Shown piece by piece: positions 1-36,310 of a DNA stretch of 36,310 nt. The notes beneath the pieces are model-generated. The model did no database searches. It had not been told where the DNA came from and saw nothing but the letters and a program-made list of their open reading frames with translations. Both the position numbers and the translations under genes were made by a program. This DNA is from Candidatus Gottesmanbacteria bacterium. Lineage in GTDB: Bacteria > Patescibacteriota > Microgenomatia > UBA10105 > UBA927. Where the stretch lies: NCBI GenBank assembly GCA_016218215.1, contig JACREM010000092.1:1-36310 (forward strand), given 5' to 3'. Position 1 is the stretch's first letter, and the number at the start of each line of letters is the position of its first letter.

Positions 1-84
1 ATTGAACGTAAACAGGCAGAGAAAGCATAGGATTTTCTACGCTAGAGGATATGGTAGGATGTTGTCAAATTTCGATTTTTCCAG

Positions 85-104
85 ATTCCCGTTTTCACGG
101 GAAT
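85..104. repeat. Inverted repeat ATTCCCG-TTTTCA-CGGGAAT (hairpin, dispersed-repeat-like)
   Basis: Perfect 7-bp arms around a 6-nt loop; intergenic. Confidence 0.6.
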
Positions 105-185
105 GACATCAAGGCTGTTTTGCCAACTCGTGAACGGTTACCGTCACAAAAGTTGCAAATCTGAGTTATGTGGGTATATACTATC

Positions 186-398
186 ATGACAAAGGCACAG
201 TTATCATTTGACGAATTGTTTACGTTTGCAAAACAAAAGGATTCCGGTCTCAGCGAGTTCTATCTGGCTCAGAGCATCACGACAGTAGACAATCTTACAA
301 TATTGCCGAGTATGAAAACTGCGCTTGATCGTCAGAAAATCGTGTCTTATTATCAGAATTTGAGTCGAGAACTTTTGCTTCGTATAAAGCCAAAATAA
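186..398 (+). CDS. Hypothetical small protein
   Basis: ORF 168..398 with internal ATG at 186; no recognised domain. Confidence 0.35.
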   Translation: MTKAQLSFDELFTFAKQKDSGLSEFYLAQSITTVDNLTILPSMKTALDRQKIVSYYQNLSRELLLRIKPK

Positions 399-404
399 TA
401 TAAC

Positions 405-439
405 TTGAGCTTGTTTTGCTCATTCTGTCGGGATACAAT
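405..439 (+). promoter_or_regulatory. Predicted promoter copy 1 upstream of mntA-like gene
   Basis: TTGAGC-TTGTTTTGCTCATTCTGTCGGGATACAAT; -35-like TTGTTT, 17-nt spacer, -10-like TACAAT; near-identical copy at 1369..1402. Confidence 0.6.
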
Positions 440-445
440 CGATGT

Positions 446-895
446 ATGAATGATGCGGTTATTACATCGAAACAGAAGGAATTGATACAGAAGATTGTCC
501 TGAAGCATGGGCTTGACTTCGTGGTTTTTTACGGGTCACTTGCAAGACAGGTGCATGTGTCTCGGGATGCAGATATTGATCTTGGTTTATACAGGCGCGG
601 CGGAATAGATGCAGATGAATATCTGGCTCTTTCCTTTGAGCTTCAGAAAGTGTTTTTCGGTAAAGCCCTTGATATAAAATTATTACACGATGTTGATCCC
701 CTGTTTCGATTCGAAGTTATGAAAAATGGCATACTGATTGCAGGAAATACGGAGAAGTTTCAGGAATATTATCTCTATGCATATCGCGATTATCAGGAGG
801 CTCAACCACTCTATGTACTTATGAAACGCATGCAGGAGAAACGGCAGAAAAAACTTGAGAACATCTATGATAAACAAGGAGCTTCTGCGAACTAA
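446..895 (+). CDS. MntA-like nucleotidyltransferase antitoxin
   Basis: FYGSLARQVHVSRDADIDLGL matches the minimal nucleotidyltransferase GSxARx(n)SDxDL motif; overlaps a HepT-like gene. Confidence 0.8.
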   Translation: MNDAVITSKQKELIQKIVLKHGLDFVVFYGSLARQVHVSRDADIDLGLYRRGGIDADEYLALSFELQKVFFGKALDIKLLHDVDPLFRFEVMKNGILIAGNTEKFQEYYLYAYRDYQEAQPLYVLMKRMQEKRQKKLENIYDKQGASAN

Positions 896-1301
896 AATTG
901 AGTCGATCCAACGCGACCTGGAGAGACTGCAGGAATACTCATCCATGAGTTTTGATACAGTCGCCAAAGACTGGAAGGCGTACAGCGTCGTAAAACTTCT
1001 GCTCATGGAGATTATCGGGCGTGCGATTGATTGCAACCAACATATCATCTCGGAATCAGAAGGCGCAGGTGTAGCTTCGCCACTTGATTATCGGCAGACA
1101 TTTCTTCGTCTCGAAGAGATGGGTATATTGCCTCAGTCTTTTGCCGAAGAGATAGCCAAAAGTGCCGGGTTTCGAAATGCTATAGTGCATGGGTACAATA
1201 ATCTTGACACCAAGCTTGTCTATCGATCGATTGGCGATGCGTTGTCTCAGTACACGACATACTGCGGGCAGCTTCTCTCGTATATCAATACGGTGAAATG
1301 A
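867..1301 (+). CDS. HepT-like (DUF86/HEPN) ribonuclease toxin
   Basis: RNAIVHGY (RX4HXY HEPN motif); all-helical; overlaps the MntA-like ORF. Start could also be TTG 855. Confidence 0.8.
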   Translation: MINKELLRTKIESIQRDLERLQEYSSMSFDTVAKDWKAYSVVKLLLMEIIGRAIDCNQHIISESEGAGVASPLDYRQTFLRLEEMGILPQSFAEEIAKSAGFRNAIVHGYNNLDTKLVYRSIGDALSQYTTYCGQLLSYINTVK

Positions 1302-1368
1302 ATACTAGGAGTAAGCGGGAGCGGTATGGGAAAAAGATACACGCACCGAAAATTTAGTCGTTCGCGAT

Positions 1369-1402
1369 TTGAGCTTGTTTTGCTCATTCTGACGGATACA
1401 AT
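1369..1402 (+). promoter_or_regulatory. Predicted promoter copy 2 upstream of 1338-aa protein gene
   Basis: TTGAGCTTGTTTTGCTCATTCTGACGGATACAAT, near-identical to 405..439; -35-like TTGTTT, 16-nt spacer, TACAAT. Confidence 0.6.
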
Positions 1403-1423
1403 GTATAGTATTATTGAGCTATT

Positions 1424-4400
1424 ATGGTTGAAATTGAGCCAAGATTAGATAAAGTTCCAAGCACAGCAGATGCAGCATTGAAGCTTCTGCGTTTTCTCAT
1501 AGACAAAAAGAAGACAGATGCAGAGCAAACACAAGCGTTGAAAAAATTTGACAGGTTCGTAGGTGATACAGAGTCTCAGATAAAAACAAAATCAAAAAAT
1601 TGGTTCAATAAGGCAACGAGCGATGACTCTCGCGTTCATAATATAGCTGAGAGTGAAATAAAAAGATCAGCATATAAGTCAGTTGAAATGCCAGACATGA
1701 AGCCGCTTCTGGATAAGGCTGCGGCTATATATAAAGGAAAATATAGTACACTTCCTGATTGGCTTCCTGATATCGAGAAAATCAACAACCCTGTCGTAGC
1801 AGAAGCTACGGCGCGACTTCTCATGAGTCCAGAATCTCTGATCAACGATTCTTCGTATGTGTATGTTGAACTTGGCAAGGCGTATGCATCCATGAAGTGG
1901 GCAGAGCTGCCATCTGAACAATTTAAAGAGGTGCGTCAGTTTTTTGATAAAGCACATGCTCATGTTCGTGCAAAAAACCCTGGCATTATCTCAGATGATA
2001 TATTGTGGAAAGGATATGACCGGAGATTTGACCTCTATAGAACGCAGCGTATCGAGATTCCTAAAATTGGCGATGAACCGCAACCTGAATCAAAACAGGG
2101 GAGAAACGGAAAGACATTTTACGATAGAAAGGATCCTGATTTTGTAAAAAAATACAATCATTGGAAAGAGGAAAGTAACAAAGCCGCACAGGCAAAAAAT
2201 TTAGACTCAACTCTTCTACGGGCACAGCGATTGATTGATAATCCCAACAGACAAACACTTGATGCTGAGATTGAACAATTGAGACGAGCAGAAAGAGATA
2301 TTCAAGACAAAATGGGAAGATTTGGAAATGGAGGGATCAATGAAGCTGAGGGTACAAAATATCTAGAGAAAATATGGCAAAGAAAAAGCGAGATTGAACC
2401 AGTAGCAGATGCTCTAAAGGCTCAGAGATCAGCTACAATAGACGATAGACAAAGACATCTACAAGCAATTGAACACATAAGAGAAACAGGACAGGGAATT
2501 ATATATGATCAGGAGCTAGTTGATAGATTTCACAATTCAGAAAGAAAACTTAATCAAACATTGCCGTTTAGAGAGACTGGTTTTACAAAGGCGCAGATTG
2601 AAATGTTTAGGAGAGGCAGAGATGGATGGAGCGAGTATGCAGCAAGATTTAGAGTTGAAAAATCTCAAGCTGAAAAACCATTTCGCATGGATCTTAATGA
2701 AAAAAGAGAATGGGACGCTGCAAAGGATGTCATGAGGTGGCTTGGCGGTGAGGAACAGAATGATTTTATTAAAAGACTTGATAAAGAGATGGAGGATTTT
2801 GAACAAGTTGATGGAATTATAAAGTCAGTAGACTTTGGTACAAAACAAGATATCAAGGAATATACTAGGGCACACAGATATTTATCAAAAGAACTTCTAG
2901 ACGCATTAAAAAATAAAGAATATGCAAACTTGGGAAAATCGCATCTAAGAAATGCTATGTTGATATCTATGGGAGGTGATTTTGAAGAAAAACGTTTAGC
3001 GCTTGAAAAACTCCTTGAGGAACGAGATAATCCATTTGATGCTCATCATCAAGTTACAAATAATGAATTTATTGATTTGGTATATTTTGCAGAAAACGAT
3101 ATTACGACAGATGAAATGCTTCATAAGTTTAGAACGCCAGTACACGCGAGTCCTCAGAAGCTTGCTGAGTATAGAACAAAATATCTAGCAATGACTCCGG
3201 AACAAAGAACGAAGCTTCTAACTGAAAGAAAAGAGTTGACACTTCTTGTCGATAGGGTTGGACTTGGGGTACTACTTCGGGATGATCAGATGAAATTTCA
3301 AAATGAACATCATAGGATGGCTACCGCGGCACAGGAGGAGGTAATAAAAATTGATGATAAATTGAGTCATATGACTTCTGAAGACCCTGGGAGAGCAATA
3401 TTGATTTTAGAAAGAGCAAGACATGAGGCAGAGCTTCAGAGGCTTTGGAAAGAAGTGACGCGAGACAAGAATGCACGTATAGATTCTAGGGACATAAAAA
3501 CCATGAGTGCAGTGTATGGGATGTCGCCCATTGAGATAGAAGCAAGGTTTACAATAATTGATCAACTTCGCTATGATGTTCAGAAGGCTCACCCTGATTT
3601 TAGTGAGATTCAGATAAATGAAGTATTGTCTAAGGAAGGATGGAAAATTAATGAAGCGATACGTTCTGCTCGTCAGATTTCTATTGGAATGGGTGAGGCT
3701 ATGGAGCTTGGGGCGAAATTTGGACGGTGTTCCTCTCGGGATTTGCGATATATTCTACATAGATCTGCAAATCCAAAGCATTTTATGAATAGGGGATGGG
3801 CAGAACAGTGGCAAAGAGGTTTGAATCCAAACTTATTTGAAGATGATTTCGGAATGGGCGGTCCAATGGGAGATGATGTTAGAAATTTAGAGTATTCAAA
3901 TGCATTTAGGAAGTTTGGGTATGACTATAAAAAAGATAAGAATTTGACGACAGAATATAAAGACAAAATTGAACAATCAAAAAAACAGGGGATACCAGAG
4001 TGGGTAATTTTGGCAGAATATGCAGAAGAAATTTTGGGGATTCCATACAGTGAAGTGGTTAGACCAGAGGCTTTAGTGACCGGACTTCAGCAGGCATCTA
4101 CTGGCTGGAGGCAAGAAACTATCGGATACAACATGATTCGTAAAAGATTTTTTGAACTGAAAGCAGAAGGTCGTTTGCCAGAAGGGGCGTCATTGGAACA
4201 TCATGGTCTTGTTTTTCAAATCGCAGCTTCATCCTCAGCGAAGGAAAGTGAAGTTTTTTTAGATAGACTCATAAGGAGAGAGCCGCTTGAGGCTATGAGC
4301 ATATTGGGTGATAATCTTGCAAAAGTTGCCGGAGCGTCCGGGGTTTCGATTAGAAATAGAGAGTGGGGATTGTTTCAACGGTCGTTATCAATAGCGCAGA

Positions 4401-5440
4401 CAGAGCTCTGGAGAGACATAAATCGAAAGTACGCAAAATTTGATTTTACAGATAGAGCTCAATTTGATGAAGTGATGCCTTCTGTAATGAAGTCGGTATT
4501 TGGAAGTGAGCTGCCAAGAGATCAGGTTGATAAATATTTTCATGTGATTTGTAATGTGAGGGATTTTATTTTAAATAAACCAGAAGCCTATCGATTTGGT
4601 TCAGATACTCCAACAAGACTTTCACTTTGGGCCAAAAATAAATTTGGAAGTAATTTTATATTTGGCATGAGTCAGGTGGATTGGAAAGAAGATGTTGATT
4701 TTACGAGTCTTGGCGGATATTCACTTGAAAGACGTATAAATGACTACACATCCCAATTTAATGCTGCAAATATTCGACGAGATATCTTTTTTGGTCACCC
4801 GGAACAGTTTTTGTTTATGCCTGAAGGAAAAGAAGGTGATTCCGCTAAAAAATTATTAGAATTATGGCATGCAATTATTGATTATTCTGGACCTGATGCA
4901 GCAGATACGGCGGTAGCGCTTACGGCAGAAACAATTGTAGATTGGAATATAAATAGAGCCGCCGTGTTTGGCCCATGGGGATGGATTCCTGGTGCAGTGA
5001 CATTGATGAGAAATGCGACCGATATTTTTGGTGGCGTAGGGACTTTCAAAAAAGGTGCAATATCGTTATTGAAAAATATGCCTGGCGGTATTTCTTTTGT
5101 GGAAAAAGCAGGAATTGAAAAAATAGATATGGAATCATGGCCTCAAACACTCAAGGAAATGGTGTCCTACGACGTAAAATGGGGAGGGAGAGGGGGGAAT
5201 AGGTGGACCGAGTCCCGCGCCGCTGGGTATCTAGAAACCTTGGAAGAACTGAAGCTTTTTACGACCCACGATGGACACCTGGATAAGAATAGGTTGTTTG
5301 GGAAATATCACGCTTCATTTCCATGGAGGCTCGCATCTGGAGTACGGGCAGGTTGGCCGGCATTAATTGTTGCAACAATAGCAGTCGCTGCTATGGAAGA
5401 AACTCAAAAGAAAACGAAGAGTGGAGGATCCTCTCATTAA
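1424..5440 (+). CDS. Large hypothetical protein (1338 aa), charged/helical with a C-terminal hydrophobic segment
   Basis: Long ORF; C-terminal WPALIVATIAVAAMEETQKK TM-like segment; no family recognised. Confidence 0.85.
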   Translation: MVEIEPRLDKVPSTADAALKLLRFLIDKKKTDAEQTQALKKFDRFVGDTESQIKTKSKNWFNKATSDDSRVHNIAESEIKRSAYKSVEMPDMKPLLDKAAAIYKGKYSTLPDWLPDIEKINNPVVAEATARLLMSPESLINDSSYVYVELGKAYASMKWAELPSEQFKEVRQFFDKAHAHVRAKNPGIISDDILWKGYDRRFDLYRTQRIEIPKIGDEPQPESKQGRNGKTFYDRKDPDFVKKYNHWKEESNKAAQAKNLDSTLLRAQRLIDNPNRQTLDAEIEQLRRAERDIQDKMGRFGNGGINEAEGTKYLEKIWQRKSEIEPVADALKAQRSATIDDRQRHLQAIEHIRETGQGIIYDQELVDRFHNSERKLNQTLPFRETGFTKAQIEMFRRGRDGWSEYAARFRVEKSQAEKPFRMDLNEKREWDAAKDVMRWLGGEEQNDFIKRLDKEMEDFEQVDGIIKSVDFGTKQDIKEYTRAHRYLSKELLDALKNKEYANLGKSHLRNAMLISMGGDFEEKRLALEKLLEERDNPFDAHHQVTNNEFIDLVYFAENDITTDEMLHKFRTPVHASPQKLAEYRTKYLAMTPEQRTKLLTERKELTLLVDRVGLGVLLRDDQMKFQNEHHRMATAAQEEVIKIDDKLSHMTSEDPGRAILILERARHEAELQRLWKEVTRDKNARIDSRDIKTMSAVYGMSPIEIEARFTIIDQLRYDVQKAHPDFSEIQINEVLSKEGWKINEAIRSARQISIGMGEAMELGAKFGRCSSRDLRYILHRSANPKHFMNRGWAEQWQRGLNPNLFEDDFGMGGPMGDDVRNLEYSNAFRKFGYDYKKDKNLTTEYKDKIEQSKKQGIPEWVILAEYAEEILGIPYSEVVRPEALVTGLQQASTGWRQETIGYNMIRKRFFELKAEGRLPEGASLEHHGLVFQIAASSSAKESEVFLDRLIRREPLEAMSILGDNLAKVAGASGVSIRNREWGLFQRSLSIAQTELWRDINRKYAKFDFTDRAQFDEVMPSVMKSVFGSELPRDQVDKYFHVICNVRDFILNKPEAYRFGSDTPTRLSLWAKNKFGSNFIFGMSQVDWKEDVDFTSLGGYSLERRINDYTSQFNAANIRRDIFFGHPEQFLFMPEGKEGDSAKKLLELWHAIIDYSGPDAADTAVALTAETIVDWNINRAAVFGPWGWIPGAVTLMRNATDIFGGVGTFKKGAISLLKNMPGGISFVEKAGIEKIDMESWPQTLKEMVSYDVKWGGRGGNRWTESRAAGYLETLEELKLFTTHDGHLDKNRLFGKYHASFPWRLASGVRAGWPALIVATIAVAAMEETQKKTKSGGSSH

Positions 5441-5491
5441 GAAAGATCAATTTTTTGACTATTAAGCCAATTTTTTAGTTATCTGATTGTT

Positions 5492-7000
5492 CTAGTTTGT
5501 GTGTCCTTCTGAATCAATCCCTGGAACCCTGGGGTTTCTTAGACTACTTGCTGTTCTTTCAAGTGCTCCTGTCTGTGGTGGTGGCGCATGCTTGAATGCC
5601 GACCTTAAGAATGATGCTTGATAGAGTAGTTGCACAGCTTGCATGCCTCCACCCCACATCGGTCCTGCTATAGCGCCTGGGCCAGCATCAATAGCTTGCT
5701 TGGCCTTGAGCGTTTCCTTGAGACCTCCTGCGACACCGGGGATGATAAACAAGATTCCAAGTCCGATGAGGCCGAGAGCGCCGGCGTTGGCGTTAGTCGC
5801 AGTAGAGGTGATACCTACAAGCGGCGGATTCCAGAGTTCGACCTGGTTTTGCCCAGTGAGGATGAGGCCAATGAGAAGCAGGATAATGGTGATAGGAAAT
5901 ACGGCAAGGTCTGCTAAAAGATTATTAAACCACGAGATAAAGCTCTGATTTCCGGGGATGGCATCCATGAGAATAAGAATTGGCGCAAAGATGACCGAGA
6001 TGATGATATTGATATATGCTCCGCCTAATAGAAAGATGATGCGGATGTAGCCAAAAAGGATGGCGACGGCAAGAATGACGATGAGAAATGGTGTGGCGAG
6101 CACCCCCGCTCCTACTGCAACAAGTCCCTGGAACCAATTTTGAGGATTTCCGGCGACGAGGTAACGTAGGAGATCATCAAACGCACCAGTTGTGCCCCAG
6201 ATCATCTGACCTAAAAGCGTAAACATATTGCCGGTCATAAGTTGTGCTGCAGTATTTTGATCAGAGCGAAATAGACCTGTTTTAAAAACGCCTTGATCAA
6301 GGGGGACGAGGAGATTGACACCAAAGATGATCACAAGATACATGATGTCTATCATCAGTCCCGCGATAGCGTAGGAAAACGTGATAAGAAGCATAGTGAC
6401 GACTATGTTTGGAAGTGCGTTTTGGACGGTGACGACGGTTTTGGGATCAATTTTTTTCCGAAACATCACCATAAACCCTATGGCGACCATGACAATAGCA
6501 AGAAATAGATACGAAATATTTCTAAACGCTTTCCAGATAGGAAGGATAGCGGCAAGACCTTTAAATCCTACTCCCTGAGCGTATGCTTGTTTTGGCATGA
6601 ATCCGAGGATTTGTCCTGTATCTTGTATCCAGAGCGCAAGATCTACGGGTTTATTCTGGTAGATTGATGCGATCATACGGTTGGCGCCACCGAGTGCACT
6701 TTGATTGTTCATTTGCTGTACATATTGCGGGTCTGTTTTGTATGCACCAAGCGGAACAGTTAACCCTTTTACTCCTCCTGCGATCCATTTGACGATGGTG
6801 GTTAGCCAAGCTGTGCCGCCCCAGTCGATGTAGCCACATCCATTGATTTGGCCATTTTTTATGGCATCAAATAATTCCTGAGCACATCCCGCGTTGACCC
6901 ATCCAATTCCCTGGGCATGCACCTTCATTGGAGAAAACAGAAGAGATGAGACAAGTGTAATCGAGGCAATGATAGTGAAAAGCGATCCGCGGACGTTCAT
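5492..7000 (-). CDS. Polytopic membrane protein, VirB6/TrbL-like (type IV secretion-like)
   Basis: Signal peptide-like N-terminus, multiple TM segments, adjacent to an array of VirB2/TrbC-like genes. Confidence 0.6.
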   Translation of the reverse strand: MNVRGSLFTIIASITLVSSLLFSPMKVHAQGIGWVNAGCAQELFDAIKNGQINGCGYIDWGGTAWLTTIVKWIAGGVKGLTVPLGAYKTDPQYVQQMNNQSALGGANRMIASIYQNKPVDLALWIQDTGQILGFMPKQAYAQGVGFKGLAAILPIWKAFRNISYLFLAIVMVAIGFMVMFRKKIDPKTVVTVQNALPNIVVTMLLITFSYAIAGLMIDIMYLVIIFGVNLLVPLDQGVFKTGLFRSDQNTAAQLMTGNMFTLLGQMIWGTTGAFDDLLRYLVAGNPQNWFQGLVAVGAGVLATPFLIVILAVAILFGYIRIIFLLGGAYINIIISVIFAPILILMDAIPGNQSFISWFNNLLADLAVFPITIILLLIGLILTGQNQVELWNPPLVGITSTATNANAGALGLIGLGILFIIPGVAGGLKETLKAKQAIDAGPGAIAGPMWGGGMQAVQLLYQASFLRSAFKHAPPPQTGALERTASSLRNPRVPGIDSEGHTN

Positions 7001-7041
7001 AGCTTGAATTATCCCTTATATTCGTACATGCGTCAATTTGG

Positions 7042-7365
7042 CTACTGCGGGATATTAAATTTAGTGACATCTACTCCCGTAAACACCTGGATCACGCGTA
7101 GGATAAGGTATGCGCTGACGATAACGACGAGACCAATAATGGCATTGGTCACCGTGCCGCGGGCCTGCTCGAGCTGTTTATTGTCCCCACCCGAAAAAAG
7201 AAAGGTAAAACCGCCCACAATAAGCATAACAAAAAGTGCAACACCGGAAAGCGCAACGACGGTTTTGACGAGGTTTACAAATAAAGTTTCAAGAGACTTT
7301 ATAGTCGCGACATCCCCGTACTGAAGATTTTCCAGTTCTTTGGCAAAGACCTTCTGAAGAAACAT
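7042..7365 (-). CDS. VirB2/TrbC pilin-like two-TM protein
   Basis: LIVGGFTFLFSGGDNKQLEQARGTVTNAIIGLVVIVSAYLI; shared paralog motif. Confidence 0.7.
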   Translation of the reverse strand: MFLQKVFAKELENLQYGDVATIKSLETLFVNLVKTVVALSGVALFVMLIVGGFTFLFSGGDNKQLEQARGTVTNAIIGLVVIVSAYLILRVIQVFTGVDVTKFNIPQ

Positions 7366-7371
7366 ATGTCG

Positions 7372-7707
7372 TTAGTATGGTCGTGGAAGTGCGACATCTG
7401 AGCCTATGATTGTGATTCCCAAGAAGTTTTGGACGAGAATCATGATGGCCCATGCGGCGCCGACGATGACGAGTCCGACGATTGCGTGGGTGATCTTGTT
7501 TCGTGCAGCTTCCATGCCGGCCTTGTCTCCACCGGAAGTGATCCACTGGATACCACCGAGGATGAGGTAGAAAAATGCAAGAAGTGCAGAGATGATAAGA
7601 AGCGTACCGACGAGTGCACTGATAAGCGTGCCGAGGTTGCCAATTTTTACATTTGTTGGTTGTCCGATATTAAGACTTACTTGTGCGAAAACTTTTTCAA
7701 CTCCCAT
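7372..7707 (-). CDS. VirB2/TrbC pilin-like two-TM protein
   Basis: LILGGIQWITSGGDKAGMEAARNKITHAIVGLVIVGAAWAI; strong upstream SD GAGGAGG. Confidence 0.75.
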   Translation of the reverse strand: MGVEKVFAQVSLNIGQPTNVKIGNLGTLISALVGTLLIISALLAFFYLILGGIQWITSGGDKAGMEAARNKITHAIVGLVIVGAAWAIMILVQNFLGITIIGSDVALPRPY

Positions 7708-7740
7708 ACTGTTTCCTCCTCAAACTAACAACTGCTTATT

Positions 7741-7769
7741 ATTATATCGTACTTTCTATTCTGGTGCAA
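7741..7769 (-). promoter_or_regulatory. Predicted sigma70-type promoter for pilin-like gene 7372..7707
   Basis: On the minus strand: TTGCAC - 17 nt - TATAAT, followed by GAGGAGG SD and ATG. Confidence 0.6.
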
Positions 7770-7793
7770 GAAATTGTCCTTGTCAATCTCTTC

Positions 7794-8147
7794 TTACTGT
7801 CCCATGATCGGGATAGGAAGTTTTGTAAAGTCTAACCCCAAAAACTGACCGACTGTTATTGTTATAGCCCAGACTGCGGCGGTGACGACGATACCAAGGA
7901 TCGCATGGATGATTCTGTTTCTGGCATTCTCAAGGTTTGCTTTGTCTCCGCCGGAGGTGATCCAGAAAAATCCGCCAGTGATGAGAAATATAAGCCCCGT
8001 GAGAAACGCGATGAGAAAAAGTATAGAAATGATATTTGAAAGCAGCGCTCCGACCACATTTCCGCTATTGGCATAGGAGCCGCTTCCAAGCGGGCCCGGA
8101 AGGACTGGGTTTTTGAGTTGGGCTAAAATGTGACTTGTGGTAATCAT
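7794..8147 (-). CDS. VirB2/TrbC pilin-like two-TM protein
   Basis: LITGGFFWITSGGDKANLENARNRIIHAILGIVVTAAVWAI. Confidence 0.75.
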   Translation of the reverse strand: MITTSHILAQLKNPVLPGPLGSGSYANSGNVVGALLSNIISILFLIAFLTGLIFLITGGFFWITSGGDKANLENARNRIIHAILGIVVTAAVWAITITVGQFLGLDFTKLPIPIMGQ

Positions 8148-8148
8148 A

Positions 8149-8553
8149 TTATTTAATATTCAACTGTTCGATGATTTTGCCGGGATTGGAAATGATGAGG
8201 TCAACCCCGGTAAAGAGGCTTGCAAGAGAGAGGATGGCCCATCCGGCGACGACGATGAGAAGTCCAATGGCTGCGTTGGTGATACGCTCCCGTGCTTCGT
8301 GGAGTTTGTTTTTGTCGCCTCCCGACGTAATCCAATAAAATCCGCCGATGATAAATTGGAAGATAAACCATACCCCTGCGGCGATGGTCATAAAGCCAAT
8401 GATGCTTGAAAGAGACTTTGTTACTGCGACGAGTGCAGTTGTGCCGCCGGCAACATCTCCTCTTCCGATAGATTTTCCTATGTCTCCCCACGGACCAAGA
8501 CCGCTTCCGCCGATTTGTCCTAATTTTGTTTCGTCTGCAAGAAGGGTGTACAT
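8149..8553 (-). CDS. VirB2/TrbC pilin-like two-TM protein
   Basis: FIIGGFYWITSGGDKNKLHEARERITNAAIGLLIVVAGWAI; start set at MYTLLADETK (8553) to avoid overlap with the next gene. Confidence 0.7.
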   Translation of the reverse strand: MYTLLADETKLGQIGGSGLGPWGDIGKSIGRGDVAGGTTALVAVTKSLSSIIGFMTIAAGVWFIFQFIIGGFYWITSGGDKNKLHEARERITNAAIGLLIVVAGWAILSLASLFTGVDLIISNPGKIIEQLNIK

Positions 8554-8554
8554 A

Positions 8555-8932
8555 TTATTTAGGGCCGTATATGACAGGATTGAGTATATATCCGGCATCG
8601 CCAAACATAAGATATCCAAAGAGTGCAGCCATAGCAAAAGAGGACACGAGTATCGCAAGGCCCAGGAGCGTTTGCCATATTTTTGCCCAGGCAAGGCCCA
8701 GATATTTTGCGTCTCCTCCGGCGTTCATGTACATCATGCCTGCAACGATGAAATTTAGGAGTGCAAATATGCCCGCACCCAAAAAAACCAAGCGAAGTAC
8801 GTTTGTAAAAAAAACAGTGATACCTGGAATTCCTGCGTATTTTCCAGGGAGGGGATTTGTAATTGTACCAACTATTGAATCAACCGTTTGAGTTGAATCT
8901 TTTGCCCATTGATCTGCGAGAATTTTATTCAT
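8555..8932 (-). CDS. Divergent VirB2/TrbC pilin-like membrane protein
   Basis: FIVAGMMYMNAGGDAKYLGLAWAKIWQTLLGLAILVSSFAM; same architecture, weaker motif. Confidence 0.65.
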   Translation of the reverse strand: MNKILADQWAKDSTQTVDSIVGTITNPLPGKYAGIPGITVFFTNVLRLVFLGAGIFALLNFIVAGMMYMNAGGDAKYLGLAWAKIWQTLLGLAILVSSFAMAALFGYLMFGDAGYILNPVIYGPK

Positions 8933-8936
8933 GAAA

Positions 8937-9242
8937 TTAATTGCTTAGTAATTTTAGTCCTGTCAGTTTTTCTATTATCTGTATGATCCATACTGCAGCC
9001 ACAATAATAATAAGTCCGGTAACTGCTCCTGTGATAGTTTGCTGGCTTTGTTCAAGCTTTTTTGTGTCACCCTCGCCAGCGCTTACTATAACGCCAAATC
9101 CGCCGAAAATCAATAAAGCGAGCGCAATGATGCCCGCAATGACGAGTGAATTTTTGAGTAGTACGTTGACCATGCTGCCGATGGTTGGGAATGATTTTGC
9201 CGGTGTAAAGATTTGTTCGATATCAACAGCATAAACAGTCAT
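8937..9242 (-). CDS. VirB2/TrbC pilin-like two-TM protein
   Basis: LIFGGFGVIVSAGEGDTKKLEQSQQTITGAVTGLIIIVAAVWIIQ; start set at MTVYAVDIEQ (9242). Confidence 0.65.
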   Translation of the reverse strand: MTVYAVDIEQIFTPAKSFPTIGSMVNVLLKNSLVIAGIIALALLIFGGFGVIVSAGEGDTKKLEQSQQTITGAVTGLIIIVAAVWIIQIIEKLTGLKLLSN

Positions 9243-9308
9243 GATATAAGTGTAGCTGACGATTTGTGAAAGAGCAATCCCCGTGGTATAGTAGACGTCA
9301 TTCTCACC

Positions 9309-9848
9309 ATGGATGACTCTGTTATAATCCAAAAGATTCTCGACCGTGACAAGGTTGCTCTTGCAGCGTTTTATCAGCAGTATGCTCCAAAGCTGTCCCG
9401 ATTTATCCGTGGAAAAATAGCAAATGAACGGGACGGCGAGGAAGTATTACAGGATACGCTTTTTGCCTTTCTTGAGGCTATCCGAGATTTTCACGGGAAA
9501 GCCAAAATTCAGACATTTTTATTTTCTATTTGCGGGCACAAAGTGATAGATTACTACCGGAGAAAAAAAATTCGCTCTATCGCATTTTCACATATGCCCG
9601 GGATCGAAAGCATCATAGGCCCGCTTCTGGCTCCTGAAGACGCCATGGAAAAGAAAGATATGAAGCTAAAGATTCGCAAAGCGTTCTTCCGAATTCTGCC
9701 GCTTTATAAAAAAGTATTATCGTTAAAATATATCGAAGAGTTGTCCGTTTCTGATATTGCAAATCAGCTTGAAATTACGATAAAAAGCGCTGAGTCAAAG
9801 CTTTTTCGGGCACGAAAAGCCTTTGTAGAGGCTTTTATTTCGTTATAA
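9309..9848 (+). CDS. RNA polymerase sigma factor, ECF/sigma-70 family
   Basis: Region 2-like FYQQYAPKLSRFIRGKI...DGEEVLQDTLFAFLEAIRDFHGKAKIQTFLFSICGHKVIDYYRRKK; region 4-like LPLYKKVLSLKYIEELSVSDIANQLEITIKSAESKLFRARKAF. Confidence 0.85.
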   Translation: MDDSVIIQKILDRDKVALAAFYQQYAPKLSRFIRGKIANERDGEEVLQDTLFAFLEAIRDFHGKAKIQTFLFSICGHKVIDYYRRKKIRSIAFSHMPGIESIIGPLLAPEDAMEKKDMKLKIRKAFFRILPLYKKVLSLKYIEELSVSDIANQLEITIKSAESKLFRARKAFVEAFISL

Positions 9849-9850
9849 CT

Positions 9851-10081
9851 ATGAAGGATAGAATCTATAAAAATTTTGTAAAGCGATGGGAAGAGGTGAC
9901 CGATCTCCCGCCTCAGACGCTTGGACCTTTTACGTCTTCGTATAAAGATCTAGTTCATGGGGTAAAGTCTATGCCCGTACCTGTTTATGCGGTTTTTGGA
10001 CTAGTCATAGCCTTCGGTATGTTGTATTTTTTTGGTGCGAGAATTTCGTTTTTCGTGTCTCTGTTGCAAAAAGGTTTTTAA
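9851..10081 (+). CDS. Small single-TM protein downstream of the sigma factor
   Basis: Follows the sigma gene by 2 nt; TM-like VPVYAVFGLVIAFGMLYFFGA. Confidence 0.55.
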   Translation: MKDRIYKNFVKRWEEVTDLPPQTLGPFTSSYKDLVHGVKSMPVPVYAVFGLVIAFGMLYFFGARISFFVSLLQKGF

Positions 10082-10119
10082 CCCCGCAGGTTTTAGCCTG
10101 TTTTTCCGACTGAATAGAT

Positions 10120-10725
10120 ATGATAGATGTGTGTTTTTTGTGGGCTTCTTCGGTTTTTGGGAGTATCGTGCATCCGTATGAGGCAATGCGTTCGGTGGTA
10201 AAACGGTCAAAGCTTCTTGAGCTCGTCCCTCTTTTTTGTTTGGTACTTTTATATGTGGCTCTCGCAAGCATAGTCAAAATTCAGGAATTTCGTCCATTTT
10301 TTCTTACCGGTCAATTTTTGACGTTAGTTTTTTGGATCGGGGTAAGCTACGGATTATCAGTACTCCTTCTTTGGTTTGTAGGCAAGAATCTTGGTGGGAA
10401 AGGAACAGTACGATCGCTTCTGGTGTCTTGGGGGTATACGCTTGTACCAACGCTGGTGTGGTTTTTGGTCACGTCCATCCTGTATGTTGTCCTTCCGCCT
10501 CCACGGACGAACGGAGTATTGGGTATAGGATTTAGCTTCGTATATCTCTGTTTTTCGGCTGCAGTTTTTTTGTGGAAGGGGACGCTTGTATATCTTAGTC
10601 TTCGGTTTGGCATGAGATTGACGCTTCCTAAAATTTTACTTGTTCTTGCCGTGTTTTTACCACTAGCGCTTGTTTATAGCGTATTCATGTATCGGTTCGG
10701 GATATTTCGGGTGCCATTTTTATGA
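10120..10725 (+). CDS. Yip1-like multi-TM membrane protein
   Basis: PYEAMRSVVKRS start followed by several TM helices. Confidence 0.5.
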   Translation: MIDVCFLWASSVFGSIVHPYEAMRSVVKRSKLLELVPLFCLVLLYVALASIVKIQEFRPFFLTGQFLTLVFWIGVSYGLSVLLLWFVGKNLGGKGTVRSLLVSWGYTLVPTLVWFLVTSILYVVLPPPRTNGVLGIGFSFVYLCFSAAVFLWKGTLVYLSLRFGMRLTLPKILLVLAVFLPLALVYSVFMYRFGIFRVPFL

Positions 10726-11927
10726 ATGTAAGACAATATAAGACAGTAAAAGAGCGTCGGGAGGCGGTGGAAAAAACGCTTGGTATTTCTTTGTCATCAA
10801 TAGGAACTCCGTACACAAGCGAAGAAGTTGCGTCGAAGCGAAATTGTGAAAATATGATCGGAGTGACGACGGTCCCAATTGGCGTGGCAGGGCCACTCAA
10901 GATCAAAGATCAAAGATCAAAGATCAAAGAGTACTTTGTTCCGCTTTCAACAACAGAAGGGGCGCTCGCTGCGTCCATTAGCCGCGGATGTAAAGCAATA
11001 ACAGAGTCTGGGGGAGCGATAGTCGGAAGCCATCGGATTGGAGCGACGCGTGGCCCAGTTTTTAGAGTGAAAAACCTTACTGAAAGTGAGCATTTTTATC
11101 GATATCTCAAAGATCACCTGAGTGATTTTCAGAAAGTCGCTTCGAAAACATCTCACCATATTAAACTTGAAAAATTATTAACCAGGGGGGTTGGAAAATA
11201 TCGCTATGTCCGCTTTGTGTTTGATACAAAAGATGCCATGGGTATGAACATGGTAACAATCGCAACCCAGGCTCTTACTGAATACATTGAGAAAGAGACT
11301 AGAGTAGTTTGCCTTGCGCTTGCGGGAAACTTTGATATAGATAAAAAACCTGCGTGGCTTAACTTTATCGAGAATCGGGGTACCAAGGTCTGGGCAGAAG
11401 TTACCGTTTCTTCTTCAGTTCTTGAAGGCGTGCTGAAAACTACGGCACAAAAAGTATATGATGTGTGGCTTGCTAAGTGTATGGTCGGAAGCGCGATAAG
11501 CGGGTCTATGGGATTTAATGCACAATATGCCAATGTTGCGGCTGCTATATTTCTTGCTACCGGTCAGGATTTGGGCCACGTGGGCGAAGCGAGCATGGGA
11601 ATTACTACATGTGAGATAGAAAAAGATCAAAAATCAAATATCAAAGATCAAAAAAATGGAGATGGATTATATATAAGCGTATGTCTCCCTGACCTCATGG
11701 TTGGTACTGTCGGCGGCGGGACAGGACTTGCGACACAAAAAGAAGCACTTTCCATTATGGGTCTTGCGGGTGGTTCGCCAGCTGGTGAAGACGGGAAGAA
11801 TGGAGTACGGCTTGCTGAAATTATTGGCGGAGTTGTCCTTGCAGGGGAAATTTCTCTTCTTGCCTCATTAAGTATTGGGTCTTTGGCGGGGGCTCATCGG
11901 TCACTAGCACGGGGAGAAAAGATATGA
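10722..11927 (+). CDS. hmgA: Hydroxymethylglutaryl-CoA reductase (class I-like)
   Basis: ENMIGVTTVPIGVAGPL, TTEGALAASISRGCKAI, DAMGMNMVTIATQAL, GTVGGGTGLATQKEAL, LAGAHRSLAR. Confidence 0.95.
   Translation: MNVRQYKTVKERREAVEKTLGISLSSIGTPYTSEEVASKRNCENMIGVTTVPIGVAGPLKIKDQRSKIKEYFVPLSTTEGALAASISRGCKAITESGGAIVGSHRIGATRGPVFRVKNLTESEHFYRYLKDHLSDFQKVASKTSHHIKLEKLLTRGVGKYRYVRFVFDTKDAMGMNMVTIATQALTEYIEKETRVVCLALAGNFDIDKKPAWLNFIENRGTKVWAEVTVSSSVLEGVLKTTAQKVYDVWLAKCMVGSAISGSMGFNAQYANVAAAIFLATGQDLGHVGEASMGITTCEIEKDQKSNIKDQKNGDGLYISVCLPDLMVGTVGGGTGLATQKEALSIMGLAGGSPAGEDGKNGVRLAEIIGGVVLAGEISLLASLSIGSLAGAHRSLARGEKI
10901..10928 (+). repeat. 4 x 7-bp tandem array GATCAAA x4, inside hmgA
   Basis: GATCAAA GATCAAA GATCAAA GATCAAA; encodes IKDQRSKIK. 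Confidence 0.9.
11625..11652 (+). repeat. 4 x 7-bp array GATCAAA-AATCAAA-TATCAAA-GATCAAA, inside hmgA
   Basis: Read directly; encodes KDQKSNIKDQK. Confidence 0.9.
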
Positions 11928-12982
11928 TCGGCATACGTGCATACGGCGCATATGTACCACAGTACCGCGTCAGTATTTCTGACATTGCCGAGGCTTGGAA
12001 GAAAAATGGAGATGAGATTCAAATGTCTCTTGGAATTTTACAAAAATCAGTCCCGGGGATAGATGAAGATGCTGTAACACTTGCGATTGAAGCCGCCGGA
12101 AGCGCATTGTCTATTTCAAATATTGATCCACAAGCCATTGAAGCATTATTTGTGGGTTCCGAGAGTCATCCGTATGCGGTGAATCCTACTTCTACGATAG
12201 TTGGCGAATTTTTGGGTATAGGGCATAATTACCTTGCATCGGATCTGGAGTTTGCGTGTAAAGCCGGGACCGCCGGAGTACAGGCAATATTAGGACTTGT
12301 GGCATCGGGTCAGATTATATCTGGCTTAGCCATAGGGACGGATACAGCTCAGAGTAAACCTCATGATGCACTCGAATATACCTCAGCCTCAGCTGCAGCG
12401 GCATTTCTCTTAGGTAAAGACGATCCGAAAAGTACGCCGCTTCTTGCAAGTGTCACATCATATACTTCTTATTCTTCTGACACTCCGGATTTTTGGCGAC
12501 GGGACGGGATGAGGTTTCCGTCGCATGCCGGGAGGTTTACCGGTGAGCCAGCGTATTTTGCCCATGTTATGGGAGCTGCTCTTCATCTTTTTGAAAAAGC
12601 TCAGTGCAAATCTTCTGATTTTGATTATTGTGTATTTCACATGCCAAATGCGAAGTTTCCCCGAGACGTTGCCCGGAGACTTGGATTTACCAAAGAGCAG
12701 CTTGCGCCGTCACTGGTCATAGACGATATTGGCAACCCCTACTCAGCGTCTTCTCTTTTGGGTCTCGTGGCAGTGCTCGACGAGGCTAAGCCGAATGAAA
12801 AAATATTCATGGTATCGTATGGGTCAGGAGCCGGGAGCGATGCGTTTATTTTTGAAACGACCGAAGAAATTTTAAAATTTCAGGAGAAACGAAAACATCA
12901 TTCTGTTTTATATAAAGTTATGTTACAGAATACGGCGAATATATCGTATACAGAATATCTGAAGCATACACATAAGATATGA
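11924..12982 (+). CDS. Hydroxymethylglutaryl-CoA synthase, archaeal-type
   Basis: IGIRAYGAYVPQYRVSISDIAEAW...; DLEFACKAGTAGVQA active-site Cys region; ATGA overlap with hmgA. Confidence 0.9.
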   Translation: MIGIRAYGAYVPQYRVSISDIAEAWKKNGDEIQMSLGILQKSVPGIDEDAVTLAIEAAGSALSISNIDPQAIEALFVGSESHPYAVNPTSTIVGEFLGIGHNYLASDLEFACKAGTAGVQAILGLVASGQIISGLAIGTDTAQSKPHDALEYTSASAAAAFLLGKDDPKSTPLLASVTSYTSYSSDTPDFWRRDGMRFPSHAGRFTGEPAYFAHVMGAALHLFEKAQCKSSDFDYCVFHMPNAKFPRDVARRLGFTKEQLAPSLVIDDIGNPYSASSLLGLVAVLDEAKPNEKIFMVSYGSGAGSDAFIFETTEEILKFQEKRKHHSVLYKVMLQNTANISYTEYLKHTHKI

Positions 12983-14133
12983 AAACAAACGTAATAGGCG
13001 TAGCAACGACAAAATTTGGAGAACTCTGGGATGTGTCTCCGCGGACTCTTGCCAAAGAGGCTGTGGCATTGGCTCTGATAGATTCGGATATAGAAATGAA
13101 ACATATCCAAGCAGTGTTTGTCGGGAATATGTTGTCGGGGATGCTTGGGGGCCAAGAGCATCTCGGGGCGTTTTTTGCAGATGAGTTTGGGTTGAGCGTT
13201 CCGGCGCTAAAAATTGAAGGAGCATGTGCATCCGGGGGGCTTGCTATGCATACCGGGGTACTTGCGATCGAAAGTGAGCAATATGACACCGTTCTGGTTC
13301 TCGGAGTTGAAAAGATGACTGATCATTCGCCGGAAGATGTAGCGCGGGCGCTTATGGGAGCAGGAAGTGAGGAAGAGCGATTTTCCGGTGCTACGTTTCC
13401 CGGGCTGTACGCAATCCTCGCTCAGGCGCATTCGGAAAAATACGGGACAACCGAAGAACAGATGGCGATGGTCGCCGTAAAAAATCACTACCACGCATCG
13501 CTCAATCCCAATGCACAGTTTCGATCATTATTAAAGCTAGAACAGGTCATGAAGAGTTCAAAAATAGCCGATCCTCTGAAGCTTTTAGACTGCTCTCCGA
13601 TTACCGATGGCGCGAGCGCGGTGATACTTACAACAGAAGTCAAAAGTCAGATGTCAAAAGTCAAAAGTATTGAAGTTTTTGCTTCCGCGGTGGCAACGGA
13701 TTCGCTCGGTCTTTCCAAAAGGAAGAGTCTGACTGAGCTCGCGGCAACGATAGAGGCGGGAAATAGTGCCTATCGAAAAGCGGGTGTTGGGCCAAAGGAT
13801 ATTGGGGTTTGCGAGGTGCATGATTGTTTTACTATTGCAGAAATTTTAGCAATGGAAGATCTGGGATTTTATGAAAAAGGCCAAGCTGCTGGCGCGGTGG
13901 TACGAGGAGAAACGACACTTGGATCTCAAAAAAAGGTCGTCATAAATCCATCAGGAGGACTCAAAGGGTGCGGACATCCGGTAGGCGCGACGGGGGTAAA
14001 ACAGATTGTTGAAATCGTTGAGCAGCTGCGCGGTACTGCCGGCAAAAGACAGGTCGTAGATGCAAAAATCGGACTTGCTCATAATGTAGGAGGAAGTGGA
14101 GCTACAGCGGTAGTCCACATATTGGGACGTTAA
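12979..14133 (+). CDS. Acetyl-CoA acetyltransferase / thiolase (SCP2-thiolase-like, archaeal style)
   Basis: IEGACASGGLAMHTG; EVHDCFTIAEI; NPSGGLKGCGHPVGATG; NVGGSGAT; ATGA overlap with the HMGS gene. Confidence 0.92.
   Translation: MKTNVIGVATTKFGELWDVSPRTLAKEAVALALIDSDIEMKHIQAVFVGNMLSGMLGGQEHLGAFFADEFGLSVPALKIEGACASGGLAMHTGVLAIESEQYDTVLVLGVEKMTDHSPEDVARALMGAGSEEERFSGATFPGLYAILAQAHSEKYGTTEEQMAMVAVKNHYHASLNPNAQFRSLLKLEQVMKSSKIADPLKLLDCSPITDGASAVILTTEVKSQMSKVKSIEVFASAVATDSLGLSKRKSLTELAATIEAGNSAYRKAGVGPKDIGVCEVHDCFTIAEILAMEDLGFYEKGQAAGAVVRGETTLGSQKKVVINPSGGLKGCGHPVGATGVKQIVEIVEQLRGTAGKRQVVDAKIGLAHNVGGSGATAVVHILGR
13637..13664 (+). repeat. 4 x 7-bp array AAGTCAA-AAGTCAG-ATGTCAA-AAGTCAA, inside thiolase gene
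   Basis: Read directly; encodes EVKSQMSKVKS. Confidence 0.85.
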
Positions 14134-14143
14134 TTCGAAGAAG

Positions 14144-14161
14144 CGTTACTTCGTTAGTTCG
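14144..14161 (-). repeat. 18-mer CGAACTAACGAAGTAACG (minus-strand orientation)
   Basis: Plus strand CGTTACTTCGTTAGTTCG; its first 12 nt are inverted relative to the octamer array downstream; same 18-mer, interrupted, in comF at 25803. Confidence 0.8.
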
Positions 14162-14180
14162 ATATCTATTCGAATCAGCA

Positions 14181-14244
14181 ATTTAACGAATTAACCAATT
14201 AACTAAACAACGAAGTAACGAAATAACAATTAAACGAAATAACT
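14181..14244 (+). repeat. Octamer tandem array, 8 degenerate units
   Basis: ATTTAACG AATTAACC AATTAACT AAACAACG AAGTAACG AAATAACA ATTAAACG AAATAACT. Confidence 0.8.
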
Positions 14245-14247
14245 TAT

Positions 14248-14544
14248 ATGATTAGTCCCGTAAAAATTTGGAGAAATCAGAAAAAAATTAGTTCACTACG
14301 TGGGAGTGAAGGTGTCATCGTGTCCTGGACCATGATCCGCGTCCCCCCGTCCGGATTTTCCAGTCAGGCGCCGTACCCCGTGGCGCTCGTACAACTTCAA
14401 AAATCGCGTATAGTTTGTCAGCTTGTTGATTGGGATACAAAGGATTTACACTCCGGGCAAAAAGTCACCCTTGTTATTCGCCGGGTGATAGAGTCTCCGG
14501 ATGATGGCGTTATTCCATACGGTGTAAAGGCAAAACCTGTTTAA
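14248..14544 (+). CDS. DUF35-like (OB-fold) acyl-CoA-associated protein
   Basis: 98-aa protein adjacent to thiolase/HMGS; SFxxxPPxGF..PYPVALVQL...GQKVTLVIR pattern; no obvious zinc ribbon. Confidence 0.7.
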   Translation: MISPVKIWRNQKKISSLRGSEGVIVSWTMIRVPPSGFSSQAPYPVALVQLQKSRIVCQLVDWDTKDLHSGQKVTLVIRRVIESPDDGVIPYGVKAKPV

Positions 14545-14545
14545 T

Positions 14546-15481
14546 ATGGTAAAGGTTTCTGTTCCAGGAAAAGTAAATATTATGGGTGAACACGCGGTGG
14601 TGTATGGGAAACCTGCGCTTCTTGCGGCAATCGACAAAAGATTGACTGTGACGGTATTAGATCGAAAAGACACAAGCGGCTCACCAAAAAATCCGGAGTA
14701 TGCTGAGCATATCCTCTCTCTTGTCCAAAAAGATCTAGGGTTTTCAACGGTTCCGCCTATGGAAATTTCAATTCAGTCAGATATCCCGTCCGGATATCAT
14801 CTTGGATCATCGGCGGCTGTGGCGGTGGGCGTGGCATCTGCGGCACTTTATTTTCTCAAGCATATTTGGAATCCGGTGCGTGCAAATCAGATAGCCTACG
14901 AGTCGGAAAAAATGAAACATGGAAATCCTTCCGGAGGAGATAATACTATCTGTACATTTGGTGGACTCGTCTGGTATAGAAAAGAGTTTGAATTTTTGCG
15001 TAGCATTTTTCAGCTCCCATTTCATATAGATCCATCTTTGAACAATTTTTTCCTTATCAAAACCGGAAAACCAAAAGAATCGACGAAAGAGATGATAGAG
15101 ATAGTGAGATCAAAGATGAAAGATGAAAGATCAAAGATTGAATCTGCCTTTGTCTTGAATGAAGAGCAGACGAAAAGAATTACAGTTGCGATAAAAGAAA
15201 GTGATGAAGAAACTCTGGTTGACGCAATTAAAATAGGAGAATGTACCCTTGAGACTATGGGAGTGGTAAGTGATAGTGCACAAAAAATCATACGGGAGAT
15301 TGAGCTAGCAGGGGGGGCCGCAAAGATACTTGGAGGAGGTGGGAAAAAGGGGCCGGTCGGATACCTCCTCGCATATCATAGGGACGAGAAAGCAATTCAA
15401 GCTATTGGCGCATCGTATGGGTATAAAGTTGAGCAGGTGAAATTAGGCGAAGAAGGAGTGCAGTTGGAATCTAGGGATTAG
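14546..15481 (+). CDS. Mevalonate kinase (GHMP family)
   Basis: VSVPGKVNIMGEHAVVYGKPALLAAID; PSGYHLGSSAAVAVGVASA; GGGGKKGPVGYLLAY. Confidence 0.85.
   Translation: MVKVSVPGKVNIMGEHAVVYGKPALLAAIDKRLTVTVLDRKDTSGSPKNPEYAEHILSLVQKDLGFSTVPPMEISIQSDIPSGYHLGSSAAVAVGVASAALYFLKHIWNPVRANQIAYESEKMKHGNPSGGDNTICTFGGLVWYRKEFEFLRSIFQLPFHIDPSLNNFFLIKTGKPKESTKEMIEIVRSKMKDERSKIESAFVLNEEQTKRITVAIKESDEETLVDAIKIGECTLETMGVVSDSAQKIIREIELAGGAAKILGGGGKKGPVGYLLAYHRDEKAIQAIGASYGYKVEQVKLGEEGVQLESRD
15108..15135 (+). repeat. 4 x 7-bp array GATCAAA-GATGAAA-GATGAAA-GATCAAA, inside mevalonate kinase gene
   Basis: Read directly; encodes RSKMKDERSKIE. Confidence 0.9.
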
Positions 15482-15486
15482 TATTT

Positions 15487-15526
15487 AGTATTAAGTATTA
15501 GGGGATTTTGCTTAATACTTAATACT
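15487..15526. repeat. 14-bp perfect inverted repeat AGTATTAAGTATTA ... TAATACTTAATACT made of heptamers
   Basis: Arms 15487-15500 and 15513-15526; right side continues as CTTAATA CTTAATA CTGAACC CTTAATA (15511-15538). Confidence 0.85.
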
Positions 15527-15544
15527 GAACCCTTAATACTTTTT

Positions 15545-16984
15545 ATGGATAATTTACAGAAAACAATCTCAATCTCAGCTCCGGGTAAATTGCTTCTTTT
15601 CGGTGAACACGCCGTCGTATATGGGTATCCGTGTATTGTCTCTTCTGTGAGCGATCGACTGACGGTAACTATATATGAATCAGAAAAGAGCGGCGTTGAG
15701 ATACAAACGCCCGGGGTTTCTGATCAGAGATTTATACATGCTGCAATACAAGAATTTGAGAAGAGATTCTCCCTAAAGATTGATCACTGCATGCTGTCAA
15801 CGTCAAGTGAATTTTCATCCTCCTTTGGCTTTGGGTCGTCATCAGCCGTCACCGTGGCTACTATGAAGGCACTTTCATTGTTCACAAGAAAAAATCTGTC
15901 TCAGAAAGAACTTATTGACGCGTGTCACGCAAGCGTTTTATCTGTGCAAGGGGTAGGCTCCGGCTTTGACGTAGCATCGTCTCTTTATGGCGGCACTATT
16001 CTTTATGAGTTCGGAGGGAAAAGAATTGAGCTTTTGTTAATGAATCTCCCCGGGTATTCATTTGTCGTTGGATATACCGGGGAGAAGGCTGATACAGTGT
16101 CTATTGTGAAAGAAGTGGCGGAAAAGCGGGAAAAATATACTGAAAAAGTGGATAGAATTTTTCAAGCGATCGGCGATATTGTGCTACAGGCAAAAACAGC
16201 GCTTGAAGATGGCGATGCGACTCGCTTGGGGATACTTCTGAATTATAATCAGGAGTATCTTCGTGACCTCGGGGTAAGTTCTGAGAAACTTGAAATACTT
16301 ATATCAGTCTCCAAAAAAGCCGGTGCATTAGGCGCCAAACTTTCAGGAGCTGGACGAGGGGATTGCATGATTGCGTTGGTGTCAAACGAAAAAAAATCAG
16401 CTGTTGAAGATGCGATTGAAAAATCCGGTGGAACGGTGATGCGGGTTTTCCTGGGAGTTGACGGAGCGAAAATAGCATCAACAGATAACCAAGAAGAGCT
16501 TTTTATCGTGGTCGACAAGAACGATGAAGTTATTGGATATCGCTCTCGAGCTGATTGTCATAGCGACAAAACGCTTATTCATAGGAGTCTTGATGTTGTC
16601 ATTTTTAATGATAATGGAGAGATTCTTCTACAAAAACGAAGCATGACCAAAGACACACGGCCGGGATACTGGGGCGTGTCGGTTGGAGGTCATGTATCAA
16701 AAGGGGAAACATATGAGGATGCGGCAAAACGAGAAATGAAAGAAGAACTTGGAGTTGTTTTGCCAGTTACGACGGCAGAAAAATTTCTTTTTGAGTATCC
16801 TCATGAAACAGAGATAGATGTTGTATTTACCGCAAATTCAAACGGCCCGTTTACTCCAAATACAGATGAGATAGATGAGGTAAAGTTTTTTTCAAAAAAT
16901 GAACTTTCGCGAAAACTTTTGGATCCTACGTTTAAACTTACGGAATTGTCCTATGAGTGCCTGAAGAGGATAAAATTCTTATGA
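15545..16984 (+). CDS. Fusion: GHMP kinase (mevalonate/phosphomevalonate kinase-like) + C-terminal Nudix / IPP isomerase type I-like domain
   Basis: N-term ISAPGKLLLFGEHAVVYGYPCIV...FGSSSAVTVATMKA...GAKLSGAGRGDCMIAL; C-term GYWGVSVGGHVSKGETYEDAAKREMKEELGV (Nudix box). Confidence 0.88.
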   Translation: MDNLQKTISISAPGKLLLFGEHAVVYGYPCIVSSVSDRLTVTIYESEKSGVEIQTPGVSDQRFIHAAIQEFEKRFSLKIDHCMLSTSSEFSSSFGFGSSSAVTVATMKALSLFTRKNLSQKELIDACHASVLSVQGVGSGFDVASSLYGGTILYEFGGKRIELLLMNLPGYSFVVGYTGEKADTVSIVKEVAEKREKYTEKVDRIFQAIGDIVLQAKTALEDGDATRLGILLNYNQEYLRDLGVSSEKLEILISVSKKAGALGAKLSGAGRGDCMIALVSNEKKSAVEDAIEKSGGTVMRVFLGVDGAKIASTDNQEELFIVVDKNDEVIGYRSRADCHSDKTLIHRSLDVVIFNDNGEILLQKRSMTKDTRPGYWGVSVGGHVSKGETYEDAAKREMKEELGVVLPVTTAEKFLFEYPHETEIDVVFTANSNGPFTPNTDEIDEVKFFSKNELSRKLLDPTFKLTELSYECLKRIKFL

Positions 16985-17973
16985 AAGCGACAGCCATAGC
17001 GCCTGCAAATATCGCGTTTATCAAGTACTGGGGGAAGAAGGACGACGTTCTGCGGTTGCCTCTCAATTCTTCAATCTCTATGAATCTTTCCGGAGCGACG
17101 ACCACAACGACGGTTGAATTTTCGAAGAATTTTAAAGCGGATGAAGTAACTATTATCGACGGAAATTTTTCAGAAAAAGAAGAATTGCGGGTTATCAAAG
17201 GACTGGATTTGATTCGGAAAAGCGCCAATAGTTCATGGAAGGCAAAAGTTGCGACAAAAAACACTTTTCCAAAGGGTGCAGGATCAGCTGCATCTGCATC
17301 GGGATTTGCGGCACTCACAGTTGCCGGATTTTCAGCAGCAAGTGCTGCAGACGTATCTTTATCAGAAAAAGATCTGACAATTATTGCACGGCAGGGATCA
17401 GGGTCTGCCTGCAGAAGTATCCCAGACGGTTTTGTGATTTGGGAAAAAGGGGACTCTTCAGAAAATTCTTATGCTCACTCATTGTTTCCCGCGAGTCACT
17501 GGGATCTTCGGGACATACTCGTTATCGTTGATTCATCTATGAAAAAAGTATCAACGACAGATGGTATGAAGGGAGTAGAGACAAGTCCATTTTTACGAGA
17601 GAGACTTCGATCAATTCCCAAGCGACTAGAAGAAGCGAAAAAAGCATTGATAGAAAAAAATATGAAATTGTTAGGAAAGGTTATGGAAGAAGATTGTCTC
17701 GATATGCACCACGTGATGCAGACGCAAATTCCACCTTTATTTTATTGGAATGATACGACGAAGAAGGTTATGGAGTCGGTCGTTTCCTGGAGAGAGGAAG
17801 ATGGAATCTCTGTTTACTTTACGATTGATGCAGGACCAAACGTCCACCTCATCTGTGAAGCAATAGATGAAAATCGGGTGTTAGAAAAAGTGAAGAAATT
17901 GCAGGGCATAGAATCATTTATAATAAATCATCCGTCTTCCGGTGCTCATCTTATTAATACTCATCTATTTTAA
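16981..17973 (+). CDS. Diphosphomevalonate decarboxylase
   Basis: ATAIAPANIAFIKYWGKKDDVLRLPLNSSISMNL; FPKGAGSAASASGFAAL; DAGPNVHLIC. ATG overlaps the previous stop. Confidence 0.92.
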   Translation: MKATAIAPANIAFIKYWGKKDDVLRLPLNSSISMNLSGATTTTTVEFSKNFKADEVTIIDGNFSEKEELRVIKGLDLIRKSANSSWKAKVATKNTFPKGAGSAASASGFAALTVAGFSAASAADVSLSEKDLTIIARQGSGSACRSIPDGFVIWEKGDSSENSYAHSLFPASHWDLRDILVIVDSSMKKVSTTDGMKGVETSPFLRERLRSIPKRLEEAKKALIEKNMKLLGKVMEEDCLDMHHVMQTQIPPLFYWNDTTKKVMESVVSWREEDGISVYFTIDAGPNVHLICEAIDENRVLEKVKKLQGIESFIINHPSSGAHLINTHLF

Positions 17974-17979
17974 TTATTT

Positions 17980-18690
17980 ATGAAGCTACCCACTACCCAC
18001 TACCCACTACCCACTATTCCAGAGCACATCGCTATTATCATGGACGGGAATCGTCGGTGGGCACGGGAGCATAACCTTCCGGTGTTGGAAGGACACAGAC
18101 GTGTGACGGATGTGATCCTGGAACCTCTTATAGAATATGCAGCGAAAAAAGGCGTAAAATTTATGACATTTTGGGCGTGGTCTACTGAGAACTGGAAGAG
18201 GGATGAAAAAGAGGTGATGGGGATTATGAAGCTTTTTAAAAATGTCATTACGAGAAGACTTGGTAAGCTTCATGAAAAAGGCGTGAAGGTCAAAGTCATC
18301 GGTGATATATCAAAATTTGATCCGGCTATACGCGAAGGACTTGAGAATGTAGTAGAAAAGACAAAAAATAATACAACTATCACTGTAATTTTTGCTCTTA
18401 ATTACGGAGGTCGGGACGAGATTGTCAGGGCAGCAAATAAAGCTATAAAAGCTGATGACTGTGTGCTGACGACTGAAAGCTTTTCGAAGTTTCTTGATAC
18501 CGCAGGCATTCCGGATCCGGAGATCATTGTCAGGACTGGAGGGGAACAGCGACTCAGCGGATTTTTACCATGGCAATCAGAATATAGTGAGCTGTACTTT
18601 CCATCCTGGTACATGCCGGAATTTACCGAAGAGAAGTTAGACGAGGTATTAGTGGAATACGCGACAAGGAAACGACGATTTGGAAAGTAA
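17980..18690 (+). CDS. uppS: (Di-trans,poly-cis)-undecaprenyl diphosphate synthase
   Basis: PEHIAIIMDGNRRWAREHNLP..GH; FWAWSTENWKR; PEIIVRTGGEQRLSGFLPWQSEYSELYF. Confidence 0.95.
   Translation: MKLPTTHYPLPTIPEHIAIIMDGNRRWAREHNLPVLEGHRRVTDVILEPLIEYAAKKGVKFMTFWAWSTENWKRDEKEVMGIMKLFKNVITRRLGKLHEKGVKVKVIGDISKFDPAIREGLENVVEKTKNNTTITVIFALNYGGRDEIVRAANKAIKADDCVLTTESFSKFLDTAGIPDPEIIVRTGGEQRLSGFLPWQSEYSELYFPSWYMPEFTEEKLDEVLVEYATRKRRFGK
17986..18013 (+). repeat. 4 x 7-bp array CTACCCA x4 at the 5' end of uppS
   Basis: CTACCCA CTACCCA CTACCCA CTACCCA; encodes LPTTHYPLPT. Confidence 0.9.
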
Positions 18691-18692
18691 TA

Positions 18693-19031
18693 TTATTTAA
18701 AGACAGTGTCTATTATAGATAGGCCAAAAATTTTTCCTGCAATCTGTACCACCCAATACGCTGCGAATATGAGGACAAATCCGATGAGCGCATTGGTCAT
18801 GCGCTGTTTTCCTGTTTCAAGTTTTTTTGCATCTCCGGCGCTTGTCAGAAAATCGTAACCTGCAAAAACGAGCATCGCGAGTAGTCCTATGCCAGCGAAA
18901 ATAAAAATAAATTTTATTGCTCCGCCGATAATACCTGCAATATTTGTGAAGAGAAAATTATCAGGACCTTTTAATGATATCTGTCCGTTCGGACCCGGAA
19001 ATTTTAGATTTTGTGCGAGTATTGGTGTCAT
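18693..19031 (-). CDS. VirB2/TrbC pilin-like two-TM protein
   Basis: LVFAGYDFLTSAGDAKKLETGKQRMTNALIGFVLIFAAYWVV. Confidence 0.7.
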   Translation of the reverse strand: MTPILAQNLKFPGPNGQISLKGPDNFLFTNIAGIIGGAIKFIFIFAGIGLLAMLVFAGYDFLTSAGDAKKLETGKQRMTNALIGFVLIFAAYWVVQIAGKIFGLSIIDTVFK

Positions 19032-19038
19032 AGTGATG

Positions 19039-19599
19039 CTAGCCGAATCCTGGAATTCCTAAAATATTTACGCCGATAAACTGAAGGATAAAGACTGAAA
19101 ACACTACAAGAAGTAGTCCTGCGATTGAAGATCCAATCAGTTCTTTTCCGGCGTTGAGTTGTTCTGGGTTTCCGGCACTTGTCATCATCTGAAATCCGCC
19201 GAAAAGTATCATGAGAAATGCTATTCCTCCGGCCAATCCTACGGCTATGCCGAGGAATTTTTCCGCGAATTTTTCTGGGGTTGCCGGAAGACAGCCTGCC
19301 GCCGTCCAAATATTGTTGCCTCCGGCCATACACGACTGGCAAGCTGCTTTTTTATCGTCTGTGAAGTCGCATATGAGTGCGTTTCTTGAAGTACCACCAG
19401 GAAATGTTTCTCTTGGGCATTCAGAAGTTTGACTGCAGCACCAGGAGATGCTTCCTGAACAGATTGCCGTAAGCGGCCATGTGCAGGATGGTCCTGGCCA
19501 CGCGGGGGTGCACCATGCATACGATTTTGATTGGAATGCAAAAAGAGAAATGAGGATTCCAACAAAAAATAGACCGATAGAACGACCTAATCGATTCAT
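19039..19599 (-). CDS. Secreted Cys-rich N-terminus + VirB2/TrbC pilin-like C-terminus
   Basis: Signal peptide, many Cys (CTPAWPGPSCTWPLTAICSGSISWCCSQTSECP), then ILFGGFQMMTSAGNPEQLNAGKELIGSSIAGLLLVVFSVFIL. Confidence 0.65.
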   Translation of the reverse strand: MNRLGRSIGLFFVGILISLFAFQSKSYAWCTPAWPGPSCTWPLTAICSGSISWCCSQTSECPRETFPGGTSRNALICDFTDDKKAACQSCMAGGNNIWTAAGCLPATPEKFAEKFLGIAVGLAGGIAFLMILFGGFQMMTSAGNPEQLNAGKELIGSSIAGLLLVVFSVFILQFIGVNILGIPGFG

Positions 19600-19667
19600 A
19601 TTCTAAGTGTACCAGAGAGGATGAAAAAATAAAAGGCGCGCGATAGCGCGTGGTAGAATAAAATGAA

Positions 19668-21452
19668 ATGAAAAAAGTCTCTTTCTATTTATCTCGTGTG
19701 TCGGGATCCAGTTTCGCAGGATTTATTTGTTTATTTGTCTCTTTGTTTATTTGGATATTTCCTGTCTTTGCTCAGTCCTGTGACCCATCCTGCGCAAACG
19801 CTATCGAGTGTCGGGATAAGATCGCAAAGTGTCAGGAGGCATGGAATCAGATGGAAACGGCGAAGAAGCCGCATGTGGACGCTCTGCGGAAGATGGAAAA
19901 CGATATTGCCGCTTTTCAGGCACGGATCAAGATTATAGAGGCAGATACCATACGAAAAGCCCAGTCCATCGCCGATGGGGAAAAAGCCCTATCCGGATTT
20001 TTAGGCCTTGCGGGAGGACGAATCCGCAACATGTATATACGCTCCCGTGCATTTAATCCGCTCATCGAGATATTTACGTCAGATACCCTTGGAAACGCTA
20101 TTCGTAGGCTCGGGTACTCGCAGTCGGTGATAGATGAAGACAAAAAAATGATTGCAAAGACTGCGGTATCGGTAAAAGATTTGGAAGAAAAGAAGAAAAC
20201 TTTGGAAGAAGAGAAAGGATCGCTTGCATATCTAAAAGAGGAAACAGATAAACGGGCGGTGTCTATACGAAAACTTGTCGGTGATGCTAATGCGTATCAA
20301 GGAAAGCTGACGAGTATACTCGCCTCGCTTTCTGCCCAGCAGCAGCAGTTTTTGGCGGCAAAACTTTCAAACTTGAATATCTCAAGAAGCGCAGTCAGCA
20401 TTGGCGCGTGTATAGATGATAGAAACGTCGATCCCGGCTTTAGCCCGCGTTTTGCGCTTTTTACTTTTGGCGTACCAAACAGAATCGGGCTGAATCAATA
20501 CGGGGCAAAAGGAAGAGCGGAGGCTGGACAAAATGCGCGGGATATCCTTTCGGCCTATTACAGTGCTGATTATACGACCGGGTATAACAGCGGGATAAAT
20601 ATTCATGTGAGCGGTAATAATGAATACGGACAGTCGTTTAATGAGAATTGGAACATCGAAGAATACTTAAAACATCTGTATGAGATGCCGTCAAATTGGC
20701 CTACAGAGGCGCTTCGGGCGCAGGTAATCGCGGCACGATCGTATGCACTCTCATATACCAATAACGGATCGGGAAGTATCTGTCCGAGTCAGCAGTGTCA
20801 GGTAGTAAAAAAGGAATTGAATAGTGAATCCTGGCAACAAGCTGTTCGTGATACTTCGGGGGTTGTGCTTACTCGTGGAGGAACGCCTATTAAGGCGTGG
20901 TTTTCTTCGACTCACGGCGGATATTCGTTTACGTCAGGAGATATAGGCTGGAATAGTACAGATTGGACAAAAAGACTGGTCGACGCGACAGGCGGCATCA
21001 GTAGTTTTTCTGATTTATTTAATACGGCATACGACCGCTCCTCTCCCTGGTTTTACTGCGACTGGGGCTCGCGTGCCCAGTACAATAAAACTGCGTGGCT
21101 AAAACCCGAAGAGCTTGCAGATATCGTCAATATTTTGCTTCTTGCAAAACGCGATAGTTCGACGCAAAATCACCTCGTGCAGGTAGATAAACCAAACCCT
21201 GACGGGGCAGAGACGTGGGATGCAGGTCGTGTACGCTCAGAATTAGCAAGCCGAGGGGGAACGCCATATACAACTGTGAGCGATGTATCTATCGGGTGGG
21301 ATCAGGTTACCGGACGGACGACACAGGTCACTGTTTCCGGTAATGCGGGAAGCAATAGCTTTGACGGCAATGAGTTTAAAACATACTTTAATCTGCGTGC
21401 TCCGGCAACCATTCAGATAGTGGGTCCGCTGTACAATGTGGAGAAGAGATAG
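19668..21452 (+). CDS. SpoIID/LytB-domain protein with N-terminal coiled coil
   Basis: GLNQYGAKGRAEAGQNARDILSAYY; WPTEALRAQVIAARSYAL; AWFSSTHGGYS; N-terminal signal peptide and coiled coil. Confidence 0.85.
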   Translation: MKKVSFYLSRVSGSSFAGFICLFVSLFIWIFPVFAQSCDPSCANAIECRDKIAKCQEAWNQMETAKKPHVDALRKMENDIAAFQARIKIIEADTIRKAQSIADGEKALSGFLGLAGGRIRNMYIRSRAFNPLIEIFTSDTLGNAIRRLGYSQSVIDEDKKMIAKTAVSVKDLEEKKKTLEEEKGSLAYLKEETDKRAVSIRKLVGDANAYQGKLTSILASLSAQQQQFLAAKLSNLNISRSAVSIGACIDDRNVDPGFSPRFALFTFGVPNRIGLNQYGAKGRAEAGQNARDILSAYYSADYTTGYNSGINIHVSGNNEYGQSFNENWNIEEYLKHLYEMPSNWPTEALRAQVIAARSYALSYTNNGSGSICPSQQCQVVKKELNSESWQQAVRDTSGVVLTRGGTPIKAWFSSTHGGYSFTSGDIGWNSTDWTKRLVDATGGISSFSDLFNTAYDRSSPWFYCDWGSRAQYNKTAWLKPEELADIVNILLLAKRDSSTQNHLVQVDKPNPDGAETWDAGRVRSELASRGGTPYTTVSDVSIGWDQVTGRTTQVTVSGNAGSNSFDGNEFKTYFNLRAPATIQIVGPLYNVEKR

Positions 21453-21476
21453 CGCGGCCGTGATATAATACTCCAA

Positions 21477-22109
21477 ATGCCAACTCTCTTTGAGGCTAAG
21501 CAAAAAAGCAGTCAGAAGTCAAAAAGGGTTCCTCCGATACCATCGGCAAGCAGCCACGTGCATCCATTTTCCTGTTATGTCGTACGCCCTGATGAACTTC
21601 GTTTTGAGACCCAGGAGCCGGATGAAGACGTCATATTGTTCATGAGGCAGCACCTTGTGACGAATGTTCCGTGGGTTATACTAAGTATAGTTTTAATATT
21701 GGCTCCATCTGTCATTATTCCATTTTTGTTTACGTTTCTTCACCTCCCGATTCCCGTTCCGGCAAGCTATATTGTAATAGGCACGCTTTTTTGGTATTTG
21801 GCGACAGCAGGGTTTATTATCGTAAATTTTCTTCAGTGGTATTTTAATATTTATATAGTCACAAATCATAGAATAGTTGATATAGATTTTGTTCAGCTTT
21901 TGTTTAAACGATTTTCCGAAGCGAGACTTTCTAAAATTCAGGATGTTTCGTACGAAACGAGCGGTGTATTTGCTGCTGTCTTTAATTTTGGCGATGTGCA
22001 TATACAGACCGCGGGAGAGATGCCGGAGTTTGAATTTGCCTCTGTGCCAAATCCGGATAAAGTGGTGACAACCATAAGCGAACTTGTGAAGCAGGAGGAG
22101 GGGCTATGA
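21477..22109 (+). CDS. Bacterial PH-domain (YdbS-like) membrane protein
   Basis: Two TM segments then NIYIVTNHRIVDIDFVQLLFKRFSEARLSKIQDVSYETSG. Confidence 0.75.
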   Translation: MPTLFEAKQKSSQKSKRVPPIPSASSHVHPFSCYVVRPDELRFETQEPDEDVILFMRQHLVTNVPWVILSIVLILAPSVIIPFLFTFLHLPIPVPASYIVIGTLFWYLATAGFIIVNFLQWYFNIYIVTNHRIVDIDFVQLLFKRFSEARLSKIQDVSYETSGVFAAVFNFGDVHIQTAGEMPEFEFASVPNPDKVVTTISELVKQEEGL

Positions 22110-22330
22110 ACGGCGCCAGTACCATTCTCCCGGCTGCATTTTTTGGGCTTAAGATTTTGACACTCATTGGCTTGTCTCTTTACGCTATTTTTGCATTTGT
22201 CGTATTTCGTCAGGAACAGCTGATGGCAAGCGTGTTAGATGAGGCGTTTGAGCCAATGTTAAAAATCATTGTCGTAGTTCATTTTCTTTTTAGTCTCGGA
22301 CTTTTCTTTTTAGCTACCGTAATCCTCTGA
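22106..22330 (+). CDS. Small two-TM membrane protein
   Basis: Overlaps the upstream ORF by 4 nt; two hydrophobic segments. Confidence 0.6.
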   Translation: MNGASTILPAAFFGLKILTLIGLSLYAIFAFVVFRQEQLMASVLDEAFEPMLKIIVVVHFLFSLGLFFLATVIL

Positions 22331-22376
22331 AAAAATATTTCGATTTTTTTCTCATTATCGTGATACCATAGGGGTA

Positions 22377-24212
22377 ATGAAGGATATCCGTATAATAGCT
22401 CGCCCTGTTGTTGGCAGTGCCACCGCCGATCAGTGGGGACAGGCGCTTTTGTCTCAAAATGTGTATGGCGTCATTGAAATTCAAAGCGACGAGGCGATGA
22501 AGCGCGGAATTGAGATATTGTCACTTCTGGATAGACGATTACAGGGTGTTCCGTCAGATCCAGGCGCTATTTCTCTTATTATCCAAGAGATCGTTGATGA
22601 GACCGTTGTGTCCTTGGTGCTTCTGGTTGTAAAAGAGTCGGTTGCTTCTATGGTCTGTTATGGAAAAGGCGCGCTGTATCTACGGCGAAATACTCACTTT
22701 GCGCCTATTCTCTCCGGCCCTGGTGCAATTTGCGGGAAAATCGAAGATGGCGATGTGTGTCTGTTGTTGACAAACGGTGCATCAGCTGTATTTCCCAGGT
22801 CTCGTGTTGTTTCTTTGGTAGACGGATCAATTTATTCAGTCATTGCTGAACGGATGATACTTTCCTGGCATCAGGAGGGGGGCGGCTTGGGGGGTGCGGC
22901 ACTTGTACTGGGAGTAATTTCAGGGGATGGGTCCGAAGACAGAGGCGATGGAAACACTCCCGCGATGGAGGCGGGAAGCGTTTCTGAAGACTTTGGTTCT
23001 ACAAAGATCGAGATGACGCAAAAAAAACGATTCACAGATGCACTCATCCCGTTATTTAAAAGCATTTTTCGGGATATTCGCCTTCGGTTCGTTGCACTCC
23101 CCTTGAGTAGTCGAAAACGCGTCATTCTTGCGACTGTTCTGTCTTTATTATTTTTGTTTAGTGTTGGTATTGGGCTCAGGCGTCAGATGACGGACCAACG
23201 ATTTCAAGAAACGACAAAGCGTATGCAGGACGCGAAACGTACCTTTGAAGAAGGCGTTGCGCTTGCAGAGGTCAATCCCCCAAAGGGAAGAGACGAACTG
23301 CTAAAAGCGAAAGAATCTATCACTCTTGCCCTCTCTTCCGCTCGTCCCCGTTCGAAAGAATTTATGGACAGCACCGAGCTTTCGCGTCAGATCGAAGAGG
23401 CTATCCTTGGCGCGTCCCATACATATGCTATCGAGCCGGCACTTTTTTACGACGCGTCACTTCTACGAGGTGACGGTGAGATAAGCACTTTTTCTCTGGA
23501 GGGTGATGTGGCACTTTTGCTTGATATAAAGGCAAAATCTCTCATGACGCTTTCTTTATCATCAAAAAGTGCACAGATTTTAGCTGGTGGTCAGGCACTT
23601 TCGGCAGGCTTGCTTGTTGCGCGTCATGGTGACAGTGGATACATATTCTCTCCGGACGCGATTGCCGTAATTGATCTAAAAACAAAAGCGATAACACAGG
23701 GTATCATAAAAAAAACTGAAGATTGGGGAACGATCGTATCCATGACTTCGTATGGTGGAAATATCTATCTTTTGGACTCACAAAAAGGGAGAATCTGGAA
23801 ATATGTTGCCACTGACACTGGTTTTTCAGAGATCCGCGAGTACCTCAACCCTGACACCTTGCCGGATTTTTCCGGGGCGCTTGGTATAGCAATAGACGGA
23901 TCAGTGTGGGTAGGGACGAACACCGGCGGCATATTTCGATTTACCCAAGGGAAAGAAAATACGTTTACCCCACAGGGAGTTGACCCGAAGTTTTCTGGGC
24001 AGATACGAGTGTATACCAATGATGATCTTAAGCGAGTGTATGTCCTTGATGCTTCTCAGAAGCGAGTGGTTGTGCTTGAAAAAGACGGGGTGTATGCAGC
24101 GCAGTATGAATGGAAAACGTCGCTGTCTCCGGTAGATATGGCAGTCTCAGAAGAACAGCGCAAGATTCTCCTCCTTTCAGATGGTAAAATATTTTCCGTT
24201 GACCTTCGATAA
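22377..24212 (+). CDS. PP2C-like domain + TM + beta-propeller-like C-terminal domain protein
   Basis: N-term resembles degenerate PP2C-type phosphatase; TM RVILATVLSLLFLFSVGIGL; propeller-like repeats in the C-term. Confidence 0.55.
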   Translation: MKDIRIIARPVVGSATADQWGQALLSQNVYGVIEIQSDEAMKRGIEILSLLDRRLQGVPSDPGAISLIIQEIVDETVVSLVLLVVKESVASMVCYGKGALYLRRNTHFAPILSGPGAICGKIEDGDVCLLLTNGASAVFPRSRVVSLVDGSIYSVIAERMILSWHQEGGGLGGAALVLGVISGDGSEDRGDGNTPAMEAGSVSEDFGSTKIEMTQKKRFTDALIPLFKSIFRDIRLRFVALPLSSRKRVILATVLSLLFLFSVGIGLRRQMTDQRFQETTKRMQDAKRTFEEGVALAEVNPPKGRDELLKAKESITLALSSARPRSKEFMDSTELSRQIEEAILGASHTYAIEPALFYDASLLRGDGEISTFSLEGDVALLLDIKAKSLMTLSLSSKSAQILAGGQALSAGLLVARHGDSGYIFSPDAIAVIDLKTKAITQGIIKKTEDWGTIVSMTSYGGNIYLLDSQKGRIWKYVATDTGFSEIREYLNPDTLPDFSGALGIAIDGSVWVGTNTGGIFRFTQGKENTFTPQGVDPKFSGQIRVYTNDDLKRVYVLDASQKRVVVLEKDGVYAAQYEWKTSLSPVDMAVSEEQRKILLLSDGKIFSVDLR

Positions 24213-24221
24213 GGAGAAGCC

Positions 24222-24668
24222 ATGAAACATATAACCAATAGTAAAGCATTGTATGATTACTCAATCCTTGAACATTTTGAAGCAGGGGTGGAGCTTCGTG
24301 GGCATGAGGTAAAGTCCATTCGATCGGGGCACGCAAAGCTTGAAGGCTCGTACGTGAAGATTATCGGCGGGGAGGCATTTCTCGTAAATGCACAGATTTT
24401 TCCGTACGTGTTGTCGCGGCCAGAGATCGCCGACCCTCTTCGTACGAGAAAACTTCTTTTTCACAAACAGGAACTCGTTCGACTTCAAAGCAAGCTCGAT
24501 GGAGCCGGTTTGACGCTTGTAGCGCTATCCTGGTATACTAAAGGCCCCAGAATTAAGCTTGACGTCGGCCTTGCACGCGGAAAAAAACAGTATGAGAAGC
24601 GGGAAGTGATAAAAAAGCGCGACGAGGTCAGAGATCTCGAAAAGCAGTTTCGGGGAAAGGTAAAATAG
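24222..24668 (+). CDS. smpB: SsrA-binding protein
   Basis: NSKALYDYSILEHFEAGVELRGHEVKSIRSGHAKLEGSYVKIIGGEAFLVNAQI; GKKQYEKREVIKKRD. Confidence 0.97.
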   Translation: MKHITNSKALYDYSILEHFEAGVELRGHEVKSIRSGHAKLEGSYVKIIGGEAFLVNAQIFPYVLSRPEIADPLRTRKLLFHKQELVRLQSKLDGAGLTLVALSWYTKGPRIKLDVGLARGKKQYEKREVIKKRDEVRDLEKQFRGKVK

Positions 24669-24706
24669 GAGATTAATTGGGGTTTACCCCGAGGAGTCTT
24701 CGACGA

Positions 24707-25136
24707 GGGGATGAATTGATTCGACGAAGCATGTACATTAAAAACTGCAAGCCGGCGATGACAAAAGAGCCGTTTACCCTGAGAGTAATCGAAGGGCAAA
24801 AATTTTGTCAAAACTATCTGCTGATAAAACAGTAGAACTTTTGGAAGAAAAGCTTGCTCTTCTTGAGCAAAAACTTGCTTTCAGAAATTCCCGAGCTTTT
24901 GCATTCGCACGAGCATAAGGAATCATCTTTCGTAATTTTTTCTCGGTGAAATGCGGAAGGTGGAAAAACAGCCGAGGCGTCAGGAATCTATTGATCGGTA
25001 GATTTCGGAGTATTTAGGTCGAACCTCTTTACTTTTTTTGTCAATTTTTAGGGTAAAGAGTTACCAAATTGACTACGCTTGTAGACGTTTTTCGTGTATT
25101 TCTTCGGACCCGGGCTCACTCCCCGGCATCTCCACC
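24707..25136 (+). ncRNA. ssrA: Transfer-messenger RNA (tmRNA)
   Basis: Starts 39 nt after smpB. 5' GGGGATGAATTGATTCGACGA pairs with 3' CATCTCC (7 bp, one G-T); 3' TTCGGACCCGGGCTCACTCCCCGGCATCTCCACC aligns base-for-base in length with the E. coli tmRNA end TTCGGACGCGGGTTCAACTCCCGCCAGCTCCACC; internal tag ORF 24796..24918. Confidence 0.88.
24796..24918 (+). other. Predicted tmRNA tag reading frame (40 aa + TAA)
   Basis: GCA resume codon; AKILSKLSADKTVELLEEKLALLEQKLAFRNSRAFAFARA*. Confidence 0.65.
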
Positions 25137-25168
25137 CCGTCAAACGGGGTAGTCGCGTTTGACGCGAC
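25134..25168 (+). repeat. 35-nt double hairpin, copy 1: ACCCCG-TCAAA-CGGGGT A GTCGCG-TTTGA-CGCGAC
   Basis: Two perfect 6-bp stems with complementary loops; begins at the tmRNA discriminator base; homologous copy at 36001..36035. Confidence 0.9.
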
Positions 25169-25188
25169 ACCTCTGAAATATATTGAAT

Positions 25189-25505
25189 ATGTTAGAAACG
25201 TCAGACGTTTCTCCTGTTTTAAACAAACCACGGTTTTATGTATATGTTCTTTACAGTTTTTTGATAAAGGATTGTATATAGGGTTTACGAAAGATTTAAA
25301 ACAGAGGCTTTTGCAACATTCAAAGAGACAAGTGGCTTCGACAAAAATTCGCGCGCCTTTTCTTCTTATTCACTACGAATATTTTATAAATCAAAAAGAC
25401 GCGAAAGCAAGAGAAGTATTTCTTAAAAGTGGATACGGAAGGGATCAATTGAAAAATATTATTAAAAATACTTTCTCTTTTATAAACAGTCATGCATCTT
25501 CTTGA
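25189..25505 (+). pseudogene. GIY-YIG nuclease-like gene split by a -1 frameshift at T_TTT_TTG (25257-25263)
   Basis: Frame from ATG 25189: MLETSDVSPVLNKPRFYVYVLYSF, then stop at 25279; the -1 frame continues FDKGLYIGFTKDLKQRLLQH...AREVFLKSGYGRDQLKNI. Could be pseudogene, sequencing error or programmed frameshift. Confidence 0.75.
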
Positions 25506-26190
25506 TGTTCTTTTTCCCAAGTTGTGCGTTTCGTGCGGCAGATGGGGAGCATACATCTGTTCATCCTGTCAAAAAAATATTGTACCGATTGAACAGCGGG
25601 AAACGATCTGTCCAGTTTGCGAGAAACCCGCCATGATGGGTATGACACATCCTTACTGCAGGACTCGTTATGGCATAGATGGCCTGACAACTTTTTTCCA
25701 CTATAAAGGTCCGGTTCGAAATTTTGTCCAACAGATAAAATATAAATTTGTTTCAGACATGGTCTCGACTTTTGTCTCTATTATCCCTCAATCGAGAATT
25801 CTCGAACTAACGAATCCGCCAGCTGGCGGACGAAGTAACGACATTGTCATCGTTCCCGTTCCCCTTCACCCTCGTAGGCTTCGGCATCGTGGATTTAATC
25901 AGGCGGAAAAAATATCAGAATTTCTCTCAGAAAGAACGTCTATTCCGGTTATAAAAAATATATTGAAACGAGCCAAATATACAAAGCCACAAGTAGAAAA
26001 AAAGACGCGTGAAGAGCGGATGAAGCACATGGATGGCGTGTTTGTTGTTGATAAAAAATATATACAAAATATAAAAGGCGTGTTTTTGGTAGACGATGTC
26101 TGTACCACTGGCGCAACACTTCGCGCTGCCGCTCGAGAATTAAAAAAAGCAGGAATACCGTGGGTCTGGGGTGTTACAATGGCACGGTAA
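25492..26190 (+). CDS. ComF family phosphoribosyltransferase
   Basis: CVSCGRWGAYICSSC..CPVCEKP; VPVPLHPRRLRHRGFNQAEKIS; GVFLVDDVCTTGATLRAAA. Confidence 0.92.
   Translation: MHLLDVLFPKLCVSCGRWGAYICSSCQKNIVPIEQRETICPVCEKPAMMGMTHPYCRTRYGIDGLTTFFHYKGPVRNFVQQIKYKFVSDMVSTFVSIIPQSRILELTNPPAGGRSNDIVIVPVPLHPRRLRHRGFNQAEKISEFLSERTSIPVIKNILKRAKYTKPQVEKKTREERMKHMDGVFVVDKKYIQNIKGVFLVDDVCTTGATLRAAARELKKAGIPWVWGVTMAR
25815..25830. repeat. Perfect 16-bp palindrome TCCGCCAGCTGGCGGA inside comF, flanked by CGAA duplications
   Basis: CGAA(25811-14)-TCCGCCAGCTGGCGGA-CGAA(25831-34). Confidence 0.9.
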
Positions 26191-26191
26191 T

Positions 26192-26827
26192 ATGAAGAAG
26201 ATTTCTATTGTTGCAGGGGGAGTGCTTGATGAAATTTTATTAGATAGGATTAAACAATCCGAATTTATTATTGGTGTTGACCGAGGTGCGTGGTGGCTTT
26301 TTTCTCATGGAATTAAACCAACTATCGCCATTGGCGATTTTGATTCGATTTCCGAAGATCAATTAAAGAAGTTAGAGAAGGCACATATTCCGGTTGAGAA
26401 ATATTCCAGAGAGAAAAATGAGACTGACCTTGAACTCGCAGTGACCTTCGCTTGCTCTAAAAAACCCGAGAGGATAGAAATATTTGGAGTAATTGGATCA
26501 CGTCTCGATCATTCTCTTGCAGGAGTTTCTCTTCTTGCATTGTGCTTTGAGAGAAAAATATCTGCAAAGATAATTACGAAAACGTCAGAACTTATACTTT
26601 ATTCTGGAAAAATTATTTTGCCAAAAAGCAATCAGTATAAATATATTTCTTTGCTTTCGTGGTCAGAAGAGATTTTAGTGTCTATACGAGGATGTAAATA
26701 TAATGGGGACAATATACAAATTAAACGAGGGGAATCACAAGGAGTGAGCAATGAAATAGTTGAAAAAGAGGCCCAGATCAATATTTCTTCCGGTATCGCC
26801 CTTCTCATCCAGAGTCGGGATGAATGA
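26192..26827 (+). CDS. Thiamine pyrophosphokinase
   Basis: IGVDRGAWWLFSHGIKPTIAIGDFDSIS; EKNETDLELAV; GVIGSRLDHSLAG. Confidence 0.88.
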   Translation: MKKISIVAGGVLDEILLDRIKQSEFIIGVDRGAWWLFSHGIKPTIAIGDFDSISEDQLKKLEKAHIPVEKYSREKNETDLELAVTFACSKKPERIEIFGVIGSRLDHSLAGVSLLALCFERKISAKIITKTSELILYSGKIILPKSNQYKYISLLSWSEEILVSIRGCKYNGDNIQIKRGESQGVSNEIVEKEAQINISSGIALLIQSRDE

Positions 26828-26847
26828 TATAATACCCTCACGCATAA

Positions 26848-26934
26848 GGAGAGTTGGCTGAGTGGTTAAAAGCGAGGGATTGCTAATCCCTTGAGCCGAT
26901 GAGGCTCGCACAGGTTCAAATCCTGTACTCTCCG
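26848..26934 (+). tRNA. tRNA-Ser (anticodon GCT)
   Basis: GGAGAGT...ACTCTCC acceptor, loop TTGCTAA, long variable arm, GGTTCAAATCC T-arm. Confidence 0.95.
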
Positions 26935-26965
26935 CTAAGGAATAATGGAATATAAGATAGCTTTG

Positions 26966-27047
26966 GGAGGGGTCGGATAATGGTATTCCACCAGTCTTGA
27001 AAACTGGCGCCCGCAAGGGCTTGCAGGTTCGACTCCTGTCCCCTCCG
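26966..27047 (+). tRNA. tRNA-Ser (anticodon TGA)
   Basis: GGAGGGG...CCCCTCC acceptor, loop CTTGAAA, long variable arm. Confidence 0.93.
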
Positions 27048-27130
27048 CAGTAACAATAATTAAGGCTAAACAGGTAAGTTCTTTACTCATTATTTACCAA
27101 TACTTGACTAATCATTGATTTTAGCTTAAA

Positions 27131-27171
27131 ATAGGTAAAGTATATACCTTTAGTTTACCTATTATATACCT
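27131..27171. promoter_or_regulatory. Putative operator upstream of fic gene
   Basis: 9-bp inverted repeat ATAGGTAAA (27131-39) / TTTACCTAT (27154-62) interleaved with direct repeat TATATACCT (27141, 27163), directly abutting the ATG. Confidence 0.55.
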
Positions 27172-28515
27172 ATGGATATATTTAAACTGGAGAAACCAGA
27201 CATAAGTAAAATTGATCCTGCTAAGGTGATGGATCTTTTTGGGCAGAAAACACAAGAAATTGGCGAGGCTCTTAATAGCGCTTCAGAGCCAGATTATCTA
27301 TATTGGGACTCTATAAAACACAAGACTCCACCATCGGGTTTAACCATTAAAGAATATTGGTGGCTAGTCAAGCAATTTAGGAAATTAACGGCACGAAAAA
27401 TTTCAATTAGAACGGAAACTGGCCACTATTTTACTTGGAAGAGACCGTACTCTGCAGATGAAAATCTTCATAAAATAGACGTTAAACTCGGTGGAGAAAT
27501 ATTTCAACATTACTCACATATAATTACCCCTTACGGTCGACAACGCCTATTAACAAAAAGTATTATAGAAGAATCTATAGCCTCAAGTCAGTTAGAGGGT
27601 GCCGCTACCACAACTCCAATCGCGAAGAGAATGTTGCTTGAAAACCGAACACCTCGAGATAGATCAGAAAGAATGATTGTAAATAACTACAAAACAATGC
27701 AAGCATTGAAGGAAAAATATAAAGACCAAAAACTATCGCAAGGCTTATTATTAGAAATTCATGAATTAATAACAAGAGACACATTGGAGGCCGATAAGAT
27801 TGGTCGTTTGAGAACAAATGCAGACAACATTAGTGTGAATGATGGTACTAATCACATTTATCATATTCCGCCTGATGAAAAATTTCTCATAGCTGAATTG
27901 CCGAAGCTAATAGAATATGCAAATGATGAGGATGGAGGTGGTTTTATTCATCCGGTTATTAAGGCTATATTTATCCATTTTTGGATTGGATATTTACATC
28001 CTTTTTATGATGGCAACGGCAGGATGGCGCGTACTCTATTCTATTGGTATCTGATGAAAAAAGGGTATTGGGCAATTCAATACTTACCCATATCTTTAGT
28101 TATTAAAAATGCCTATATCCAGTACGGAAAGTCTTTTATATATTCTGAGCAAGACGACCTCGATATTACATATTTCTATGATTTTCATATGCGAAAATTA
28201 CTACTGGCAATGAAAAATTTTGATGATTATATTCATAGAAAATTGCAAGAAAATTCGGTATTGGATGATCTTTTAGATAAAGAATATAAACTTAATGATA
28301 GACAGAAGGAGCTGGCGAGATATCTTTTAATTAAGGGTGCTGATCACTATGTTACCCCGTCAACATATATTGAGTTATACAAAATTAGCAAAGTCACAGC
28401 ATTAAAAGATTTGCTGCAATTAGAAGCACAGAACCTTGTTTATAGAAGAAAAAATGGTAGAAATACCAGATATTTCGGCACAGAAGAATTATTTAAACAA
28501 AATAAGAAAAGTTAA
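27172..28515 (+). CDS. Fic family protein (putative AMPylase) with inhibitory motif and C-terminal wHTH-like region
   Basis: HPFYDGNGRMAR Fic motif; SSQLEGAAT inhibitory-helix-like motif. Confidence 0.93.
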   Translation: MDIFKLEKPDISKIDPAKVMDLFGQKTQEIGEALNSASEPDYLYWDSIKHKTPPSGLTIKEYWWLVKQFRKLTARKISIRTETGHYFTWKRPYSADENLHKIDVKLGGEIFQHYSHIITPYGRQRLLTKSIIEESIASSQLEGAATTTPIAKRMLLENRTPRDRSERMIVNNYKTMQALKEKYKDQKLSQGLLLEIHELITRDTLEADKIGRLRTNADNISVNDGTNHIYHIPPDEKFLIAELPKLIEYANDEDGGGFIHPVIKAIFIHFWIGYLHPFYDGNGRMARTLFYWYLMKKGYWAIQYLPISLVIKNAYIQYGKSFIYSEQDDLDITYFYDFHMRKLLLAMKNFDDYIHRKLQENSVLDDLLDKEYKLNDRQKELARYLLIKGADHYVTPSTYIELYKISKVTALKDLLQLEAQNLVYRRKNGRNTRYFGTEELFKQNKKS

Positions 28516-28577
28516 TTTATAGGTAATGTAATGGTCTTAAAATAGGTTATAGCGTTGTAAATAGTTCTCCGCCTTCG

Positions 28578-28597
28578 GTCGCCAAAGCTTTAGCGAC
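28578..28597. repeat. 20-bp imperfect palindrome GTCGCCAAAGCTTTAGCGAC
   Basis: Single mismatched pair; flanked by GGCGACCTTCG direct repeats (28598, 28652). Confidence 0.8.
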
Positions 28598-28623
28598 GGC
28601 GACCTTCGTCATAGAGCTCTGTT

Positions 28624-28920
28624 ATGTCTAAGGTTACTATCGATAGTAATGGGCGACCTTCGGCGGACGCAGTCCGCTTTTATTATGTCTATATTTTGAG
28701 ATGTAGCGATGGATTACCTTATACCGGTTGCACCGACAATTTAAGAGATAGAATCAATCGACATCAAAAGGGAAACGTTCCGGCAACAAAAGAAAGATTG
28801 CCAATAAAACTCATTTCTTATTTTGCTTTTTCAAATAAATATACCGCCTTTAATTTTGAAAAATATTTTAAATCTGGCTCGGGACGAGCGTTTTTAAAGA
28901 AACATGATATTATTGGATAA
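28624..28920 (+). CDS. GIY-YIG endonuclease-like protein
   Basis: FYYVYILRCSDGLPYTGCTDNLRDRINRHQKG...FEKYFKSGSGRAFLKKH. Confidence 0.85.
   Translation: MSKVTIDSNGRPSADAVRFYYVYILRCSDGLPYTGCTDNLRDRINRHQKGNVPATKERLPIKLISYFAFSNKYTAFNFEKYFKSGSGRAFLKKHDIIG
28634..28649. repeat. Perfect 16-bp palindrome TTACTATCGATAGTAA
   Basis: Read directly; at the 5' end of the GIY-YIG ORF. Confidence 0.85.
28663..28677. repeat. Hairpin GCGGAC-GCA-GTCCGC
   Basis: Perfect 6-bp stem inside the 5' end of the GIY-YIG ORF. Confidence 0.85.
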
Positions 28921-28929
28921 TCTTAAATT

Positions 28930-29436
28930 ATGTTTTCATCAGATCAAATTCGACAGTATATACAGATTGCGCTTGATGAAGCGAAAAAAGCTTCAGAAGA
29001 GGGAAATTATCCCATCGGCTCGCTTATTGTAAATGTAAACGGCAATATCGAGTCGAGGGATAGAAACCAGTGTTCTACAAATGCGGATGTGACCGCTCAT
29101 TCTGAGATCCTTGGAATTAGAAAACTTGGTAGCAAAGTAAATAAGGATACTCTCGGAGAATACTATCTGTTTTCATCGCTTGAGCCTTGTTTTGGATGCA
29201 GTTTTTTTATAGCGAGAACGAATATCAAATATATAATTTCAGCATTGAAAGATCCCCACAAGGGTGGAACGAGCGATTTACATACTTTAGGTCAGTTTAA
29301 ACATTTTTTTAAACACATAGAATTAACGAACGAACCGTTTGAGGACTTAAAAGAGCAATCCAGACAGTTAATGATAAATTACTTTTTAAAATTAGGCAGA
29401 AAAGATGCTGCAAAATTTTATGAAACCAGGAATTGA
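28930..29436 (+). CDS. Cytidine/guanine/tRNA-adenosine deaminase-superfamily zinc deaminase
   Basis: AHSEI and SLEPCFGCSFFIARTNIKYII (H[A/S]E...PCxxC). Confidence 0.85.
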   Translation: MFSSDQIRQYIQIALDEAKKASEEGNYPIGSLIVNVNGNIESRDRNQCSTNADVTAHSEILGIRKLGSKVNKDTLGEYYLFSSLEPCFGCSFFIARTNIKYIISALKDPHKGGTSDLHTLGQFKHFFKHIELTNEPFEDLKEQSRQLMINYFLKLGRKDAAKFYETRN

Positions 29437-29854
29437 TTATATCGGTGTCGCTGTTGGTGTCTTTATCATCAATGATGAGGGCAAGGTGTTTTTGACAAAG
29501 CGAAGCAAGCACGCGACGAATGAGCGAGGGACATGGGAAATTCCCGGGGGAAAAGTGAATTTTGGTGAGACTCTGCAGGATGCGGCCAAACGGGAGGCAA
29601 AGGAGGAGTACGATATTGACATAAAAATTATCAAACAGTTTCCGGCACAGGATCACTTTATCCCTGAAGAAAAACAGCATTGGGTTCCGACGAGTTTTCA
29701 TTGTAAAATAATCGGTGACAAAATGCCACGAATTATGGAACCTGACAAGTGTGATGAAATTGGGTGGTTTTCCTTCGATGCTCTTCCTTCTCCCTTGTCG
29801 ATTATTACCAACATTGATATCGCACTCTATCTGGGCAGTGTCGAAAATCACTAA
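29405..29854 (+). CDS. Nudix hydrolase
   Basis: GGKVNFGETLQDAAKREAKEEYDI Nudix box. Confidence 0.9.
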   Translation: MLQNFMKPGIDYIGVAVGVFIINDEGKVFLTKRSKHATNERGTWEIPGGKVNFGETLQDAAKREAKEEYDIDIKIIKQFPAQDHFIPEEKQHWVPTSFHCKIIGDKMPRIMEPDKCDEIGWFSFDALPSPLSIITNIDIALYLGSVENH

Positions 29855-29860
29855 AAAACT

Positions 29861-30268
29861 ATGGATGACCTTGTCTGCTTTATCGGCCAAAAGGCGTTTA
29901 TCGAGAAAGATGGGGAACTACTCATTCTTCATGATCCTTCTATGGGATTGGACTTGCCTGGTGGTAAGGTTATGGAAGGGGAATCGGATTTATCAAAGGC
30001 ATTGCAAAGAGAAGTAAAAGAGGAAACTGGATTAGAGATTGTTGTTGAAAAACCATTTTATACATGGTTTTTTACTATTCCGCTAGATTCAGGTCATCGA
30101 AGCGCAGGGAAAAAGATATTTAATGTTGGATACAGATGTATGTATGCTTCAGGAGAAATTAAATTAAGTCGTGAACACGACAAATATTTCTGGGTGAATA
30201 AAAATAATTACTCGTATCATTTAAAGTCTGGTTTCTCTGACGCTTTAAAAGCTTACTATGAAAAATAA
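29861..30268 (+). CDS. Nudix hydrolase
   Basis: GGKVMEGESDLSKALQREVKEETGL Nudix box. Confidence 0.88.
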   Translation: MDDLVCFIGQKAFIEKDGELLILHDPSMGLDLPGGKVMEGESDLSKALQREVKEETGLEIVVEKPFYTWFFTIPLDSGHRSAGKKIFNVGYRCMYASGEIKLSREHDKYFWVNKNNYSYHLKSGFSDALKAYYEK

Positions 30269-30680
30269 AATCATAAAAACCGGTGTTGCAATAGTCGTAA
30301 CAAAAGAAAATAAAATATTGCTTGGGTTACTGTCGAAAAAATGGCTTTACAATAATAAACAAGTATATGGTGTTCCCGGAAGAGATGTTCGTTTTGGAGA
30401 AAAAATCGGAGATACAGTTAAAAGAAATATTTTAGAAGATTTAGGGTGTTCCGTTACCAAGTATAATATTTTTGCTGTTAATTCAAATTATGTATACGGT
30501 AATCATTATATTGAGATTGGAGTGTTAGCAGATATAGAAGGTGATCTGAAAAATTTAATGCCTGTAGATTGGGAAAAATGGGAGTGGTTTGATTTTTCGC
30601 ATATTCCAAAAAATCTTTTTCCTTCTGCAAAAAATGTTATAGATAGTTATCTGAAGAAAGTTGTGAATGTTGAAGAATAG
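30258..30680 (+). CDS. Nudix-fold protein with degenerate Nudix box
   Basis: GRDVRFGEKIGDTVKRNILEDLG; REUxEE replaced by RNILED. Confidence 0.75.
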   Translation: MKNKIIKTGVAIVVTKENKILLGLLSKKWLYNNKQVYGVPGRDVRFGEKIGDTVKRNILEDLGCSVTKYNIFAVNSNYVYGNHYIEIGVLADIEGDLKNLMPVDWEKWEWFDFSHIPKNLFPSAKNVIDSYLKKVVNVEE

Positions 30681-30683
30681 TAA

Positions 30684-31346
30684 TTATCCTTTTCCGATAT
30701 CTTTTTTTAACTCTTTTGCTTTTTTGAGAAAATACAATCGCCATTGTGATTCTTTGATAGGCAAAATCATGTGCGGAAGTTGACCGACGGTGTTTGCCAA
30801 CATGAGTTGGCTTCCTAACTGTAGAGGGTCTATAACCGTATCGAATTTCATGCGGGCAAGTTCTGATAGATCGCTCCATCGAATAGTTGAGGACTCAAGT
30901 ATACAGAATAAGTCTAAAAAATGGCGACTTGCGGGTTTTTGATAGATGGTAAAGAATTTGTTGACGGCAATGTCAAGAAGTGAGTCTATCCGTAGAATAT
31001 TCTTTACTAATGGTTTTTCAATCTGTGTGAAAGGATAATATGTGAACTCAGTTTTTAGTATGGTTTTTCCGACATGAAAAAATATAAGATTTCGGTTAAA
31101 ATTTTGTTGTATGTCCACAGTAGACGCTCCGATATTAGTTTTTATTCGTTTAGCGATTGTATTAAGCCACAGAGCATCTATTTCGGTCTCGCTAAAGAAA
31201 TCTAAATCTTCAGATAATCGATGATGAAGATAATATTCCGAAAGCGCCGTGCCTCCGGATAGATAAAAATATTTTTTCACTATAACGTCCGAAGCGATAA
31301 TATTGAGTGTTTTTTGTTGAACCGCAGTTAGGATAGTTTTCCCCAT
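30684..31346 (-). CDS. AbiEii-like nucleotidyltransferase (toxin family)
   Basis: FYLSGGTALSEYYLHHRLSEDLDFFSETEI motif. Confidence 0.85.
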   Translation of the reverse strand: MGKTILTAVQQKTLNIIASDVIVKKYFYLSGGTALSEYYLHHRLSEDLDFFSETEIDALWLNTIAKRIKTNIGASTVDIQQNFNRNLIFFHVGKTILKTEFTYYPFTQIEKPLVKNILRIDSLLDIAVNKFFTIYQKPASRHFLDLFCILESSTIRWSDLSELARMKFDTVIDPLQLGSQLMLANTVGQLPHMILPIKESQWRLYFLKKAKELKKDIGKG

Positions 31347-31528
31347 AGGAGATAGTGCAAATACTGCTTTCGTTTTGGATCAATTGAAAGCGATTTCCAA
31401 TATTTTCGGATAAGTCGAAAATTTAGTTTTATTCCGTTTAAACCGAAATTTATATGCTGATTCAGTTTCCAGATTGTAGATTGTCTTGAACGGGTTAACT
31501 GTTTTTTTGGCGTGTTCCAATTGTGCAT
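31328..31528 (-). CDS. Small protein overlapping the AbiEii-like gene; candidate partner
   Basis: 66-aa ORF overlapping the downstream start by 19 nt on the same strand; no recognised domain. Confidence 0.5.
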   Translation of the reverse strand: MHNWNTPKKQLTRSRQSTIWKLNQHINFGLNGIKLNFRLIRKYWKSLSIDPKRKQYLHYLLWGKLS

Positions 31529-31621
31529 ATTACTTATAGTATATCGTTTTTTTGTTATGTCTGCTGTGTGCAGTTCTGGTTGTTACATTCTGATTTACGT
31601 TATAATAATAGAGGAACATCT

Positions 31622-32593
31622 ATGAATTATCGTATGCTTGGTAAAACCGGATGGAAAGTTAGCGAACTCGGCCATGGCATGTGGGGCATGGGGAGTTGGA
31701 CTGGATCAGATGACAAGGAGTCATTGAATGCGCTTCATCGTTCAGTGGAGCTGGGCGTAAATTTTTTTGATACCGCATGGGTGTATGGAAATGGCCGGAG
31801 TGAAAAACTTCTCGGCTCTTTGCTTAAAGCGTATCACAACAAACGATTGTACATAGCGACAAAAATTCCTCCAAAAAGTTTTCGGTATCCCATGAAGCCG
31901 GAATATAAGCTCAATGACGAATATCCATCGGATCATCTCGTAGAATATGTACAGAGAAGTTTATCAAATTTAGGACTCGAGAAACTAGATCTTGTGTTAC
32001 TTCACGGGTGGGATGACGTGTGGGCAGATGATGAATCTTGGCAAAAAGCGGTAATGGATTTGAAGCGTAAGGGACTCATTCAGGCCTTTGGTATTAGCAT
32101 AGACCGCTGGGAGCCGGAAAATGCGATAAAAGCAATTCAAACAGGATTCATAGATGTCGTAGAAGTTATTTATAATATTTTTGATCAGGCACCGGAAGAC
32201 AAGCTTTTCCCAATTTGTAAGGAATTTAATGTCGGAGTTATAGCGCGGGTACCGTTTGACGAAGGGACACTTACAGGATCTCTGACTTTAAATAGTCATT
32301 GGCCGGTAGGGGATTGGCGTAACAAATATTTTAACCCGGAAAATTTATTAGAGAGTGTCAAACGTGCCAAGGAACTTGAAAAAAAGATGCCTCCGGATAT
32401 GTCTCTTCCGGAAATGGCTCTTCGATTTATTCTTTCAAATACTGATGTCAGTACGACGATTCCGGGAATGAGGAAAGTGAAAAATGTGGATGGAAATGTT
32501 AAAGCTGTAAAAAATGGTTCATTAAAAAAAGAATTAATCAGTGAGCTAAGAAATCATCGATGGGATAGAAAACCAAATCCATCTTCTGGGTAA
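31622..32593 (+). CDS. Aldo/keto reductase
   Basis: YRMLGKTGWKVSELGHGMWGMG; NFFDTAWVYGNGRSEKLLG; LVLLHGWDD. Confidence 0.92.
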   Translation: MNYRMLGKTGWKVSELGHGMWGMGSWTGSDDKESLNALHRSVELGVNFFDTAWVYGNGRSEKLLGSLLKAYHNKRLYIATKIPPKSFRYPMKPEYKLNDEYPSDHLVEYVQRSLSNLGLEKLDLVLLHGWDDVWADDESWQKAVMDLKRKGLIQAFGISIDRWEPENAIKAIQTGFIDVVEVIYNIFDQAPEDKLFPICKEFNVGVIARVPFDEGTLTGSLTLNSHWPVGDWRNKYFNPENLLESVKRAKELEKKMPPDMSLPEMALRFILSNTDVSTTIPGMRKVKNVDGNVKAVKNGSLKKELISELRNHRWDRKPNPSSG

Positions 32594-32627
32594 CAATGTT
32601 GGAACATCTACGTAGTATAATCTGCTC

Positions 32628-33368
32628 ATGCAGACGATAGCCATTATTAGTGCCCTTCGAAAAGAATTAGAACCGTTGTTTATAGATATTCAGAAGAAAA
32701 AACAGGTTGCGGAATTAAACGGTATTACATTTTATTCCGGATATTTAAAGGGTGTCAGCGAGCGGATTATATTTGGATCTTTTGGTATTGGGAAAGTATT
32801 AGCGTCTCTGTCTACTCAATTTCTCATTGACACTTTTCATCCCAATCATATTTATTTTATTGGTGCTTGTGGGGGCACCATGCATGGCGTAAAACCTGGA
32901 GATGTCATAGTTGCAGACAGTACAATTCAGTCTGATTTTGATATTACCTGTTTTGGGTATACTAAAGGTGAGTTTCAGTTGGATAGAGACGGAATACTGT
33001 TTAAAGAATTCAAAACAGATATTTCTTTAGTCAACTGGATAAAAACGGATTATATATGTAACTTTGAGTCAATTAAAAATTGCATGCCGTCAATATTGTC
33101 CGGCCGGATGATTTCGCAAGATACGTTTGAAACAAAAAAGATGACGTTCAATCGTTTGCAACGAGAATTTCATTTTTTTGGTATAGACATGGAATCAGCA
33201 GCGGTAAATGTTGTGTGTCATTTTAATGCTGTTTCCTTTAACGTAGTAAAAAGTGCTATAGATATCACCGGTCAGCTCGATTTGAATTTTTACCGTGCAT
33301 ACTATCCTGTAGTATGCACGAACGCATATAAATTCTTGAAAACGTATTTACTCTCAAAAAATATATGA
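32628..33368 (+). CDS. 5'-methylthioadenosine/S-adenosylhomocysteine nucleosidase-like phosphorylase family protein
   Basis: IAIISALRKELEPL; GIGKVLASLSTQFLIDTFHP; GACGG..VKPGDVIVAD; DMESAAVNVVC. Confidence 0.85.
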   Translation: MQTIAIISALRKELEPLFIDIQKKKQVAELNGITFYSGYLKGVSERIIFGSFGIGKVLASLSTQFLIDTFHPNHIYFIGACGGTMHGVKPGDVIVADSTIQSDFDITCFGYTKGEFQLDRDGILFKEFKTDISLVNWIKTDYICNFESIKNCMPSILSGRMISQDTFETKKMTFNRLQREFHFFGIDMESAAVNVVCHFNAVSFNVVKSAIDITGQLDLNFYRAYYPVVCTNAYKFLKTYLLSKNI

Positions 33369-34222
33369 TTCAAGCTCTCATTCTTGATGTCGATGGGGTA
33401 CTTATTGGTGATAAAAACGGATATAACTGGCCGTCTCCTCATCCTGATGTTATCTACGCGCTAAAGTCACTTCGCGAGCGGGGGATGTTTGTCAGTCTTT
33501 GTACCGGCAAAGGAACGTTTGCGATGCGGGAGATTGTTGAGGCGGCACATCTTGATAATCTTCATATCGGCGATGGCGGTGCAGTCGTGGTAGATTTTTT
33601 AAAAAATCGAGTAATAGAAAAACATATTCTCCCTTCAGATGATGTTTTCCGGATGGTACATCTGTTTCAGGAGGCAGGTGTGTATATCGAGCTTTATACT
33701 TTAGACGGCTATTATATTGAAGAAAAAAATATTTCTGAAATTACAAGAAAACAACATGAAGATATATTATTGAGAAAACCAATTGTTGTTAAATCCTTAG
33801 TAGAGGTAGGAAAAACACTTGAAGTGGTAAAAATTATGCCTATAGCAAAGGACGAAAAAGATAAAGAGAGAATTATACAATTGTTTCAGGATTCGAAGTC
33901 ATCTTTATCTCTTCAGTGGGGCGTACATCCTACGGCATTGCCGCATCAGTTTGGGCTTCTCACTCTTCCGGGTATTTCTAAAAAGCAGGCAGCGGAAACG
34001 ATATCAAAAAATACTGGTGTCTTATTGTTTGAGACATTAGGGATTGGAGATGGTATGACAGATTGGCACTTTATGGATATCTGCGGATATGCAGGAGCGA
34101 TGGGAAATGCAGTCACTGAACTGAAAGAGAAAGTACATTTAAAAGGCAACAGGGGATACATCGGAACATCCGTAAATGAAAATGGCGTCTTGAATATTTT
34201 TAAACATTTTGGCCTTATATGA
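33365..34222 (+). CDS. HAD-superfamily (Cof-like) hydrolase
   Basis: ALILDVDGVLIGD; SLCTGKGTFAMREI; GIGDGMTDWHFMDICGYAGAMGNA. Confidence 0.88.
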   Translation: MIQALILDVDGVLIGDKNGYNWPSPHPDVIYALKSLRERGMFVSLCTGKGTFAMREIVEAAHLDNLHIGDGGAVVVDFLKNRVIEKHILPSDDVFRMVHLFQEAGVYIELYTLDGYYIEEKNISEITRKQHEDILLRKPIVVKSLVEVGKTLEVVKIMPIAKDEKDKERIIQLFQDSKSSLSLQWGVHPTALPHQFGLLTLPGISKKQAAETISKNTGVLLFETLGIGDGMTDWHFMDICGYAGAMGNAVTELKEKVHLKGNRGYIGTSVNENGVLNIFKHFGLI

Positions 34223-34250
34223 TTGTTTATCGTATACTGTGGGCTATGGT

Positions 34251-34790
34251 ATGAAGAATAACGGAATTTTGCGACAGGTTGCACAGCTTGGCGAACCTGT
34301 TTTGAGGAAAATAGCAGTCCCCGTATCCAATGTTGAAGAAACAAGGATTCAACAGCTTATTGATGATCTTCTCGCTACGATCAAAGATGTTCATGGTGTT
34401 GGTATGGCCGCTCCACAGGTCTATGAATCTCTTCGGATTTTTGTCGTTGCCTCCAATCCAAATCCGCGCTATCCAAACGCTCCGAAAATGAATCCGACAG
34501 CGGTCATAAATCCGGAAATACTTTCAAATTCGAAAGATAAGGAAAAAGATTGGGAAGGATGCCTGAGCATTCCCGGTATTCGTGGTTTAGTTCCACGATA
34601 CAAGTCTATTCGCGTACGATTTACTACCAGAGATGGAAAGGTTGTTGAAAAAATATATAAAGACTTTATCGCAAGAATATTTCAACATGAATTTGATCAT
34701 CTCGAAGGCATTGTGTTTCTTGATAGACTCGAATCAAATAAAGACATCGTTTCAGAAAAAGAATATCAGAAAATAGTTACACGCAAATGA
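34251..34790 (+). CDS. def: Peptide deformylase
   Basis: GVGMAAPQV; WEGCLSIPG; FQHEFDHLEG. Confidence 0.95.
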   Translation: MKNNGILRQVAQLGEPVLRKIAVPVSNVEETRIQQLIDDLLATIKDVHGVGMAAPQVYESLRIFVVASNPNPRYPNAPKMNPTAVINPEILSNSKDKEKDWEGCLSIPGIRGLVPRYKSIRVRFTTRDGKVVEKIYKDFIARIFQHEFDHLEGIVFLDRLESNKDIVSEKEYQKIVTRK

Positions 34791-34815
34791 AATTTAAATG
34801 AATGGGGTAATTTTT

Positions 34816-35349
34816 ATGTCTTGGAAAAAGATTTCATCAAAAATCGTATACAGTAGTCCATATCTTTCGCTTCGCGAAGATCGTGTGATTCAGCCTGATG
34901 GAAATGAGGGTATATACAACGTCCTTGAGCGTCAGCCATTTGTAGCAGTGCTTGTTTTAGAAGATGACAATATTTATTTAGTTTCTCAATTTCGATACCC
35001 AATAAATCAACGGTCGCTTGAAATTCCCGAAGGGGCTATGGAAGAAAACGAGAAGCCTGAAGATACTGCTCTTCGAGAACTTAGAGAAGAGGTCGGAAAA
35101 AATGCCATGAGCCTTGAATCACTCGGGTCACTCTATATTGGTCCTGGTTTGACCAGTCAGAAGCTGTACGTCTTTGTCGCCCGTGATCTGATGGATTGCA
35201 ATACTAAACGCGAATTGACAGAAAAAGACATGGAAATTGTAAAAATACCGTTTCGGGAGTTTGAGGATCTGATAAAAGATGGAAAGATTTTTGATGCACC
35301 GACGGTCGCGTCCTACGGTTTATTCAAAAGCTGTAGAAGTGTCGAATGA
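34816..35349 (+). CDS. Nudix hydrolase, ADP-ribose pyrophosphatase-like
   Basis: SLEIPEGAMEENEKPEDTALRELREEVGK Nudix box; upstream ATG at 34798 also possible. Confidence 0.9.
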   Translation: MSWKKISSKIVYSSPYLSLREDRVIQPDGNEGIYNVLERQPFVAVLVLEDDNIYLVSQFRYPINQRSLEIPEGAMEENEKPEDTALRELREEVGKNAMSLESLGSLYIGPGLTSQKLYVFVARDLMDCNTKRELTEKDMEIVKIPFREFEDLIKDGKIFDAPTVASYGLFKSCRSVE

Positions 35350-35368
35350 TCTAGTGTATAGTTAGAGT

Positions 35369-35887
35369 ATGGAAACTCCTGCCGGGATACCTAAGCCGCA
35401 AAAAGAAGAAGTCTATCTCACCTGGTCTTCTCCGTCCCGATTGTTTAAAAAGAGAAACAAAGAATATTTCACCAATATCGGCGCGATTGTGTTTCTTCTG
35501 ACGATTATTTTGGTATTTGCTCGCGAGTTTTTGCTCGTTGCTGCGGTACTTTCTATCGTGTTTCTTATCTATGTTCTCTCTACCGTCCCGCCGGAAGAAG
35601 TGGAACATAGAATTACGAATCTTGGCATAGAGAGTGCGGGACATTTTTATCGGTGGGAAGAGCTCGTGGAATTTTGGATGGAAGAGCAGTGGGATCAGTA
35701 TATTCTCGTGTTACGACCATATTTTGGGACACGGATTATTTTGCTTTTAGGAAATCAGGAGCGGCAGATGGTTCGTACGTTTGTCGCAAAGCACATACCT
35801 TTTCGGGAGCACCCGGAAAAGACATGGGTAGATAACGCGGCAAACTGGCTTACAAAAAAAATCCCTCTCGAATCGACAACGTCCTAG
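35369..35887 (+). CDS. Two-TM membrane protein with PH-like C-terminal region
   Basis: Two adjacent TM segments then ITNLGIESAGHFYRWEELVEFW. Confidence 0.6.
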   Translation: METPAGIPKPQKEEVYLTWSSPSRLFKKRNKEYFTNIGAIVFLLTIILVFAREFLLVAAVLSIVFLIYVLSTVPPEEVEHRITNLGIESAGHFYRWEELVEFWMEEQWDQYILVLRPYFGTRIILLLGNQERQMVRTFVAKHIPFREHPEKTWVDNAANWLTKKIPLESTTS

Positions 35888-35908
35888 CTCGTTGGAGCTT
35901 TTTTTTTC
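35886..35908 (+). terminator. Rho-independent terminator
   Basis: AGCTC-GTTG-GAGCT stem followed by a T run. Confidence 0.8.
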
Positions 35909-35929
35909 CCGTAGTACAATACGCTCATT

Positions 35930-36001
35930 GCTCTCGTAGTTCAATGGATAGAATGCGGCCCTGCGAAGGCTGTGATGACAGTTCGACTCTGTCCGAGAGC
36001 G
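35930..36001 (+). tRNA. tRNA-Arg (anticodon GCG)
   Basis: GCTCTCG...CGAGAGC acceptor, anticodon loop CTGCGAA, T-arm GACAG-TTCGACT-CTGTC; CCA encoded at 36002-36004. Confidence 0.9.
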
Positions 36002-36035
36002 CCACGTCAAACGTGGCTGTCGAGTTTGACTCGAC
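36001..36035 (+). repeat. 35-nt double hairpin, copy 2: GCCACG-TCAAA-CGTGGC T GTCGAG-TTTGA-CTCGAC
   Basis: Same architecture and length as 25134..25168; begins at the tRNA-Arg discriminator base and incorporates the encoded CCA. Confidence 0.9.
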
Positions 36036-36086
36036 GCATTGACGACATTCAAAACAGTAAGACATGGTGGGCTTCTGACCACAAAG

Positions 36087-36172
36087 GGAGGGTTGGCTGA
36101 GCGGTTCAAAGCGACAGTCTCGAAAACTGTTCTCCCGCAAGGGAGGCACAGGTTCAAATCCTGTACCCTCCG
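36087..36172 (+). tRNA. tRNA-Ser (anticodon CGA)
   Basis: GGAGGGT...ACCCTCC acceptor, loop CTCGAAA, long variable arm. Confidence 0.94.
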
Positions 36173-36310
36173 CTGAAAATGAAATCATTGATATGTAAAT
36201 TATTCCCGCCGATACGTTTTTTCTGATTCTTAAAGTTGACAACTCTTGAGTGTTCTTTTAGAATAATGTCAAGTGGACTTGACATTATGAATGATATACG
36301 AGAATATATA

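Follow-up and report, generated by a model that had tools for sequence, protein, structure and literature searches.

Elhai and colleagues reportedly described, in 2008, very small, mobile-looking palindromic repeats in cyanobacteria (SDRs), some of them nested in short heptamer arrays. REPs and REPINs are short dispersed hairpins, and hairpins are what RAYTs act on (PMC3116915); REPs lie outside genes, beside those of RAYTs, and most carry a GTAG or CGTC tag (PMC3733652). The GC clusters of yeast mitochondria are short GC-rich mobile palindromes that merge with other repeats (PMC4478555). The palindromic elements of Rickettsia are described as in-frame palindromic repeats in unrelated protein genes, whose products tolerate them (PMC10969869, citing Ogata 2000).

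The 36,310-nucleotide stretch of DNA analyzed here (the window; Candidatus Gottesmanbacteria bacterium, contig JACREM010000092.1 of assembly GCA_016218215.1) carries a repeat of comparable kind within its comF gene: a 16-bp perfect palindrome, TCCGCCAGCTGGCGGA, inside an array of the octamer CGAANTAA. The exact 16-mer is a dispersed repeat, present in bacteria of at least four phyla, and chance was ruled out as the source of the copies by their numbers together with the near-zero number of control copies. The palindrome in comF probably belongs to a minimal dispersed repeat that is non-autonomous, forms a hairpin, replaces a few bases and at this locus makes up a composite with the array. A sequence-only reading of the window had instead described a mobile palindrome that entered a pre-existing array with a 4-bp target duplication; its observation was confirmed and proved to be larger than described, and its interpretation was partly supported.

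The palindrome and the octamer array in comF

The comF gene (25492..26190, plus strand) encodes a ComF/ComFC-like phosphoribosyltransferase with a zinc ribbon (Pfam DZR_2 and Pribosyltran); a PDB search with ComF gave no match at 0.001. On the same strand the gene contains the 5' part of the octamer array (CGAACTAACGAA, 25803..25814), the palindrome (25815..25830, translated as (N)PPAGG) and the 3' part of the array (CGAAGTAACG, 25831..25840). This arrangement, CGAACTAACGAA-TCCGCCAGCTGGCGGA-CGAAGTAACG at 25803-25840, had been reported correctly in sequence and coordinates, and it lies in frame in an intact ORF of 232 amino acids. As RNA the palindrome is computed to form a 6-bp hairpin with an AGCU loop (-10.2 kcal/mol). 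Some perfect 16-bp palindrome is expected about 0.5 times per 36 kb (36310/4^8), and the palindrome alone is therefore unremarkable; its exact repetition is what counts.

Orthologues of comF were identified in 55 out of 59 genomes (the genome of the window included), and they show the region before VPxPLH to be a length-variable insertion spot, in support of the insertion that had been placed there. The loop up to this motif varies from 21 to 36 residues among the orthologues, and the stretch ending in VPxPLH has 33 residues in the window compared with 25 in several close relatives. The spot tolerates inserts, because in other members of the family it holds different hairpin repeats (ATTCCCGCGAAAGCGGGAAT with the peptide HSRESGNP in L014, the comF of G004, and ATTCCCGAACAGGTCGGGAAT in the comF L019) or octamer-like stretches (the comF genes L012 and L024). 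The insert in the ComF of the window would likewise simply be tolerated and is unlikely to contribute to ComF. As a separate observation, a ATTCCCGC..GCGGGAAT repeat encodes the HSRESGNP of the L014 loop in frame, and at L194 a similar repeat, encoding VIPAKAGI, adjoins the palindrome in frame.

Outside comF, the uninterrupted 18-mer CGAACTAACGAAGTAACG occurs exactly once in the window, as had been noted, on the minus strand at 14144..14161. This intergenic array lacks the palindrome, as does a second, degenerate intergenic CGAANTAA array beside it (14180..14239, plus strand), and in the genome of the window about 18 places besides 14144..14161 hold octamer arrays without the palindrome. One palindrome-free array (L004, G000:C1:6343-6362) lies in frame within an ORF for a protein of 326 aa, on the strand that is stop-free there (FVTSLVR).

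Copies among genomes, genes and structured RNAs

The genome of the window (1.27 Mb in 96 contigs, scanned in stretches that cover 1.263 of 1.271 Mb) contains three exact copies of the palindrome and none of the reversed control. A fourth copy, TCCACCAGCTGGCGGA, has one mismatch, and three copies of a relative, TCCGTCAGCTGACGGA, are also present. Within the family, 17 out of 24 genomes carry exact copies (76 in total, control 0), and within the phylum 66 out of 288 genomes do so, with up to 22 copies each (control 0). Further genomes contain 36 copies (Daviesbacteria), 21 (Elusimicrobia), 11 (Balneolaceae), 8 (Bacteroidia), 4 (Taylorbacteria) and 4 (one other bacterium), and 23 out of these 29 further genomes, a non-random sample reached through a search for a related pattern, contain none; the control occurs once in one of the 29. 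All genomes are contig assemblies, many of them metagenomic. The earlier view of an inserted palindromic element is supported in so far as the palindrome is dispersed and tolerated in frame. The 16-mer was not found in print in the literature searched, a scope that leaves out most subscription journals.

Several related repeats were observed alongside the exact copies. In the genome of the window, relatives at L329:5271, L353:683 and L319:158 (TCCGTCAGCTGACGGA twice, TCCGCCAGTCGGCGGA once) adjoin or sit inside short arrays based on TTGGTAGT or TTGGTTA, and the relative in L329 has TTGG on either side. At L463:1501-1542 (Elusimicrobia), two palindrome copies stand 10 bp apart, each followed by GAGAAAAGA, in one ORF that encodes NPPAGG and RQLA; this pair looks like a tandem duplication of the palindrome plus its flank.

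As the palindrome is its own reverse complement, both strands give the same three peptides, none of which contains a stop. Thirty sites lie well within long ORFs, and within long ORFs the reading frame is that of (N)PPAGG in 21 cases, SASWR in 6 and RQLA in 3 (P = 5e-5 against thirds). The host genes include those for ribosomal protein L1 (rplA), SecA, an SDR reductase, HtrA, a XerC-like integrase, DnaJ, a GalT-like protein, DUF2298, trigger factor (tig), Rho and ComF. Annotators should bear in mind that an (N)PPAGG, SASWR or RQLA stretch in a CPR protein can stem from repeat DNA and not from protein design. One copy (L001:1501-1516, G000:C47:3317-3332) was observed in a linker rich in Pro and Thr within a calcium-binding-repeat-like protein; shortly past the palindrome the open frame ends, a similar linker goes on in another frame, and the copy may have broken its gene.

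Structured RNAs and other repeats are also occupied. The palindrome is present in a variable peripheral hairpin of the 23S rRNA of G004, in a glmS ribozyme (L059; the ribozyme L068 has another hairpin at that place), in the D-loop of tRNA-like genes of G006, G008 and G012 (recognized by eye in the sequence of the D-arm), in the loops of other hairpin repeats (L062, L214 and L215) and in tandem arrays (L002, L192, L193, L208 and L239). Taken together, the occupied sites seem to be ones where a hairpin or loop is tolerated, through targeting or survival. The tRNA-like loci (L070 in G008, L210 in G012 and L223 in G006) are 5' halves in which the palindrome replaces the D-loop, and at L210 a group I intron was observed about 290 bp away; the three may represent one tRNA gene that is split by an intron and has an enlarged D-loop.

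The palindrome recurs at one position of rplA in G008, G009 and G012. In the rplA tree, calculated with the insert left out, G008 pairs with the empty G018 (97/97) and G009 with the empty G007 (98/94), the carriers do not form one clade, and three changes are needed to explain presence and absence; a tree that holds the three carriers together fits worse (AU p = 0.04, only just significant). Because the carriers do not group together, the tree suggests that the site was hit more than once, that the palindrome was lost several times, or that it moved with gene segments. The palindrome is 16/16 identical in G008 and G012, in which neighboring synonymous sites differ.

Joints and candidate routes of spread

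A direct repeat at the joints is absent from 48 out of 77 sites, and some repeat is present at 29. Flanking repeats of 3 bp or more were observed at 9 out of 77 sites (2.3 expected), five of which lie within tandem arrays or next to them, and there a repeat is uninformative because the array supplies it for free. Since most of the excess falls at such places, target duplication was rejected as an insertion mark on the 77 sites. A longer palindrome or a common flank was rejected as well, as the palindrome extends by one base pair or more at only 16 out of 77 sites; the flanks vary beyond it, with A at -1 and R at +3 weakly preferred.

Comparison with empty orthologous sites indicates replacement. 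In rplA, the empty G018 reads ...GAG AAA AAA GAC TAC CGC... and G008 reads ...GAA AAA AAT CCG CCA GCT GGC GGA ATG CGC..., a change of 16 nt in and 4 out with a net gain of four codons (+12 nt), and the same 16-for-4 change is found in G012 and G009 (the G009 copy with one changed base). The DUF2298 gene of G012 reads AACACA-PAL-TCGGACC (PAL, the palindrome) where relatives read AACACA-AAGA-T(C/T)GGACC, again 16 for 4 with a net +12; that of G002 has the same 3' joint as G012 and has lost more upstream. Compared with orthologues in the genome of the window, Rho and the L190 ORF show a net +12, HtrA +9, the SDR reductase +6 and one gene 0, the others being uncertain; the net lengths other than the mode, in residues, are 0, +2 and +3, and -1 in G002. 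The modal change at empty orthologous sites is therefore +12 nt, with 16 nt replacing 4. The mode of 4 nt is informative and partly shaped by selection for frame at coding sites, because frame is also kept when 1, 4 or 7 bases are removed or 2 are duplicated. The own-genome search thus recovered what the sequence-only reading had anticipated, further palindromes (three exact copies, that of comF included, and one mismatched) and arrays without them, but most copies lack the flanking duplication, and the claimed 4-bp duplication of CGAA gives way to the replacement of about 4 nt. Within an array of period 8 bp a 4-bp duplication and a 4-bp replacement are indistinguishable and give the same letters, hence the apparent CGAA duplication in comF.

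If the palindrome is a minimal repeat that replaces a few bases, new copies would arise without target duplication, most often with 4 nt out and 16 in (net +12 nt), and would be accepted where one more hairpin or (N)PPAGG is tolerated, namely in the loops and linkers of proteins, in the loops of RNA hairpins and in short tandem arrays. Copying may pass through a single-stranded hairpin, either on the lagging strand or in DNA taken up by competence, as a route of this kind in replication or DNA uptake would be in keeping with bases being replaced and none duplicated. The exchange of about 4 nt with no duplication also speaks against classical transposases, and no donor gene, enzyme or intermediate was found in the genomes examined. 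A stronger proposal, of a 16-bp hairpin that spreads by itself unchanged across phyla, substitutes about 4 nt, typically adds four codons and returns to one and the same site in essential genes like rplA, is put forward tentatively and is itself rather doubtful; we know of no transposition mechanism that spreads an unchanged 16-bp hairpin with replacement of about 4 nt. Should the reading hold, the palindrome would be among the smallest dispersed repeats known, unchanged across phyla, and would edit essential proteins and rRNA with a fixed small loop. The mechanism can be tested by strain comparison, because the three rplA lineages have empty sister genomes.

An alternative, which appears unlikely, is that the palindrome is a REP-type element mobilized by an IS200-like Y1 transposase (RAYT). 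This explanation gains support because RAYTs act on hairpins and insertion of the IS200 type leaves no target duplication. Family genomes with no Y1_Tnp match contain 0, 1, 0, 0 and 0 copies and those with a match mostly carry the palindrome (Mann-Whitney P = 0.007, Fisher P = 0.014, the genomes not being independent), Y1 genes thus being present in most carriers and lacking in most non-carriers, but the correlation with copy number is weak (rho 0.40, P = 0.056) and G008 combines 14 copies with a single Y1 ORF of 140 aa. Furthermore, the palindrome lacks the GTAG/CGTC tag, and the Y1 genes are flanked by other palindromes, TCAAGGCC..GGCCTTGA and TCAACCCC..GGGGTTGA; only one of the Y1 stretches (L387) contains the palindrome, about 1.2 kb off, and no copy was seen adjacent to the Y1 genes examined. 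A second palindrome family, CAAGGCC(A/T)GGCCTTG (up to TAGCTTCGCAAGGCCTGGCCTTGCGAAGCTA), was observed in 12 copies on several contigs of the genome of the window. It may be a REP of these transposases, because the similar TCAAGGCC..GGCCTTGA palindromes flank Y1 genes in relatives.

It is quite unlikely that, as the sequence-only reading proposed, comF first took up the octamer array and only afterwards the palindrome, by transposition into that array with duplication of CGAA. CGAA does stand directly on both sides of the palindrome, arrays free of it exist at 14144-14161 and elsewhere in the genome, and array-nested copies at other loci have similar overlaps of 3-5 bp; nevertheless, the 8-bp period masks the difference between duplication and replacement, sites outside arrays show replacement, and the 48 joints lacking a repeat count against duplication. 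The reading also called the result in frame, which is true of the intact comF, but removal of the palindrome plus one CGAA takes out 20 nt and breaks the frame, so that the empty site would end in E-L-T-K-stop and leave a ComF cut short at residue 108 until the second insertion took place. Any NTAA in place of the palindrome also gives a stop, and in any uninterrupted CGAANTAA array read on the plus strand a stop follows within three octamers.

The nesting itself stands, as palindromes lie within octamer arrays at two other places in the same genome; the array-first order is what truncates ComF. Arrays of CGAANTAA make up about 0.09% of this genome, and three out of its four palindrome copies lie inside them, all in one phase (binomial P about 3e-9, or about 2e-6 when the window copy that prompted the analysis is left out). 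The loci read CGAA-PAL-CGAA (comF), CGAA-PAL-A-CGAA (C53) and CGAA-PAL'-G-CGAA (C70), and for this reason a composite repeat of palindrome and array fits better than array first and palindrome second. In this genome the palindrome would accordingly form a composite of the type CGAA-PAL-(n)CGAA, at three places and in one phase. As the array alone in this frame gives a stop codon, it was most likely the composite, or both of its parts at once, that entered comF; otherwise the gene would have been broken for a time. The composite CGAA-PAL-nCGAA is absent from 334 other genomes of the class, and the CGAA flanks of L159 and L161, outside the class, were demanded by the search pattern. Across all 77 sites a score for flank periodicity displayed no clear enrichment at the thresholds used, and the link with arrays therefore rests on the genome of the window and the single cases L192, L193 and L208.

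A function in DNA or RNA (terminator, stabilizer, protein-binding or uptake site), for which the palindrome would be conserved or regained without being selfish, likewise has little probability. Its identity in the rplA of G008 and G012 despite the differing synonymous sites, its copies at gene ends and in hairpins and the stability of the RNA hairpin agree with it, but genomes contain just 0-36 copies and most contain none, many copies lie within coding regions and there clearly favor one of the peptide frames, and no common position relative to genes was seen. Least probable of all is that the copies are passengers of homologous recombination or gene transfer and not mobile themselves: the rplA, tRNA D-loop and DUF2298 copies are common to several genera and the hosts have competence genes such as comF, but most copies lie in unrelated genes at unrelated sites, and the rplA flanks differ strongly among carriers that share an identical palindrome.

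Comparison with known palindromic repeats

The palindrome is set apart from transposase-mobilized MITEs by the missing constant target-site duplication, 48 out of 77 sites having none and empty sites showing about 4 nt replaced. It shares with the GC clusters of yeast mitochondria a short GC-rich mobile palindrome that merges with other repeats; these clusters are organellar, and the active one has 42 nt and AG as target nucleotides, unlike the 16-mer. REPs and REPINs are short dispersed hairpins as well, but the 16-mer is often intragenic (the 30 sites within long ORFs), the flank composition of the 77 sites contains no tag of the GTAG/CGTC type, and the copies do not flank Y1 genes, which have other palindromes.

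The likeness to the palindromic elements of Rickettsia, which had been drawn from the comF copy, holds as an analogy and no further. Presence in frame in unrelated conserved protein genes, with tolerance by the host protein, is common to both. The Rickettsia elements are about 150 bp long and encode a conserved peptide, whereas the repeat described here is an exact 16-mer encoding 4-6 residues that also occurs in rRNA, tRNA and a ribozyme and in several phyla.

Cyanobacterial SDRs are similar in kind. Here too a tiny repeat occurs at non-orthologous sites and within short tandem arrays, and it has been gained at orthologous sites (rplA, DUF2298 and Rho) relative to empty relatives. Sequence, hosts and array period differ, and an identical 16-mer across phyla and the replacement of about 4 nt are, to our knowledge, no features of SDRs. 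Overall, the palindrome belongs with the small dispersed palindromic repeats, the closest being the cyanobacterial SDRs, the REPs and the GC clusters, with the Rickettsia elements as an analogy.
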